Shown here in pieces: positions 1-64,000 of a DNA stretch of 64,000 nucleotides; position 1 is the first letter of the stretch, and every line of letters begins with the position of its first letter. The position numbers and the translations under genes were made by a program. Under the pieces are notes generated by a model. That model made no database searches, had not been told where the DNA came from, and was given only the letters and a program-made list of their open reading frames with translations. Source of the stretch: Acidobacteriota bacterium (lineage in GTDB: Bacteria > Acidobacteriota > Vicinamibacteria > Vicinamibacterales > Vicinamibacteraceae); contig JADLFL010000023.1 of the NCBI GenBank assembly GCA_020845575.1, positions 1 through 64,000 of the forward strand, written 5' to 3'.

Positions 1-100
1 CGCGGGTCCTGTCGCCGGACAGCCCCACCCGTCCTCCTCGCCACAAGCACTTGTATGGGAGAGGCTCGTCGACACGGGCGGGGCGGCCCGTCCGGCGCCA
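1..100 (+). repeat. interspersed ~100-bp repeat, copy A (may continue left of the window)
   Basis: This stretch is about 90 percent identical by eye to the reverse complement of 4846-4945. The shared blocks include GGTCCTGTCGCCGGAC near the left end and GGGAGAGGCTCGTC at 57-70. No convincing gene lies in 1-142: the short frames here do not resemble any protein I recognise. The two copies face each other across the first 5 kb of the window. Confidence 0.75.
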
Positions 101-142
101 CCCGCGCGCGCCGTGCCCCCGTCCGACGTCCTCTCTCCTTCT

Positions 143-2425
143 TCAGAATTCGTCAGCGATGATGTCTTCCGGCTGGACGCCGAACTCGTGGCGGAGCATC
201 TCTCGCGTGGCGTGGATCATGACGGGTGGGCCGCACAGGTAGTAGCGCGGCGAGGCCGGCGAGGCGTGACGCGTCAGCCATTCGCGACGCATCACGTCGT
301 GGATGAGGCCGGTCGGGCCGTTCCACCCATCCTCGTCGAGCGGCGCCGACAGTGCGACGTGGAATCGGAAGTTCGGGAAGCGCACCTCGATGTCGCGGAA
401 GTAGTCCTCGTAGAACACCTCCTGCCGTGAACGCGCGCCGTACCAGTACGTGACGCGGCGGCCCGTGCGGGCGACGTCGAAGAGGTGCGACAGGTGCGAC
501 CGAATCGGGGCCATCCCCGCACCGCCACCCACATACACCAACTCCCGCTCATCGTCTCGGAGCGTGAAGTCGCCGAAGGGTCCGCTCCCCGTGACGATGT
601 CGCCGGGTTTCAGGTGCCAGACCCATGACGACCCGGCGCCCGCGTCGCAATCGAGGCCCGTCGGCGGCGTCGCGATGCGGACGTTGAAGCGGAGTTCGCG
701 CGGCGATGCGCCTGGTGCTGTCGCAATCGAGTAGTTGCGGCGCAGATCGAGCGCGTTGCTCGTCCGCAAATCGAACAGGTGATGCGCGCGCCACACGGAC
801 GCGTACGGTTCGTCGACGGCAATGTCGGCGAAGCGCAGCGTGCCGTACGCGGGCACGTGCAGCTGCATGTACTGCCCGGGCGAATACGCGGGCACGCCAT
901 CGACGGGTTCGAGCACCAGCTCCTTGATGAACGTCGCGACGCTGCGGTTGCCAGTCACACGGAACTGGAAAGCGTTGGCTGTCGCATCAGCGCCGCGAGC
1001 TCGCGACGCGTCGAGCAGGATGCGGCCACTTTCCTCGCGCACCGGATGCGTCCGCAGCGCGACGCACACTGGCAGACGTCGCGGCTCGCCGCTGACGATG
1101 TCGAAGCGGCCGTTGTGTTTCGGACACTCGATGGTGGTGCCGAACACGAGACCGTCGGCCAGGTGCGTGTTGCCGTGCGTACACGTGCCGTCGGTGGCGT
1201 ACACGCAACCGTCAGCGGTGCGGTAGACAGCGTACGTGTGTCCATCGTGGTCCACGCGCACCACGTCTTCAGTGTGGAGCGTGGCGCTCGTACACACGTC
1301 GAGCCAGCCATCGCCGGCGATCGACGGCGTGATGGCGGCGGCCGTCGGGCGCGTGCCGACGGGACGCGCGGCAGGCGGTAACTTGCGCCGCACGTACCAG
1401 CCCGGTTCTCGCACCTGCCGGAACAGCGCGGGAATGATCTCGCGATAGGCGGCAGTGAGGCTCGGATACGGTTCCGGACAGTCGTCCTTCACGACCGCAT
1501 GCAGTCGCGGCAACTGGTGGTACGGCACCATCGGGAACATGTGATGTTCCGTGTGGTAGTTCATGTTCCAGTACAGGAACCTGTGCACCGCGTTCATGCG
1601 GATCGTGCGGCAGTTGAGGCGGTGGTCGAGCACGTTCTCGGCGAGCGCGGCGTGCTGCGTGAGGCCGTACACCGTCATCATCCACGCGCCGTACAGGTTC
1701 GGTCCGAGCACGAAGACCAGCGGCAGCCACGTGCCGTACCACACGCACAGGCCGAGGATCGTGAGTTGGATCGCTGCGTAGATGCGCGCGCGGAGGAACA
1801 CCTTCGGGTATTCCGACGGCGGGATGAACGTCGCTTCGTCCGGCGTGACCCGGCCGACGCAGTGCAGCGCGATGTTGGTGACGTAGCGCCTCCACGCCTT
1901 GTGGTTGAACGCCTTGAGGACGATGCCGGGGATGTCGGGCGGACGCGGCACGGCGATCTCGGGGTCGCGACCGACGATGATGGTATCGCTGTGGTGACGG
2001 GCGTGGCTCCATCGCCAGGGGACCGACTCGCGCAGGACCATGAACGACGCGACTTCGTAGAGCGCGTTGTTCAGCCAGTCGGTGCGGAATGCAGTGCCGT
2101 GTCCCGCTTCGTGCCAGCGCGCATCTGACGCCGATGCGTACAGCACGCCGTACACCATCATGGGCAGCACGGCCCACCACGAGCCCCACAGTCGCCACGT
2201 GAGGTAGCCGCTCACGCCGATGAGCGCGAAGTAGAGGATGGTGTCGCGGATGGCCGGCCCGTCGCGCCGCTCAAGCAATTCGCGCATGACGTCGCGCGGG
2301 ACGGGCGACGTATACCAGTCGGCTTCGGCCAGCCCGCGATCGACCGCAAGCGCCGCCTCGCGGCCGACGAGACTGTAATCCTTGCGACGCGCCTCCTCGG
2401 CGCCGACAACCGTCGCGCTTGGCAT
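143..2425 (-). CDS. Fusion of fatty-acid-desaturase-type membrane oxygenase, Rieske ferredoxin and NqrF-like reductase
   Basis: This 760-residue protein joins three modules that are normally separate. Residues 60-340 form a membrane di-iron desaturase/hydroxylase domain with histidine boxes HEAGH (105-109), HARHH (141-145) and HTEHH (291-295) and several hydrophobic segments. Residues 372-475 form a Rieske [2Fe-2S] domain with C415-T-H417 and C434-P-K-H437. Residues 485-760 form an FAD/NAD(P)H reductase like NqrF, with GGGAGMAP, WYGAR, the YYLCGPPVM block and a family-typical acidic end. The chain would pass electrons from NAD(P)H through FAD and the Rieske cluster to the di-iron site. MocD, MocE and MocF of rhizopine catabolism supply similar parts as separate proteins. 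Substrate is unknown. The ATG at 2425 was chosen because the 95 residues upstream come from repeat DNA. Domain calls are firm. Confidence 0.9.
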   Translation of the reverse strand: MPSATVVGAEEARRKDYSLVGREAALAVDRGLAEADWYTSPVPRDVMRELLERRDGPAIRDTILYFALIGVSGYLTWRLWGSWWAVLPMMVYGVLYASASDARWHEAGHGTAFRTDWLNNALYEVASFMVLRESVPWRWSHARHHSDTIIVGRDPEIAVPRPPDIPGIVLKAFNHKAWRRYVTNIALHCVGRVTPDEATFIPPSEYPKVFLRARIYAAIQLTILGLCVWYGTWLPLVFVLGPNLYGAWMMTVYGLTQHAALAENVLDHRLNCRTIRMNAVHRFLYWNMNYHTEHHMFPMVPYHQLPRLHAVVKDDCPEPYPSLTAAYREIIPALFRQVREPGWYVRRKLPPAARPVGTRPTAAAITPSIAGDGWLDVCTSATLHTEDVVRVDHDGHTYAVYRTADGCVYATDGTCTHGNTHLADGLVFGTTIECPKHNGRFDIVSGEPRRLPVCVALRTHPVREESGRILLDASRARGADATANAFQFRVTGNRSVATFIKELVLEPVDGVPAYSPGQYMQLHVPAYGTLRFADIAVDEPYASVWRAHHLFDLRTSNALDLRRNYSIATAPGASPRELRFNVRIATPPTGLDCDAGAGSSWVWHLKPGDIVTGSGPFGDFTLRDDERELVYVGGGAGMAPIRSHLSHLFDVARTGRRVTYWYGARSRQEVFYEDYFRDIEVRFPNFRFHVALSAPLDEDGWNGPTGLIHDVMRREWLTRHASPASPRYYLCGPPVMIHATREMLRHEFGVQPEDIIADEF

Positions 2426-2440
2426 GAGGGACACAGTATG

Positions 2441-2479
2441 ACCGGCAACCGGCAACCGGCAACCGGCACCCGGGCACCG
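2441..2479. repeat. heptamer repeat CCGGCAA, upstream of the desaturase fusion
   Basis: Three and a half tandem copies of CCGGCAA grade into GGCACCC variants. Read on the coding strand of the gene starting at 2425 the array is TTGCCGG, the orientation seen before most other genes in the window. Confidence 0.85.
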
Positions 2480-2612
2480 ACAAGGGCAAAGACGAAAGAC
2501 TTGATGGAGCGAACTGGTTTCAACCCGTTCGTCAGCCACGACGCTGTGGCGCGCCAGGCAACCGAGAAGGCGACGCCGGGAATGCCGCGATGCCCGGAAT
2601 GCCAGTCGTCGG

Positions 2613-2680
2613 GGCCGGGCTCGGAGAGCCGGCCCTACCCCTGCGGCGATATAGGGTAGGGTCGGCCCTCCGGGCCCGAC
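2613..2680. repeat. REP-like palindrome forming a large hairpin
   Basis: Arms at about 2613-2640 and 2653-2680 are near-complementary over about 28 bases around a short loop. The left arm starts with a 24-bp palindromic core at 2613-2636 that recurs exactly at 23393-23416 and, inverted, at 37070-37093. Together with the heptamer array it fills the 315-base spacer 2426-2740; I see no gene there. Confidence 0.8.
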
Positions 2681-2740
2681 CGCAGCGTGACGAGACGAGT
2701 GTTCGGCCAACCCGCCTGTAGTACGATCAGCAGCTCACCA

Positions 2741-2817
2741 CGGGGCGTAGCTCAGCCTGGTAGAGCGCTCGCTTTGGGAGCGAGAAGTCGCAGGTTCGAA
2801 TCCTGTCGCCCCGACCA
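2741..2817 (+). tRNA. tRNA-Pro (anticodon TGG)
   Basis: The cloverleaf can be drawn by eye. Acceptor stem CGGGGCG (2741-2747) pairs with CGCCCCG (2807-2813), followed by discriminator A and an encoded CCA (2815-2817). The anticodon stem CTCGC/GCGAG encloses loop TTTGGGA with anticodon TGG at 2775-2777. The T arm contains GGTTCGAATCC. A weak -10-like TACGAT lies at 2722-2727. The 3' half is partly repeated about 95 bases downstream. Confidence 0.96.
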
Positions 2818-2962
2818 GCCTCGCGTTGCTCGGCTCGTCGGAGCGACAGCCTTCAGGCATCGCGCGCAGCCTTCGGCCGCGCGCTCAGGCTCGAATCCTG
2901 TCCCCTCACGACCAGCTTCACGTGCCTCGGCTCGTCGGAGCGACAGCCTTCAGGCATCGCGC
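2791..2962. repeat. tandem duplication of the tRNA-Pro 3' end plus flank
   Basis: Unit 1 (2791-2865) runs from the tRNA T arm into the flank. Unit 2 (2886-2962) repeats it with a few changes, including a CAGGCTCGAATCCTGTC copy of the T arm and a 30-base block ending GGCATCGCGC that is essentially identical in both. The second copy lacks the 5' half of a tRNA, so it is a remnant and not a gene. This kind of partial tRNA 3' duplication is what integration at a tRNA leaves behind, but no integrase is visible. Confidence 0.8.
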
Positions 2963-2991
2963 ACCCATCGGATCAAGTCCATACTGCGGTG

Positions 2992-3117
2992 ATGGAACTG
3001 TGGTGGCGCGGGTCGATTCATCCGCTTGAAGTTGCCATCGTCCTTTGCCTCGTGGCTGTCGTCGCGTGGCTCGTGTACCGAGTGGCCGTATGGGCGAGGC
3101 ACGTCGAGCGCCGATAG
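2992..3117 (+). CDS. small single-pass membrane protein (41 aa), hypothetical
   Basis: An uninterrupted ATG-to-TAG frame encodes 41 residues: a short polar N-terminus with two Trp, one hydrophobic segment (about residues 13-31, rich in Val, Ala and Leu) and a basic tail ending VERR. That layout is typical of a small N-out, C-in membrane protein by the positive-inside rule. A CATACT -10-like hexamer ends 6 bases before the ATG, so the message could be leaderless. I recognise no family, and chance cannot be excluded for so short a frame. It lies between the tRNA duplication and the exported protein at 3168. Confidence 0.45.
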   Translation: MELWWRGSIHPLEVAIVLCLVAVVAWLVYRVAVWARHVERR

Positions 3118-3167
3118 AGAGCGGAGTCTGCGTTGGTGTGCGTCGCCGACGCACGAGGAGTGTGCGC

Positions 3168-3782
3168 ATGGCCCTCTGCCTCCAGACGCTTGTCATCGTT
3201 GCGATCGCAGCCTCGGCAACTGCGGGCTGGGCGCAAGTCGTCGACCAGACACACGGCAAGCCGGTCAAGACGTCGCGGGAGTACATTTGCCATGGTGCGC
3301 CTGACACGTGGGAGTCCCTGATCGAGGCGTCCGACGTGATCGCCGTCGTGAAGGTCGCCTCGAGCGTGGCTGGTGAAGTCGCGTATCTGGGCCCCAACTT
3401 CAAGTCGGTGGTGACGGCACATGCCGTGACCGTGCAGCGCGTCGTCGTGTCCAACGGTACTCGCGCGCTTCCCGAGAGTGGCCAACTGCTCGTCCTGGTC
3501 CCTGGCGGCACGGTCGACAGAGGTGACCATCTCGAGCGAGTGGTGGTCAATGAAGGGGAACCGTGGCAGGTCGGAAACACGTTCCTCGTCGCCCTGCTGT
3601 GGGAGGACAGCTTTTCGGCGTGGCGGCCCGCCGCCTTCTTCGACACCACATTCCGGATGCTGCCGGATGGGACGCTGCACAGCACCCGCAACGGGCCGCT
3701 GGCTCGCGCGGCGAACAAGGCGACGCAGGCCGAGATTCTGAGCAGGTTGAGCGGAGAACCCGACACGACTGTGCCGAGGTGA
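3168..3782 (+). CDS. exported protein of unknown function
   Basis: The product has 204 residues. It begins with a Sec signal peptide (about residues 1-22, ending GWA-Q) and continues as a soluble, beta-rich-looking chain with an ESLIEASDVIAVVKV segment. Start ATG 3168 is favoured over upstream codons because GAGGAG at 3155-3160 is a good ribosome binding site and the signal peptide then starts correctly. The mature part has a single Cys, near its start (ICHGAP). I do not recognise a named family; proteins with this 'site of vulnerability, then value' pattern are common hypothetical exported proteins in acidobacteria, and I assign no function. Confidence 0.75.
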   Translation: MALCLQTLVIVAIAASATAGWAQVVDQTHGKPVKTSREYICHGAPDTWESLIEASDVIAVVKVASSVAGEVAYLGPNFKSVVTAHAVTVQRVVVSNGTRALPESGQLLVLVPGGTVDRGDHLERVVVNEGEPWQVGNTFLVALLWEDSFSAWRPAAFFDTTFRMLPDGTLHSTRNGPLARAANKATQAEILSRLSGEPDTTVPR

Positions 3783-3885
3783 TCGCACTCGGGCAAGTAC
3801 ATCGTCTGGCCCTCACGGCATATCTGGCCCCGATGGATGCGTGAGCACCGGGCGACCCAACGGATGGTGGCGATACAATCGCGGA

Positions 3886-4140
3886 GTGATCACGCGGGGA
3901 ATCAAGGAATTCGTGGCCAGGGACTGGCAGGCGGCGCGCGATCGCAAGGACGCCTACTGGGGCGAACGTATCGCTCGCCTGGGGCCACTCGAAGCGTTTC
4001 GTATCGCCGATCAATTGCGTCGACAGGCGATGCACCACGATCCAGCATGGCCGGACGCCGCGCTCCGCCAGACGGACCTCCTTGCCCACGCGCGCCTGGC
4101 CGAGTGTTTTCGCCGTGCCTGTCCAACCCGCCGCACTTGA
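3886..4140 (+). CDS. small helical protein upstream of a nucleotidyltransferase
   Basis: This gives 84 residues from the GTG at 3886, predicted mostly alpha-helical and charged, with no membrane segment. TACAAT at 3874-3879 lies 6 bases before the GTG, so a leaderless transcript is possible. Its last codons overlap the start of the nucleotidyltransferase gene in another frame, which suggests a coupled pair. Two-gene units of a small helical protein and a minimal nucleotidyltransferase occur among toxin-antitoxin and abortive-infection systems, but I do not recognise this partner and the assignment is inference. Confidence 0.6.
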   Translation: MITRGIKEFVARDWQAARDRKDAYWGERIARLGPLEAFRIADQLRRQAMHHDPAWPDAALRQTDLLAHARLAECFRRACPTRRT

Positions 4141-4675
4141 GCTCCTGGCCTCCCTCGCGCCAGTGCTCGCGCGATGGGGACGGTGGTATCTGTTCGGCGC
4201 CCAGGCCGTGATCGTCTACGGCGTGGCACGCCTGAGTGCCGACGTCGACGTGACGCTGGCCCTCGAACCGGACGCGCCAGACCGCTTCGCTGTCGACATG
4301 CGGGCGGCGGGCTTCGCACTCGCCGTCGACGATCCCGACTTCGTCCGCCGCACACGCGTGATGCCGTTCGTCCACGTGGCAACGGGCATGCCTCTCGACG
4401 TCGTGTTGGCCGGCTCCGGACTCGAAGACGAGTTCCTGCAACGGGCCATACCGACCGACATCGGCGGCACGAACGTCCCGCTCATCGACGTCAGCGATCT
4501 GCTCATCGCCAAGGTGCTCGCGGGACGCACCAGGGATATCGACGATGCGAGAGCGTTGTGGCGCTTGCACAGCCCACGTATTGACGCCCAACGCATTCGT
4601 ACGATGCTGCGTCTGCTCGAAGAAGCGTTGCGCCAGAGCGACCTGGTTTCCGCCTTCGAAGACATCTCCTCGTAA
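4115..4675 (+). CDS. nucleotidyltransferase-fold protein (AbiEii/DUF6036-like)
   Basis: The 186-residue product shows a minimal nucleotidyltransferase signature: a Gly-Ala helix followed by SADVDV, which supplies the two metal-binding aspartates, and a later PLDVVLA that could give the third carboxylate. The rest, with DLLIAKVLAGRTRDIDDAR near the C-terminus, is typical of AbiEii/DUF6036-like proteins. These enzymes transfer nucleotides to RNA or protein targets, some as toxins. GTG 4115 is the preferred start; a TTG at 4082 would add 11 residues. It overlaps the preceding small gene by 26 bases. Whether the pair is a toxin-antitoxin system is untested. Confidence 0.75.
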   Translation: MPVQPAALELLASLAPVLARWGRWYLFGAQAVIVYGVARLSADVDVTLALEPDAPDRFAVDMRAAGFALAVDDPDFVRRTRVMPFVHVATGMPLDVVLAGSGLEDEFLQRAIPTDIGGTNVPLIDVSDLLIAKVLAGRTRDIDDARALWRLHSPRIDAQRIRTMLRLLEEALRQSDLVSAFEDISS

Positions 4676-4845
4676 CTGCCCATCGTGCGCGTCGACCACC
4701 TGCGCGACGTGCTCGCGCGTGCGGTCCTCACGGAGGGCGAACTCGCCTTCACCCGTTTCTCCGTGCCACTCCTGTCGCGCAACCGCGCCAGGGGTTGCCT
4801 CCATCTGACGAGAGCTCGCCTCAGCAGCGCGTCGGTTGCGCGGCT

Positions 4846-4945
4846 GGCGCCGGACGGGGCCGCCCCGCCCGTGCCGACGAGCCTCTCCCGTACAAGTGCG
4901 TGTGGCGAGGAGGAAGGGTGGGGCCGTCCGGCGACAGGACCTACG
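4846..4945 (-). repeat. interspersed ~100-bp repeat, copy B (inverted relative to copy A)
   Basis: The reverse complement of this stretch matches 1-100. It is the main content of the 373-base spacer 4676-5048, which otherwise holds only the heptamer array at 4970-5001. Frames crossing the spacer look like composition artefacts. Confidence 0.75.
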
Positions 4946-4969
4946 CAAGGGCCGCGCCCACCGACCCGA

Positions 4970-5001
4970 CCGGTTGCCCGTTGCCGGTTGCCCGTTGCCG
5001 G
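4970..5001. repeat. heptamer repeat TTGCCGG before the symporter gene
   Basis: About four alternating copies of CGGTTGCC and CGTTGCC. On the coding strand of the downstream gene the orientation is TTGCCGG, as before other genes. Confidence 0.85.
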
Positions 5002-5048
5002 ACTAAGCTTCCGGCGCAGGCGCGCCTGGCGGCTCGCGGGAGGGATTC

Positions 5049-6767
5049 TTGGGCGGCATCCAACTGCACGCGGTCGACTACCTGATTCTGCTCGTCTACT
5101 TCGCCTTCGTGCTCGGCATCGGCTGGGTGCTGAAGCGCTACCAGAAGACGAGCGACGACTTCTTCCTCTCCGGTCGATCGATCCCGGCGTGGGTCGCGGG
5201 CCTCGCCTTCCTCTCGGCCAACCTCGGCGCGCAGGAGCTGATCGGCATGGCGGCGTCGGGCGCCAAGTACGGGATGGCGACGAGCCATTTCTACTGGGTG
5301 GGCGCCGTGCCCGCGATGGTGTTCGTGGGCATCTTCATGATGCCGTTCTATTACGGGTCGCGCGCGCGGTCGGTGCCCGAGTACCTCAAGCTCCGGTTCG
5401 ACGAGAAGACGCGCGCGCTCAACGCACTCACCTTCGCCGCGATGACGCTGTTCTCGTCGGGCATCTCGATGTACGCGCTCGCGCGCCTGTTCGAGGCCAT
5501 TCTCGGTTGGGACTTCAACGTCAGCATCCTCATCTCGGCGGGCATCGTGCTCGCCTACATCCTGCTCGGCGGCCTCACGTCGGCCATCTACAACGAGGTG
5601 GTGCAGTTCTTCCTGATCGTGCTGGGCTTCGCGCCGCTCGTGTTCCTCGGCCTGCGTGACATCGGCGGCTGGGACGGGCTCGTGGCGCGTCTCTCCACCG
5701 TGGCCACGAGCCGCGGGTTCGAACCCGGTGCCTGGACCGATTCATGGGCACATCTCGGCGCCGCGCAGAACAACCCGATGGGCGTCGAATGGTTCGGCAT
5801 GATGATGGGCCTCGCCTTCGTCCTGTCGTTCGGCTACTGGTGTACGGACTTCCTCGTCGTGCAGCGCGCGATGGCGGCAGACTCGATGGATGCCGCGCGC
5901 AAGACACCACTCATCGCCGCGGTGCCGAAAATGCTGTTCCCGTTCCTCGTGATCGTGCCCGGCATGATCGCGATGGGCCTGACGGCCGACGCGATGAGTT
6001 CCGGCGGGTTCGCATTGCCGCCCAAGCCCGACGGCACGCTCGACTACGACATGGTGATCCCGATGATGCTCGGGCACTACTACCCGTCGGGTCTGCTCGG
6101 ACTCGGACTCACGGCGCTGATGGCCTCGTTCATGTCGGGCATGGCCGGCAACGTGACGGCCTTCAACACCGTGTTCACCTACGACCTGTACCAGTCGTAC
6201 GTGAAGCCGCACGCCTCCGACGCGCACTACCTGCACGTAGGCCGCGTCATCACCGTCGTCGGCATCGCGCTCAGCGTGGCGACGGCGTACCTGGCCGCGC
6301 AGTTCAACAACATCATGGACTTCCTGCAGCTCGTGTTCGCGTTCGTGAACGCGCCGCTGTTTGCCACGTTCCTGCTGGGGATGTTCTGGACGCGCGCGAC
6401 GGGACACGGTGCGTTCATCGGCCTCATGAGCGGCACGATCGCGGCGGCGCTGCACCACGGACTCACGCTGCCTGTGGGCGCGGTGGCCGGGATCAAGGGC
6501 GGCTGGCTCGGCATGACGCACGCGTACGCCAGCGAGATGGCGCAGAACTTCTGGACGGCCATCTGGGCCTGGTCGGTCTGCTTCATCGTCACGATCGTCG
6601 TGTCGCTGGCGACAAGACGCACGAAGTCCGACGATGAGCTCACGGGGCTCGTGTACGCGCTCACGCCACGGCAACCGTCGGCACATCTGCCGTGGTGGCG
6701 GACACCCGAAGGCATGGGTATCGGCGTGCTGCTGCTCGTGGCCGCCCTCAACGTGGTGTTCTGGTAG
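5049..6767 (+). CDS. sodium:solute symporter (SSS family)
   Basis: This 572-residue integral membrane protein has about 13-14 hydrophobic segments. Early motifs typical of SSS carriers include a DDFFLSGRS block and the following GAQELIGMAASGAKYG segment. The family couples inward Na+ flow to uptake of sugars, inositol or organic acids; the substrate cannot be read from sequence, although sugar-type (SGLT-like) members look closest. TTG 5049 is taken as start because GGAGGG lies just before it and the first membrane segment follows at once. The 73-residue membrane protein 9 bases downstream is probably cotranscribed. Confidence 0.9.
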   Translation: MGGIQLHAVDYLILLVYFAFVLGIGWVLKRYQKTSDDFFLSGRSIPAWVAGLAFLSANLGAQELIGMAASGAKYGMATSHFYWVGAVPAMVFVGIFMMPFYYGSRARSVPEYLKLRFDEKTRALNALTFAAMTLFSSGISMYALARLFEAILGWDFNVSILISAGIVLAYILLGGLTSAIYNEVVQFFLIVLGFAPLVFLGLRDIGGWDGLVARLSTVATSRGFEPGAWTDSWAHLGAAQNNPMGVEWFGMMMGLAFVLSFGYWCTDFLVVQRAMAADSMDAARKTPLIAAVPKMLFPFLVIVPGMIAMGLTADAMSSGGFALPPKPDGTLDYDMVIPMMLGHYYPSGLLGLGLTALMASFMSGMAGNVTAFNTVFTYDLYQSYVKPHASDAHYLHVGRVITVVGIALSVATAYLAAQFNNIMDFLQLVFAFVNAPLFATFLLGMFWTRATGHGAFIGLMSGTIAAALHHGLTLPVGAVAGIKGGWLGMTHAYASEMAQNFWTAIWAWSVCFIVTIVVSLATRRTKSDDELTGLVYALTPRQPSAHLPWWRTPEGMGIGVLLLVAALNVVFW

Positions 6768-6776
6768 GAGGCGCAC

Positions 6777-6998
6777 ATGGGACTCGACATCCGCTGGCCG
6801 ATGGGGCTGCTGTTCCTGATCCTCGGCGCGATCCTCGTCGTGTACGGCCTCGTGGCCGACCCGGCCATCTACGCGCGATCGCTCGGACTCAACGTGAACG
6901 CGTGGTGGGGCATGGCGTTGGTGGCGTGCGGCGGGGCGATGGTCGCGCTCGCGCGGCGTGCGCGGAACCTTGCGGCCGGCAACCGGCAACCGGATTGA
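6777..6998 (+). CDS. small two-helix membrane protein next to the symporter
   Basis: The 73-residue product has two hydrophobic segments (about 8-26 and 42-60) separated by a short polar loop with PAIYARSLGLNVN. It begins 9 bases after the symporter stop, with a GGAGG ribosome binding site at the junction, so it is probably translated with it. It may be an accessory subunit, but I know no characterised homologue. The last residues (AAGNRQPD) are encoded by a CCGGCAA heptamer array: the repeat has grown into the gene's 3' end and supplies its stop. Confidence 0.75.
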   Translation: MGLDIRWPMGLLFLILGAILVVYGLVADPAIYARSLGLNVNAWWGMALVACGGAMVALARRARNLAAGNRQPD

Positions 6999-7069
6999 TT
7001 GAACCGACGACAGCGATGTGAAGGCCGAAGGTCGATGGCCCAAGGCCCCGAGGCCCGCCCGATACCTGT

Positions 7070-7660
7070 ATGTCAGCCCTCGTTCCCGAACCCGGCGACG
7101 TCAAGAGCTTCAAGAGCGAGGCCGCGCTCGAGACGTGGATGCGCCGCCATCACCAGCGCGCGCCCGAGCTCTGGCTCCGCGTCTACAAGAAGGACTCCGG
7201 CGTCACGACGGTCACCATCGCGCAGGCGCTCGACGTGGCGTTGTGCTGGGGCTGGATCGATGGCATCCGCCGGGCCTACGACGATCTGTCGTTCGTGCAG
7301 CGGTTCACGCCGCGGCGGCCGCGCAGCATGTGGAGTCAGGTCAACCAGGCGCACGTCGCGCGGTTGACGACGGCGGGCCGCATGACAGAGTTCGGGCAGG
7401 CGCAGGTCGACGCCGCGAAGGCCGACGGCCGATGGGATGCCGCCTACGCGCCCATCCGTGCCGCGTCATGGGAGAGCCTCCCGGCCGACCTCCGCGCCGC
7501 GATCGAGGCCAGCCCGCGTGCCAGGAAGGCGGTCGCGGACGTCAACCGCCAGCACCTGTTCGCCCTGGGATTTCGGGTGAACGCCATGAAAACCCCGGCC
7601 GGCCGAAGCCGAAAGATCGCCGCGCTCGTCAAGGATCTCGAGACTCGTCGCGCAGAGTGA
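7070..7660 (+). CDS. YdeI/OmpD-associated family protein
   Basis: The 196-residue cytosolic protein carries the family pattern: an N-terminal segment with FKSEAALETWMRRHH, then TIAQALDVALCWGWIDG, a RFTPRRPRSMWSQVN motif, and a C-terminal helical region ending in SRKIAALVKDLE. YdeI-like proteins are widespread but poorly understood; some are linked to bacteriocin or antimicrobial-peptide tolerance. It stands alone, with about 70 bases before it and 214 after. The spacer 7661-7874 contains no gene that I can support. Confidence 0.88.
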   Translation: MSALVPEPGDVKSFKSEAALETWMRRHHQRAPELWLRVYKKDSGVTTVTIAQALDVALCWGWIDGIRRAYDDLSFVQRFTPRRPRSMWSQVNQAHVARLTTAGRMTEFGQAQVDAAKADGRWDAAYAPIRAASWESLPADLRAAIEASPRARKAVADVNRQHLFALGFRVNAMKTPAGRSRKIAALVKDLETRRAE

Positions 7661-7874
7661 GCGCGCGTGGCGGAGGTCGGGCCGGTTGCCGGCCCCCTAT
7701 CTCAGCCGGCCTGAGGTACCCTGCATGGAGGGGTTTCAGGCCTGACGGCCGCCCCGGCGCATCCGCACACTACCCTGGGCAGGCCCCGGTCGTGGGCGAA
7801 GCACGACTGGCGACACGCGACCCGGCGCGGCGTCGTATTGGACTCAGGACAACCGGGGAGAACAGAACCTACAC

Positions 7875-9254
7875 ATGAACACGTCGGTGGAAGCACCGTC
7901 CAGGGCATCGCGCCTGGGCCAATGGATCATCGGTCTCATCCTGCTCGTGGGCGGCGGCACGGCCGTCTGGTACTACGGAGTCGGGCAACCGGCTCCGAAC
8001 CAGGGCGGACCGGGCCGTTTCGGCGGGATGCGCGGCAACGAGACGCCGGCGGTCCGCGTGGTCGAGGCCGAGACACGCAGCATCGCCGTTTCCCTCAGGG
8101 CACTGGGAACGGTCACCCCCATCAACACCGTCGTGGTCCGTCCGCGGCTCGACGGCGAACTGGTGCGCGTGGCCTTCTCCGAAGGCCAGCGCGTCTCGGC
8201 GGGCCAGGTGCTGGCCGAGATCGACCCGCGGCCGTACCAGGTGGCGCTCGCGCAGGCCGAGGGCCAGCGCGCCGAGAACGAAGCTCGGATCACCAACGCC
8301 CGAACAGACCTGGCGAGCTTCCAGTCGCTCTACGAGCGGCAACTCATTCCCAGGCAGCAGCTCACGGCGCAGGAATCGCTCGTCAAGCAGATCGAAGGCA
8401 CGATCCAGTCCAACGACGCGCAGATCAACAACGCCAGGCTGCAGCTCTCGTACACGAAGGTCGTCGCGCCCATCTCGGGCCGCCTCGGACTCCGGCAGGT
8501 GGACGTCGGCAACCTCGTTCGCAGCGGCGATGCCAACGGCATCGTCGTGATCACGCAGATGCAGCCGACCTCGGTGCTGTTCACGGTGCCGGAGACGGAA
8601 CTCCCGGCCGTGCTCGAGGCGATGCGCGGCAAGGTCGCTCCACCCGTCGAGGCCTGGGATCGCGCCGAGACGACGCGACTGGCGACTGGCACGCTGCGCA
8701 CCATCGACAACCAGATCGACACGACGACGGGCACGATTCGCCTGCGCGCGCTGTTCGACAACGCCGACGAGAAGCTCTACCCGAACCAGTTCGTCAACAT
8801 CAACCTGAAGCTCGCCACCGTGCGCGCCGCCACGGTCGTCCCCGCAGCGACGATCCAGCGCGCGTCCTTCGGCACGTTCGTCTACGTCATCAAGCCCGAT
8901 GGCAAGGCCACGATCCGCAAGGTCACGCTCGGCACGAGCGAAGGCGAACGCGTGGCGATCACCGAAGGCGTGGAGTCGGGCGAGCAGGTGGTGCTGGAAG
9001 GCGTCGACGCGCTGCAGGAAGGGACGACGGTGGAGATCGTCGGCACGGGTCCCGCGCCGCCGCCGTCCACCGAGATCCCCGTCGCGCAGCCGCGCCGCGG
9101 CCAGGGCGGACCCGGTGGAGCCCCCGGAGCGACGTCGGGTGCCGGTGCGGGCCAGCAGGCTCCCGCACAGCCCGCCACGCCGGCCGCGGGTCAGGGATCT
9201 GGTCAGGCGCCCGCCGGTGCCGCCTCCGGCCAGCCGAAGGCAGGCCGTCCATGA
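7875..9254 (+). CDS. mdtA: RND efflux periplasmic adaptor (MdtA-like)
   Basis: This 459-residue membrane-fusion protein links the inner-membrane pump to an outer-membrane channel. An N-terminal membrane anchor (about 17-36) is followed by the lipoyl/barrel-sandwich half-motif ([23 protein letters not shown]), a long alpha-hairpin with [19 protein letters not shown], and a second half-motif ending [20 protein letters not shown]. The last 70 residues form a low-complexity Pro/Gly/Ala/Gln tail. Its stop overlaps the next start (ATGA, 9251-9254), so the adaptor and two pump subunits form one operon. No TolC-type gene lies nearby. Confidence 0.92.
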
Positions 9255-12200
9255 ACATCTCGCGCCCGTTCATCCTGCGCCCGGTCGCCACGGCGCTGTT
9301 GATGGCGGCCCTGCTGTTGTCGGGCGCGCTGGCCTACCGGCTGCTGCCGGTCTCGGCACTGCCGCAGGTCGACTACCCGACGATTCGCGTCCTCACGTTC
9401 TACCCGGGCGCGAGTCCCGACGTGATGACGAGCGCCGTGACCGCCCCGCTCGAACGGCAGTTCGGGCAGATGCCCGGTCTCGAACAGATGTCGTCGACCA
9501 GTTCCGGCGGCGCGTCGGTCATCACGCTCCGGTTCTCGCTCGACAAGGCCATCGAAGTGGCCGAGCAGGAAGTGCAGGCGGCCATCAACGCCGCCAGCAA
9601 CCTCCTGCCCAACGACCTGCCGCAGCCGCCGGTCTACAACAAGGTCAATCCGGCCGACACGCCGGTGCTCACGCTCGCCATCACGTCGCCGACGATGCCG
9701 TTGCCCGACGTGTATGACCTGGTGGACACGCGCGTGGCGCAGAAGCTGTCACAGTTGCCCGGCGTCGGTCTGGTGAGCCTGGCGGGTGGTCAGCGTCCGG
9801 CCGTGCGCATCCAGGCCAACCCGCAGGCCCTCGCGGCGCACAACCTGAATCTCCAGACCCTGCGCGCGGTGATCGCGGCCGCCAACGTCAACCAGCCGAA
9901 GGGCAACTTCGACGGCCCCGAGCGGTCGTACATGCTCGACGCCAACGACCAGCTCCGCTCGGCCGATGCGTATCGCAACCTGATCGTCGCCTACAGCGGC
10001 GGCGCGCCGCTCCGGCTGTCGGACGTGGCCGAGGTGGTCGACGGCGCGGAGAACACGCGTCTCGGTGCGTGGGCCGACGACCTGCCCGCCGTGCTCGTCA
10101 ACGTCCAGCGCCAGCCCGGCGCCAACGTGATCGACGTCGTCGATCGCGTCAACGCGCTGCTGCCGGCCCTCACGGCCAGCCTGCCGTCGACGCTCACCGT
10201 ATCGGTCCTCAGCGATCGCACCGACACCATCCGCGCATCGGTCTCCGACGTCCAGCACGAACTGGTGTTCGCCGTCGGCCTGGTCGTGCTCGTCACGTTC
10301 GTCTTCCTGCGCAACATCCCCGCCACGATCATCCCCAGCATCGTCGTGCCGCTCTCGCTCATCGGCACGTTCGGCGTGATGTACCTCGCGGGTTTCTCGA
10401 TCAACAACCTCACGCTCATGGCGCTCACGATCGCCACGGGGTTCGTGGTCGACGACGCGATCGTGATGGTGGAGAACATCGCGCGCTACCTCGAAGAGGG
10501 CGCCTCGCCGATGGAGGCCGCGCTCGAAGGCGCACGACAGATCGGCTTCACGCTGGTCTCGCTCACGGTTTCGCTCATCGCGGTGCTGATCCCGCTGCTG
10601 TTCATGGCCGACGTGGTGGGCCGGCTGTTCCGGGAGTTCGCGATCACGCTGGCGGTGTCGATCATGATTTCGCTGGTCGTCTCGCTGACGCTCACGCCGA
10701 TGATGTGCGCGCGCCTGCTGAAGGCCGAGCACGCCGAGAAGCACGGCCGCCTGTACCACATCACGGGCCGCTTCTTCGACGGCATGGTGGCCTGGTACGG
10801 CCGCATGCTGACGGTGTCGCTGCGCTACCAGACGCTGACGCTCTTTGTCGCGGTGGCCACGCTCGCGCTCACCGCCTGGCTCTACGTCATCGTGCCGAAG
10901 GGCTTCTTCCCCGTGCAGGACACGGGTGCCATCCAGGTGATCACCGAAGCGCCGCAGACGGTGTCGTTCGCGGCGATGGCGGAGCGGCAGCGCGCCGCGG
11001 CCCGTGCCATGCTCGAGGAAGACGACGTCAAGGGGCTGTCGTCGTTCATCGGCGTCGATGGCTCGAACGCCACGCTCAACAGCGGACGCATGCTGGTCAC
11101 GCTGACGCCGCGCGCGGAACGGTCGCGCACGGCCACCGAGATCATCGCGTCGCTGCGCGAGCGCGTCTCGCGCGTGCCTGGCATCGCGGTGTACATGCAG
11201 CCAGTGCAGGACCTCACGATCGAGGATCGCGTGAGCCGTACGCAGTTCCAGTTCACGCTGGAAGATCCCGACATGACGCGCCTCAGCGAGTGGGTCCCCA
11301 GGCTGGTGACCAGGCTCCAGGAGTCGCCGCACCTGGCCGACGTGGCCAGCGACCTCCAGGATTCGGGGTTGCAGGCGTTCCTCGACATCGACCGCGACGC
11401 CGCGAGCCGCCTCGGCATCCGCGTCTCGGCCATCGACGATGCGCTCTACGACGCGTTCGGACAGCGCCTCATCTCGACGATCTACACGCAGGCCAACCAG
11501 TACCGCGTGGTGCTGGAAGTGGCGCCGCGCTTCCAGGTGGGTCCCGAAGCGCTGGGGCAGGTATTCGTCTCCACCGCCGACGGCCGGCAGATCCCGCTCT
11601 CCAACATCGCGTCGATCGAGCACCGCAACACGGCGCTCGTGATCAACCACTCCGGCCAGTTCCCCGCCGTGACGATGTCGTTCAACCTCGCGCACGGCGC
11701 GTCGCTCGGTGATGCCGTCGAAGCAATCGAATCGGCGCAGCGCGAGATTGGCATGCCGGCGAGCATCCAGACGAAGTTCCAGGGCGCCGCGGCGGCGTTC
11801 AGGGCATCGCTCTCCAGCACGCTGCTGCTCGTGCTGGCCGCGATCGTCACGATGTACCTGGTGCTCGGCGTGCTGTACGAGAGCTACATCCACCCGATCA
11901 CGATTCTCTCGACACTCCCGTCGGCGGGCGTGGGCGCACTGCTCGCGCTGCTCTTCACGGGCACCGACCTCAGCCTGATCGCCATCATCGGCATCATCCT
12001 GCTGATCGGCATCGTGAAGAAGAACGCGATCATGATGATCGACTTCGCGCTCGACGCCGAGCGCAGCGAAGGCATGAACCCGCGCGACGCCATCTACAAG
12101 GCGGCACTGCTGCGCTTCAGGCCCATCCTCATGACGACGCTTGCGGCGCTCTTCGGCGCGCTGCCGCTCATGCTCTCGACGGGTTCGGGCGCCGAGATGC

Positions 12201-12358
12201 GCCAACCGCTCGGTCTCGTGATGGTGGGCGGCCTGCTCGTCAGCCAGGTACTCACCCTCTTCACCACGCCGGCCATCTACCTGTTCTTCGATCGCCTGGG
12301 CCACGCCTGGCGCGGCTCGAAGGCGCCGGCGCTCACTGCGGAGGACGTGACGGCATGA
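9251..12358 (+). CDS. mdtB: RND multidrug efflux permease, first subunit (MdtB-like)
   Basis: This 1035-residue inner-membrane proton/drug antiporter starts with the family-typical [16 protein letters not shown]. It has about 12 membrane helices in two halves, each with a large periplasmic loop. The TM4 segment includes [17 protein letters not shown], with the paired Asp residues of proton relay. ATG 9251 is chosen because it overlaps the adaptor stop and yields the canonical N-terminus; an in-frame extension back to 7838 merely shadows the adaptor gene. Pairing with a second permease is characteristic of MdtBC heterotrimers. Substrates are unknown. Confidence 0.94.
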
Positions 12359-15300
12359 ACCTCTCGGCGCCGTTCATCACGCGCCCGGTCGCCACCACGC
12401 TCCTGAGCATCTCGGTGGTGCTCATGGGCGCGATCGGCTACATGCTGCTGCCGGTGTCGCCTCTGCCGCAGTTGGACTTCCCGGCGATCACCGTGGGCGC
12501 GTCGCTGCCCGGCGCGAGCCCAGAGACGATGGCCTCATCGGTGGCGACGCCGCTCGAACGCGCGCTCGGGACGATCGCGGGCGTCAACGAGATCTCGTCG
12601 CAGAGTTCGCAGGGTTCGACGCGCATCTTCATCCAGTTCGACCTCGGCAAGAACATCGACGCCGCCGCGCGCGAAGTGCAGGCCGCGATCAACGCGTCGC
12701 GCTCGCTGCTGCCCAGTGCCCTGCCGGGCATGCCGTCCTACCGCAAGATCAACCCGTCGCAGGCGCCGATCATGCTGCTGGCGCTCACGTCGGACACCGC
12801 GACGACGAGTCAGCTGTACGACCTCGCGTCGACGGTGCTCGCACAGAAGGTGGCGCAGGTCACCGGCGTCGGCGACGTGACGGTGGGCGGCGGGTCGCTG
12901 CCCGCCGTGCGCGTCGAACTCCAGCCGCGCGCGCTCACGCAGTACGGCATCTCGCTCGACGAGGTGCGACAGGCAATCAGCAACGCCAACCTCCGCCGCC
13001 CGAAGGGCATGGTCGAGGACAGCGATCGGCACTGGCAGATCCAGGCCAGCGACCAGTTGACGACGGCCGACGCGTACCAGCCGCTGGTGATCGCCTACAG
13101 GAACGACGCGCCGGTCAGGCTGTCCGATGTCGCGCGCGTGTACGACGGCGTCGAGGATCGCTACAACGCCGGCTACTTCAACGACAAGCCGGCCGTCCTG
13201 CTCGTGGTGAGCCGGCAGGCGCAGGCCAACATCATCGACACGGTCGATGGCGTGACGGCACAGCTGCCCGCGCTGCGCGCGTTCCTGCCCGCCGGCGTGT
13301 CGCTCGACATCGCGAGCGACAGGTCGCCCACCATCCGCGCCACGCTCCGCGAGGCGCAGCACACGCTGCTCATCGCGGTGGGCCTGGTCATCCTCGTCGT
13401 GTTGCTGTTTCTCGCGAAGTTCCGCGCGGCGATGATTCCCGTGATGGCCGTCCCGGTGGCCCTCATCGGCAGCTGCGCGGTCATGTACCTGTGGGGCTTC
13501 TCGCTCAACAACCTCTCTCTCATGGCGCTCATCGTCGCGACGGGACTGGTGGTGGACGACGCGATCGTCGTCCTGGAGAACATCAGCCGGCACGTCGAGG
13601 AGGGCATGTCGCCGCTCGAGGCCGCGTTCACCGGCTCGAAGGAAGTCGGCTTCACGCTCCTCTCCATGAACCTCTCGATCGTCGCGGTGTTCGTGTCGCT
13701 CCTCTTCATGGGCGGCATCGTCGAGCGGCTGTTCCGCGAGTTCTCCATCACGCTGGTCGCAGCCATCCTCATCTCGCTGGTGGTGTCGCTCACGCTCACC
13801 CCGATGCTGTGCGCGCGGTGGCTCGTGCACCAGGGCGTGGAGCGGCCCGGGCGCCTCCAGACACTGAGCGATCGCGGGTTCGGATGGCTGCGCCGCGGCT
13901 ACGGCCGCACGCTGGACTGGGCGCTCGCACACTCACCCATCGTGCTGATGCTGTTCATCGGGACGGCGGCGTTCACGGTGCACCTGTACGTGAACGCGCC
14001 GAAGAGCTTCCTGCCGCAGCAGGACACGGGGCAGCTCGGCGGCTTCATCCGCGGCGACGACGGGATGTCGTTCCAGATCATGCAGCCGAAGATCGAGGCC
14101 TATCGCAAGGCGGTACTCGCCGATCCGGCGGTGGAGAGCGTGGCAGGGTTCGTCGGTGGCGGACGCGGCATCAACAACGCCCAGATGTTCGTGCGCCTCA
14201 AGCCGCTCGACGAACGGAAGGTGTCCGGTCAGGTCGTGGCCGAGCGCATCAGGCGCAACACCCCCAAGGTGCCAGGCGCGCGGCTGTGGCTGAACGTGGA
14301 CCAGGACATCCGCTTCGGCGGCGGGTTCGGCGGCGGGTCGTACCAGTACATGCTGCGGTCCGACAGCGTGACCGAACTGCGCGTGTGGGCACAGCGCGTG
14401 CGCGAAGCGCTCAAGCCGCTCCCCGAGATCACGGGTATCCAGGACGAACTGGTGTCGAGCCAGCAGATCACGCTCGACGTCGATCGCGAGGCCGCGCGGC
14501 AGCTCGGCGTCGAGATGTCCACGGTGACCCAGGCGCTCAACAACGCCTTCGGACAGCGGCAGGTCTCCACCATCTACAACGCGATGAACCAGTACCGCGT
14601 GGTGATGGAAGTGGCTCCCCAGTTCGCGCAGGGACCCGAAGCGCTGGACGCGACATACGTGATCACGTCGCGGGGCGACCGCGTGCCGCTCTCGGCGTTC
14701 AGCCGCTACACGCGCACGTCGGCCAACGACCGCATCAGCCGCAGCGGCCAGTTCGCATCGGAGAGTATCTCGTTCGAGCTCTCGCCCGGCGTGAGCCTGA
14801 GCCAGGCCGAAGCGGCGATCAACCGCGCGGTGGGCGTGCTCACCCTGCCAACGTCCGTGCAGGGCACCATGCAGGGCAACGCCAGCCTCTTCACGCGCAT
14901 GCAGGGCAACCAGCCCCTCGCCATCCTCGGCACGCTGCTCATCGTGTACATCGTGCTGGGCGTGCTCTACGAGAGCTACCTGCACCCGCTGACGATCCTG
15001 TCGACGCTGCCCTCGGCCGGCGCCGGGGCGTTGCTCGCCCTGCTGCTGCTCAAGACCGAATTCAGCCTCGTGGCGCTGCTCGGGTTGTTCCTGCTCATCG
15101 GCGTCGTGATGAAGAACGCGATCCTGATGATCGACGTCGCACTGCAACGCGAACGCGAACACGGCGTGTCACCGGAGGTCGCCATTCGCGAAGCGTGCCT
15201 GCTGCGCCTGCGACCCATCCTGATGACCACGATGTCCGCCCTGCTCGGCGCGCTGCCGCTCATGCTGGGGACGGGCGAAGGCGCGGAACTGCGTCAGCCG

Positions 15301-15477
15301 CTCGGCATCGCGATCGTCGGCGGCCTCGTGGTGAGTCAGGTGCTCACGCTCTACACCACGCCTGTCGTCTATCTGTACCTGGAGAACATCCGCGTGCGCG
15401 TCAACCGCCGCCGCGGCCACAGCGTCGCCGACGAGGTCATCCACGATCCGAGCGTGTCAGACGCGACGCACGCGTAA
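12355..15477 (+). CDS. mdtC: RND multidrug efflux permease, second subunit (MdtC-like)
   Basis: This 1040-residue RND permease starts [17 protein letters not shown] and overlaps the first permease by ATGA (12355-12358). TM4 again contains [17 protein letters not shown]. In E. coli the MdtB and MdtC subunits assemble as a 2:1 trimer, and this gene order (adaptor, pump, pump) supports the same arrangement here. A heptamer array begins directly after the stop codon. No regulator or outer-membrane factor is encoded next to the operon. Confidence 0.94.
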
Positions 15478-15480
15478 GGG

Positions 15481-15656
15481 ACCGGCAACCGGCAACCGGC
15501 AAGCCGGCAAGCCGGCAACCGGGATGAACTTCTTCCAGATGGAGGCCAGGGGCTTCAGCCCCTGGCTCCGACGAACGGGCTGAAGCCCGTTCGCTCAAGC
15601 ACGTAGTGTGATGGCCCTGTGTCCGGTTGCCGGTGGCCCATTGCCGGTTGCCGGAC
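15481..15656. repeat. spacer of two heptamer arrays flanking a double hairpin
   Basis: Directly after the plus-strand gene there is a CCGGCAA array (15481-15523), and directly after the converging minus-strand gene a TTGCCGG array (15621-15656). Between them lies a REP-like double hairpin: GCCAGGGG-CTTCA-GCCCCTGG around 15544-15564 and GAACGGGC-TGA-AGCCCGTTC at 15573-15592. The first hairpin resembles 51989-52023 and 56889-56918. Confidence 0.85.
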
Positions 15657-16886
15657 TCACCTCCCCGTCCTGTTCCAGTAGATGACCACGTTCGATGTGC
15701 GGCGGCCGGCGGCGATGATCTCCGGGCGGCCGTCGCCATCGAGGTCGGCTGTCGTCACGTCCTCGGTGGCCATGCCGCCCATGTCGATCGGCGTCCGTCG
15801 CTCGACAGCACCGTCCTTCGTGATGTCGTAGGCAACGAGGCCGGCGGCGCCATCGCGCCACCCCGCCACAAGTTCATCGTCGCCATCGACATCGAGGTCG
15901 GCCCACGCGATCGCATGACCGCCTGTCAGCGTGGCATCCGCTGTCGTCCGGGGCCACAGCGCCGATGATGCGGCGCCGCTGTCTGGCTCGCGATACACGA
16001 TGACGGACGTGCCGTGCCACGGCTCGACTGTCGCGAGCATGCGTCTGCCGCCGACGCTCCCCATCTTGATCTCGCCGGGCGAACCCTCCCCCACCTTGCG
16101 CTTCTGCCACGTACCGTCGTCCGAGCGCGTCAGCAGGTGCAGACCTTCACGACTCGCGGTGAGCAGTTCGTCGCGATCCTGCCGTGTGAACCGCACCGGC
16201 AGGAAGTTGTGCAGGATGTGAAGACTGTCGTCGGCGATCTCCGACGGCCACGGCTGGCTGGCCGGCTGCGCGGGCACCGACAGCACGACGATGCGCGCGC
16301 CGGCTTCTGGCCAGTCCGGCGGGCTCGTGCCACGGCCGTGGAGCGGCGTGACGATGAGCTCGGGCCCGCCCTTCCCGTCGACGTCCGCCCACTTGATGCG
16401 GTGCAGCGTCGGCTCGTTCGTGATGTCGAACAGGGGCCACGGCGCGCCGTCGGCCGTCTGCCTCGTCCAGTGCAGCGTGCCACCGCCCGCCGTGTCGCGG
16501 GGATTCCACGTGGCGCCGATCGCCACGTCCATCCGTCCATCGCCGTCGATGTCGTGCGGCGCGAGGGTGACGTTGTCCTTCGGCGTCTTCCCGTCGAGGA
16601 CGACGTGTTCCTTCCAGGTCGGATTCTCGAACCAGACGAGCTGCGTTCCGCTGATGGCGACAACGTCTGGCTTGCCGTCAGCGTTCATGTCCGCCGTCGT
16701 GACGGCGTAGCCGACGCCGAACTCGCGGCGGATCTCCTGTCGCTCGAACGTCACGCCGCTCGAGCCCGTCGCGGCCGGCTGCGAAGACGCGGCGAGATGG
16801 CCCAGGGCGGTACACACCAACGCCGCGCCAGCCAGCACGACACCGGCACGGCGCGGCAGGAAACGTTGCAGGGGGAACCGTTGCAT
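15657..16886 (-). CDS. exported FG-GAP/VCBS repeat protein
   Basis: This 409-residue protein has an N-terminal signal or anchor (about residues 12-32) and a seven-bladed-propeller-type body made of repeated Ca-binding loops: DMNADGKPD, DIDGDGRMD, DLDVDGDDE and DLDGDGRPE. FG-GAP/VCBS propellers are extracellular scaffolds for adhesion or carbohydrate binding; no enzyme domain is visible. ATG 16886 is preferred because it places the signal peptide at the start. A second, larger FG-GAP protein lies at 42562. Confidence 0.88.
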   Translation of the reverse strand: MQRFPLQRFLPRRAGVVLAGAALVCTALGHLAASSQPAATGSSGVTFERQEIRREFGVGYAVTTADMNADGKPDVVAISGTQLVWFENPTWKEHVVLDGKTPKDNVTLAPHDIDGDGRMDVAIGATWNPRDTAGGGTLHWTRQTADGAPWPLFDITNEPTLHRIKWADVDGKGGPELIVTPLHGRGTSPPDWPEAGARIVVLSVPAQPASQPWPSEIADDSLHILHNFLPVRFTRQDRDELLTASREGLHLLTRSDDGTWQKRKVGEGSPGEIKMGSVGGRRMLATVEPWHGTSVIVYREPDSGAASSALWPRTTADATLTGGHAIAWADLDVDGDDELVAGWRDGAAGLVAYDITKDGAVERRTPIDMGGMATEDVTTADLDGDGRPEIIAAGRRTSNVVIYWNRTGR

Positions 16887-16923
16887 GAGCCGCACTCTAC
16901 ACCGGCGCGTGCGGCGGCGCGCA

Positions 16924-17571
16924 TCAGGCGCGACGCACGCGGCCGACGATCCAGTGGGTGGCCAGCAGGCCGACGCCGAGGAGCAGCAGGCCACCCGGTT
17001 CGGGCACCGACGCACTCTGGAACGTGACTTCGCTCAGGAACACCCACGAGTGCCCGTTCTCGTCGTCGCGGAACAGCTGCAGTTCGAGCGGCCCCGTGGC
17101 TGCGAGCTGCGAGAAGGTGAACGCGACGGGCGCTCCACCGGGGTCGTCGGTCAACGAATAGGTGGTTCCGTTGATGCGGATCGCTCTGGGTGTCGACACG
17201 CCACCTGCCCCGTTCGAGTCGTCGACGTGGATCGTCAGCGAGTCGATGGTGGTCCCGCCCGTGAAGTAGAACGTGATGGTGGGATCGATGCCGTCCCAGC
17301 CGACGTAGGGGCCATTGCCGGCAGGCGCCTCGGCGTCGAACCAGTTGGTGGTCGCAATGATTCCGTCTGTCAGGTCTCCGAGGCCGCCGGTCAGTGGCGC
17401 GCCATCTGCAGCCGTGTTTCCGGTGCCGTTGTAACTCTCGTCCCAGTAGTTGTACGACCCCGTGTGGCCGTTGAGCGTGTCGTACCAGAGGGGCAGCACC
17501 GGAGCGGCGGCGGCGATCGATCCGCTGGCGAGGACGGCCAGTACGACGAGGAATGGTGTTGTGCGACGCAT
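16924..17571 (-). CDS. PEP-CTERM sorting-domain protein
   Basis: This exported protein of 215 residues has a Sec signal peptide (about 1-23, ending AAA-AP), a beta-sandwich-like body, and the C-terminal sorting signal VPEPGGLLLLGVGLL followed by basic residues RVRRA. PEP-CTERM proteins are processed by an exosortase and often belong to biofilm or exopolysaccharide surfaces. No exosortase is encoded in this window, so it must be elsewhere in the genome. ATG 17571 starts directly at the signal peptide. Confidence 0.9.
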   Translation of the reverse strand: MRRTTPFLVVLAVLASGSIAAAAPVLPLWYDTLNGHTGSYNYWDESYNGTGNTAADGAPLTGGLGDLTDGIIATTNWFDAEAPAGNGPYVGWDGIDPTITFYFTGGTTIDSLTIHVDDSNGAGGVSTPRAIRINGTTYSLTDDPGGAPVAFTFSQLAATGPLELQLFRDDENGHSWVFLSEVTFQSASVPEPGGLLLLGVGLLATHWIVGRVRRA

Positions 17572-17653
17572 GATGCCCGCCAGTGTGTCCGCAACGGATC
17601 GCGACTGCAAGCAGAGCCGTGGACTTTTCCGTAAGCTCTGCCGCACCACATCC

Positions 17654-18637
17654 TCACGGCACTCCCGGCGGATCGATCACCGCCTGAATCTCGGGTTCGT
17701 CGAACGAATCCGGCGTGACGAGCACGACACCCGTGTCGACGACTTCACTGACGGGCTTGCCCTGCAGGTGATCGACCATCGTCTTCACGCCGAGGTAGCC
17801 CATGTTGATGGGGTTCTGCGCGACGAAGCCGTGAATCTGTCCCGCGCGCAGCGGCTCGATGAAGCTGGCGCTGTAGTCGAAGCCAACGAAGGTCACCGAA
17901 CCGGCCTTGCCGATGTCCTGGAGCGCGAGCAGCATGCCCGCGGTGGCCGATTCGTTGGACGTGAAGATGCCGTCGAGGCGATCGCCGTACTGATTGAGCA
18001 GGTTCTCCGACGCGCGCTTGGCCGTGTCGCGCGTGGCGCCCGCGTATTGATCGGAGGAGATCACCGTGACGCCAGGGAAGCTCGATCGCAGCTCGTCGAG
18101 GAATCCCTGCTCGCGCTCCTCCGTCGCCGCCGAGCCTTCCTGATAGCGCAGCAACAGCACGGTCCCCTTGCCGCCGAGCAGTTCGCCCATGCGCCGGCCG
18201 GCGAGGTGGCCGCCCCTGCCGTTGTCGGTGCTGACGTAGCTGACGGTGGGGTTCGGCTTCGTGAGCGCCGAGTCGAAGATCACCGTGGGGATCCCTGCTC
18301 GCGCGGCTTCCTCGACCGGACGACGCAACGCCGTGCTGTCGAGCGGCGCGAGCACGATGCCGGACACGCCCTGACTCGTGAACCCCTCCACGACCTGGAC
18401 CTGCTGCTCCCGATCGTCTTCGCGCATGGGGCCCGTCCAGATCACCTCGACTGGCGTGCCCGCGGCCGTGTACTCGGCCGCCGCACGCTCGGCGCCAAGC
18501 TTCACGCGCTTCCAGTGCTCGTGCGTCGAGCCCTTCGGCACGAAGCCTATCGTGATGCCCGACTTCCGTCCGCCGTCGCCGCCGCACCCCATCGCGACCG
18601 CGAGCACCGCCGCCGTCACCATCCATCGCATGCGCAT
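17654..18637 (-). CDS. sugar ABC transporter substrate-binding lipoprotein (RbsB-like)
   Basis: The 327-residue product begins with a lipoprotein signal (lipobox VAMGC, Cys about residue 18) and continues as a type-1 periplasmic binding protein of the ribose/autoinducer-2 family: GITIGFVPKGSTHEHWKRV at the start of the first lobe, GIVLAPLDSTALRRPVEEA, and TFVGFDYSASFIEPLRAGQ before the C-terminal lobe. It would bind a sugar outside the membrane. No ATPase or permease gene is adjacent, so it is an orphan: it may serve a distant transporter or act as a sensor. Confidence 0.9.
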   Translation of the reverse strand: MRMRWMVTAAVLAVAMGCGGDGGRKSGITIGFVPKGSTHEHWKRVKLGAERAAAEYTAAGTPVEVIWTGPMREDDREQQVQVVEGFTSQGVSGIVLAPLDSTALRRPVEEAARAGIPTVIFDSALTKPNPTVSYVSTDNGRGGHLAGRRMGELLGGKGTVLLLRYQEGSAATEEREQGFLDELRSSFPGVTVISSDQYAGATRDTAKRASENLLNQYGDRLDGIFTSNESATAGMLLALQDIGKAGSVTFVGFDYSASFIEPLRAGQIHGFVAQNPINMGYLGVKTMVDHLQGKPVSEVVDTGVVLVTPDSFDEPEIQAVIDPPGVP

Positions 18638-18686
18638 GTCGCGCTACATCATGTGCCATGAGCGCGTCATGCGCCTCTCCCACAGA

Positions 18687-18752
18687 TGTAGGGGCACCCC
18701 TTGTAGGTGCCCGATCCGAACGGGCGGCCACAAGGGCCGCCCCTGCGTACCC
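18687..18752. repeat. intergenic double-hairpin element
   Basis: Two stem-loops occupy most of the spacer 18638-18751: GGGGCACC...GGTGCCC around 18691-18712 and GGGCGGCC-ACAAG-GGCCGCCC around 18722-18742. GC-rich paired hairpins of this type are common dispersed intergenic elements. Confidence 0.7.
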
Positions 18753-21244
18753 TACTCCGATCGCAGGACCGTGGCGGGCTGGACGCGCAGGGCACGCAGC
18801 GCGGGAGCGAGCGATGCCAGCGCGCCGGTACACGCCAGCAGCGCGCAGCCGATGGCGAGCGTGCGCACGTCGTGAACCTGGAGGCCGTAGACCAGCGACT
18901 CGGCGTAGCGGCCGCTCCACCACGCCACGGCGAGGCCCACGACCAGGCCGACGACGACGAGCCGCGCCGCTTCGAAGAGCACCAGCTTCAGTACGTGGTC
19001 CGCGCCTGCGCCCAGCGCGAGCCTGACGCCGATCTCGTTGCGGCGCCGCGCGACCATGTACGACATCACGCCATACAGGCCGAGCGTCGAGAGGACGATG
19101 CCAGCACACCGAATGCGCCGGACACCGTGGCCATCAACCGCTCGCGCATGACCGTCTGCGCGATCTGGTCGTCGAACACGCGGAACTCGATCAGCAGTCC
19201 CTGCTGCATCTCGGTCATCACCTGCTTGATGCTGGCCATCGTCGCGTTCGCGAACACCTGCGAGCGCACCATGAACGTCATGTAATCGGGCGGATCCTCG
19301 TCCTGGGCCGCGGCGAAGAACGCGATCGGGCGGAAGTCCTCGCGCAGGCCGCCGTACTTGGTGTTGCGCACGAGTCCCACGACTTCGTACTCCAGGTCGG
19401 GCTTGCCCGCCACCTGTGCATGCGCGAAGGTGCGGCCGATCGGATTGTCGTCGCCGAAGACCGACTTCGCGAACTGCTCGTTGACGATGGCCACGCGCGG
19501 ACTGGAAGCCGTGTCCTGCGGCGTGAACTCGCGCCCGGCCAGGAGCGGCGTCTTCAGCGCGCCGAAGTAGCCTGGGCCGACCAGCGTGAACCACGACTCC
19601 TTCTTCTCGCCGTCTGCCGCGCCCTTTGCACGCACGTCGCCGTTCCAGCTGCTGCCGCCGAACGGACTCAGCGAGACCTGCGCCAAGGCGATGACGCCCG
19701 GCTGCGCGGCGATGCGCGCCTCGATCTGGTCGAACATCAGGAGGCGCTGCTCGGGCGGCATGGCCGGCAGTCGTGCGTCGACGCTGGCGACCAGGACGTC
19801 TTCCGACACCATGCCCGACTCCGTGGTGAGCAGGTTGCGCAGCGTCTGCGCGAACAGGAGTGCGCCGCACAGCAGCACCAGTGACATCGCCACCTGCGCC
19901 ACCACGAGACTCCGGCGCAGGCGATGGCGCTCGGCCGATTGCGCCGTGCCGCGCGCACCGGACATCGCCGCCGCCGGCGGTGTGCTGGTGGCCTTGATCG
20001 CCGGCGCGACACCGAACAGCAGGCATGTCAGGAGCGCGAGTCCCGTGGTGAAGAGGAACAGGTTCCAATCGAGGCCGAGCGTGAGGACGATGGGCTGATC
20101 CTGCGTCGTCAGGAACCCGATGAGCGCACGCCCGGCGACGTGAGCGATGCCGAGTCCGAGGATGGCACCAAGGCCCGCCAGCAGCAGGCTCTCCGTGCAC
20201 AACTGCACGATCAGCCGCAGGCGTGACGCGCCGACGGCCTGGCGCACGACCATCTCGCGCTGGCGCGTGCTCGCACGCGCCAGCAGGAGGTTCGCGAGGT
20301 TGGCGCACGCGATGAGCAGCACGAGGCCGGCCACGGTCAGCAGGATCCACAGCGGATCCTTGTATGCCCTGTGCAACGAGGACATCCCCGCGCTCGCATC
20401 CTCGACGATGAGTGTGTTCTTCAGATACTTCTCGACGGAATCAGGACGGTAGCTGGGTGGCACCGTGTCGCCGAAGATCGCGGGCGACCCTGCAGGTACA
20501 ACTCCTGGCCGAGCACGCCGGGTTCCCGCGGTACTGGCGCTGCCAGGACGCGTACGACAGGACCGCGCCGGCCTGGCTGCAATCGGCCTCGTCCTTCACG
20601 CGCACGAAGCCGCTGCCCAGTATCGGGCGCACGCCAAGGACGTCGAGGAAGTTGCTGTTCACCCACAATCCCTCGACACGGTGCGCCTCGCCGCTCGGCG
20701 AGACGTTGAAGCTCGTCGGACCGAACACGAGCATGTCGGAGAAGGCATCCTGCGCCTGACGCACGGCCTGGAACTGCGCATAGGTGAACGCCTGATGACG
20801 CGACGAGTACCAGCCGAACGTGAAGAAGTCCGTGCCGCGCGCGAGCACCGCCAGTTCCGCTGGCGCCTCCACCGCCGGCAGGCTTCGCAGGCGCAGCGCG
20901 TTGATCATCTGGAAGATCGCCGTGTTCGCGCCGATGCCGAGCGCGAGCGACAGGACCGCGACGGTCGTGAAGCCCGGATGCCCCCAGAGCTGTCGCGCAC
21001 CGTACCTCACGTCGGCGACCAGCGCCTCGAGCCACGCCACGATGTTCATGTCCCGCGTCCTCTCGCGTTGCCGTGTGTATCCGCCGAAGCGGCGGAGCGC
21101 CTCGGTTGTCGCGTCGTCCGGCGTCATGCCGCCGGCCACCAGTTCGTCGATGCGCTCGGCCACATGGAACGCCAGTTCATCGTCCAGGTGGCGAAGCAGC
21201 CTGTTCCGCCTGAAGACGTTGACCGCGCGCGCGATCCAGGCCAT
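18752..21244 (-). pseudogene. MacB-like (ADOP) ABC permease, broken by frameshifts and a deletion
   Basis: Three frames together make a recognisable acidobacterial-type permease: an N-terminal helical segment and the TRDMNIVAWLEALVADVRYGARQL region (start ATG 21244), a central part with GLVLLIACANLANLLLARAS, and a C-terminal part with GLYGVMSYMVARRRNEIGVRLALGA. Breaks are visible near 20515 (one base missing after GNP), near 20490 (an internal deletion: LYLQG joins directly to SPAIFGDTV, where related proteins have roughly 80-100 more residues) and near 19105 (one base missing before IVLSTLGLYG). The single-base lesions could be sequencing errors; the deletion is less likely to be. The upstream PadR gene remains intact. 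Confidence 0.8.
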
Positions 21245-21249
21245 GGCTG

Positions 21250-21588
21250 TCAGCTGTAGCGCAGCACTCGTCCGACGCCGCGCGTCAGGCGCGCCCAACT
21301 CTCGCGTTCGATGTCCAGCTGGGTCCGTCCGAGCCTGGTGATCCGGTAGTACTTGGCTCGCCGGCCCTTGTCGGTCACGCGCCACGTGGCCGAGATCCAG
21401 CCTTCCTGCTCCATGCGGTGCAGCGCCGGATAAAGCGAGCCCTCCTCCACGCGCAGCGCATCGGCGGACATGCGCTGGAGGTGGCCGCAGAGCGCGTAGC
21501 CGTGCAGCGGCCCCTGCCCTTCGAGGCTGCGCAGCACGAGCAGCGTGAGCGTGCCCTGGAGAATGTCGTTGCGGGTCCGTGTGGTCAT
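21250..21588 (-). CDS. PadR-family transcriptional regulator
   Basis: The 112-residue winged-helix regulator has the PadR core: ILQGTLTLLVLRSLEGQGPLHGYAL, then VEEGSLYPALHRMEQEGW and a C-terminal RRAKYYRITRLGRTQL wing. It begins 5 bases upstream of the broken permease and is presumably cotranscribed. PadR-permease pairs are abundant in acidobacteria; the regulator is expected to repress its own operon. A perfect 14-bp palindrome 18 bases before the start is the likely operator. Confidence 0.93.
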   Translation of the reverse strand: MTTRTRNDILQGTLTLLVLRSLEGQGPLHGYALCGHLQRMSADALRVEEGSLYPALHRMEQEGWISATWRVTDKGRRAKYYRITRLGRTQLDIERESWARLTRGVGRVLRYS

Positions 21589-21605
21589 GTCCAGCCGTTC
21601 ATGCC

Positions 21606-21619
21606 CTAGCTATAGCTAG
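21606..21619. promoter_or_regulatory. palindromic operator, probably for PadR
   Basis: CTAGCTATAGCTAG is a perfect 14-bp inverted repeat located 18 bases upstream of the PadR start, in an AT-rich patch within GC-rich DNA. Position and symmetry fit autoregulation by the dimeric PadR protein. Confidence 0.7.
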
Positions 21620-21663
21620 ACAGGGATAATAGAGAGCCGCGCCACGCCGTCAAGCGCGAATGG

Positions 21664-24330
21664 CTATTCCAGTCGCATTCTGGCGAGCAGGGCGGCGAAG
21701 CGTGGATCGCCTCTGAGCGAGTCGACCATCGGATGCACCTTCAGCGTGGGCATCCAGTACGACCGTTCTTCGTACGCGCGTTCGAGCCACTCGAAGGCGC
21801 GCTCCGTATCGCCGAGATACGCGTAGATCCCGACGAACTGGAAGGGCTCGATGTATCGCGTGCGGCGGAGGGTCAGGAGCTGGTTCAGGAGCGTCAGCGC
21901 CGCGGGCCTGTCGTTCAGGAGGGCCTGGTTGCAGGCCATGACGAAGATGTCCGACTGCGCGCCGCCCGAGAGCGCCGCCGCCGCCCGCGCGGCCTCGAGC
22001 CCGTCGGCCGGATTGCCGCGCGCCGCGTACGCCGCAGCCATGTACAGGTACGCGAGATACGTCTGGGGATCCTGCGCGAGGGCCTTCCGGCTCTCCGCGA
22101 TCGCCTCGTCGAAGCGATGTTCGAGGTAGTAGTGCAGCCCGCGCACGGCCACGAAATTGACGAGCGTGGGATCGAGGGCCCGCGCGCGCGCCGAGAACTC
22201 GGCGGCCTCGGCGAACCTGCCGTGACTGGCCAGGAACTCGCCCAGCGAGTGGTTGACCCGCGCGCTCGTCGGCTCCAGCACCAGCGCCCGGCGCAGGTGC
22301 GCCTCCGCGTCCGCCCAACGCCAGTTGTAGTCGCCCTCGACTTCGGCGAGCGCCACGTGCGCCGCGGCAAGGTCGGGATCGAGTTCGAGCGCGCGCCTGG
22401 CGGCGCGCTCGGCGCGCGGATACGCCTCGGTGGGCGCCAGGAACGCCATCGACGCTGCCCGCGTGAACGCCGAGGCGAGGCCCGCCTGCGCCGCGGCGAA
22501 GTCGGGATCCAGGCGGATCGCGCGCGCGAACGCGTCGCGGGCGGCAAAGATCTGCGAGACGTCGCGCCTGGTCATCGCGAGTGCGAGGTTGCCGTCGAGA
22601 TAGGCCTCCTGCGCGGCCGCCGTCGTATCCGCCGCCGGACGCGCTGACGCGAACGGGAGCGACAGCGCGGTGGACACGCCGCGACTGACCTGCGTGGCGA
22701 GTGCCTGCTCGCCCATGAGGACATGTGCGAGATCGCTGACGAATGACGCCTGCCAGGCCACGTGTCCGCTGGCGACGTCCACGAGCCTGAGCGTCGTCTG
22801 CAGCCGCGTCCCGGTTCGCGCCAGCGTCCCTTCGAGCACCGTGTCGACCTCGAGCTCGCGGCCGGCGGCGACCGTGTCGACCACGCGATCGAGATACGGA
22901 AGCGTCGCGTCGACGGGACGCACCGCCAGCGACGGGATGCGCCCGAGTCGCGTGGCGATGGCGTCCGCGAGGCCGACGCGGAGCGCGCGATCGGCAGTGG
23001 ACGGCGGCGCGGCACGAGTGCCGCCCTCCGGCGGTGCCACGAGGAGCGGCAGCACTGCCATCGTGCGCTCGTCGCCCGGTGCAACGGCATCGCCGACCGA
23101 CGCGGACGAGACCGGCACGCGGCCAAGGGAATACGTCGCGACGAATGCGCCGATGAGCAGCGCCGCAATGGCAAGTGCCGCCACGGCGATGGGCACCTTG
23201 CGCTGACGGACGAACGTCGCGATCCGATACCCGAGGCCGTCGGGCCGCGCAAGCACCGGCCGGCCGTCGAGGTACCGCGTGATGTCGTCGGCCAGCGCCG
23301 CGGCCGACTCGTACCGGCGGCTCGCGTCGATGTGCGTGGCCCTCGCCACCACGCAACGGAGCTCGCGCGGCAGTGACGACGATCGGCGGGTCGGCCGGGC
23401 TCGGAGAGCCGGCCCTGTCGGCCCTGGAGTCGGCTCTGTCTTCCCTGTCGTCTCCGTTTCGTCGAGCAGGTGCGCGAGCAGGACGCCAAGGCTGAACACG
23501 TCGGTGGCCGGCGTGAGCACCGGCGCGCCGCTGGCCTGTTCCGGCGACGCGTATTCAGGCGTGAACGCCTGATATTCGGTGAGCGTGAGCTCCCCTCCTT
23601 CCGGCGACTCGGTCACGCGCGCGATCCCGAAATCCAGCAGCTTGGGCACGCCCGCCGCCGTGACGAGGATGTTCGACGGCTTGAGATCGCGATGGATGAT
23701 CTGCTGCGCGTGCGCATGCGCCACCGCACGGCAGACGTCGGCCATGAGGGCGAGCCGCTCGCGCTGCGTACGGGCGTGCCGAGTGCAGTACTCGTCGATG
23801 CGCACACCATCGACGTACTCCATCACGAAGAACGGTTCGCCCTCGGCGCTCACGCCGCCATCGAGGAGATGCGCGATGTGCGGATGGTTCAGCGTGGCAA
23901 GGATCTGGCGCTCGCGGCGGAAGCGGCGCAGCATGTCGTCGCCCGAGAACGTGCGGCCGACGATCTTCAAGGCCACCTGGCGATGGAACGCACCATCGGC
24001 ACGTTCGGCGAGGAACACGGCGCCCATGCCGCCACGGCCGATCTCGCGAAGGATGCGATACGCGCCGAATCGACGGCCGGCGTATGCATCGGCGGCGGTG
24101 GTGCCGGACGTGGGCCTGTCGTCAGGCAGTTCGGGTCCGAGCGGCGCGCTCGTCGCGCCGTGCGCGGCAAGCAGCGAGAGGACTTCGTCGCGCAGCGCCT
24201 CGTCGTTGCCGCAGTGGTGCGCCACCAGATCGGCGTGACGCTCCGGCGGCTCGTCGACCACCTCGGCGAAGATCGCCTTGACGCGCTGCCATCTCGTGGG
24301 GTCCATGCCCTCCGTCACGCGCACGCCCAT
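21664..24330 (-). CDS. membrane Ser/Thr protein kinase with TolB-like and TPR region
   Basis: This 888-residue kinase has its Gly-rich loop at 98-104 (GRGGMGA), catalytic K122, HRDLKPSN (213-220) and DFG (233-235). A membrane helix follows at about 379-401. The C-terminal half begins with a CadC/adenylate-cyclase-associated TolB-like segment (LVDVASGHVAWQASF) and continues as several tetratricopeptide repeats, facing outside if the topology is as expected. ATG 24330 overlaps the sigma-factor stop (TGATG), showing translational coupling. A 24-bp REP palindrome lies in-frame in the kinase domain (about residues 305-313, GPALRARP), between the helix that follows the activation segment and the C-lobe end. 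Confidence 0.93.
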   Translation of the reverse strand: MGVRVTEGMDPTRWQRVKAIFAEVVDEPPERHADLVAHHCGNDEALRDEVLSLLAAHGATSAPLGPELPDDRPTSGTTAADAYAGRRFGAYRILREIGRGGMGAVFLAERADGAFHRQVALKIVGRTFSGDDMLRRFRRERQILATLNHPHIAHLLDGGVSAEGEPFFVMEYVDGVRIDEYCTRHARTQRERLALMADVCRAVAHAHAQQIIHRDLKPSNILVTAAGVPKLLDFGIARVTESPEGGELTLTEYQAFTPEYASPEQASGAPVLTPATDVFSLGVLLAHLLDETETTGKTEPTPGPTGPALRARPTRRSSSLPRELRCVVARATHIDASRRYESAAALADDITRYLDGRPVLARPDGLGYRIATFVRQRKVPIAVAALAIAALLIGAFVATYSLGRVPVSSASVGDAVAPGDERTMAVLPLLVAPPEGGTRAAPPSTADRALRVGLADAIATRLGRIPSLAVRPVDATLPYLDRVVDTVAAGRELEVDTVLEGTLARTGTRLQTTLRLVDVASGHVAWQASFVSDLAHVLMGEQALATQVSRGVSTALSLPFASARPAADTTAAAQEAYLDGNLALAMTRRDVSQIFAARDAFARAIRLDPDFAAAQAGLASAFTRAASMAFLAPTEAYPRAERAARRALELDPDLAAAHVALAEVEGDYNWRWADAEAHLRRALVLEPTSARVNHSLGEFLASHGRFAEAAEFSARARALDPTLVNFVAVRGLHYYLEHRFDEAIAESRKALAQDPQTYLAYLYMAAAYAARGNPADGLEAARAAAALSGGAQSDIFVMACNQALLNDRPAALTLLNQLLTLRRTRYIEPFQFVGIYAYLGDTERAFEWLERAYEERSYWMPTLKVHPMVDSLRGDPRFAALLARMRLE
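23393..23416. repeat. REP-like 24-bp palindrome inside the kinase gene
   Basis: The same 24 bases occur in the spacer at 2613-2636 and inverted at 37070-37093. Here the element is translated as part of a loop (PTGPALRARPTRR) without breaking the frame. Confidence 0.85.
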
Positions 24331-24902
24331 CAGGCCGGCTCGCCGTACGAGAGCTCACGCGTGAGCCAGGCCCTGGCGATCTGCCAGTCGCGCTTCACCG
24401 TGCGCTCCGACGCACCGATGAGGGCCGCCGTCTCCGGCACGGACAATCCGGCGAAGAAACGCAGTTCGACGATGCGGGCCTGACGTGGGTCGAAGGTGGC
24501 CAGCTTCACGATCGCCGCGTCGAGCGCCACCAGGTCGACATCCACCGTCGCGGCCGGCACGTCCACATCGTCGAGAGGCACGCGAACGGCTCCCGTGCTG
24601 CGCTTGGCCGCGTGCTTGCGTCGCGCGTGGTCGACCAGGACCTGGCGCATCACGCGCCCGGCGATTGCCACGAAGTGGTCACGGCTATCCCACGGCACAT
24701 CGGCGCTGTTGGCCAGCCGCAGGAACGCCTCGTGGACCAGGGCGGTCGGCTGGAGAGTGTGCCCGGCACGCTCGCGGCGGAGGGCTGACGCGGCGAGGCG
24801 TCGCAGTTCCTCGTAGAGGCGGGGGAAGACGACGTCAGCCGCCTCGTCCCCGATCGACGTGCCATCGAGGGTGGGGCGCTGCGCCTGCGCTTGGTCGTTC
24901 AC
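24330..24902 (-). CDS. ECF-type RNA polymerase sigma factor (TIGR02999-like)
   Basis: The 190-residue product has a sigma-70 region 2 (VFPRLYEELRRLAASALRRE, then TALVHEAFLRLAN) and a region 4 helix-turn-helix (VELRFFAGLSVPETAALIGASERTVKRDW). This is the sigma-70 subgroup often found beside Ser/Thr kinases with TPR domains in acidobacteria. GTG 24902 gives the family-typical length; an ATG at 24959 would add 19 residues. Its TGA overlaps the kinase ATG. No separate anti-sigma factor is seen, so the kinase is the likely partner. Confidence 0.9.
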   Translation of the reverse strand: MNDQAQAQRPTLDGTSIGDEAADVVFPRLYEELRRLAASALRRERAGHTLQPTALVHEAFLRLANSADVPWDSRDHFVAIAGRVMRQVLVDHARRKHAAKRSTGAVRVPLDDVDVPAATVDVDLVALDAAIVKLATFDPRQARIVELRFFAGLSVPETAALIGASERTVKRDWQIARAWLTRELSYGEPA

Positions 24903-25005
24903 GCGAGAACAAGAATACCGAAACGGCTGAGGCGGGTCGAATGAGTTGCCACGTTGCATCGCGTGCGGCTATGGTGGCGGCGTCCCAGCCAGTGAGATTG
25001 CCCTC

Positions 25006-25635
25006 ATGAGGTCGAAGTCCATGTCGTCCAGCGCTCCACCGCATATCCTCCCGGTGCTGCCCTCGCCAGGTGCGACGGCCGGCACCAGCGCCACTCCCGG
25101 CATCTCGCGACGGTCTGCGCTCCAGGGACTCGTCGCGGGCCTCGGTCTGACCGCCGGCTCGACGACAGCTGACGCGGACGTGCATGACCACCCGCTCGCC
25201 GCGCACATCGTGCAGCGGCGCGCGACGCCACCGGCCACGACTCCCGCGACGCCGAAGTTCTTCGACGCACACCAGTTCGCCACGCTGGGTGTCGTGTCCG
25301 AACTCATCGTGCCGGGCTCGGTCGCCAGCGGCAGCCCGGCATACATCGACAGCGTGCTTGCCGTGGAACATGACGATGTCCGCATCGCCGTGGTGAGCGC
25401 CCTGTCGGCCCTCGACGCGGCGGCGCGCGACGCGCACCGCGCCACGTTCCGCACGCTGAAGGCACCGCAGCAGATCGCGATTCTCGAAAGCCTCACCCGA
25501 CCGCTCGTGACGCTGAAGACGTGGGTCGCCGGCGCGCACTACTCGTCCGAGGCCGGGCTGAAGTCGCTCGGCTTCGACGGCATGGTCTTCTTCCAGGAGT
25601 TCCCGGCGTGCCAGCACGGCGAGGGACACGCGTAG
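25006..25635 (+). CDS. gluconate 2-dehydrogenase subunit 3-like protein
   Basis: The 209-residue protein has a twin-arginine-like signal (ISRRSALQGLVAGL) after an unusually long polar N-terminus, and a DUF/subunit-3 domain with the typical HQFATLGVVSELIVPGS motif and SALSALDAAARDAH. In gluconate and related dehydrogenases subunit 3 accompanies the flavoprotein across the Tat pathway. It lies 6 bases before the GMC flavoprotein gene. An ATG at 25021 is an alternative start. Confidence 0.88.
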   Translation: MRSKSMSSSAPPHILPVLPSPGATAGTSATPGISRRSALQGLVAGLGLTAGSTTADADVHDHPLAAHIVQRRATPPATTPATPKFFDAHQFATLGVVSELIVPGSVASGSPAYIDSVLAVEHDDVRIAVVSALSALDAAARDAHRATFRTLKAPQQIAILESLTRPLVTLKTWVAGAHYSSEAGLKSLGFDGMVFFQEFPACQHGEGHA

Positions 25636-25641
25636 GTTCCC

Positions 25642-27330
25642 ATGCAGACCACACAGCGCGATCCCGCGGGACAGCACTTCGACGTCGTCATCATCGGGTC
25701 TGGCGCGTCGGGCGGCTGGGCGGCCAAGCGACTCACCGAGGCAGGCCTTCGCGTCGTGGTGCTCGAAGCCGGCCGTGCCTTGACCGATGCCGACTACAAG
25801 GAACACGTGCACGCGTACCAGTTGCCGTATCGCGCCCGGACGAAAGCGCCGCTGGAGCAGCGGCGGCCGAAGCAGTCGCAGTCGTACGCCGTGCGCGAGT
25901 GGAACGCCGACTGGTACGTCGACGACATCCAGGAGCCCTATCACGACGAGTCGACGCCGCCATTCCTCTGGGTGCGGACGCGCGTCGTGGGTGGACGCAC
26001 GAACATCTGGGGTCGCGCCTGCCTGCGCCTGAGCGACGTGGACTTCAAGGCCGCCTCGCGCGACGGCAGGGGCGTGGACTGGCCGATCTCGTACGCCGAC
26101 ATCGCACCGTACTACGACCTCGTCGAGGACTACGTCGGCGTATCGGGCGTGAAGGAAGGACTCGAACAGTATCCCGACGGGCGGTTCCAGCCCCCGATGG
26201 GATTCACGTGCGAAGAGGTGGCGCTCCGCACGCGCGTGAAGAACGCCTTCGGCTACACCATCACGCAGGGCCGCACGGCCAACCTCCCGCGCCCGCTCAA
26301 CGGCCGCCAGGCCTGCCACTACTGCGGACCGTGCGAGCACGGGTGCGTGACGCACTCGTACTTCAACGCCGCGTTCACGACGATGCGCGACGCCATGGCG
26401 ACAGGCCGCTGCACGCTGGTGACAGGAGCGATGGCGTACAAGGTCCTCATGGATCCGGAGACGCACAAGGCGCGCGGCGTCCTGTACGTGGACAGAGACA
26501 CGCGCCAGCCGAAGGAGATCTTCGGCAACGTCGTCGCGTTGTGCGCGCAGACGCTCGAGTCCGTGCGAATGCTGCTGAATTCGTCATCCCCGCAGGATCC
26601 GAACGGCCTCTCCAACTCCAGCGGCCTCGTCGGTAAGTATCTGATGACACATTTCTCGGGCGGCGGCGCGTCTGGCCGCCTGCCTGAGGTCGAGGCCACG
26701 CCGTCGATGAACGGTCCGAACCGGCCCTGCCAGCTCCTCACGGCACGCTTCCGCAACCTGCCGGGAGGGCCGCAGTCGGCGGACTTCGTGCGCGGCTATG
26801 CGTGGAGCACGAGCGTCGGCACGGGCTTCGACTTCTCCGCGCCAGGCATCGGCGATGCGTACACGCGCGCGATCGCGCGCAGGCGTCCCGTATCTGTCAC
26901 GTTCTCCGGCTTCGGCGAGTGCCTGCCGTATGCCGACAACACGTGCACGATCGATCCCGACACGCGCGATGCGTTCGGCATCCCCGTGGTACGCCTGCAC
27001 CTGACGCCGCGCGAGAACGAGCAGGCGATGCACCGCGACATGGCGACGCACGCGGCGGAGGTCCTCGAGCGCATCGGTGCCACCAACATCAGGCAGACGC
27101 ACCAGGTGCGCGGCCAGGCGCATGAGGTGGGTGCGGCGCGCATGGGTACGGATCCGAAGGCATCGGTCCTCAATCCGTTCCTGCAATCGCACGACGTGCG
27201 CAACCTGTTCGTGATGGACGGCTCCAGCTTCCCGTCGAGCGCGTGGCAGAACCCCACGCTCACGATCATGGCGCTGGCCGTCCGCTCGACTGACTATCTG
27301 CTGGAGCAACTGCGAGCGGGGAACCTGTAA
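25642..27330 (+). CDS. GMC-family FAD-dependent dehydrogenase
   Basis: The 562-residue flavoprotein starts with an FAD-binding VVIIGSGASGGWAAKRLTEAG dinucleotide fold (residues 14-33) and has the GMC C-terminal domain with a FVMDGSSFPSSAWQNPTLTI block. The active-site histidine region probably includes GQAHEVGAARMG. With the preceding subunit 3 it forms the two soluble parts of a periplasmic sugar or polyol dehydrogenase; the gluconate enzyme also has a cytochrome c subunit, not found next to it here. It has no signal of its own, so export is expected as a complex with the Tat-tagged subunit. Confidence 0.92.
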   Translation: MQTTQRDPAGQHFDVVIIGSGASGGWAAKRLTEAGLRVVVLEAGRALTDADYKEHVHAYQLPYRARTKAPLEQRRPKQSQSYAVREWNADWYVDDIQEPYHDESTPPFLWVRTRVVGGRTNIWGRACLRLSDVDFKAASRDGRGVDWPISYADIAPYYDLVEDYVGVSGVKEGLEQYPDGRFQPPMGFTCEEVALRTRVKNAFGYTITQGRTANLPRPLNGRQACHYCGPCEHGCVTHSYFNAAFTTMRDAMATGRCTLVTGAMAYKVLMDPETHKARGVLYVDRDTRQPKEIFGNVVALCAQTLESVRMLLNSSSPQDPNGLSNSSGLVGKYLMTHFSGGGASGRLPEVEATPSMNGPNRPCQLLTARFRNLPGGPQSADFVRGYAWSTSVGTGFDFSAPGIGDAYTRAIARRRPVSVTFSGFGECLPYADNTCTIDPDTRDAFGIPVVRLHLTPRENEQAMHRDMATHAAEVLERIGATNIRQTHQVRGQAHEVGAARMGTDPKASVLNPFLQSHDVRNLFVMDGSSFPSSAWQNPTLTIMALAVRSTDYLLEQLRAGNL

Positions 27331-27334
27331 GCAG

Positions 27335-27370
27335 TCGGCAACCGGCAACGGGCAACCGGCAACCGGTTGG
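27335..27370. repeat. heptamer repeat after two converging genes
   Basis: Four CCGGCAA-type copies follow the plus-strand stop codon and end in a CCGGCAACCGGTTGG palindrome toward the converging minus-strand gene. Confidence 0.85.
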
Positions 27371-27382
27371 GCGTCAGGTCGG

Positions 27383-28903
27383 TCACACTTTTTTCAGCCG
27401 CTCGGCGCGATAGCCGCCGCGCCGCTTGTCGTTGACGTACATCGTGCCGAACACGGCGATGAGCACGAGAGCCGCCGGGGCGACGTAGCGGAAGGATTCC
27501 TGTCCGCCGCGCGCTTCGGCCGGCTGAAGAAGCGCGCCGGCTTCGGCCACGACGGGATCGTTCAGGCGGGTCGCGACGACCGCGCGCAGGGCCGTCGCCG
27601 TGGCATCACCGTGTACCTGGCCGGCCTGACGCAGGGTCGTCAACGCCGTGCGGGTCGCGGTGAGGGCATCGCTGATGTCACCGGCGTCCACGGAGGCCGC
27701 GCCGCGGGTGGCGGAGGCCAGGTGCTCCGGGAAGCGCTGCGCGACGCGCTCGAGGACGGCTGTCGCCTGCGCGGGGTCGAGCGCCTCGGCCAGGAAGCGA
27801 TCCGCGAGACTCCCCATGAGCGGCACGCCCACGGCACCCGCCATGCCGAGGCCGATCCCGGCGGTCAGCACGATCCCCAGCGACCCCGTTCGTGGCAGTC
27901 GCTCGCTCACCAGCCCCACCATCGTCGGGAAGAAGAACGCGATGCCCCAGGCAAAGACGGTGGCCACCGCGAGCGCCGACCACAGGCCCTGCACGAAGCT
28001 GAGGAGGAACAAGCCCGTGCCCGTGAGGATGGCGGCGACCAGCAGCATGCCCGTCGGCGCCAGGCGCTCGACGAAGTGCGTCGCAAGCAGGCGCAGGACG
28101 ACCATCCATCCGCTGATCCAGACCAGCACGAGGATGCCGTGGATGCCGACCGCTTCGAGCACCGCCGGCACCCATCGCATCGGGCCGAGCTCGATCGACG
28201 TCGTGATGGCCATCATCGCGAGCAGCAGGAGGAACAGCGGACTCGTCAGCGTGTAGCGGAACATCTCGCCGACGGGAATGCCCGCCTCGGCGTTCTCCGT
28301 CCGCGGAAACCGCTGCGGCAGCACCAGGACGCCGTAGACGAGAATCGGGAGGTAGATCACCGCGAGCTGATACGGCCAGTAGCCGAAGCGACCGCCGTAA
28401 GAGGCCAGGAGGAAGCCCACGATCCCGCCGGCGACGATGCCGATCGGAAAGAAGGCGTGGAACCAGTTCAGGTGCGTGGTCTTCGCGTCCGGGAACAACG
28501 CCGCGACAAGCGGGTTGCCGGTGACTTCGATCATCCCGTTGCCCACGGCCAGCGTGGCCGCGCCCAGCATCAGCATCCAGAATCCCGACGGCGAACCGAC
28601 CTGCATGACGGCGGCAATCATCAGCGTGATGCCCGCCAGGTGCATCGCGAAGCCGAATCGCACGCCCTTCTCGAGTCCGTACGCTTCGAGCAGCGGCCCG
28701 AGCACGAGCAGCGAGATCGCCATCCCCCACAGCGCCGCGCCGCCAATCAGGCCGACCTGGTAGTTGGTCAGGATGAAGTCATGCTTGAGCGCGACAAGGA
28801 TGTTGCTGACCAGCGCAAACGACGCCCCAGTCGGAATCAGCGCCAGACAGATTCCCGAGAACAGCCGATTGCGATTGACTCCGTGCGCCATGACCTCGGA
28901 CAT
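27383..28903 (-). CDS. MFS transporter (sugar-type)
   Basis: The 506-residue carrier has about 12 membrane helices. Signature-like segments include GLIGGAALWGMAISLLVLGP, FGYWPYQLAVIYLPI and GTGLFLLSFVQGL. It also carries a polar insertion of about 90 residues (420-485) before the last helix, richer in Ala and Thr than usual for the family. ATG 28903 is supported by GGAGGGG about 9 bases upstream. It diverges from the cupin / Tm-1-like / PEP-hydrolase operon at 29096 and probably imports its substrate. FucP-like carriers are the closest group I can suggest, with low certainty. Confidence 0.85.
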   Translation of the reverse strand: MSEVMAHGVNRNRLFSGICLALIPTGASFALVSNILVALKHDFILTNYQVGLIGGAALWGMAISLLVLGPLLEAYGLEKGVRFGFAMHLAGITLMIAAVMQVGSPSGFWMLMLGAATLAVGNGMIEVTGNPLVAALFPDAKTTHLNWFHAFFPIGIVAGGIVGFLLASYGGRFGYWPYQLAVIYLPILVYGVLVLPQRFPRTENAEAGIPVGEMFRYTLTSPLFLLLLAMMAITTSIELGPMRWVPAVLEAVGIHGILVLVWISGWMVVLRLLATHFVERLAPTGMLLVAAILTGTGLFLLSFVQGLWSALAVATVFAWGIAFFFPTMVGLVSERLPRTGSLGIVLTAGIGLGMAGAVGVPLMGSLADRFLAEALDPAQATAVLERVAQRFPEHLASATRGAASVDAGDISDALTATRTALTTLRQAGQVHGDATATALRAVVATRLNDPVVAEAGALLQPAEARGGQESFRYVAPAALVLIAVFGTMYVNDKRRGGYRAERLKKV

Positions 28904-28959
28904 ACCTGTACGCCCCTCCAACGTTCGCGACGCCCCCATGCCTCTTCGCGTCTCGCCCC

Positions 28960-28999
28960 CGGTGCCCGATGCCCGGTGCCCGGTGCCCGGTGCCCGGAT
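28960..28999. repeat. GGTGCCC heptamer-variant array
   Basis: Five tandem GGTGCCC-type units lie in the 192-base spacer between the divergent MFS and cupin genes. The orientation matches the plus-strand gene (29096) by the TTGCCGG rule but runs against the minus-strand gene. Confidence 0.8.
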
Positions 29000-29012
29000 T
29001 CTGTTATGTGCC

Positions 29013-29027
29013 GCGCAGTATATGCGC
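29013..29027. promoter_or_regulatory. candidate operator between divergent genes
   Basis: GCGCA-GTATA-TGCGC is a perfect 5-5-5 inverted repeat between the divergent MFS and cupin promoters. A shared repressor site is plausible, but no local regulator gene supports it. Confidence 0.35.
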
Positions 29028-29095
29028 ACTCCGATGCGGCTGTGATACACCTGTCGCCTCATTCCGGAGGGCGTGGACAGGTGGCTGAGGGAACG

Positions 29096-29503
29096 ATGGG
29101 CGCGGGCGCGCGGCGCTTCGTGACGGCGGCTGACGTCGAGGTGGAGGAACTGCCATGGGGACCGCACGAATGGTTGTGCAGGCCCGGGCTCACCGACGCG
29201 CGTGACCTGCTCCTCGTTCGCGTGCGCATGCCGCCAGGAACGGGACACGCGTTCCACAGGCATCCGGAGATGGAAGAGATCATCTACGTGGTCTCCGGCG
29301 AGGCCGAACAATGGGTGGACCGGACCTGCCGTCGCCTCGTTGCGGGCGAGATCGCACATATCCCGAAGGACCTCGTCCACGCCACCTACAACGCGGGCGA
29401 TGAGACGCTGGTGTTCCTCGCCATCCTGTCGCCGGCGATCTTCGACGGTCCCGCACTGGTGGACGTGTCCACCGAAGCGCCCTGGAGCACACTTCGCCCG
29501 TGA
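29096..29503 (+). CDS. cupin-domain protein
   Basis: The 135-residue protein is one cupin barrel. Motif 1 reads PGTGHAFHRHPEMEEIIYVV, with metal ligands H-x-H and Glu; motif 2 reads GEIAHIPKDLVHATYNAG, with the third His. Such proteins are sugar isomerases, dioxygenases or binding proteins. GAGG before ATG 29096 supports this start; an upstream in-frame GTG is possible. Its stop overlaps the next start (GTGA at 29500-29503), so the three following genes form one operon. Confidence 0.88.
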   Translation: MGAGARRFVTAADVEVEELPWGPHEWLCRPGLTDARDLLLVRVRMPPGTGHAFHRHPEMEEIIYVVSGEAEQWVDRTCRRLVAGEIAHIPKDLVHATYNAGDETLVFLAILSPAIFDGPALVDVSTEAPWSTLRP

Positions 29504-30735
29504 CTCCGCGCACCATCCTGCTCGTCGGCACGCTCGACACGAAGGGGCCCGAATACGCCTTCGTGCGCGACGCCGTGCGCGCGCGTGGTCACCGCACGAT
29601 GCTCGTGGACATCGGCGTGCTCGGCGATCCGTTCGTGATGCCTGACGTATCGGCAGACGATGTGGCGCGCGCCGCGGGGACGGACCTTGCATCGCTGCGG
29701 ACGCGCGCCGACCGCGGCCACGCCGTCGACGCCATGCAGCGTGGTGCGGCGGCGCTGCTCCCGGCCTGGTACGCAGCCGGACGCTTCGACGGCGCGATCG
29801 GACTCGGCGGAGGCGGCGGTACGACGATGATCGCCACCGCCATGCGGACGCTGCCCGTCGGCGTCCCGAAGGTGATCGTCTCGACGATGGGAGCAGGAGA
29901 CACATCGCCGTACGTCGGGGTGAAGGACCTGACGCTGATGTACTCGGTTGTCGACATCGCGGGACTGAACCCGCTGTCGCGCCGCATTCTCGGCAACGCG
30001 GCCGGTGCGATCTGCGGGATGGTCGAAGCGCTCGACGCCGACGATGGCGACCCTGGCGCCCATGACGCGCGCCCACTCGTGGCGGCGACGATGTTCGGCG
30101 TCACTACGCCCTGCGTCACGGCCGTCCGCGCCGCCATGGATGACGCGGGCGTCGACACCATCGTCTTCCACGCCACGGGTTCCGGCGGACGCGCGATGGA
30201 AGGCCTGATCGACGATGGGTTCTTCGCCGGCGTGATCGACGTGACGACAACCGAGTGGTGCGACGAGGTCGTCGGCGGCGTGTTGACCGCCGGGCCAACG
30301 CGCCTGTCCGCGGCGGGCCGACGCGGCATCCCGCAAGTGGTCTCGGTCGGCGCGCTCGACATGGTCAACTTCGGCGGCATCGATGCGGTGCCGGAACGGT
30401 TTCGTTCTCGTACGCTCTACAGGCACAACGACACCGTGACGCTGATGCGGACCACAGCTGACGAGTGCGTGGCGATCGCGCACCGCATCGCCGCGCAACT
30501 GAACGCCGCCACGGGCCCCACGGCCGTCGTGCTGCCGTTGCGCGGCGTGAGCGCCATCGACGCGCCCGGCCAGCCGTTCCACGACCCCGCTGCCGACGCC
30601 GCGCTGTTCGACACGCTGCGCACATCGCTCGATCCGCGCATCACGCTCGTCGACGTCGACGCGCACATCAACGACGCGGCGTTCGCCAACGCCCTCGTCG
30701 ACACATACCGCTCACTCGCACGGCACATGCCGTAG
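29500..30735 (+). CDS. Tm-1-like ATP-binding protein (UPF0261)
   Basis: The 411-residue protein matches the UPF0261 family: RTILLVGTLDTKGPEYAFVR at the start, AAALLPAWYAAGRFDGAIGLGG, VSTMGAGDTSPYVGVKDL, then VFHATGSGGRAMEGLI. It resembles the N-terminal half of the tomato resistance protein Tm-1, which inhibits tobamovirus replication and has an ATP-binding site. Bacterial function is not established. GTG 29500 overlaps the cupin stop. The next gene supplies the part equivalent to the C-terminal half of Tm-1. Confidence 0.92.
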   Translation: MTPRTILLVGTLDTKGPEYAFVRDAVRARGHRTMLVDIGVLGDPFVMPDVSADDVARAAGTDLASLRTRADRGHAVDAMQRGAAALLPAWYAAGRFDGAIGLGGGGGTTMIATAMRTLPVGVPKVIVSTMGAGDTSPYVGVKDLTLMYSVVDIAGLNPLSRRILGNAAGAICGMVEALDADDGDPGAHDARPLVAATMFGVTTPCVTAVRAAMDDAGVDTIVFHATGSGGRAMEGLIDDGFFAGVIDVTTTEWCDEVVGGVLTAGPTRLSAAGRRGIPQVVSVGALDMVNFGGIDAVPERFRSRTLYRHNDTVTLMRTTADECVAIAHRIAAQLNAATGPTAVVLPLRGVSAIDAPGQPFHDPAADAALFDTLRTSLDPRITLVDVDAHINDAAFANALVDTYRSLARHMP

Positions 30736-30747
30736 GAGACGATACAG

Positions 30748-31617
30748 ATGCCGTTCATCTCACGCAGGACGATGCTCGCGCGACTGCGCAGGCGTGTGGC
30801 GGCCGGCCAGCCCATCATCGGAGCTGGCGCCGGCACCGGCATCTCCGCGAAGTTCGCCGAACGCGGCGGCGTGGATCTGATCATCATCTACAACTCGGGT
30901 CGCTTCCGCATGGCCGGCCGCGGCAGCCTCGCGGGGCTCCTCCCCTACGGCGACGCCAACGCCATCGTCGTGGAGATGGCCCGGGAAGTGCTGCCCGTCG
31001 TGAAGGATGTCGCCGTGCTGGCTGGCGTGTGCGGCACCGATCCGTTCCGCATCATGCCGGTGTTCCTCAAGGAGCTGAAGGCGATGGGCTTCGACGGCGT
31101 GCAGAACTTCCCCACCGTCGGCCTCATCGACGGCGTGCTGCGCCAGAACCTCGAAGAGACGGGCATGAGCTACGACCTCGAGGTGGAGATGGTCCGTGAG
31201 GCGCGCGCGCTCGACATGCTGACCTGCCCGTACGTGTTCGACGAGTACAGCGCGAAGGCGATGGCCAGGGCCGGCGCCGACGTGCTCGTGGCGCACCTCG
31301 CACTCACGACGAAGGGATCGATCGGCGCGAAGACGGCGCTCACGCTCGACGAGTCTGCCGCGCGCGTGCAGGCGATGCACGACGCCGCGCGATCGGTGCG
31401 CAAGGACGTCTTCGTCATCTGCCACGGCGGTCCGATCGCCGAGCCGGATGATGTCGCGTACGTGCTCGCGCACACGACAGGCATCGACGGATTCTTCGGT
31501 GCGTCGAGCATCGAACGCTTCGCGACGGAAGTCGGGATCGAGGAGCAGGCCCGACGCTTCCGCCAACTCACATTGCGCAGGCGCGCGACGCGAAAGGACT
31601 CTGTGACGCGTCGCTGA
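30748..31617 (+). CDS. phosphoenolpyruvate-hydrolase-family TIM-barrel protein
   Basis: The 289-residue protein is a TIM barrel like the C-terminal domain of Tm-1 (PF09370, annotated as PEP hydrolase-like). Visible family blocks are IGAGAGTGISAKFAERGGVDLIIIYNSGRFR, GLLPYGDANAIVVEMA, LAGVCGTDPFRIM, VQNFPTVGLIDG and VICHGGPIAEPDDVAYVLA. It starts 12 bases after the Tm-1-like gene. Together the two polypeptides recreate the plant two-domain protein as separate subunits, most likely a complex. The reaction is not known. Confidence 0.92.
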   Translation: MPFISRRTMLARLRRRVAAGQPIIGAGAGTGISAKFAERGGVDLIIIYNSGRFRMAGRGSLAGLLPYGDANAIVVEMAREVLPVVKDVAVLAGVCGTDPFRIMPVFLKELKAMGFDGVQNFPTVGLIDGVLRQNLEETGMSYDLEVEMVREARALDMLTCPYVFDEYSAKAMARAGADVLVAHLALTTKGSIGAKTALTLDESAARVQAMHDAARSVRKDVFVICHGGPIAEPDDVAYVLAHTTGIDGFFGASSIERFATEVGIEEQARRFRQLTLRRRATRKDSVTRR

Positions 31618-31639
31618 CGCCCGTGTGAGGAGAATGCGC

Positions 31640-34600
31640 ATGGGATTCCGACGCACTCACGCCGCCGTACTCCTGGCCCTCGCCATCGCCCTGGCGAGCG
31701 TCATGACGCTCCGCGCACGCCAGCTCGCGCCGCAGGCACCGCCCGACGCCGGACGGCCCCTGCGCGTGCTGTTCCTCGGCCACACGAGCACGCACCATCC
31801 GTCGATGACGCTGATGCCGATCCTCGCGGCCCCACTGGCGCGCAGGGGCATCCAGCTCACGCACGTCAGCACACCAGACGAGGCGCTGCGCCCGGAGGTG
31901 CTCGCGCACTACGACGCGCTGATGATCTACGCCAACCACAAGACGCTCACCGCGGCGCAGGAACAGGCGCTCGTGGACTTCGTCGAGGGCGGCAAGGGCC
32001 TCGTGGCGCTGCACTGCGCGTCGGCGATGTTCACCGAGGCGCCGCGCTACATCCCGCTCGTGGGCGGTGAATTCCATACGCACGGCACGGGCGAGTTCGC
32101 CGCGACGATCGTGGCACCCGATCATCCCGTGATGCGCGGCCTGACGCCGTTCACGACGTGGGACGAGACGTACGTCCATACACGACACAACACCGTCGAT
32201 CGCACCGTATTGATGGAACGCGTCGACGAACGCGGGCGCGAGCCGTACACGTGGGTGCGCACGCAGGGCAAGGGGCGCGTGTTCTACACGGCGTACGGCC
32301 ACGACGAGCGGACGTGGCGCCATCCGGCGTTCCAGCAACTCGTCGAACAGGGCACGGTGTGGGCCGTGTCCGACGAGGCACGCGGCGCGTGGTCGCGCCT
32401 CGTCATGCCGGAGGTGGTGTACGTCGACGGCTTCAACGTGCCGAACTACGAGAAGCGCGATCCGGCACCGAAGTACCAGATGCCGTTCACGCCCGCCGAC
32501 TCGATGAAGTTCATCACGCTGCCGGGGGAGTTCGACCTGCAACTCTTCGCGCAGGAACCCGACGTGATCAAGCCGATCGCGTTCTCGTTCGACGCGCGCG
32601 GGCGGCTGTGGGTGATCGAGGTCAGCGACTACCCGAACCGCGTGCTCCACGGCCAGCCCGGCGGGGATCGCATCACGATCCTCGAAGACAGGGATGGCGA
32701 CGGGAAAGCCGACAAGCGGACGATCTTCGCCGACCACCTCAATCTCCCGTCGAGCCTCGTCTTCACGGGCAACGGCGTCATCGTGGCGGCGGCGCCGTAC
32801 ATGCTGCTGCTCGAGGACACGAACGGCGACGACAAGGCCGACAGGCGTACGGTGCTCAGCACGGGCTGGAGCGTCAGCGACAGCCACGCCGGACCGTCGA
32901 ACCTGATGTACGGCCATGACAACTACATCTGGGGCACCGTCGGCTACGCGGGTTTCGATGGCGTGATGAACGGCACGCCGATGCGGTTCTCGCAGGGCGT
33001 GTTCCGCTTCAGGCCCGATGGGTCAGGCTTCGAGTTCGTCACGGGGTCGACCAACAACACGTGGGGCCTCGGCTTCTCGGAAACGTTCGACGTGCTCGGG
33101 TCCACGGCCAACAACGACCCGAGCTTCCACGTCGCGATCCCGAACCGCTACTTCGAGGGCGTCGAGGGACTGCGTACCGGCAGCCGGCTCGCGAGCGGCC
33201 TCGGGTACCACAGCATCGCGCAGTTCTATCACGCGCACTTCATCACGCCGTACATCCGTCAGGTGGACGTGCACGGCGGCTACACCGCCGCGGCAGGACA
33301 TCAGCTCTACACGGCGCGCGCGTTTCCGCAGGCGTACTGGAACCGCATCGCATTCATCAGCGAGCCCACGGCGCACCTCGTAGGGCAGGCCATCGTCGAG
33401 CGCAATGGATCGGGCTTCGTCACGCGTGATGGCTACAACCTGCTCGCGGGGGCCGAGGAATGGGTGGCGCCAGTCCAGGCGCAGGTGGGCCCCGACGGCG
33501 CGGTGTGGGTGGCCGACTGGTACAACTTCATCGCGCAGCACAACCCGACGCCGCCCGGGTACAGCAACGGCCCCGGCAACGCGTACGAGACATCGATGCG
33601 CGACAGACATCGCGGCCGCATCTATCGCGTGGTGCCGAAGCAGGCCGCGCCATCGGACGCGCCGCAGTTGTCGAAGACGGATCCGGCCGGCCTCGTCGCG
33701 GCGCTCGCGTCGGACAACATGCTGTGGCGCCTGCACGCGCAGCGCCTGCTCGTCGAGCGCGCGCAGCTCGACGTGGTGCCCGCGCTCGTCGCCCACACAC
33801 GGAACACGCGTCTCGACGCCATCGGCCTCAACGGTGCCGCGCCGCACGCGGTGTGGACGCTCGACGGCATCGGGGCCGTGCCCGATCTCGCGAGCGAGGG
33901 TGGACGTGCCGTCGTGGCGGCGCTCAGGCATCCGGCGGCGGGCGTCCGCAAGGCGGCCGCGACAGTCGTCGCCACGCGTCCCGGCGGCGGTCAGGCGATT
34001 CTCGACGCGGGTCTGCTCCGCGATCCCGATCTCCAGACGCGTCTTGCCGCCGTGCTCGCGATCGCCGACGCCACGCCATCGCCCGCGATCGCGGCAGCGT
34101 TGTACGCGGCGGGCAAGAGTCAGGAGAACATCGGCGACCGCTGGCTGAGTCGTGCGTTGTACGTGGCGTCGTACAGGCATCGCGAGGGCGTGCTCACGGC
34201 GTACCGCGCGGATCGCGCGGCGGTGCCCGTGACCGCGCTGCCACTCGCGCTGCGCCTCGGAGACACGCGGCCAGACTGGACCACGCCCGAACCCGCCACG
34301 GTTGCCGGCGCCTGGAAGCCGATGGAGGTCCCCGGCAACTGGGAAAGCAAGGGGTTACCTGATTTCGACGGCGTCGTGTGGTTCACGCGCACGCTCGATC
34401 TGCCGGCACCCGGTCCGACGACGCTGGGATTCGGCCGCATCAGCCAGGCCGCCGAGATCTGGGTGAACGGTCACACGGTGCCCGCGCCGCCGCGCAGCGC
34501 CACGCCGCCGCCGACGCCCATCTTCACGGTGCCTGACGGCGCGCTGCGCGCGGGTGTCAACACGATCACGCTGCGCATCCAGAACTCGCGCGGCGACGGC

Positions 34601-35191
34601 GGGTTCCTGAGCACGCCTGATCTGCTGGTGGCAGAGACGAACGGCACCACGCGTTCTCTCGCAGGCACGTGGCAGTACCGCGTGGAGCGGCAGACCAACG
34701 CCGTCACGCCGTACAGCCGGCCCGGCGAGATCGCCGCGCACCTGGCGTACGCCACGAGCGACGCCGCGCGCGCCAGCGCCACGACCACGATGCCCGCCCC
34801 ACTCCCGACGCCGGACGTCATCGTCCAGCTCTCGGTCGTCCCGGGCGAGATGAAGTTCGACAAGACGGCCTTCACCGTCGCGCCCGGCCAGTTGGTGCAG
34901 CTGGTCTACTCGAACCCCGACCCGATGCAGCACAACTTCATCCTCGGTGCGTCGGGATCGCTCGAGCGCATCGGCGCCGCCGCCGACGCGATGCTCACCG
35001 CCGGCGACGCGCTGGCGAACCAGTACGTCCCGCAGATCGCCGACGTCCTCTTCTCGACGAAGGTCCTCGATCCCGGGCAGACCCTGACGGTGCAATTCCG
35101 CGCCCCGCAGGAGCCCGGCGAGTACCCCTACGTCTGCACCTTCCCCGGCCACTGGCGCCTGATGAACGGCGTCATGACGGTGCGCAACTGA
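31640..35191 (+). CDS. exported multi-domain protein: ThuA, PVC-type dehydrogenase propeller, HEAT, sugar-binding, cupredoxin
   Basis: The 1183-residue protein has a Sec signal, a ThuA/glutamine-amidotransferase-like domain (about 35-250), a PVC-type membrane-bound-dehydrogenase beta-propeller with Ca-binding DRDGDGKAD (about 300-660), a HEAT-like helical section (about 690-860), a GH2-like sugar-binding beta-sandwich (about 900-1030; VPGNWESKGLPDFDGVVWF), and a C-terminal cupredoxin with type-1 copper ligands H1098, C1166, H1171 and M1175. The cupredoxin suggests electron transfer, so the propeller may be a redox enzyme for sugars. ATG 31640 was chosen for GAGGAG 7 bases upstream; GTG 31625 is possible. 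Confidence 0.9.
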   Translation: MGFRRTHAAVLLALAIALASVMTLRARQLAPQAPPDAGRPLRVLFLGHTSTHHPSMTLMPILAAPLARRGIQLTHVSTPDEALRPEVLAHYDALMIYANHKTLTAAQEQALVDFVEGGKGLVALHCASAMFTEAPRYIPLVGGEFHTHGTGEFAATIVAPDHPVMRGLTPFTTWDETYVHTRHNTVDRTVLMERVDERGREPYTWVRTQGKGRVFYTAYGHDERTWRHPAFQQLVEQGTVWAVSDEARGAWSRLVMPEVVYVDGFNVPNYEKRDPAPKYQMPFTPADSMKFITLPGEFDLQLFAQEPDVIKPIAFSFDARGRLWVIEVSDYPNRVLHGQPGGDRITILEDRDGDGKADKRTIFADHLNLPSSLVFTGNGVIVAAAPYMLLLEDTNGDDKADRRTVLSTGWSVSDSHAGPSNLMYGHDNYIWGTVGYAGFDGVMNGTPMRFSQGVFRFRPDGSGFEFVTGSTNNTWGLGFSETFDVLGSTANNDPSFHVAIPNRYFEGVEGLRTGSRLASGLGYHSIAQFYHAHFITPYIRQVDVHGGYTAAAGHQLYTARAFPQAYWNRIAFISEPTAHLVGQAIVERNGSGFVTRDGYNLLAGAEEWVAPVQAQVGPDGAVWVADWYNFIAQHNPTPPGYSNGPGNAYETSMRDRHRGRIYRVVPKQAAPSDAPQLSKTDPAGLVAALASDNMLWRLHAQRLLVERAQLDVVPALVAHTRNTRLDAIGLNGAAPHAVWTLDGIGAVPDLASEGGRAVVAALRHPAAGVRKAAATVVATRPGGGQAILDAGLLRDPDLQTRLAAVLAIADATPSPAIAAALYAAGKSQENIGDRWLSRALYVASYRHREGVLTAYRADRAAVPVTALPLALRLGDTRPDWTTPEPATVAGAWKPMEVPGNWESKGLPDFDGVVWFTRTLDLPAPGPTTLGFGRISQAAEIWVNGHTVPAPPRSATPPPTPIFTVPDGALRAGVNTITLRIQNSRGDGGFLSTPDLLVAETNGTTRSLAGTWQYRVERQTNAVTPYSRPGEIAAHLAYATSDAARASATTTMPAPLPTPDVIVQLSVVPGEMKFDKTAFTVAPGQLVQLVYSNPDPMQHNFILGASGSLERIGAAADAMLTAGDALANQYVPQIADVLFSTKVLDPGQTLTVQFRAPQEPGEYPYVCTFPGHWRLMNGVMTVRN

Positions 35192-35225
35192 CCGGCAACC
35201 GGCAATCGGCAACGGGTCACCGGTT
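35191..35225. repeat. heptamer repeat after the ThuA/cupredoxin gene
   Basis: CCGGCAA-type copies begin on the last base of the stop codon. The rest of the spacer to 35297 (CGGTTGTCGCCGACGGGCC region) shows no gene. Confidence 0.8.
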
Positions 35226-35297
35226 GTCGCCGACGGGCCGGGCAACCCGTCCACCGTAGCCAGGAGCGCGAAGGTGGAAGTCCGGCCCGCGTCGCCG

Positions 35298-36932
35298 TTA
35301 CACCGACCTGTCTTCGCGTCTGACGAGCTTCACGGCCATGGTGTCTGCGGCGAGGCGACGGCGGGAGGGGTCGATCGGGTGGTGGAGGTTCCACCATTCA
35401 CGCGCGCGGGTGCGGTCCCATGACGCGGGGACGATGATGGACTCGAGGCGATGCGCGAGCAGTTCGGCCGTCGGAGGCCGATCGGCAGGCGACTTGGCCA
35501 GGCATTCCAGGATGACCGTGTCGAACGCCTCGGGAATCGGCAACTCCGTACGCTGCGACGGTCGCTCGGGCACGGCCTGCGAGTGCGCCACCGCCATCGC
35601 CATCGCGGAATTGCGCGGAAACACGAGCGAGCCCGTCGTCAGCCAGTAGCCGAGACAGCCGATCGCGTAGATGTCCGCGCGTCCGTCGAGCTGCGACTGC
35701 CCGAGCGCCTGTTCGGGCGACATGAACGCCGGCGTGCCGCCGATACGATCGTGATGCGTGGGTCCCGGGTCGCGACCGTGGACCGCCGCCTCCGGTTTCA
35801 CGAGACCGAAGTCGAGCACCTTGATGAAGTCGACGTCACGGCCGTATCGACAGACAAAGACGTTGGCCGGCGTGACGTCGCGATGGACGAGTCCCGATGC
35901 GTGGGCCTCGGCGAGCGAGTGACACACCTGCGAGAGCAGGACGATCGCACGCTCGACGGGCAGCGGACCGAAGCGCTCGACGAGGGTCTTCAAATCGAAC
36001 CCGTCGAGCAGTTCCATCGCGTAGTAGAACGCCCCATCGTCGGTGACGCCGTAGTCGAAGAGATCGATGGTGTGCGGCGACGACAGCAGCGACGTGGTCT
36101 GCGCTTCGCGCTCGAAACGTCGACGCAGCGCCGACTGCCTGGCTTCGCCCGCCGCCTCGAAGACCTCGGGGCGAATGAGCTTCACCGCGGCCGGCCGCGC
36201 GAGCAGGCGATGGCGCGCGCGCCACACCTCGCCCATGCCGCCCGCGCCGAGCCGCTCCTCCAACTGGTAGCTGCCGAGGTCGAGCGCGCGCTTCAGATCC
36301 ACACCGAGCGTGTACACGAGCCGCACGCCGACGCTCGCGATGAGCACCACGAGCAGGTAGGGCAGTACGACGCGCAGGAAGAACTCGAGCGGCCCGACGG
36401 CAGGCAGGAAGCCGCGCGCCATCGCCAGCGACGCGATGATGGGCACGGTACTGGCCGAGAGCAACGACGCGACGAGTGCGGCCGAGGGACGCGTGGGCAC
36501 GATGATGGCGAACACCAGCATCCAGATCGCCACCCAGGACAGCCCCGTCAGCGGAGACTGCACGGCGAGCCCGCCGATCGGCTGCAGGTACTCGAACAAC
36601 GCGATGCCCAGGCTGCCGATGACCTGGAACGCCAGTCCTACGCGACCGATGGCCTCGTTCGACAGGGTCCGCCGGCTCGCCAGCGCAGCCACGATCAACG
36701 CCACGACAACTGAGGCGACGGGCGGCAGCCACGCCGACACGTGCGCGAAGAACGCCGCACGTCCCTCTGGCAGCATCAGCGCAGGCACGATGCCGGCGCT
36801 CGTGTACACGACGGCGTAGAGCAGCGCCGAGACGCACAGTCGCCGTGCGGCCTGTTCCATCAACCCGGCAGGCAGCGCGCCACCCGACGCTGTCGCCGCC
36901 GAGTCCACCACGCCATCGGTCGCCACGCGCAT
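35298..36932 (-). CDS. polytopic membrane Ser/Thr protein kinase
   Basis: The 544-residue protein begins with six predicted membrane helices (about residues 30-225), then a complete kinase domain: LGAGGMGEVWRARH, AAVKLI, HRDVTPANV, KVLDFGLV, and GGTPAFMSPEQ. This is unlike the one-helix layout of the other kinases in the window; the sensor module would be the membrane bundle itself. ATG 36932 is chosen, with GTG 36938 close by. The 3' neighbour converges on it. The promoter side faces the dehydrogenase gene at 37150 across 217 bases of repeat-rich spacer. Confidence 0.92.
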   Translation of the reverse strand: MRVATDGVVDSAATASGGALPAGLMEQAARRLCVSALLYAVVYTSAGIVPALMLPEGRAAFFAHVSAWLPPVASVVVALIVAALASRRTLSNEAIGRVGLAFQVIGSLGIALFEYLQPIGGLAVQSPLTGLSWVAIWMLVFAIIVPTRPSAALVASLLSASTVPIIASLAMARGFLPAVGPLEFFLRVVLPYLLVVLIASVGVRLVYTLGVDLKRALDLGSYQLEERLGAGGMGEVWRARHRLLARPAAVKLIRPEVFEAAGEARQSALRRRFEREAQTTSLLSSPHTIDLFDYGVTDDGAFYYAMELLDGFDLKTLVERFGPLPVERAIVLLSQVCHSLAEAHASGLVHRDVTPANVFVCRYGRDVDFIKVLDFGLVKPEAAVHGRDPGPTHHDRIGGTPAFMSPEQALGQSQLDGRADIYAIGCLGYWLTTGSLVFPRNSAMAMAVAHSQAVPERPSQRTELPIPEAFDTVILECLAKSPADRPPTAELLAHRLESIIVPASWDRTRAREWWNLHHPIDPSRRRLAADTMAVKLVRREDRSV

Positions 36933-37069
36933 CGACACAGTATGCAGCCGGCTTGCGGCTCACGGCTGGTGGCCTGTGGGCGCACAGGGCGCAGCGCACA
37001 GGACGGGTCGGGCGCGGAGGGCCGACCCGCCTTACCGTCCCAATGGCTAGCGCCAACATCGCAGTGGGC

Positions 37070-37146
37070 AGGGCCGGCTCTCCGAGCCCGGCCGAGATGG
37101 ACTCGGTCCGTTCCGCTGCCCGGTGCCCCCTGCCCGGTGCCCGGTT
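37070..37146. repeat. REP palindrome and GGTGCCC array upstream of the cytochrome gene
   Basis: The 24-bp palindrome (37070-37093) is the exact reverse complement of 2613-2636 and 23393-23416. A GGTGCCC-type array follows at 37115-37146. A second hairpin (GGGTCGG...CCGACCC) lies at about 37009-37030. I see no gene in 36933-37149. Confidence 0.85.
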
Positions 37147-37149
37147 ACC

Positions 37150-40100
37150 ATGCAGAGGCCGATGCGACAGAGATCGACGATCGTTCTGGGCGGTGCGCTG
37201 CTGGCGGCTGCCCTCGTGACACACGCGGGCGTGCGTGGACAAGGCGGGCCCGGCGCTCCTCCGTACGCGCCCGAGCAGTCCATGACGATGCTGCGCGTGG
37301 AGCCGGGGTTCCGCATCGAGCTCGTCGCAAGCGAACCCGACGTGCAGAGTCCCGTGGCCATGGACGTGGACGAGGACGGCCGCATCTGGGTCGTGGAGAT
37401 GCCGGGCTATCCGCTGGACGTCAGCCCGAGCGGCCGCGTGAAGCTCCTCGAAGACACCGACGGCGACGGGCGTGTCGACAAGAGCACGCTCTTTGCCGAC
37501 AACCTCGTGCTGCCGAGCGGCGTGATGCGCTACAAGCGCGGCATCCTCGTCACGAGTCCGCCGGATCTGATCTATCTCGAGGACGTCGACGGCGACGGCA
37601 AGGCCGACACGCGTGAGGTGATCCTGACCGGTTTCGCGCGCACCAACCCGCAGCACGCGGTGAACCATCCGGTGTTCGGCCTCGACAACTGGATCTACCT
37701 CGCACACTCGGGCGGATCGGAACCCGTCATCTACAGGGACCTGTTCGGAGACAAGGGCACGGACCTGCGGTTCGCGGCGATGCCCGCAGGCAAGGCACTC
37801 GACGCGAAGGGACGCGGCGTGCGGCTCAAGCCGGACTCGCACCTGATGGAAGGCCTGTCGAGCCGCACGCAGTACGGCAACGCGTTCGACGCGTACGGCC
37901 ACTACTTCGCGCACAACAACTCGATTCACCAGCGGCACGAGACGATCGCCGCGCGCTATCTCGAACGCAACCCGCACCTGCTGCTGCCGAGCGCGATGGC
38001 CGACATCTCGGACCACGGCAACAACAACATCATGCCCATCACGCACGGCGCGCGCTTCGACCTGCTCACCGAGGCCGGCCAGTTCACGTCGGCGTGCGCG
38101 CTCACCGTGTACGGCGGTGGGGCGTTCCCCGAGGGCTACGAGGGCACTACGTTCATCGCCGAACCGGTCCACAACCTCGTTCATCGCGACGTGCTCACGC
38201 CGACGGGCTCGACGTTCGTTGCAAGCCGCGCACGGACGGACATGGAGTTCCTCGCGTCGCAGGACGCGTGGTTCCGGCCCGTCAACCTGTATGTCGGTCC
38301 CGACGCGGGGCTGTATGTGGTCGACTACTACAGACCCTACATCGAACATCCGGAGTGGGCGTCGAGCGACCTGCAGCGCAACCCCGGCGTCCTCTCCACC
38401 GGCAAGGATCGCGGACGCATCTACCGCATCGTCTCGGCTGACGCACCGGCAGACAGGCGCGCGCAGTTGAAGCCCACGCTCGGATCCGCCACCGATGCGC
38501 AGCTCGTCGCCACGCTCGCACACCCCAACCAGTGGCAGCGACGCACGGCGCAGCGACTCCTCGTTCACGGACGCAAGCGGGGCGCGGTGCCCGCGCTCAA
38601 CGCGATGGCCGCGAACCGGCCGTCCCCGGTCGCGCGCCTGCACGCACTCTGGACGCTCGAAGGCCTCGACAGGCTGGAGGCCGCCCCCGTCCTCGCGGCG
38701 CTCGCCGACGCCGATCCCGGCATTCGCGAGAACGCCATCGTGCTCGCCGAACGCTGGCTTTCGAAGCCCGACGTCGCGCAGGCCCTGCTCGCCCACGTCG
38801 ACGATCCGAACCCGCGCGTCAGGTTCCAGTTGCTGGCCACGCTCGGATCGCTCTCGACGCCGGCGTCGCTGGCCGCGCAGGAGCAGCTCCTGCTCCGTGA
38901 CATCGAGGACGAATGGGTGCAGGTAGCCGCGCTCAGCGCCTCGTCGGATCGCGCCGCGGCGTACTTCGCACGAGCCGTTGCGCCGGGATCGCCGTTCACG
39001 GCGGCGGAGTCGCCGGGACGCGCACGCTTCTTCGACAGGCTCGGCGGCGTCCTCGCCGCGCGACAGCGGGCCGACGAGCTCACGACGGCCATCGCCGCGG
39101 TGAACGATGCGGCGGCCACCGGCGAGTGGTGGCGCGCGTCGCTCCTCGAAGGCATCGCGCGCGGCGTCACCAGCGCCGATCGGCGCGCGCTCGCCGGCAG
39201 TCAGGTCACCCTGCTCGCGATGGCGACGGGGGATCGGCCGCGGCTGCGGCGGGCGGCAGTGACGCTGCTCACAGCAGCGGGCGTCGAGGCAGGTCCCGCG
39301 ACGACGACGGCGCTGGCCACTGCCACGCGCGTCGCGAAGGATGCGAAAGCCACGGCCGACGCACGCGTCGATGCGATCGCGCTGCTCGCGCTCGTGAACC
39401 CCGCCGCGTCACAGTCGCTCTTCGAGGCGGTGATCGGCCCCGGCGAACCGGACGCCGTGCAGGTCGCCGGCGTGTCGGCCCTCGGCCGCATCCCCGGCGC
39501 GGAGACGCCCGCATTCCTGCTCGCGCACTGGCCGGCGATGTCGACGGCCGTGCGCACGCGGGCAGCCACGGTGATCCTCGCGCGGCGCGAAGGATCGGTC
39601 GCCATGCTCGACGCACTCCAGCAGGGCACCGTGAAGCGCTGGATGCTGAACTTCGGGCACACGCGCAGCCTCATCATGCATCGCGACGAGAGTATCCGCG
39701 CGCGGGCGCGCACGGTGCTGGAGGAAGCCCCCGAAGCGCGTGCCGCCAGGCTCGAACGGTACGCCGCGGCACTCGGCGGACGCGGAGAAGCCGCGCGTGG
39801 CGAAGCGGTGTTCGTGACGCACTGCGCGATGTGCCATCAGGTGGACGGTCGCAACGGCGTGGAGATCGGCCCAGATCTCTCCACGGTCAGGCACCAGCCC
39901 ATGCCCGTGCTGCTCGCCAACATACTCGAACCGAATCGCTCGATCGCGCAGCACTACGAGACATACGCCGTCGAACGAACGTCTGGCGATCCGCTCGTCG
40001 GCGTGATCGGCGAGCAGTCGCCCACGAGCATCACGTTCAGGCAGGGCCCCGGCGTGACGACAACCGTCAGGCGCGCAGACATCAGGACGATGAGCGTGGT

Positions 40101-41016
40101 GCCGCAGTCGATCATGCCGGAGTCGTTCGCCGAGCAGATCTCGCCGGAGGAAATGGCAGACCTGCTCGTGTTCCTCACGTCGTCGCCACGACAGGTCCCT
40201 GCGCCCGCGACGCCGGTATCCGCGGGAGCGGCACTCCCCGACGCCGCCACGGCCACGCCGGCGGCCATCGCCGCGGCGCTGCTCGACGACACGCGCGACC
40301 GCCAGGCCCGCGACACGCTGGCGCGCGACGCGGCACCGCGCGCGAGCGCCGTGGTGCAGGCACTCGTCGCCGGACTGCCCGACAACGACGAGACCGAGGA
40401 GTATCGGCGCATCCCGTGGATCTGGCGCGTGGCGGTGGCCGCCGGCCGCGCGGTGAACGAGCCCGCGTTGATCGCCCTCATGGATGCGTCGATGCCCGTT
40501 GTCGGTGAACCCCTGCGCGACTGGCAGGCCGTGGTGCTCGGCGGCGGCGTGGTGATGGGACTGTCGCAGGCGGGCACGTGGCCGGGTGACGTGATGGCGC
40601 CGTGGCTCGCGCGGAACGCCACGCGCGCCGCGCGCTGGCAGCGCTCGCTCGACCTCGCCGTCGCGATGGTCGACGAGGCACGCGTGCGCAACGGAACGCG
40701 GTACGACGCGCAGCGGATGCTGGCGGTACTGCCGTGGGAGCGCGCCGGCGGTCAGCTCACGCGCTACCTCTCGAAGGAGGTCGACGCGGAACTCCAGATG
40801 GGCGCAATCGCCGGCCTGGCCGACATGCAGGACGCCCGCGCGGCAGACGCCCTCGCCGCGCACATGGCGGAGTACACCGAGCGCAACCGCGCAATCGCCA
40901 TCGACGGCCTCCTGAAGACCGACGCCGGACGCACGCGCCTGAAGACCGGCCTCACGAGCGGCACCGTCTCCTCCGCGTGGCTGACCCCAGAGCAGCGAGC
41001 CAAGCTCGAGCGGTAG
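37150..41016 (+). CDS. exported PVC-type dehydrogenase with HEAT repeats and cytochrome c domain
   Basis: The 1288-residue protein has a Sec signal (ending about residue 30), a propeller-type dehydrogenase domain (about 45-430; DVDEDGRIWVVEMPGYP, DTDGDGRVD, YYRPYIEHPEW), long HEAT-like repeats (about 440-860), then a cytochrome c domain with C892-A-M-C895-H896 followed by the GPDLS loop, and a last HEAT-like section. It matches the PVC-type heme-binding CxxCH family, thought to oxidise sugars outside the cell. Unlike the protein at 31640, this one carries heme instead of copper. ATG 37150 gives a clean signal; an in-frame GTG at 37123 sits in repeat DNA. Confidence 0.92.
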   Translation: MQRPMRQRSTIVLGGALLAAALVTHAGVRGQGGPGAPPYAPEQSMTMLRVEPGFRIELVASEPDVQSPVAMDVDEDGRIWVVEMPGYPLDVSPSGRVKLLEDTDGDGRVDKSTLFADNLVLPSGVMRYKRGILVTSPPDLIYLEDVDGDGKADTREVILTGFARTNPQHAVNHPVFGLDNWIYLAHSGGSEPVIYRDLFGDKGTDLRFAAMPAGKALDAKGRGVRLKPDSHLMEGLSSRTQYGNAFDAYGHYFAHNNSIHQRHETIAARYLERNPHLLLPSAMADISDHGNNNIMPITHGARFDLLTEAGQFTSACALTVYGGGAFPEGYEGTTFIAEPVHNLVHRDVLTPTGSTFVASRARTDMEFLASQDAWFRPVNLYVGPDAGLYVVDYYRPYIEHPEWASSDLQRNPGVLSTGKDRGRIYRIVSADAPADRRAQLKPTLGSATDAQLVATLAHPNQWQRRTAQRLLVHGRKRGAVPALNAMAANRPSPVARLHALWTLEGLDRLEAAPVLAALADADPGIRENAIVLAERWLSKPDVAQALLAHVDDPNPRVRFQLLATLGSLSTPASLAAQEQLLLRDIEDEWVQVAALSASSDRAAAYFARAVAPGSPFTAAESPGRARFFDRLGGVLAARQRADELTTAIAAVNDAAATGEWWRASLLEGIARGVTSADRRALAGSQVTLLAMATGDRPRLRRAAVTLLTAAGVEAGPATTTALATATRVAKDAKATADARVDAIALLALVNPAASQSLFEAVIGPGEPDAVQVAGVSALGRIPGAETPAFLLAHWPAMSTAVRTRAATVILARREGSVAMLDALQQGTVKRWMLNFGHTRSLIMHRDESIRARARTVLEEAPEARAARLERYAAALGGRGEAARGEAVFVTHCAMCHQVDGRNGVEIGPDLSTVRHQPMPVLLANILEPNRSIAQHYETYAVERTSGDPLVGVIGEQSPTSITFRQGPGVTTTVRRADIRTMSVVPQSIMPESFAEQISPEEMADLLVFLTSSPRQVPAPATPVSAGAALPDAATATPAAIAAALLDDTRDRQARDTLARDAAPRASAVVQALVAGLPDNDETEEYRRIPWIWRVAVAAGRAVNEPALIALMDASMPVVGEPLRDWQAVVLGGGVVMGLSQAGTWPGDVMAPWLARNATRAARWQRSLDLAVAMVDEARVRNGTRYDAQRMLAVLPWERAGGQLTRYLSKEVDAELQMGAIAGLADMQDARAADALAAHMAEYTERNRAIAIDGLLKTDAGRTRLKTGLTSGTVSSAWLTPEQRAKLER

Positions 41017-41020
41017 AACC

Positions 41021-41106
41021 CGACAACGGGCAACCGGCAACCCGGCAATCGGACGTCGGACTCCCTACCGGCAACCGGTTGCCCGGTGCCGGTTGCCCGT
41101 TGCCGT
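41021..41106. repeat. paired inverted heptamer arrays between two genes
   Basis: After the plus-strand stop the array reads CCGGCAA (41025-41050 and 41068-41078), then it switches to TTGCCGG (41078-41105) before the next plus-strand gene. The two halves can pair as a hairpin in RNA. This is the clearest example of the orientation rule. Confidence 0.9.
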
Positions 41107-41217
41107 CACATTTCCTCCCTCCTCGTCGTATTTGAGGACGGGTTCGTGACAGCGGTGTATCGTCGCGTCGCGGGACCGGCAGTTTTCCGATTCTTTCTAC
41201 GACAAGGACTGACGCGC

Positions 41218-42486
41218 ATGGAGCACGAACAAGGCAACGGGGTGGGACGCCGCGACTTCTTCAAGGCGGCGACGGCAGGGGTGACGACGGCGGCGGTGCT
41301 GCTGTCGCCGCGGGACGCCGCGCTGGCGCAGGAAGCGGTGCAGAAGGCGGCGCTCGACCGCATCGCCAGCAACACGTGGCCGCTGCGGTCGCTGTTCAGG
41401 CAGCGCTCCATGGGGCCGCGCCCGGCAGGCGCGCCGTCGGCCGCCATGCAGAGCCGCGAGGAAGCCGCGCGCGCCGCGCAGGCCGAGATCGAGAAGAACC
41501 CCAACGCGAAGGAAGCCCTGCGCGTGGCCGAGGCCGCGACAAAGGCCCGCGCGAACCTGCCCAACGCCGACGAGATGAAGAAGAAGTACGGCGAGCTCAC
41601 GCTCCTGGACTTCCCGCAGTTCACCAAGGACACGTTCCCTGGCGTCACCCGGATGGACATCTTCTCGGGGTTCTTCGGCGACATCAAGGACGACAGCATG
41701 TTCTTCACCAACGCCAACGGGCGTCCTGGTGGATTCGATCCGCTGAGCCCGTCGGGCCGCAAGTGGCTTGACCAGCTCGCCAACACGTGCGTCAAGACGG
41801 GCACGTACGTGCAGCACGTCTCCAACAACGCGCCCAACGGCCTGGCCGACTACGGGTCGCCCGAAGCCGACGCGCGTCGCAAGGCTGGCGTGGACCTCGC
41901 CAAGCGCTGGCTCGAGGGCTGCAAGGTGCTCGGCGTGAAGTCGATGCGCATGAACTCGCCGCAGGCGCTCGGGCCGAGCATCCGTCCCAACGCCGTGCCG
42001 CGTGGGCCGGGCGACGGCTATCCGCGCAACATCGACCTGATCCCGCTGCTCGAAGCCGCCATCGAATCGCACAAGGAGATGGCCGACTACGGCGGCAAGC
42101 TGGGCATCCGGGTGACCATCGAGAACCACTGGGGTCTGGCGGCGGACCCGCAGATCATCAGGACGATCATCGATGAGGTGAACCACCCGTACTGCGAGGC
42201 CTCGCCCGACTTCTGCAACTGGGAGCACGAGTACAACCTCGTGAACGGCCTGCGCGCGCTGGCACCGTACTCGCACACCAACTGCCACGCGAAGTACTGG
42301 GATCGCTGGGGCGATCGCAACGACGTGCAGCGCGGCGTGCGCATCATGCTGTCTGCCGGCTACCGCGGCACGTTCGCGCTCGAGTACGAGCAGGGCCCGC
42401 ACGATGGCGTGCAGGGCGCGCTGTACCTCTACCGCGAGGTGCTCGCCGCCCTGACCTCGCCCGCCACCGTGGTGGGCGACGAGTAG
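41218..42486 (+). CDS. Tat-exported sugar phosphate isomerase/epimerase-like protein
   Basis: The 422-residue protein begins with a twin-arginine signal (GRRDFFKAATAGVTTAAVLL) and folds as a xylose-isomerase-like TIM barrel in its C-terminal two thirds (VKSMRMNSPQALGPSI, then VTIENHWGLAADPQIIRTII, and the YRGTFALEYEQGPHDG end). The region 50-140 between signal and barrel is long and helical. Exported members of this family are common next to PVC-type dehydrogenases in sugar-degrading acidobacteria. No upstream Shine-Dalgarno is obvious; ATG 41218 was chosen because the Tat motif then lies near the N-terminus. Confidence 0.9.
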   Translation: MEHEQGNGVGRRDFFKAATAGVTTAAVLLSPRDAALAQEAVQKAALDRIASNTWPLRSLFRQRSMGPRPAGAPSAAMQSREEAARAAQAEIEKNPNAKEALRVAEAATKARANLPNADEMKKKYGELTLLDFPQFTKDTFPGVTRMDIFSGFFGDIKDDSMFFTNANGRPGGFDPLSPSGRKWLDQLANTCVKTGTYVQHVSNNAPNGLADYGSPEADARRKAGVDLAKRWLEGCKVLGVKSMRMNSPQALGPSIRPNAVPRGPGDGYPRNIDLIPLLEAAIESHKEMADYGGKLGIRVTIENHWGLAADPQIIRTIIDEVNHPYCEASPDFCNWEHEYNLVNGLRALAPYSHTNCHAKYWDRWGDRNDVQRGVRIMLSAGYRGTFALEYEQGPHDGVQGALYLYREVLAALTSPATVVGDE

Positions 42487-42495
42487 AGTCCGTCC

Positions 42496-42523
42496 GCAGG
42501 GGCGACGCATGCGTCGCCCCTGC
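42496..42523. repeat. perfect 28-bp palindrome after the isomerase gene
   Basis: A perfect inverted repeat of 28 bases (GCAGGGGCGACGCA and its complement) begins 10 bases after the stop codon. It has no U-tract. It could stop transcription weakly or protect the 3' end. Confidence 0.7.
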
Positions 42524-42561
42524 ACCTCTCCAAACGCGCCTCCCCCATCCGGCGCCCCTTC

Positions 42562-44529
42562 ATGCCGTCCCCTCTCCTCACCAGAACCGTCGCCGCGCTT
42601 GCACTGGCTGCCGCGGTCGTCAGCGCGCAGGACTCGCCGCTCCAGCCGCTCCACTACAACAACCCGGGGCTCGTCGTCGATCTCGGCGTCGGCCTGTGGG
42701 CGTGGCCCATCCCGTGGGATGTCGACGGCGATGGCGACACGGACCTCCTGGTCTCCTGTCCGGACAAGCCCTCCAACGGCGTGTGGCTGTTCGAGAACCG
42801 ATCGGGCCCCGGCGACGAGATGCCTGTGTTCGCACCGGGCCGCCGGCTCGGCCCCACGCTGCACTACGTCACGCCGTCCTACGTCGACGGCGCGCTGCGC
42901 GTGCTGCGCATGAACACCGAATGGCCCGACGTCACGCGCACGGGCCTCACGCCCGATCGCGGCGTCACGCTGCCCCTGCCCGTCACCGCGCACACGACGC
43001 TCTTCGGCACGCAGCCGAAAGGGCCGCGCATCCGCCACAACGTCTGGAAGTACGTCGACTTCGACGGGGACGGCGCGCTCGACATCGTCCAGGCCGCCGA
43101 GGACTGGTCCGACTACGGCTGGGACGATGGGTACGACGCGTCGGGGCACTGGATCCACGGCCCGCTGCATGGCGTGATCTACGTGCTGCGTAACGAAGGC
43201 ACGACCGCCGCACCGCGCTACGCCGCGCCGCAGCCGCTGATGGCCGGCGGCGTGCGGCTCGATCAGCCGATGGGCAACCCCGTGCCCAACTTCGAGGACT
43301 TCGATCGCGACGGCGATCTCGACCTCCTCACGGGCGAGTTCCTCGACGGGTTCACGTACTACGAGAACGTGGGCACGCGGCGCGAGCCGCGCTACGCGGC
43401 AGGACGTCCGGTGCCGACACCCGACGGCACGCCGCTGCGGATGGACCTCGAGATGATCGTCCCTGTCGCGTTCGACTGGAATCGCGACGGTCACCCCGAT
43501 CTCATCGTCGGCGACGAGGACGGCCGCGTGGCGTACGTGCGCAACACCGGCAGGCTCGACGCCGCGCGCACGCCCATCTTCGAAACCCCGCGCTACTTCC
43601 AGCAGCAGGCAGACACGCTGAAGTCCGGCGCGCTCGCCACGCCCACGACGATCGACTGGGACGGCGATGGCGACATCGACATCATCAGCGGCAACACGGC
43701 GGGCTACATCGAGTGGTTCGAGAACCTGAGCGGGCCGCGCGTCGAGCGTCCGCGCTGGGCGGCACCGAAGCGGCTCGAAGCGGGCGAACGGACATTCCGC
43801 GTGATGGCCGGGCCCAACGGTTCCATCCAGGGGCCTGTCGAAGCCAAGTGGGGCTACACGACGCTCAGCGCCGCCGACTGGGACGGCGACGGCCGGCCGG
43901 ACATCGTCTTCAACTCGATCCTCGGCGAGGTGATGTGGCTGCGCAATGTCGGCACACATCGCGCACCGCGGCTGGCCGCGCCGGAGCCGATTCGCGTGGC
44001 CTGGCAGGGCGATCCGCCGCGTCTGGCGTGGGGCTGGAAGCGGCCGACAGGTCAGAACCTGCTGACGCAATGGCGGACGACGCCTGTCCTGTACGACGTG
44101 ACGGGGGATGGCCGGCCCGATCTCGTGATGCTCGACGCGGAGGGGTATCTCTCGTTGTTCGGGCGCGACAGACAGGGCGTCGACGTCCGGCATCCCCGTC
44201 GCGTGTTCGTCGATGAGACGGGTGCGCCGCTTCGCCTGAACGACAAGACAGCCGGTGGCAGCGGGCGACGGAAGATCGCGATCGCCGACTGGAACGGCGA
44301 TGGTCGGTTCGACCTGCTCGTGAACTCCGTCAACGCCAATGTCCTGCTGCAGGTCTCCGACCGCAACGGCCGCTGGTGGTTCCGCGACGCCGGCCCGCTC
44401 ACCGCGCGCAACATCGAAGGACACGACGTGAGCCCCACGACCGCCGACTTCGACGGCGACGGCACCCCCGACTTCATCGGCGGCGCCGAAGACGGCCGAC
44501 TGTACTACCTCCGCAACCCACGGCGCTGA
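42562..44529 (+). CDS. exported FG-GAP/VCBS repeat protein
   Basis: The 655-residue protein has a Sec signal (about 1-23, ending VSA-Q) and a propeller with many Ca-binding loops, for example DVDGDGDTD, DFDGDGALD, DFDRDGDLD, DWNRDGHPD, DWDGDGDID and DWNGDGRFD. No catalytic motif is visible. The position next to the exported isomerase and the dehydrogenase at 37150 suggests a shared extracellular sugar pathway, perhaps as binding scaffold. ATG 42562 sets the signal at the N-terminus. Confidence 0.88.
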   Translation: MPSPLLTRTVAALALAAAVVSAQDSPLQPLHYNNPGLVVDLGVGLWAWPIPWDVDGDGDTDLLVSCPDKPSNGVWLFENRSGPGDEMPVFAPGRRLGPTLHYVTPSYVDGALRVLRMNTEWPDVTRTGLTPDRGVTLPLPVTAHTTLFGTQPKGPRIRHNVWKYVDFDGDGALDIVQAAEDWSDYGWDDGYDASGHWIHGPLHGVIYVLRNEGTTAAPRYAAPQPLMAGGVRLDQPMGNPVPNFEDFDRDGDLDLLTGEFLDGFTYYENVGTRREPRYAAGRPVPTPDGTPLRMDLEMIVPVAFDWNRDGHPDLIVGDEDGRVAYVRNTGRLDAARTPIFETPRYFQQQADTLKSGALATPTTIDWDGDGDIDIISGNTAGYIEWFENLSGPRVERPRWAAPKRLEAGERTFRVMAGPNGSIQGPVEAKWGYTTLSAADWDGDGRPDIVFNSILGEVMWLRNVGTHRAPRLAAPEPIRVAWQGDPPRLAWGWKRPTGQNLLTQWRTTPVLYDVTGDGRPDLVMLDAEGYLSLFGRDRQGVDVRHPRRVFVDETGAPLRLNDKTAGGSGRRKIAIADWNGDGRFDLLVNSVNANVLLQVSDRNGRWWFRDAGPLTARNIEGHDVSPTTADFDGDGTPDFIGGAEDGRLYYLRNPRR

Positions 44530-44530
44530 A

Positions 44531-44776
44531 GGGGTTGCCGGCAACCGGCAACCCGGCAACGGGCAACCGGACGCACGCCTCCGGAACCCACATCGGTGTC
44601 GGCGCCGGGCCCGGAGGGCCTGCCCTACCTACCACGGATGGTTCCGGTTGCCCTGGCCTCCATCCGTCCGCTGCCCGGCGCTCGGTGCCGGTTGCCGGTT
44701 GCCGGGTTGCCGGTTGCCGGTTGCCGGCGCTCGGTGCCGGTTGCCGGTTGCCGGTTGCCGGTTGCCGGTTGCCGGC
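44531..44776. repeat. heptamer arrays filling the spacer before the TonB receptor
   Basis: A CCGGCAA array follows the stop codon (44531-44570); a larger TTGCCGG array (44671-44776, over ten units, with a block beginning CGCTCGGTGCCGG present twice) lies before the next gene. A REP-like GGGCCCGGAGGGCC element sits between. Within the 385-base spacer 44530-44914 I see no gene; the rest holds the Fur-like site. Confidence 0.9.
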
Positions 44777-44828
44777 AGATCCGACTTGACTGGTCGGGTT
44801 TCGAGCGGCTAGACTCCCGCTCGGCCGC

Positions 44829-44849
44829 AAGCGAGACTGAGTCTCACTT
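44829..44849. promoter_or_regulatory. Fur-like operator
   Basis: CGAGACT-G-AGTCTCA (44832-44846) is a 7-1-7 inverted repeat with one mismatch, and the symmetry extends through AAG/CTT on both sides (44829-44849). Spacing and symmetry equal those of a Fur box. It ends 65 bases before the TonB-receptor start codon. Confidence 0.6.
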
Positions 44850-44914
44850 CTCTTTCTGTCGATTGGCCATCGGCGACTCTCCGGGGCAGCCCCACTGCCC
44901 TCCCCATACGAAGG

Positions 44915-47383
44915 ATGTTCTCCGTGTTGCTCTCTCCCTCTTCGTCGACCGCCCCCTTCGCGGTGCGCGATGCGTCATGGCGTCACCGCCAGTGGCCGCT
45001 CGTCCTCGTGGTGACGGGCGTCCTCGCTGCCTGCGCCACACCAGCGATCGCCGCGCCGGCACAAGCAGCCGCGGGCGCGTCATGCACGCACGACGGGCAG
45101 TCCGCAGACGCGGGCGGCCTGGTCACGGACGCGTCGACGGCTCCTCTGCCAGACGCCGAGGTGACGCTCACCTGCGGCAGCACGACGCACGTGGTCCGCA
45201 CGGGCGGCCAGGGCGCATGGAACAGGCCACTGCCTGTCGGCACGTGGGTGGTGACGGCGATCAAGCCCGGTTTCACGCCGCTCACGGGTGAGCTCGTCGT
45301 GGCAGTCGGTCAGGACAATCGCGTCACCCTCGCGCTGCCCGTCGCGCCGGTGACCGAGACGGTCACGGTGACGGCAGGCGGCTTCGAGCAGGCCGTCCGC
45401 CTCGCGCCCGCCAGCGTCACGGTGGTCGATCGACCGCAGCTGCTGGAGCGCCGCCTCTCGACGATCGCCGAAGCACTCGCCGACGTGGAAGGCGTTGACG
45501 TCGGGCAGGACGTGGGCAAGACGGGCGGGCTGACGGTGAGCATGCGTGGCATGCCCAGCGACTACACGCTGATGCTCATCGACGGCCGCCGGCAGAACGC
45601 GGCAGGCAACGTGACGCCCAACGGCTTCACCGAGACGGCGACGAGCTTCATGCCCCCCGTGGGCGCCATCGAGCGCATCGAGGTGGTGCGCGGCCCGATG
45701 TCGACGCTGTACGGCTCCGACGCGATGGGCGGCGTGGTGAACATCATCACGCGGAGGGTGTCCGATCGCTGGGGCGGCACAGCGACGCTCGACGGCACGC
45801 TCCAGTCCAACTCCGACTACGGCAGGACAGGCCAGGGTTCGCTCTATCTGACAGGCCCCGTCATCTCCCGCCGTCTCGGCGTGGCGCTCCGCGGCAACTC
45901 CTACCATCGCGAAGCGGCGGCGCTGAAGTACGAGAACGTCGATGGCACGGACGTGCCGCTCACTTCGTTCGGCCTCAGCCCGACGGGCGCCGACATCCAG
46001 ACGGCCGGCGGCCGGCTGTCCTTCGTGCCCGGTCGCGACCACGACGTCACGTTCGACGCCGACGGCGTGTGGCAGACCTACGACAACAGCGAGCGCCAGC
46101 TCGGGACCCTCGGCGTGCAGGGCGGCTACCAGGAGCAGCTGAAGTTCCAGCGCCAGCAGTTCGTGGGCGCGTACGTGGGCCGGCTCGGGTTCGGCGTGAT
46201 CGACTCGAGCGTCGCGCGCAACGCGACAGAGACGATCGGCCGCACCATCCCGCCCGGCACGCCCGGCCGCGTCGCCGGCGATCCGCGGGCGCTGCGCTCC
46301 ACCAACACCATCGTCGACGCGAAGCTGGTGGCGCCCCTCGGCCGTCACACCGTTTCGGTCGGTGGCCAGTGGTGGGATGCCCACATGGTCGACGCCGTCG
46401 CACCCGCGCCCTACGACCACACGCAGCGCGCGCTCTTCGCCGAAGACGAATGGCGGCTTGCCAGGGCCACGTCGCTCACGGCGGGCGTGCGCTACGACCA
46501 CCACAGCACCTTTGGCGGCCAGGTGAGCCCGCGCGCGTACCTCGTGCTGACGCCGGCCACCAACTGGACGATCAAGGGCGGCGTGAGCCGCGGCTTCAAG
46601 ACGCCACGCCTCGAGCAGCTCGCCGAGGGCATCACGGGCTTCGGCGGTCAGGGGACGATCCCGCTCCTCGGCAGCCCGGGCCTGCAACCCGAGACGAGCA
46701 CCACCACCGAAGCCGGCGCGTTCTACGTGCGCGGCGGCCTGAGCCTGAATGTGGGCGTGTTCCGCAACGACTTCGACAACAAGATCGCGAGCGGGCCTGG
46801 CCTCGAGAACTGCAGCTTCCGCGGCAATCCCAATCGTCCGGGCTGCGTGGACGTCGGCAACTGGCCGAACGTCGACCTGTTCGGGCAGTCGATCAACGTG
46901 GACGAGGCCATCACGCAGGGCGTCGAGGCGGCCGCGCGCCTGGCCATCGGCGCGCGCGTGAACCTGATGTCCAACTACACGTACACCGACAGCGAGCAGC
47001 GCAGCGGCGCGCAGGCCGGACAGCCGCTCGTGAACACGCCGCGGCACATGTTCAACGCCAACGTGCGCGTGTCGGTGACCGATCGTCTCGGCAGCTGGGT
47101 GCGCGTCGAAGCGCGCGGCAGCCGCACGCGCGGCACGAGCGCCGCCGCGCAGGCCGCACGCGCGGCCATCGGCGACTTCAAGCCGTACGGCCTGGTCCAC
47201 CTCGGAGGCTCGTACACGCTCACGCGCCGCATCACGTTCAACGCGACGATCTTCAACCTGCTCAACACGGACTTCCTCGCCTACGAGCCCTACGTTTCCA
47301 ACGGTCAGACGCTGTACGCGAGTCCGTACAACAACCTCCAGGAGCCGCTCCGCTTCTGGGGTTCGGTGAACGTCAGCTTCTGA
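44915..47383 (+). CDS. TonB-dependent outer-membrane receptor
   Basis: The 822-residue protein has a long signal region, an N-terminal carboxypeptidase-regulatory-like beta domain (about 60-150; GLVTDASTAPLPDAEVTL), a plug domain (MRGMPSDYTLMLIDGRRQN, then IERIEVVRGPMSTLYGSDA and MGGVVNIITRR) and a C-terminal 22-stranded barrel ending in aromatic VNVSF. The plug resembles catecholate or colicin receptors, so iron-siderophore uptake is the most likely job. A Fur-like box lies upstream. TonB, ExbB and ExbD are not in the window. Confidence 0.93.
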   Translation: MFSVLLSPSSSTAPFAVRDASWRHRQWPLVLVVTGVLAACATPAIAAPAQAAAGASCTHDGQSADAGGLVTDASTAPLPDAEVTLTCGSTTHVVRTGGQGAWNRPLPVGTWVVTAIKPGFTPLTGELVVAVGQDNRVTLALPVAPVTETVTVTAGGFEQAVRLAPASVTVVDRPQLLERRLSTIAEALADVEGVDVGQDVGKTGGLTVSMRGMPSDYTLMLIDGRRQNAAGNVTPNGFTETATSFMPPVGAIERIEVVRGPMSTLYGSDAMGGVVNIITRRVSDRWGGTATLDGTLQSNSDYGRTGQGSLYLTGPVISRRLGVALRGNSYHREAAALKYENVDGTDVPLTSFGLSPTGADIQTAGGRLSFVPGRDHDVTFDADGVWQTYDNSERQLGTLGVQGGYQEQLKFQRQQFVGAYVGRLGFGVIDSSVARNATETIGRTIPPGTPGRVAGDPRALRSTNTIVDAKLVAPLGRHTVSVGGQWWDAHMVDAVAPAPYDHTQRALFAEDEWRLARATSLTAGVRYDHHSTFGGQVSPRAYLVLTPATNWTIKGGVSRGFKTPRLEQLAEGITGFGGQGTIPLLGSPGLQPETSTTTEAGAFYVRGGLSLNVGVFRNDFDNKIASGPGLENCSFRGNPNRPGCVDVGNWPNVDLFGQSINVDEAITQGVEAAARLAIGARVNLMSNYTYTDSEQRSGAQAGQPLVNTPRHMFNANVRVSVTDRLGSWVRVEARGSRTRGTSAAAQAARAAIGDFKPYGLVHLGGSYTLTRRITFNATIFNLLNTDFLAYEPYVSNGQTLYASPYNNLQEPLRFWGSVNVSF

Positions 47384-47395
47384 GGAATACCGCCT

Positions 47396-47857
47396 CTACT
47401 CCAGCAGTTTCACCAGCGTATCGAGCAGCGGGGCCTGGCCTGTCAGGATGCGGGTCCGGGCCTCGCCGATCGTGAACCAGGCGGCGCGATCTGCCTCGGG
47501 GAACTGGCGCTGGCGGCCGGAGTGCGGGGGCCACTCCATCGAGAAGACGTTGCTGCGAATCGCTGTGGCATCGATCTCACCCTCTGTCGCCCACGCATAC
47601 ACCACCTTGCCGCTGCGCATGCGCACCGAGCCGAGCGCGCGAAACGGCCCGGCGACTTCGGACCCCGTTTCCTCGAGAAACTCACGCGTCGCGGCAGCAA
47701 GCGGATCCTCGCCCGGCTCGATCTCCCCTTTCGGGATCGTCCAGGCCCCCGCATCCTTGCGCGACCAGTACGGGCCACCGGGGTGCACGAGGAACACTTC
47801 GACGCCCTCGGCGCCTTGCCGGTACAGCAACACGCCCGCGCTCGTCTTCGAAGGCAT
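47396..47857 (-). CDS. NUDIX hydrolase
   Basis: The 153-residue protein contains a complete Nudix box (GEIEPGEDPLAAATREFLEETG, residues about 44-66), which binds Mg and cleaves nucleoside diphosphate bonds. Fold features at the start (TSAGVLLYRQGAEGVEVFLVH) and a C-terminal helix are typical. ATG 47857 follows a GTG at 47860. It lies between the TonB receptor, toward which it converges, and the FHA gene. Similar proteins are diadenosine-polyphosphate hydrolases; the substrate is not certain. Confidence 0.93.
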   Translation of the reverse strand: MPSKTSAGVLLYRQGAEGVEVFLVHPGGPYWSRKDAGAWTIPKGEIEPGEDPLAAATREFLEETGSEVAGPFRALGSVRMRSGKVVYAWATEGEIDATAIRSNVFSMEWPPHSGRQRQFPEADRAAWFTIGEARTRILTGQAPLLDTLVKLLE

Positions 47858-47947
47858 CACGCGTCCGTACCCTGTCGGCGCGTAACCCGGGACGGGGTGC
47901 CGGCGGGGCGGTGGATGGCTGAGGTTGTTCCGGGCCGAAGACGTAAG

Positions 47948-48760
47948 TCAAGCGTTTCGCACGATCTCGACGCGAACGATTGCCCGTCCGAGGTGGATCT
48001 CGTCACCGGACCGCACGCGCACGCCGCGCGGATCGCGCCGCGGGACGGCGATGAGTTCGCCATCTCGCAGGATCGCCGTGCCGTTGCGGCTGCCCTCGTC
48101 GAACAGGCGGTAGTCGCCCGCCCCGTCGCGCTTCAGGCACGCATGCGCCCGGCCGACGGTCTCGTTCACGCCGTCGATCACGTCGTGGAACGCGAGGCGA
48201 TTCCGCCGGAGGTGTCCGTACCCGTCGCTGGGATCGACCGAGCGGCCAATGGACACCGTCGCCTCGCGGAAAGGACCCGCCACATCGGCGGTGCCGGCGA
48301 TCACGGTGATGACCAGTTCGCATCGCGCGAGCGACATCGCCGGGGATTCCGCGGTCTCCACGTCTGCGTCCGCCATCTCACCGTGTGCCTCACCCGCGAT
48401 GTCGAACAACTGTCCGTCGGCCCATTCGGCTGGCGCCTCGTCAACGCACGACGCGCGAACGACGAGGGCCGTCGGCACCTCGCAGCGCACTTCGGCGAGT
48501 CGTTCGCGAATGCGCGCGTCGAGTCCCTTCAGCGCCGCCGGGATCGCACTGCGCGCAGGAGCCAGGACACGGATGTCGAGCGCTCGCCAGGGGAACACGC
48601 GCCGGCCGCGGCCAACGGCCGGCGCCTGCCGCTCCACGGCGTCGAGGATGGCCTGCACGATCTCGATCGGCGTGGCACCCGGTCCGAGCGGCGCGTCGAA
48701 GAACGTGCGCAGGCGCGACTGGACATCCCTGCCGAACCCCGCGAGCGTACGTGCATCCAT
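47948..48760 (-). CDS. FhaA-like protein with DUF3662-type N-terminus and FHA domain
   Basis: The 270-residue protein starts with a DUF3662-like region (about 1-110; FFDAPLGPGATPIEIVQAI, VGRGRRVFPWRALDIRVLAP), then a linker and an FHA domain (about 170-265) with SIGRS, GRAHACL, DEGSRNGTAI and GDEIHLGRA. FHA domains bind phosphothreonine. The order of domains equals mycobacterial FhaA, which regulates cell-wall synthesis and is a substrate of PknB. It is the last gene of the signalling and cell-wall operon. A GTG at 48769 would add 3 residues. Confidence 0.88.
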   Translation of the reverse strand: MDARTLAGFGRDVQSRLRTFFDAPLGPGATPIEIVQAILDAVERQAPAVGRGRRVFPWRALDIRVLAPARSAIPAALKGLDARIRERLAEVRCEVPTALVVRASCVDEAPAEWADGQLFDIAGEAHGEMADADVETAESPAMSLARCELVITVIAGTADVAGPFREATVSIGRSVDPSDGYGHLRRNRLAFHDVIDGVNETVGRAHACLKRDGAGDYRLFDEGSRNGTAILRDGELIAVPRRDPRGVRVRSGDEIHLGRAIVRVEIVRNA

Positions 48761-48778
48761 GGCGATCACCCCCAAGCG

Positions 48779-48803
48779 GCCGGGCACCTGGCACCGGGCA
48801 CCG
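48779..48803. repeat. GGCACC heptamer-variant array
   Basis: Three GGGCACC-type units lie between the FHA gene and the RodA-PBP stop; on the gene's coding strand they read GGTGCCC, as expected before a gene. Confidence 0.75.
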
Positions 48804-48810
48804 AACGGCC

Positions 48811-51800
48811 TTACCGGGAACGAAGGGTTTCCGGTCCCTTCTCGAAGTACCCGAGGTCGCGCGCCGCGTCGACGATCGCGCCCGCCACGGGCGCCGCCGC
48901 ACGTGCGCCGTATCCGGCGTGCTCGACGATGACGGCGAAGGCGATGGGACGCGATCCACCGTATGGAGCGAAGCCGACGAACCACGAGTGCGCGGGCCGT
49001 CCGTCGACCTCGGCGGTCCCCGTCTTGCCGGCGATCGGCGTGGCGTTGCCCGCCAGCGTCTTGCCTGTTCCCACCTTCACCACCTCGCGCATGTCTCGCG
49101 CGAGGCGTGCCGCGTCGCTCTCGGCCAGGAAGCGCGGCGCGTCACCAGGCGCCACATCGTCTTCGAGCGTCCATCGCGCCGGGAGCGCAAGACCGCCGCC
49201 CGCGATCGACGCGACGACGCGCGCCATCTTCAGTGGAGAGACGAGTACCTCGCCCTGGCCGTAGCCGGCGTGCGGCAGCGTGTCGCGCAGGCGCTCGGCT
49301 GTCGCAGGTCGCGCCACGTCGATCTGGAACGTCGAGACGGCATCGAGGATCGGACGGGGGCCGAGCTGCATCGCAAGCTGCGCGAAATACGCGTTGCACG
49401 ACACCACGAGGCCTTTGTGCAGATCGACGGCGCCATGCGGCACGGTATCCATCACATCGTCACGCACGGGCCGTGACCAGCCGCGGATCTCGTGGCCCAC
49501 GCGCCCGTCCGGCAGTCGCACGCACAGGTGCGGAACCGTCTGCACCTCCGGACGACTGCGCAACGCTGCGGCGGCGACGAGCAGCTTGAACGTCGACCCT
49601 GGCGGGTACAGCCCGTACCGCACCCTGTCGAGCAGCGCATCCGCCGCGCGCGCACCATCGGTACTGGCGTCGGATGGTGTCACGCGAACCAGCCCGTTGG
49701 CCGACGCGTCTGGCATCGGATAACTGACAGACGCGAGCACGTCACCCGTCTCGACGTCGAGCACCACCGCCGCACCGCGAGCGTGGCCGCCGCGCTCGAT
49801 CGCCGACGCGAGCGCGTGAGCCGTCCGCTGCTGGAGTCGCGCGTCGAGCGCCACGTGCACGTCGCGCGGACGCCCCAGCAGCAACGCCACGTCGGACCGC
49901 GTCGAATCGGCCCCATGACGGACGAGCGGCAGCAGCGCCGAGTAGTCGCGTCTCACCGTGCGTTCGCGCGCACCCGTCCGTGGGTGCACCACCTCCACCA
50001 CCCGCTGCCCATCGTCGAAGCCCTTGAGCGTGGTGTCGTACTCGCGCTCGACGTACGACGCGTTGCGCGCCCCCCAGTTGGCCTGCGAGGCCCAGTCGCC
50101 AATCACGCCGAACGTCAGGGCACCGAGCGGATAGCAGCGCGGCGCGCCATCCGTACATGCGCGCGACCGTCCCGGCGACTCGCCTGCGGCGCGCATCTCC
50201 GACGGCCGGCTCGTTGCGAGCACCGCGCCGCGCCTGTCGTAGATCGTGCCGCGCTCGATGGCCCGCGCCGCGGCGACCAGACGCGGGTTGTACTCGAAGC
50301 GGTAGCCGCCATCGGCCTGCCCGCTCAGGCTCGACGCGCCGGCAATGGCATCGGCCTTCACCACCTGCACCCACGTCACGCGCAACGCCAGCACGCCGCC
50401 GACGACCGCCAGCACGACGCCGAGCACGCGCACGGGTTGCGCGAGATGCGCACGCACGTCGCCGCGTCGACGGGCGACGGCAAGGATGATGCCGACGGCG
50501 ACGCAGTTGGCGAGCATCGACGACCGGCCGTAGCTGAGGAACGGCGTCACCACCCCCGTGAGCGGCAGCAGGCCGAGCAATCCGCTCGCGATCACGGCCG
50601 CCTGCACGACGAGCGCGAGCGTGAGGCCAACGCCAAGCAGCGCGCTGTAGTCGCCGGGCGCGCGTACGGCGATGCGCAGGCACCGCCACGCGAGCAGTGC
50701 GAACAGCGCGACGACGGCAAGCACGCCGACGGCGCCGAACTGCTCGCCGAGCGCGGCGAGCACGAAGTCCGTGTGGCCTTCGGGGATCGACTGCGGACTG
50801 CCTGCACCCGGTCCGCTGCCCCAGAGTCCGCCTGTCGCGAGCGCCCACAGGCCATGCGCGATCTGGTTGCCGCCCGTCACGCCGTTGTTCCAGGGATCGG
50901 CCCAGATCCGCACGCGCTGCCCCACCGTTGCCGGGACGTCGATCGCATACGCCGCGGCGAAGCCGGCCGCCAGCATCGCCGTGCCGACGAACACGAATGC
51001 CAGGCGTCCGCGTGCGATCGCATACAGCGCGATCACCACGCCGGAGAGGACGAGCGCCGGTCCGAGATCCTTCTGGAGGAAGAAGAACGCCATCACGAGC
51101 AACATGCTCGCCACTACGGGACGCACGTCGCGCCATCGCGGCAGGCGCACGGCGCGCAGCCACGCGGGCTGTGCCGCCGGCGCTTCGTGCAGTTCGCGCA
51201 ACAGTTCGAATCGGCGCGCGAGCGCGCCGGCAATCGCAAAGACGACGAGCAGGCGGATCGCTTCGACGGGCTGTCCGCCGAAGAGGTTCACCTTCACGCC
51301 GCTCGTGCCGGGCCCGGACCCGAACAGGAGCAGCAGTACGGCAAGCAGCAGCGCGGCCGCGAGCGGCAGGAGCACGGTGTGGCGGAGCGGCGACGACTCA
51401 TAATCGAGCTCCGACGCAACGAGCAGCAGGGCGAGCCCGGCGGCGACGCCACTCGCGAACGTCGAGGCGATCATGGCGTCGCGCAACGGATCGCGCAGCG
51501 CGATCATCCCCATCAGGCCGATGCCGCACAGGAGCAGCAGCGTCGGCAGGACGATCGGGTCGTCGGTCGCGCCACGCCAGCGGCGCACGACGTGTGCGAT
51601 CCAGAAAGCCGCGACGAAAAGCGCGATCGCGCCGGCCAGCTGCCTGAGGTACGCGCTCGACGTCCTGACGGCGAGCGACGGCTTCAGCGCCGCCAGGTCC
51701 GCCGGCGACAGCAGACGGATCGGCCCTGTCGTCTCGCGCGCCGCCGCGCGCGCGCGCGCCTGCACTAGCCGGCTGTCGGCCTTGCGCTCGTCAGCCGTGA

Positions 51801-52167
51801 CTGTCACGCCAGCCAGACCACCGACGTGCTCCAGTGGATCGATCGTGTCAGTTGCGCGGCGATACAGGCGTTCCGCCACCGCCATTCGTTCGCGGTCGCT
51901 CTCGAACATCGTGAGCAGCGGGACGAGCGCCGCCGGCGACGCGAGGTCGTGCAGCACCGCCGGCGCTACGACCACGGATTGTTCTTTGGGGATGGAGGCC
52001 ACGGGCTTCAGCCCGTGGCGTCCTGCGATCGCCAAACCCACCCCGAACAACACGACAACCGTCGTCGCGAGGAGGCCGAGCATCTCCACGTTCGCCGCGC
52101 GCGTGGCGCCGGGCTGCGATGCTGCGGGCCGTCCCACGCGAGACGGCGTCGTCTGGATGATGCGCAT
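48811..52167 (-). CDS. RodA/FtsW polymerase fused to class B penicillin-binding transpeptidase
   Basis: The 1118-residue protein joins a SEDS glycosyltransferase (about 160-590; 10-12 helices; GLLPLTGVVTPFLSYGRSS) with a class B PBP (about 600-1118). The transpeptidase has S858-T-F-K, S923-C-N925 and K1048-T-G-T. SEDS enzymes polymerise peptidoglycan with a cognate bPBP, usually as separate proteins; here one polypeptide guarantees 1:1 pairing. An extra N-terminal stretch (1-160) with a membrane helix precedes the SEDS part, and a REP-like element is translated there (about residues 49-59). ATG 52167 overlaps the kinase stop (TGATG). The frame is open further upstream, but that part shadows the kinase gene. 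Confidence 0.95.
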   Translation of the reverse strand: MRIIQTTPSRVGRPAASQPGATRAANVEMLGLLATTVVVLFGVGLAIAGRHGLKPVASIPKEQSVVVAPAVLHDLASPAALVPLLTMFESDRERMAVAERLYRRATDTIDPLEHVGGLAGVTVTADERKADSRLVQARARAAARETTGPIRLLSPADLAALKPSLAVRTSSAYLRQLAGAIALFVAAFWIAHVVRRWRGATDDPIVLPTLLLLCGIGLMGMIALRDPLRDAMIASTFASGVAAGLALLLVASELDYESSPLRHTVLLPLAAALLLAVLLLLFGSGPGTSGVKVNLFGGQPVEAIRLLVVFAIAGALARRFELLRELHEAPAAQPAWLRAVRLPRWRDVRPVVASMLLVMAFFFLQKDLGPALVLSGVVIALYAIARGRLAFVFVGTAMLAAGFAAAYAIDVPATVGQRVRIWADPWNNGVTGGNQIAHGLWALATGGLWGSGPGAGSPQSIPEGHTDFVLAALGEQFGAVGVLAVVALFALLAWRCLRIAVRAPGDYSALLGVGLTLALVVQAAVIASGLLGLLPLTGVVTPFLSYGRSSMLANCVAVGIILAVARRRGDVRAHLAQPVRVLGVVLAVVGGVLALRVTWVQVVKADAIAGASSLSGQADGGYRFEYNPRLVAAARAIERGTIYDRRGAVLATSRPSEMRAAGESPGRSRACTDGAPRCYPLGALTFGVIGDWASQANWGARNASYVEREYDTTLKGFDDGQRVVEVVHPRTGARERTVRRDYSALLPLVRHGADSTRSDVALLLGRPRDVHVALDARLQQRTAHALASAIERGGHARGAAVVLDVETGDVLASVSYPMPDASANGLVRVTPSDASTDGARAADALLDRVRYGLYPPGSTFKLLVAAAALRSRPEVQTVPHLCVRLPDGRVGHEIRGWSRPVRDDVMDTVPHGAVDLHKGLVVSCNAYFAQLAMQLGPRPILDAVSTFQIDVARPATAERLRDTLPHAGYGQGEVLVSPLKMARVVASIAGGGLALPARWTLEDDVAPGDAPRFLAESDAARLARDMREVVKVGTGKTLAGNATPIAGKTGTAEVDGRPAHSWFVGFAPYGGSRPIAFAVIVEHAGYGARAAAPVAGAIVDAARDLGYFEKGPETLRSR
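51989..52023. repeat. REP-like hairpin inside the RodA-PBP gene
   Basis: ATGGAGGCCACGGGC-TTCA-GCCCGTGGC matches spacer elements at 15539-15570 and 56889-56918. Here it is read in-frame as the RodA-PBP segment RHGLKPVASIPK. Confidence 0.8.
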
Positions 52168-54179
52168 CAGGAGGGCCCTCGGGACGTGGCGGCGGCCAGT
52201 TCCTCGTCCACGCGCTTGACGTGGTCCTTGCAGATCTCGATGTTCTTCGCGGCGTTCGCGAAGCCGAGGATCGGCTCGAACGCCTCGATGCACGCCTCGA
52301 AGCTCGCACGCGCCCCTTCGAGCGCGTGCAGGCGTTCCTCCCCGGACACGTTGCGCGCTTCGCGCCGCAGCGTCTCGCCGCGCCGCATGTGCCCGTCCGC
52401 CAACTGCGCGCGTTCGCGACGGCCCGGCGTGTACCCGCGCTGCTGCGCGGCAGCCATCGCCTCCGACGCGAGGTCGACGTCGGCGGGCACGAGACCGTAG
52501 ACGGCCACGCGCGCGATTCCCAGGTACGGATCGAACGAGACCGCGTCGAGGCGACTCGCGGCCCTGAAGCGATCGATCGCGCGCCTGTAGGTGGCCTGCG
52601 TGGCCTCCGATCGCCCGGGACGATTGGAGATGCGGATGATGTGCGCGTCGCACAACTGAAGGCGAGCCCGCGCGATGCGATCGCCGGGCGACAACCGGAG
52701 TGCCCACAGCAGCGCGCGCTGCGCCTGCTTCCAGTCCGTGAGCGTGAGCGACGGCTGGTCGCTGCGGTAGTCCTCGATCACGCGATCGGCAAGACCCACC
52801 AGGTGCGACCGCAGCCGCCCGTTCACGCGCCAACGCAAACCCAGGTCGAGCGGCCCCGTCCTCGCCACATCGTCGTAATTCGCTTCGGCGGTCGCGAGCG
52901 TGGCGCCGTCGATGGCGGGCACCGCCGCGCGCAAGCGCTCGGCGCCGGCGCAGGCCACCGCTTCGCTCGTGACGGCATAGAGGGCGGCCAGCAATGCCGC
53001 CACGCGCAGCAGTCGGCGTATGCGACGCAGGCGTGGCCATCTCGTCGCACCCACCGCCGGCGAGGACGCCGGCGCGCCCGCCGCGTCCAGCGGCCGCGCA
53101 AGGGGCACATCCGCGACTGGCAAGGGCGGAGGTACGAATGGCAGCGGATCCGTCGCCGGAACCGGACCGACGGCCCGTACCGGCGACCCGGCCCACCCGA
53201 GTCCCACGGCCGCATCGTGCCACTCCTGATCGCGGCGTGTCGTCGGCTGATCGGCGTCGGCGTGGGGTGCCACGCGCGTGGTGGCGGGCGTGTCGTACTC
53301 GGCGAGCGCCATCGGCTCGCCACCTTCGAGGAAGGTCGCCAGATCGGCCTTGATGGCGGCGGCGCTGCCGTACCGTCGATCGGGCTGGTACGCGAGCAGC
53401 TTGTCGACGATCGCCGAGAGCGCGGCAGGCACCGCGACAGGCAGCGGCTCGCGCGGCGCGTTGCCGCGAATCGCGCGTTCGAGCTGGCTCTTGAAGGCGG
53501 GCGCCTGGAGGGTGCGGTAGGGCCTGTGCCCCGCCAGCATCTCGTAGAGCATGACGCCGACGGACCAGAAGTCGACGTGCTCGTCCACGCGGCCGTCGAT
53601 GAGACGCTCGGGCGACATGTACGCCGACGTTCCCCAGTTGTTCGTGGTGAGCGGCTTGGACTTGTCGAGCGCCTTCGCGATCCCGAAGTCGAGCACGATC
53701 ACGCCACCCGACGGCCTGACGAAGATGTGCCCCGGCTTCAGATCCGCGTGAACGAGGCGGTCATAGTGATCGCCTTCAATCGTGGTGGTGAAGCTGTGCG
53801 CGCGCTGGAGGAACGCGCAGATGGCCGCCGCGTGCCGCGCCGCGTCCAGTGGTGCCACAGCGCCCATCGCAATCGCGTCGGAGAGCGCTCCGCCCTGGAT
53901 CAACTCCATCGCGATGTAGAGGTCGCCGTCGCGGTCGTAGCCGACGTCGTACACCGCGGGCACCATGCCGTGGGCGTCGTGGAAGCTGCGCTGCAGCATC
54001 GCGCCGCGACGCTCGGCCTCGATACGCTCGGCGGCGTCTGCCGCGTGGTCGCGGAGCACCAGCTTCAACGCCACGCGCGCACCATCGGCCTTGCGCCGCG
54101 CCAGCCACACCGTGCCGAAGCTGCCCTGATCGAAGGGCTTGTCCGCATCGGTCTCGTAACCCGCCACCTGCCACGCCAT
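52167..54179 (-). CDS. Ser/Thr protein kinase with atypical catalytic loop and exported TPR-like domain
   Basis: The 670-residue kinase has an N-terminal kinase domain (1-290; DQGSFGTVW, K39, DFG 164-166, YMSPE). The catalytic loop reads H144-A-D-L-K-P-G-H151: the HxD and Lys are kept, but the canonical Asn that binds Mg is His. After a Pro-rich linker comes one membrane helix (about 385-410), then a helical domain with TPR-like spacing (about 420-670). PASTA domains, usual for PknB, are absent. It overlaps both neighbours by one base pattern (TGATG). With the phosphatase next door it should set phosphorylation of the FHA partners. Confidence 0.92.
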   Translation of the reverse strand: MAWQVAGYETDADKPFDQGSFGTVWLARRKADGARVALKLVLRDHAADAAERIEAERRGAMLQRSFHDAHGMVPAVYDVGYDRDGDLYIAMELIQGGALSDAIAMGAVAPLDAARHAAAICAFLQRAHSFTTTIEGDHYDRLVHADLKPGHIFVRPSGGVIVLDFGIAKALDKSKPLTTNNWGTSAYMSPERLIDGRVDEHVDFWSVGVMLYEMLAGHRPYRTLQAPAFKSQLERAIRGNAPREPLPVAVPAALSAIVDKLLAYQPDRRYGSAAAIKADLATFLEGGEPMALAEYDTPATTRVAPHADADQPTTRRDQEWHDAAVGLGWAGSPVRAVGPVPATDPLPFVPPPLPVADVPLARPLDAAGAPASSPAVGATRWPRLRRIRRLLRVAALLAALYAVTSEAVACAGAERLRAAVPAIDGATLATAEANYDDVARTGPLDLGLRWRVNGRLRSHLVGLADRVIEDYRSDQPSLTLTDWKQAQRALLWALRLSPGDRIARARLQLCDAHIIRISNRPGRSEATQATYRRAIDRFRAASRLDAVSFDPYLGIARVAVYGLVPADVDLASEAMAAAQQRGYTPGRRERAQLADGHMRRGETLRREARNVSGEERLHALEGARASFEACIEAFEPILGFANAAKNIEICKDHVKRVDEELAAATSRGPS

Positions 54180-55807
54180 CAGCGGTCCCCACCGGCGCGG
54201 CGCGTCTCGTCAGGACGAGCATGCACCACCACGTTGTCTGTCCGAACTGCGTCGCGCTCTGGTGCCGACAGGCCGGCGACCGGCGACGGACCGAACCCGA
54301 CGAACGCATTCCTGCGCAGCACCGCCGATGCACCCGCGTGCAGGACGATGGCCGAGACGTCTGGTGCGGGTCCAGGTGCTGGCGCGGACTGGCGGATGAA
54401 GATGCTGTCCGATGCTTCGAGCCTGCTGCGATCGCGCAGCGCGACCGCGGTGCCGGGTCCCGAGACATGCGTGCCCATCAGCGTGGCCGATGCGTCCGGC
54501 AGCAGTTCCACGGCCGCCCGCCTCGCGCCGTCGATCTGGAGCAGTTCGATCGCCCGCCCCTGCCCGCTCAGCCTGATGCCGACATCCACGGGTGCGTCGT
54601 CTGTCGACACGATGCGGACGCCGCTGATGGCGCCGCCGGCGGGTCCGCCCGCGACGATGGCGGTCCAGTCGCCGCTGGCCGTCGACGGACGCACGAAGAT
54701 CGACGCACCGGGCACGCGCGCGCGAAGCGACACGCCGTCCGGCACGTCGACGGACTCGGCGTACGTACCGGGCTCGAGACGGATCACATCGCCCGGACGC
54801 GCGTCGTGCACGGCGGTGGCCAGGCCGGCGACGGTGTCGGATGCCACGGCCGCGGCAACGATCGTGCGACCACCGACCGGCGGCGCAATCGACAGTCGCC
54901 ACACAGCGAGCAGTGCGGCAGCAAGACCGACGAGCACGCCGAGCACGAACCAGGTCGCGCGACCACCGGTGCCGCGCGTGTGCGTGTCGTCGTCAGCCGT
55001 CCGCGAAATCTGCGCCGGCAATGTGGAAGCGGACTCGGCCAGCCGGCGCGCGAATCGCGGCCCTTCGGCATAGACCACCGTCACGTTGTCGCGTCCACCG
55101 GCATCATTGGCCGCCGCTACGAGCGCCTCCGTCACGGCCTCGACGTCGCCCGCGTGCGCGCGCACCACGCTGTCGATCGTCGTCGCCGGCACCATGTCCG
55201 TGAGCCCATCGCTGCACACCAGCACCGCCGCATCGTCTTCGAACGTGGTCTCGACAACCTCTACGTAGTCGGGCTCGTCCTTGTCGCGCAGCGCGCTGCC
55301 CACGTCGCGAAACACTTCGTGCCGGCGCGGGTGGCGCATCGCGGCGAGTTCGTCGAGCTCGCCCGCGTCTTCACGTTCGCCGATCGGCGAGTGATCGTGC
55401 GTGAGCTTCACGACGCCGCCGGCGCCGATCTTGTACAGGCGACTGTCGCCGACATGGCCGATCGTGAGGTGTCCGCCGGCCACGAGCGCGATAGTGGCCA
55501 CGCACGTCATGCCGGTGAGATCGGGCGATGCCGACGCGCGACGGTAGATCTCGTTGTTCGCCAGGGCGATCGCTTCCCTGACGCGCTCCGACGGCGTGCC
55601 GAGCGGACGCGCAAGACGCTGGAGGATCACCTCGCGCGCGATGGCGGCCGCCGTCTCGCCGGCGGCGTGTCCACCCACGCCGTCGATCACGCCGACGATC
55701 CCGCGCTCGCGATCGAGCACCGGCAGATCCTCGTTGTTGGTGCGCACGCGTCCTGCGTCGGACCGCGACGAGGCCGCGAACGCCGTGCCGATCGTCGCGT
55801 CAGCCAC
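54179..55807 (-). CDS. PP2C phosphatase with membrane helix and predicted exported beta-helix domain
   Basis: The 542-residue protein has a full PP2C domain (1-250; RTNNED 22-27, DGVGGH 42-47, DSRLY, SDGLTD and GGRDNVTVV), a membrane helix (about 284-304) and a C-terminal domain of about 235 residues that looks like a pectate-lyase-type right-handed beta-helix (IVAAAVASDTVAGL, VIRLEPGTYAESVDVPDGV). Mycobacterial PstP has a phosphatase plus one helix, but only a short tail. The beta-helix would face the periplasm and could sense glycan. GTG 55807 is the start; the small peptide gene stops 5 bases inside it, and the stop overlaps the kinase ATG. Confidence 0.92.
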   Translation of the reverse strand: MADATIGTAFAASSRSDAGRVRTNNEDLPVLDRERGIVGVIDGVGGHAAGETAAAIAREVILQRLARPLGTPSERVREAIALANNEIYRRASASPDLTGMTCVATIALVAGGHLTIGHVGDSRLYKIGAGGVVKLTHDHSPIGEREDAGELDELAAMRHPRRHEVFRDVGSALRDKDEPDYVEVVETTFEDDAAVLVCSDGLTDMVPATTIDSVVRAHAGDVEAVTEALVAAANDAGGRDNVTVVYAEGPRFARRLAESASTLPAQISRTADDDTHTRGTGGRATWFVLGVLVGLAAALLAVWRLSIAPPVGGRTIVAAAVASDTVAGLATAVHDARPGDVIRLEPGTYAESVDVPDGVSLRARVPGASIFVRPSTASGDWTAIVAGGPAGGAISGVRIVSTDDAPVDVGIRLSGQGRAIELLQIDGARRAAVELLPDASATLMGTHVSGPGTAVALRDRSRLEASDSIFIRQSAPAPGPAPDVSAIVLHAGASAVLRRNAFVGFGPSPVAGLSAPERDAVRTDNVVVHARPDETRRAGGDR

Positions 55808-55892
55808 GGTCGTACGTCCGCGCCAGCCAGCCGAGCCACGCCACGGTGGCCACGAGTGCCAGCAGGAAAAGAGACTGCAGTGCCGCGAGCAT
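55800..55892 (-). CDS. 30-residue single-helix membrane peptide in the signalling operon
   Basis: A complete ATG-to-TGA frame encodes 30 residues: MLAALQS, one hydrophobic helix (about 8-23, with two Trp), and a short polar tail RTYDRG. Its ATG overlaps the FHA stop (TGATG at 55890-55894), and its stop lies 5-8 bases inside the phosphatase start. Every other junction in this operon is of the same overlapping kind, which supports real translation. Function is unknown; single-helix peptides often regulate membrane kinases or polymerases. Confidence 0.65.
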   Translation of the reverse strand: MLAALQSLFLLALVATVAWLGWLARTYDRG

Positions 55893-56818
55893 CAGACCAG
55901 CGCCTCGAAGTCGAAAGTGACGATGCCGGCCAGACCGATGCGCGCGCGGGCGGGCAACGGGAACTCGGGGCCGGGTCGGGCCACGCCCTCGGGTCCCTTC
56001 ACGGCCGGCGGGACAGGCGTGTCGTCGACGGTGGTGCCCCAGAGGCTGACGTCCTGCACGAAGAACGTGCCATCGGCGCCGAGACCGATCCTGACGTGCT
56101 CGCGCGAGACGCGCGGCGTCGCCATCACCTGCACGTCCACCCACACGGCGCTGCCGCCGCGTCCGATGGCAATCGTGTCCTTACGCATCACGAAGGTGTG
56201 CGTGCCGCGATCGTCGCGATACGTGAGGCGCGCCCTGTCGCGGCCGCCGCGTACGTCGGTCGTCCTGACGTCGCCGGCTGGCGGCGCGCCTGGCAGTGGC
56301 CGCGGCACTCCAGCGGCGGGGGGCGCAACAGGTGCGGCAACGGGCTCGTGCGTCACTGTCGCCGTCCGTCCAGACGCGCCGACCACGCTGCGCACGATGC
56401 GCGTGGTGGGCGTGCCGGCGTACTCCACGGGCGCGGGCATCGCGAGCGTGGAGACGATGCCGATCTGGCCGCGCGCGAGCTCGCCGTCGGGATCCTGGCG
56501 GATGTGGACCTCCCATCCGCCAGGCGGCACCTCGATGGGCGCAAGCCTGTCGCGCTCGAGCAGGCGCGCCATGATGGTCTTCACGCGCCCGTCCATCCCG
56601 CGGTTCAGGCGTGCGACTTCCTCGGTGAGGGCCTGCTTCACCTGATCCGCCACGGCAGCCGACACGCCGGCGATGGCCTCGTGGTCCTCGGGGTGCAGGT
56701 AGACGTGATAGATGGTCGGCGCGAGCGTGCTGTACGGCAGCGCGTACAGGTTGAGTGACAGCTCCTCCCGGACCGCCCGCCAGATGTCGCGCCCACTCGG
56801 TGCCTTCACCGTCGTCAT
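55892..56818 (-). CDS. FHA-domain protein, first gene of the signalling and cell-wall operon
   Basis: The 308-residue protein has an N-terminal DUF3662-like helical region (1-130; LNLYALPYSTLAPTIYHVYLH), a Pro/Ala linker and a C-terminal FHA domain (about 215-305) with AIGRGG, RVSREHVRI and FVQDVSLWGTTVD. ATG 56818 is supported by GGGAGGAA 5 bases upstream. It probably binds phosphothreonine on the kinase or polymerase. The promoter is probably in 56819-57048, which it shares with the divergent winged-helix-FHA gene. Confidence 0.88.
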   Translation of the reverse strand: MTTVKAPSGRDIWRAVREELSLNLYALPYSTLAPTIYHVYLHPEDHEAIAGVSAAVADQVKQALTEEVARLNRGMDGRVKTIMARLLERDRLAPIEVPPGGWEVHIRQDPDGELARGQIGIVSTLAMPAPVEYAGTPTTRIVRSVVGASGRTATVTHEPVAAPVAPPAAGVPRPLPGAPPAGDVRTTDVRGGRDRARLTYRDDRGTHTFVMRKDTIAIGRGGSAVWVDVQVMATPRVSREHVRIGLGADGTFFVQDVSLWGTTVDDTPVPPAVKGPEGVARPGPEFPLPARARIGLAGIVTFDFEALV

Positions 56819-56830
56819 CAGGTTCCTCCC

Positions 56831-56953
56831 GGCCGGCAATCGGCAACCCGGCAACCGGAACAACTGCGCCGCGTAGCGGATCTCGAAAATGGAGGCCAGG
56901 GGCGTCCGCTCCTGGCGCCAACCGGTTGCCCGTTGCCGGTTGCCAGTTGCCGG
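56831..56953. repeat. heptamer arrays around a REP hairpin between divergent genes
   Basis: The left array (56831-56859, CCGGCAA) reads TTGCCGG toward the minus-strand FHA gene; the right array (56921-56953, TTGCCGG) reads so toward the plus-strand gene. A REP-like hairpin (GCCAGG...CCTGGC, 56889-56918) lies between. A -10-like TACTAT follows at 56979-56984. No gene lies in 56819-57048. Confidence 0.85.
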
Positions 56954-57048
56954 ACCCACGTCACCGGTCCTCGTCGGGTACTATGCACCGGACGCTGCGG
57001 CGAAGTCCCAAGGGAATCCCAAGGATTCCATCGCCAGGCGAAACGCGC

Positions 57049-57714
57049 ATGCGGGTTGCCTTCGGACGCTTCACCTTCGATTCGGACACACGCGAACTGC
57101 TCGACGCGGGTGCGCGCGTCCACCTGTCGCCCAAGGCGTTCGATCTCCTGGCGCTCCTGCTCGAACGCCGGCCCGCCGTGGTCAGCAAGCGCGACATCCA
57201 CGACCGCGTGTGGCGCGACACGTTCGTCAGCGAGGCCAGCCTCAGCGTCGTGATCGCGGAGATCCGCCAGGTGCTCGGCGACGACTCACGGCAGTCGGCG
57301 TTCGTCCGCACCGTCCACCGCGTGGGCTACGCCTTCAGCGGTCCGGCGCAGACGCTCGCCGCGCCGCGCGCAGACCAGGGTCCGGCGACGCCGCTGTGCT
57401 GGCTCGTGTATCAGGACAGAGCCATCCCGCTCACGCCGGGCGAACACGTCATCGGACGCGATCCGCGCTGCGCCGTGTGGGTCGACGCATCCGGCGTCTC
57501 CCGTCGCCATGCGCGCGTCGACGTGGGCGCAGACGCCACGCTCGTCTGCGACCTCGATTCGAGCAACGGTACTTTCGTCGCCGGCCAGCGCGTCACCACG
57601 CCCCGCCCGCTCGCCGACGGCGACATCCTCGAACTCGGCGCCGCCACCCTCACCTACCGCGCCTGGTCCGACGGCACCGGCGCCAGAACGGAACGCGTCG
57701 CCCGACGGTCGTAG
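57049..57714 (+). CDS. winged-helix transcription factor fused to an FHA domain
   Basis: The 221-residue protein has an OmpR/PhoB-type winged helix (about 1-100; LSPKAFDLLALLLERRPAVV, then RTVHRVGYAF) and a C-terminal FHA domain (about 120-210; VIGRDPRCAV, SRRHARV, DLDSSNGTFV). This joins DNA binding to phosphothreonine reading, as in mycobacterial EmbR, although the BTAD part of EmbR is missing. It diverges from the kinase operon, so the kinase may control transcription through it. ATG 57049 puts the winged helix at the N-terminus. Confidence 0.93.
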   Translation: MRVAFGRFTFDSDTRELLDAGARVHLSPKAFDLLALLLERRPAVVSKRDIHDRVWRDTFVSEASLSVVIAEIRQVLGDDSRQSAFVRTVHRVGYAFSGPAQTLAAPRADQGPATPLCWLVYQDRAIPLTPGEHVIGRDPRCAVWVDASGVSRRHARVDVGADATLVCDLDSSNGTFVAGQRVTTPRPLADGDILELGAATLTYRAWSDGTGARTERVARRS

Positions 57715-57741
57715 GGGCGCGGCGTGCGTACAATGGGCGGG

Positions 57742-58479
57742 ATGCTCCGGGCCGCCATCGCCACCATCACGTTCGCGATACTGCTCGGCACCGCGCTGCA
57801 CGCCCAACCGGCAGGCCCCATTGTCATCCTTGCGCCGCATCCAGACGATGAGACGCTCGGTGCCGGGGGGCTCATCGCCACGCGCGCCGGTGAGGGACGC
57901 CGTGTCGTCGTGGTGGTCGTCACCGATGGACGGGCGCTGTTGCGGCGGTTCGGCATCGACGCCAACCCGAGTGAAGTCGAAGTGGCGGCGATGCGCAAGG
58001 ATGAGACCCGCCGTTCGGTGAACATCCTCACGCACGGCAAGGGCGAGATCGTCTTCATGGACATCCCGAACGAGTCCCTCGTGGCGCAACGGGACGTCGC
58101 CACGCAGCGCATGACAACGCTGCTCGCCGAACTCCGGCCCGCCGAACTGTACGTGACAAGTCCGTTCGAGAGTCACGCCGAACACGTGGCGACCAACGAG
58201 ATCGCCCGAACGGCGTGCGCCGCATCGCGCGCGTGCGGGGCGGTGTTCGAGTTCATCGTCACACTGAAGAGCGGCACGGACCTGTCGCAACTCCCGCGCC
58301 GGCAGACGTCAGTGGATGTGTCGGCGCACCGCGAGCTCGAGCACCTGGCACTCCAGCAGTTCCGCAGCCACCTCGACGTGATCTCTCCGAAGCTGCCCAC
58401 TCCGTTCGAGCAGCATCAGTACGAACGGTACCTGACGCCGCTGGAGCCGTTCCTGATCGACGAGACGAGGCCACGGTAG
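57742..58479 (+). CDS. PIG-L family deacetylase
   Basis: The 245-residue enzyme begins with a signal-like hydrophobic segment (about 1-20) and has the metal-binding AHPDDE-type motif (APHPDDETLGAGG) and a later SHAEHV that supplies another ligand. PIG-L/LmbE enzymes remove N-acetyl groups from glycolipids or mycothiol-like precursors. TACAAT at 57729-57734 lies just upstream of ATG 57742, compatible with leaderless translation; ATG 57733 and GTG 57724 are alternatives. The gene is followed by a DsbD homologue. Confidence 0.93.
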   Translation: MLRAAIATITFAILLGTALHAQPAGPIVILAPHPDDETLGAGGLIATRAGEGRRVVVVVVTDGRALLRRFGIDANPSEVEVAAMRKDETRRSVNILTHGKGEIVFMDIPNESLVAQRDVATQRMTTLLAELRPAELYVTSPFESHAEHVATNEIARTACAASRACGAVFEFIVTLKSGTDLSQLPRRQTSVDVSAHRELEHLALQQFRSHLDVISPKLPTPFEQHQYERYLTPLEPFLIDETRPR

Positions 58480-58534
58480 GAGACGGCCCCTGCGAAGACG
58501 AGGAGCGTCGTGATGACCTTGGTACGATGGTCAG

Positions 58535-60346
58535 GTGCGCACCCTCCGCCGGCTCGCCCAGCCCTCTTCTCCCCTTCTCGAAGGCCGATGGCCGACGGCC
58601 CGCCTGTGCATGCGCATCGCCACGGTGCTGCTCGTCGTCGCCGGCGCGGGCGCGCTGCTGAGCGCGCAGGCGCGGCGGCCGCGCGCCGAGATCGTCACGC
58701 ACGCACCCACTGTCGTGGCAGCGGGCGGCGACGCGCGGGTGGCGCTCGTGGCGACCCTGCCCGAGGGGCTGCACGTGCAGTCGGACGCGCCGCGCGATCC
58801 GTCGCTCATCCCGACGGTGCTGACCATCGACGCGCCGGCGGGCGTCACCGTGCGGCACCTGATCTACCCGACACCTTCGGACTTCGAGCAGGAAGGGCAG
58901 CCGCAGCCCCTCGCCGTGTTCGATCACGAGTTCGTCGCGGGTGCCGAGATCGCGATCGCTGCAGACGTCTCCGCCGGCACGCTGACCATCCCCGGCCGCC
59001 TGCGCTATCAGGCCTGCGACGATCGCATCTGCTTCGCGCCGCAGACGGCCCCAGTCGAGTGGACCGTCACCGTTGCGTCGGCAGGGACCGCTACCGCAGG
59101 TATGGACACGCCCGTGTTCGCGCGGTTGGCGCAGGGGCGGACGACGGATCCCGGTGCCGCTCCCGTCGCGCGTGCGATCGCGCCGCAGGACGCCGCGCCC
59201 GCGCAGCCGACTCCGGCCTCCGACGCCGACATCCACGCAGCACTCGACCGCTTCACCGTGCTCGGCACCACAGGCGGGTACCTGCGGTCTGCCGACTTCC
59301 TGCAGTTTGTCTCGGATGCCGAACGCGGCGTGGTGCAGAAGGGCCTGCTCGACGGCCGCGGCCCGGTGGCCATCCTGCTCATCGTGCTGCTCGGCGGCCT
59401 CGCGCTGAACCTCACGCCGTGCGTCCTGCCGATGGTGCCGATCAACCTCGCGATCATCGGCGCCGGGGCGAAGGCCGGCTCACGCCAGCGCGGCTTCGTG
59501 CTGGGCCTCGCGTACGGCGCGGCGATGGCGCTCGTCTACGGCATCCTCGGACTCGTGGTGATCCTCACGGCGGGCACGTTCGGCACGCTGAACGCGTCGC
59601 CGTGGTTCAACCTCGGGATCGCGCTGCTCTTCGTGGTGCTCGCCTTGGCGATGTTCGACGTGATCCTGATCGACTTCTCCACGCTCGCCGCGGGTCCGTC
59701 GACGCAGGGCCGCAGCGGCTCGATTCCGCTCGCCTTCACGATGGGCGGCGTGGCGGCGCTGCTTGCCGGCGCGTGCGTCGCGCCGGTCGTCATCCAGGTG
59801 ATTCTCTTCTCGAGCAGCCTGTACGCGGGCGGCACGTCGCTCGCGCTGGCGCTGCCGTTCGTGCTCGGGCTCGGCATGGCGCTGCCGTGGCCGCTCGCGG
59901 GCGCCGGCATGGCGTGGCTGCCGAAGCCGGGCGCGTGGATGGTGCGCGTGAAGCAGGCGATGGGCCTGCTCATCCTCGCCACGGCCGTCTACTACGGCTA
60001 TCTCGCGTGGACGATCTTCGACAATCGCCGCGTCGACGCGGGGGCCGTTGCGGAGAGCGTGCAGGCACGGCTCGAAGAGGGCTGGACCGCCTCACTCGCA
60101 GACGGTCTCGCGCAGGCCGAACGCGAGGGCAAGCCGGTCCTGCTCGACTTCTGGGCCACATGGTGCAAGAACTGCCTGACCATGGACGCGACGACGTTCG
60201 AGGATGCGGGAGTGAAGGCCGCGCTCGACGGGTACGTGAAGATCAAGGTCCAGGCCGAAGACCCCGACGCCGAACCCTCACGCGCCCTCCTCTCCCGCTT
60301 CAACGCCGTGGGCCTGCCGACGTACGTCGTCCTCCGTCCGCGCTGA
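58535..60346 (+). CDS. dsbD: thiol:disulfide interchange protein DsbD
   Basis: The 603-residue protein has the three DsbD parts: an N-terminal periplasmic immunoglobulin-like domain with CDDRIC, an eight-helix membrane core with LTPCVLPMVP and GACVAPVVI bearing the reactive Cys, and a C-terminal thioredoxin domain with WATWCKNCLTMD. It passes electrons from cytosolic thioredoxin across the membrane to periplasmic proteins such as cytochrome c maturation factors. GTG 58535 lies 6 bases after TACGAT (58523-58528), a leaderless pattern; ATG 58610 would start right at the signal peptide and is also possible. Confidence 0.93.
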   Translation: MRTLRRLAQPSSPLLEGRWPTARLCMRIATVLLVVAGAGALLSAQARRPRAEIVTHAPTVVAAGGDARVALVATLPEGLHVQSDAPRDPSLIPTVLTIDAPAGVTVRHLIYPTPSDFEQEGQPQPLAVFDHEFVAGAEIAIAADVSAGTLTIPGRLRYQACDDRICFAPQTAPVEWTVTVASAGTATAGMDTPVFARLAQGRTTDPGAAPVARAIAPQDAAPAQPTPASDADIHAALDRFTVLGTTGGYLRSADFLQFVSDAERGVVQKGLLDGRGPVAILLIVLLGGLALNLTPCVLPMVPINLAIIGAGAKAGSRQRGFVLGLAYGAAMALVYGILGLVVILTAGTFGTLNASPWFNLGIALLFVVLALAMFDVILIDFSTLAAGPSTQGRSGSIPLAFTMGGVAALLAGACVAPVVIQVILFSSSLYAGGTSLALALPFVLGLGMALPWPLAGAGMAWLPKPGAWMVRVKQAMGLLILATAVYYGYLAWTIFDNRRVDAGAVAESVQARLEEGWTASLADGLAQAEREGKPVLLDFWATWCKNCLTMDATTFEDAGVKAALDGYVKIKVQAEDPDAEPSRALLSRFNAVGLPTYVVLRPR

Positions 60347-60350
60347 GCGC

Positions 60351-60370
60351 TTGCCGGTTGCCGGTTGCCG
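60351..60370. repeat. heptamer repeat TTGCCGG
   Basis: Two and a half copies lie between two converging genes; read on the strand of the minus gene they are CCGGCAA, as expected after a gene. Confidence 0.8.
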
Positions 60371-60375
60371 TCCCC

Positions 60376-61560
60376 CTATCTGTCCTCCACCTTCCAGCCC
60401 AGCACGCGATCCGCGTTCGATTGGTAAATCTTTCGCAACACATCGTCCGGCAGGTGCAGGCCGTAGACGCGCCACTCGCCCGTGGTCGGGAACGGGTGGT
60501 CGTAGTACTTGAAGTACTCGTCGGACGTTTCGAGCAGGCGGTAATAGAGGCGGTGCCGCGGCTGATCCGGACGGCCGGGATACCTGTCGGTGCCGAAGAG
60601 CACGCTATCCTGCCAGCGAATCAGGAACGCGCGCGCCGTGTACGGCTGGCGACCCATTTCGGCCTCGCGCGCCGAGAGGTCCACGACCATGTTCGGGTGG
60701 CGTTCGAGCCGGCGCGCCAGCGCCGCGAGATCCTCGCCGTTGTCGCCGAGGTGCGCAGCGATGAACGTCGTCTTCGGATGCTTCGCGACCATGCGATCGC
60801 GCTGCGCCAGCACCTCCTCGCGCGCAGGGAAGCCGGGACCGTGGAAGCTCCAGTCAGGGTGCCGCTTCAACTGGAGCCAGCGCTCGTTCTTCTCGTCGAT
60901 CGGCTGGAAGAACGCCACTGGATCTGACGAGTGGATGAGGACGGGAATGCGCAGGCGCCCGCACGCCTCCCAGATCGGATCGATGCGCGGGTCGTCGATG
61001 GGCACCACGCGTCCGCTGCGATCCTTGATGGTGAGGCCGAGGCTCTTGAAGATCTTGACGCCCGCCATGCCGCGTGCGTGCGCGCGTTCGAGCATCGTCA
61101 CGTGATCGGCGGCGAACGTCGGCTCGTCGATGCGGCTGAAGTCGATGTTGCCGAAGATGACCAGGCGTCCGGGCGACGCGTCGTGATAGCGCGCGAGCAT
61201 GCGATCGAGCTGCGCGCCGAAGCCGCCGCTCAGGTTCACCGAGCGCTCGACGCCGAGATCGTCCATGGCCTTCAACAGCGCCGCAGGTTCCACGCTCGCC
61301 GGCCAGTGCGCGTGGATGTCGGTGGCCGGATACTTCGCGCGATCGACGCGCGTCTCCTTCGTCACGAGCGCCGGCGTGGGGTCGTAGGGCCGGAGCACCG
61401 TGTCGCCCACGAAGATCGCCTGCCCCATCGGCGGATCCTTCTCCCGCTCCTGCGCCACGCTCCAGGCGACGGCCCCACCGGCGCCCGCACCAAGCCCTGC
61501 CGCAACGATCCATCGCAGAGATTTTTGAAACGTGTTCCAGATGATGCGAGACTCTCGCAT
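60376..61560 (-). CDS. exported amidohydrolase (PF04909-like)
   Basis: The 394-residue protein has a signal or membrane anchor (about 12-36) and a TIM-barrel amidohydrolase domain with the initial YPATDIHAHWPAS motif (first metal His pair), IPVLIHSSDP, TFIAAHLGDNGEDLA and a final GTDRYPG acid. This order equals the ACMSD/2-hydroxy-decarboxylase-like branch (PF04909). ATG 61560 is supported by GGAGGGG about 8 bases upstream. It shares two bases with the start codon of the divergent gene at 61559. Substrate is unknown. Confidence 0.9.
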   Translation of the reverse strand: MRESRIIWNTFQKSLRWIVAAGLGAGAGGAVAWSVAQEREKDPPMGQAIFVGDTVLRPYDPTPALVTKETRVDRAKYPATDIHAHWPASVEPAALLKAMDDLGVERSVNLSGGFGAQLDRMLARYHDASPGRLVIFGNIDFSRIDEPTFAADHVTMLERAHARGMAGVKIFKSLGLTIKDRSGRVVPIDDPRIDPIWEACGRLRIPVLIHSSDPVAFFQPIDEKNERWLQLKRHPDWSFHGPGFPAREEVLAQRDRMVAKHPKTTFIAAHLGDNGEDLAALARRLERHPNMVVDLSAREAEMGRQPYTARAFLIRWQDSVLFGTDRYPGRPDQPRHRLYYRLLETSDEYFKYYDHPFPTTGEWRVYGLHLPDDVLRKIYQSNADRVLGWKVEDR

Positions 61561-62722
61561 GCGTCATCCCCTCCCCGCTGCCGCGGCACTGCCGCTGGCG
61601 ATGTTGTTCCTGCCGGGCGCGTCGATCGCGAACGGTCAACCTGCAACCCCACCTGCTCCGGCCCAATCGGTGACACGACCCGCCGCGTCCGTGCAGCACG
61701 TCGACGTCTACCGCGTCGCCGGGCGCTACGGCGGCTGGCCCGCCAATCATGGCATCTGGGCCTGGGGTAACGAGATTCTCGTCGGTTTCGAGGCCGGATA
61801 CTTCAAGGACAGCAAGACCAGCCACTCCATCGACTACTCGCGTCCGGCCGAACATCTGCTCGCGCGCAGCATGGACGGCGGCGTCACGTGGACGGTCGAG
61901 CACCCCGCCGATCTCAAACCGCCGCCAGGATTGCAGCAGGCGGGCGTGCCGGCCGAAGCCGGCGGCCGGCCCGTCGCCGAGAGCCCGGGCGGCATCCCGT
62001 TCACACACCCTGATTTCGTGTTCACCGCGCGCATGGCGAGCATCCACGTCGGGCCGTCGCGCTTCTACTACTCGATCGATCGCGGCCGCACGTGGAAGGG
62101 CCCATACGCACTGCCCGACTTCGGTACGCCCGGCATCGCCGCACGCACCGACTACATCGTCGACGGCCCGCAGACGATGACGATCTTCCTGACGGCGGCC
62201 AAGTCCAACGAGAAGGAGGGACGCGTGATCGCGGCGCGCACGACCGACGGCGGCAAGACGTGGACGCGCCTCGCGTACGTGCACGACGAGGCGGCGGGCA
62301 ACGAGTTCGGCATCATGCCGTCCACCGTGCGGCTCTCGCCCACGGCGCTCTACACGACGGTACGCTATCGGCGGTTCATCGAAGCGTTCAGGTCCGACGA
62401 CAACGGCCTCACGTGGACGGGTGTGACACGCGCCGTGCCTGACACGGGCCGCGGGAATCCACCGAGCCTCGTGAAGCTCGCCGACGGGCGTCTCGTCGTC
62501 ACGTTCGGCTATCGGGCGGAGCCTTATGGCATGCGTGCGCGCGTGAGCACCGACCAGGGACGCACGTGGAGCGACGACATCGTGCTGCGCTCCGACGGCG
62601 GCACGTGGGACCTTGGCTACCCACGCACGGTCGTGCGTCCTGACGGCAAGCTCGTCACGGTCTACTACTACAACCAGGGCGACACCGAACGCTTCGTCGG
62701 CGCCACCATCTGGGAACCATAG
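61559..62722 (+). CDS. exported sialidase-like (BNR/Asp-box) protein
   Basis: The 387-residue protein has a Sec signal (about 1-27) and five Asp-box motifs of a six-bladed sialidase propeller: SMDGGVTW, SIDRGRTW, TTDGGKTW, SDDNGLTW and STDQGRTW. The catalytic Arg triad cannot be assigned by eye, so it may be a sugar-binding propeller or a hydrolase of another sugar. No Shine-Dalgarno precedes ATG 61559; in-frame ATGs at 61541 and 61544 and a GTG at 61532 are alternatives. Confidence 0.88.
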   Translation: MRHPLPAAAALPLAMLFLPGASIANGQPATPPAPAQSVTRPAASVQHVDVYRVAGRYGGWPANHGIWAWGNEILVGFEAGYFKDSKTSHSIDYSRPAEHLLARSMDGGVTWTVEHPADLKPPPGLQQAGVPAEAGGRPVAESPGGIPFTHPDFVFTARMASIHVGPSRFYYSIDRGRTWKGPYALPDFGTPGIAARTDYIVDGPQTMTIFLTAAKSNEKEGRVIAARTTDGGKTWTRLAYVHDEAAGNEFGIMPSTVRLSPTALYTTVRYRRFIEAFRSDDNGLTWTGVTRAVPDTGRGNPPSLVKLADGRLVVTFGYRAEPYGMRARVSTDQGRTWSDDIVLRSDGGTWDLGYPRTVVRPDGKLVTVYYYNQGDTERFVGATIWEP

Positions 62723-62731
62723 AGCACTGTA

Positions 62732-63697
62732 ATGAAGAAGGCCCTCGGCTGTCTCGCGTATCTCGCCCTCGCGGCCGCTCTCACGTTCGTCATCGATCAC
62801 GCGACGGGGGCCGACGTGGCACCGGTGCTGCGGCCGTGGGCGGCGCTCGCTGCCGCGGTGCTGCTCGTCCTCGGACTGTCCAGCATCGTCGAGTTGCTGA
62901 TGGGATACGGGCGAGGCGAGCGCAGTCGCGGCACCATCCTCGCGCGGGCGCGCACGGGTGAGCCGCCCTCGGGCGGCGGACCGATGATCGTGACAGGCAA
63001 CGTGCACCTCCAGAGCGGCATGCCGCTGCGTGCACCGTTGTCGGGCGTCGAATGCGTCGCCTACGACTATCGCATCTACGAACGGGTACAGGACCACGAC
63101 GATGAGGACATGAGGCACCAGACCACGGTGCCCCACTGGTGGGGCATGGCGAGCCTGCCCTTCATCATCGATGCCGATCGGCGCGCGATTCGCGTGCTGG
63201 CCATGCCGAGGCTGCTCGACACGCCGACGACGCGCAAGACGGCTGACGTGGTCGAGCGCGCGCGCCGATACGTCAGGACGACGACGTTCGAGGACAAGTC
63301 ATATCTCGGCACGATGGCGTCCGCCGTGACGATGTTCGGTGAGCTCGTGAGCGAGCAGACGTCGGGTGTCCGCCACGACTGGCGACGGACGGGCACCACG
63401 GCAGATCCCGCGACCCTGCTGATCGAGGAGCACGCCCTGCCCGTTGGCGTCGAAGTGTCTGTGGCGGGGCCCTGGTCGCCGGAACACCAGGCCATCGTCC
63501 CCCAGGGACTCGGGGGCGCTACGGTCACGGCCGTCACCGGCGGCGCGCACCTGCTGCAGGCCGACGGCGGCGCAGTTCCGCATTCGGCCCTGACAGTCGG
63601 CGTGTTCGCAGTGATCCTGATCGCCCTCGGCACCGCGATCGCCTGGGCCGCCAGCGCCGGCTACCTCGCCGCGTCGGCCCTCGGCCTCGACCAGTAA
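62732..63697 (+). CDS. membrane protein with GIDE-like domain
   Basis: The 321-residue protein has two N-terminal membrane helices (about 5-24 and 35-58), a soluble domain with PMIVTGNVHLQSGMPLRAPLSGVECVAYDYRI like the GIDE domain of the mitochondrial ubiquitin ligase MULAN (no RING is present), and a C-terminal hydrophobic helix (about 285-310). In bacteria the function of GIDE proteins is not known. It starts 9 bases after the sialidase-like gene and may share its transcript. Confidence 0.75.
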   Translation: MKKALGCLAYLALAAALTFVIDHATGADVAPVLRPWAALAAAVLLVLGLSSIVELLMGYGRGERSRGTILARARTGEPPSGGGPMIVTGNVHLQSGMPLRAPLSGVECVAYDYRIYERVQDHDDEDMRHQTTVPHWWGMASLPFIIDADRRAIRVLAMPRLLDTPTTRKTADVVERARRYVRTTTFEDKSYLGTMASAVTMFGELVSEQTSGVRHDWRRTGTTADPATLLIEEHALPVGVEVSVAGPWSPEHQAIVPQGLGGATVTAVTGGAHLLQADGGAVPHSALTVGVFAVILIALGTAIAWAASAGYLAASALGLDQ

Positions 63698-63724
63698 GGG
63701 GCCGGGCTCGGCGGGATGGAGCGA

Positions 63725-63757
63725 CCGGTTGCCCGTTGCCGGTTGCCGGTTGCCGAC
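63725..63757. repeat. heptamer repeat TTGCCGG after the converging DapA-family gene
   Basis: About four units lie between the two converging genes; on the minus strand, following the gene that ends at 63760, they read CCGGCAA. Confidence 0.85.
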
Positions 63758-63759
63758 TC

Positions 63760-64000
63760 CTATCCCTCCAGCCAGGTGTCCAGGTGCTCGGCGACAAACG
63801 CGTCGTCGGACAGGTGGGGATACTCGCGATACACGCGATCGATCTCGTCGGCCTGGCCAGGACTCATGACTTCGTGTGCGTCGAGGCAGCGCGTCGTTTC
63901 CAGCAGGCCCTGGCGACGAAGAACTTCATGAATGCCGGCGATGCAGCCGGCGAATCCGTTGGCCGAATCGAAGAACGCGGCGTTCGAATCCGTCACTTCG
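63760..64000 (-). CDS. 3' end of a dihydrodipicolinate-synthase-family gene (5' part outside the window)
   Basis: The last 78-80 residues are present: TDSNAAFFDSANGFAGCIAGIHEVLRRQGLL, then SPGQADEIDRVYREYPHL and a final HLDTWLEG. This matches the C-terminal helices of DapA-family aldolases, which condense or cleave pyruvate with aldehydes in sugar-acid or sialic-acid catabolism. An ATG at 63996 is in frame, but family length shows that the true start is beyond 64000. Confidence 0.75.
   Translation of the reverse strand, partial: EVTDSNAAFFDSANGFAGCIAGIHEVLRRQGLLETTRCLDAHEVMSPGQADEIDRVYREYPHLSDDAFVAEHLDTWLEG

Follow-up and report, generated by a model that had tools for sequence, protein, structure and literature searches.

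A probable PASTA-less homologue of the actinobacterial fha-pstP-rodA-pbpA-pkn locus, with a fused SEDS-PBP polymerase, in Acidobacteriota

A six-gene locus in a soil bacterium of the phylum Acidobacteriota is, with high probability, homologous to the actinobacterial fha-pstP-rodA-pbpA-pkn locus but rearranged and devoid of PASTA, and it would place a third SEDS-class B PBP (SEDS-bPBP) synthase under the control of Ser/Thr phosphorylation in a diderm host. This degree of confidence covers the homology and the control of the polymerase, each of the finer signalling steps being less certain. Profile comparison and phylogeny have shown that the FhaA-type N-terminal domain and the SEDS protein share ancestry with those of the actinobacterial-type locus. 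Linkage of pstP, rodA, pbpA, and a kinase gene has been described in Actinobacteria and, in part, in Firmicutes (PMC6554272). The actinobacterial locus has been tied to growth and wall synthesis, and its proteins in mycobacteria to growth, division, and lipid II flipping (PMC6554272, PMC11898655). A literature search for an acidobacterial version of the locus found no relevant description.

The locus lies in the window, a stretch of 64,000 nucleotides (contig JADLFL010000023.1, positions 1 to 64,000), where six ORFs run on the minus strand from 56818 to 47948 in the order FHA1, microprotein, PP2C, kinase, SEDS-PBP, and FHA2. All of the ORFs are present as given in a preliminary description of this DNA (FHA, 30-aa peptide, PP2C, kinase, RodA-PBP, FHA), and a Pfam search recognized FHA, PP2C, Pkinase, FTSW_RODA_SPOVE with Transpeptidase, and FHA among them. 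That description had also assigned TGATG overlaps to most junctions from FHA1 to RodA-PBP, and this pattern, with an overlap of 1 nt, is found at three of them (FHA1/microprotein, PP2C/kinase, and kinase/SEDS-PBP), the microprotein/PP2C junction overlapping instead by 8 nt (GTGGCTGA). A gap of 50 nt separates SEDS-PBP from FHA2. Divergent from the cluster lies a regulator gene combining winged-helix (Trans_reg_C) and FHA domains according to Pfam (56755-57714, plus strand), with an uncertain start codon; starts in relatives lie approximately 70-100 codons further in, and the regulator adjoins the cluster in 7 of 12 loci. This regulator was added to the preliminary description, as were the beta-helix of the phosphatase and the FhaA_N and FhaA_N-like domains of FHA1 and FHA2, respectively.

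The two FHA proteins provide the first line of evidence for common ancestry. FHA1 (55892-56818, minus strand, 308 aa), an FhaA-like candidate phospho-Thr adaptor, carries an FhaA_N domain (PF12401, 26.2 bits against a curated cut-off of 25) followed by an FHA domain. PF12401 matches 11 of 12 FHA1 orthologues (E up to 0.01), and the FHA1 N-terminus aligns with those of actinobacterial FhaA proteins at an hhalign probability of 97%. No Pfam call of FhaA_N was obtained on FHA2 (47948-48760, minus strand, 270 aa), where a divergent copy ahead of the FHA domain was seen by profile comparison instead, with an hhalign probability of 94.5% against actinobacterial FhaA N-termini and less than 1% for unrelated control profiles; in a direct profile comparison of FHA1 with FHA2, only the FHA parts align. 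FHA1 is without the Asn of the NGT motif, and FHA2 of the window has Gly in place of the pThr-binding Ser (VGRAH).

The fused polymerase (48811-52167, minus strand, 1118 aa) provides the second. This single ORF comprises a SEDS glycosyltransferase (aa ~180-575) and a class B PBP transpeptidase (aa ~576-1112), preceded by an N-terminal region (aa 1-179) with a TM segment and a periplasmic extension. Its catalytic motifs are all intact, including the Asp in PEGHTD, which corresponds to E. coli RodA Asp262 (PMC10449877), and the SxxK, SxN, and KTGT motifs, while the PBP_dimer domain is mostly unrecognised by Pfam. A transpeptidase profile search of the PDB returned M. tuberculosis PbpA as the best class B PBP match. 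In a maximum-likelihood tree of 98 SEDS proteins, the locus-type sequences, including that of the window, are split with 100/100 support from all canonical RodA/FtsW proteins, the canonical set comprising 40 sequences from Acidobacteriota, two Actinomycetes, Rubrobacter, one Firmicute, and E. coli. The actinobacterial locus rows had been chosen by resemblance to the window protein, mostly to its PBP part, and canonical actinobacterial SEDS rows were added as a guard against this selection bias; the same split at 100/100 was obtained without the added actinobacterial and Firmicutes rows. The PBP tree agrees on the canonical split (93) and leaves the deep order unresolved. With few exceptions, the best non-acidobacterial relatives of the fusion are rodA-pbpA pairs in loci of Actinobacteria, Firmicutes, and Chloroflexi, in many of which FHA-FHA-PP2C precedes the pair and a kinase follows it. 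Since mreBCD-pbp2-rodA and an ftsW within a dcw cluster also occur in the genome, both away from this locus, the fused enzyme constitutes a third SEDS-bPBP, sharing with canonical RodA-PBP2 and FtsW-FtsI the chemistry, the catalytic Asp, and the SxxK/SxN/KTGT motifs, but belonging to a separate SEDS lineage.

The locus thus has in common with the actinobacterial fhaA-fhaB-pstP-rodA-pbpA-pknA-pknB locus a leading adaptor with FhaA_N and FHA domains, a PstP-type PP2C with a TM segment, a SEDS of one lineage followed by a PbpA-like transpeptidase, and a Ser/Thr kinase. It differs in having one kinase, which is placed ahead of the polymerase and carries a TPR-like ectodomain in place of PASTA, a beta-helix on the phosphatase, another FhaA-like gene closing the cluster at its 3' end, and a polymerase that is fused and extended at its N-terminus by a TM segment and a periplasmic part. 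The changed gene order and the fusion had both been noted in the preliminary description, whose summary of the locus as independent or strongly rearranged holds in its second half: the FhaA_N domain and the SEDS tree largely rule out an independent origin and agree with a strongly rearranged homologue. The fusion is no lineage-specific trait, as Coriobacteriia (L115, L118, L119, L122, L123, and L125) also have SEDS and PBP in one ORF, of 925-960 codons in most, within a locus of the order FHA-FHA-PP2C-(SEDS-PBP)-kinase. The Coriobacteriia fusion has no N-terminal extension and is nested among unfused actinobacterial relatives, indicating a separate event; natural SEDS-PBP fusions have been noted earlier (PMC10449877). 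Additionally, a second acidobacterial group (e.g., L078, L081, and L095) has an unfused cluster, FHA-PBP-SEDS-PP2C-kinase-FHA, with the same six functions, FhaA_N on its FHA proteins, and a SEDS that falls with the locus-type sequences in the tree, but with PBP and SEDS as separate genes in reverse order and with kinase and SEDS in clades of their own. The fused kind of cluster occurs in other genera than the unfused kind.

The kinase (52167-54179, minus strand, 670 aa) consists of a catalytic domain (aa ~18-283), a low-confidence linker, one TM helix (~382-422), and an all-helical TPR-like ectodomain (~428-666). The domain search found no PASTA match on it, in agreement with the preliminary description; elsewhere in the genome, PASTA occurs on C13 and in one ORF on C52, the contig with dcw ftsW. 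The VALK Lys, the catalytic Asp, and DFG are intact, while the HRD Arg is absent throughout the family and the catalytic-loop Asn is replaced by His in the subclade of the window. Together with the odd FHA2 Ser and FHA1 NGT Asn positions, these substitutions make it more likely that some of the signalling components are weak or altered. A Foldseek structure search with the kinase ranked PknB/PknA first, which largely reflects which bacterial kinases have structures. In the kinase tree, the kinases of the window family form one clade (100) that lies apart from the PknB clade and close to other acidobacterial kinases; the backbone is weakly supported (59-86), and the comparison set was picked by similarity. 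As its catalytic domain falls apart from PknA/PknB, the kinase of the locus may be a replacement, and its targets may be different.

The phosphatase (54179-55807, minus strand, 542 aa) has a PP2C domain (aa ~16-247) with intact metal-binding Asp, which NCBIfam assigns to the Stp1 type under its cut-off. The exported domain predicted in the preliminary description corresponds to a TM segment (~285-304) followed by a right-handed beta-helix (~315-530), recognized by Pfam as Beta_helix in 5 of 12 members and as DUF1565 in 6 of 12, and weakly matching PL6 lyases and a pectinesterase. The structure model has pLDDT values of mostly 80-93 over the beta-helix, and its best fold match in a structure search is M. 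tuberculosis PstP (1txo).

Between FHA1 and PP2C, the microprotein (55800-55892, minus strand, 30 aa) overlaps both neighbours and occupies the slot of actinobacterial FhaB, which has an N-terminal TM segment and an FHA domain between fhaA and pstP, whereas the microprotein has a single TM segment and no FHA domain. Of 18 clusters inspected, 17 have such an ORF after FHA1; it has 29-37 codons or slightly more and one hydrophobic stretch, and it overlaps the stop codon of FHA1 and in most cases also the start of PP2C. Codon counts in close pairs did not reveal strong purifying selection, and the case for the microprotein is built on its conserved position, length, and overlaps. Comparison with the FhaB TM segment (hhalign 51%; PSSM scores above TM controls with AUC values of 0.86 and 0.72) is suggestive of a relationship; identification as an FhaB remnant was not adopted, as these values are not decisive.

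A kinase search of 60 relatives added 12 genomes with orthologues of full or nearly full length, and the order FHA1-PP2C-kinase-SEDS::PBP-FHA2 is kept in all 11 genomes with enough flank, as far as the contigs reach, so that, with the window, 12 genomes of the order and five families are represented. The recurrence of the gene order in these 11 other genomes, as well as in other acidobacterial classes, demonstrates that the cluster is not a chance arrangement; one genome (G107) has the cluster genes in a different order. The comparison of synteny suggested in the preliminary description therefore favours its case, although the distribution is patchy: of the 162 genomes of the order, 25, from six families, have an FHA1 orthologue (E <1e-80). 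Fused SEDS-PBP matches were found in 8 of 297 genomes in a sample of the phylum; further records of the fusion, from Thermoanaerobaculum, Acidobacteriia, gp3, Bryobacteraceae, and Acidobacteriaceae, came from a scan of 84,980 species genomes.

Several alternative accounts of the locus can be weighed against these data. Convergent assembly, in which an acidobacterial kinase-PP2C-FHA module captured and fused a canonical RodA-PBP2 pair, would explain the departure from the actinobacterial gene order, the missing PASTA, and a kinase catalytic domain nearer to other acidobacterial kinases than to PknB, a placement with weak support in a similarity-chosen set. However, it would leave unexplained the separation of the SEDS from canonical RodA/FtsW at 100/100 and the presence of FhaA_N, and a fused polymerase also exists within the actinobacterial-type locus of Coriobacteriia, so that this account is very unlikely. 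Even more improbable is a kinase module of type VI secretion (PppA-PpkA-Fha) or of anti-phage defence lying beside the polymerase gene by chance: although the enzyme trio is the same and kinase-only defence profiles match the kinase domain, those matches span the generic kinase domain only, and the polymerase gene keeps a conserved position with translational coupling. The T6SS-type FHA family (TagH, TIGR03354) has no match on FHA1 or FHA2; its only match is a weak FHA-domain hit on the neighbouring winged-helix-FHA regulator.

The chances appear about even that the locus is homologous and that its kinase was replaced by a local acidobacterial one, with the polymerase and adaptors inherited and the signal and targets new. 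The fully supported kinase clade away from the PknB-like rows of actinobacterial loci and the TPR-like ectodomain agree with such a replacement, but with the backbone values given above, a PknB origin could be masked by rapid divergence. Routine elongation or septation by the fusion is suggested by the actinobacterial counterpart, which influences growth and division (PMC6554272), and is nevertheless rather unlikely, given mreBCD-pbp2-rodA and dcw ftsW in the same genome and the absence of the cluster from most relatives. This patchy spread, together with the canonical machines, indicates that the module most likely serves conditional wall synthesis (stress, resting-cell, or repair) and not basic growth.

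Under the preferred reading of a rearranged homologue controlling a conditional polymerase, the transmembrane kinase would mark Thr residues on itself, on the FHA proteins, and/or on cytosolic parts of SEDS-PBP, with its periplasmic TPR-like domain standing in for PASTA; the N-terminus of SEDS-PBP has TT at residues 6-7. FHA1 and FHA2 would read pThr through their FHA domains, and their FhaA_N domains could act on the polymerase or on its lipid II supply, by switching or recruitment. PP2C would remove the pThr marks, and its periplasmic beta-helix may bind glycan, while the microprotein might retain the membrane-anchor role of FhaB, keeping phosphatase and polymerase together. A bolder version is tentative and somewhat doubtful, namely that wall sensing has shifted from the PASTA domains of the kinase to a glycan-binding PP2C beta-helix, that the 30-aa TM microprotein replaces FhaB as an obligate subunit, and that a third, separately switched polymerase operates beside the standard machines.

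That a diderm phylum has the FhaA domain and this same lineage of SEDS indicates that the phospho-controlled polymerase is a wider and older (or transferred) module, one able to work with other kinases and sensors. The acidobacterial locus may thereby serve as a natural test of which parts of the module are indispensable (the FhaA domain, PP2C, and SEDS-PBP) and which are exchangeable (PASTA, the FHA domain of FhaB, and gene order).

Among the polymerase loci compared, a fused, very divergent SEDS-PBP was identified in another acidobacterial family (L082, G114:C1:4192000-4210000), where a PP2C gene precedes the fused gene and a large ORF that matches kinases only weakly comes after it; its SEDS sequence forms the longest branch of the SEDS tree. 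A metagenome-assembled genome labelled Rhodothermales (JALSSK010000384.1, locus L108) carries a window-type SEDS-PBP together with FHA2, reflecting either transfer or misbinning.

Four FhaA_N-FHA proteins per genome are encoded in the genomes G118 and G107 (loci L086-L088, L099, L100, and L104), with SEDS, PP2C, and kinase matches absent at several of these loci, whose FhaA_N-FHA proteins are possibly orphan FhaA paralogues. In the window's own genome (G000), PASTA domains occur at C52:97469-97597 in a 918-codon ORF, possibly FtsI, on the contig that holds the dcw ftsW, and at C13:44486-45082 in a 248-codon ORF; none was found on the kinases inspected.

Intergenic tandem heptamer arrays recur many times over in the window (44690-44770, 56925-56945, 27337-27357, 15484-15510, 63728-63748, and 48783-48796), with units of the GGCAACC/GGTTGCC type, or of the GGTGCCN type at 48783 and 28975; one array lies immediately upstream of FHA1, and another precedes FHA2. 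Divergent to the cluster, a winged-helix regulator with an FHA domain is encoded at 56755-57714 (+), a position retained in 7 of the 12 loci. The arrangement is similar to EmbR-type logic, in which the FHA domain is located on a DNA-binding protein, and the cluster kinase may phosphorylate this regulator.
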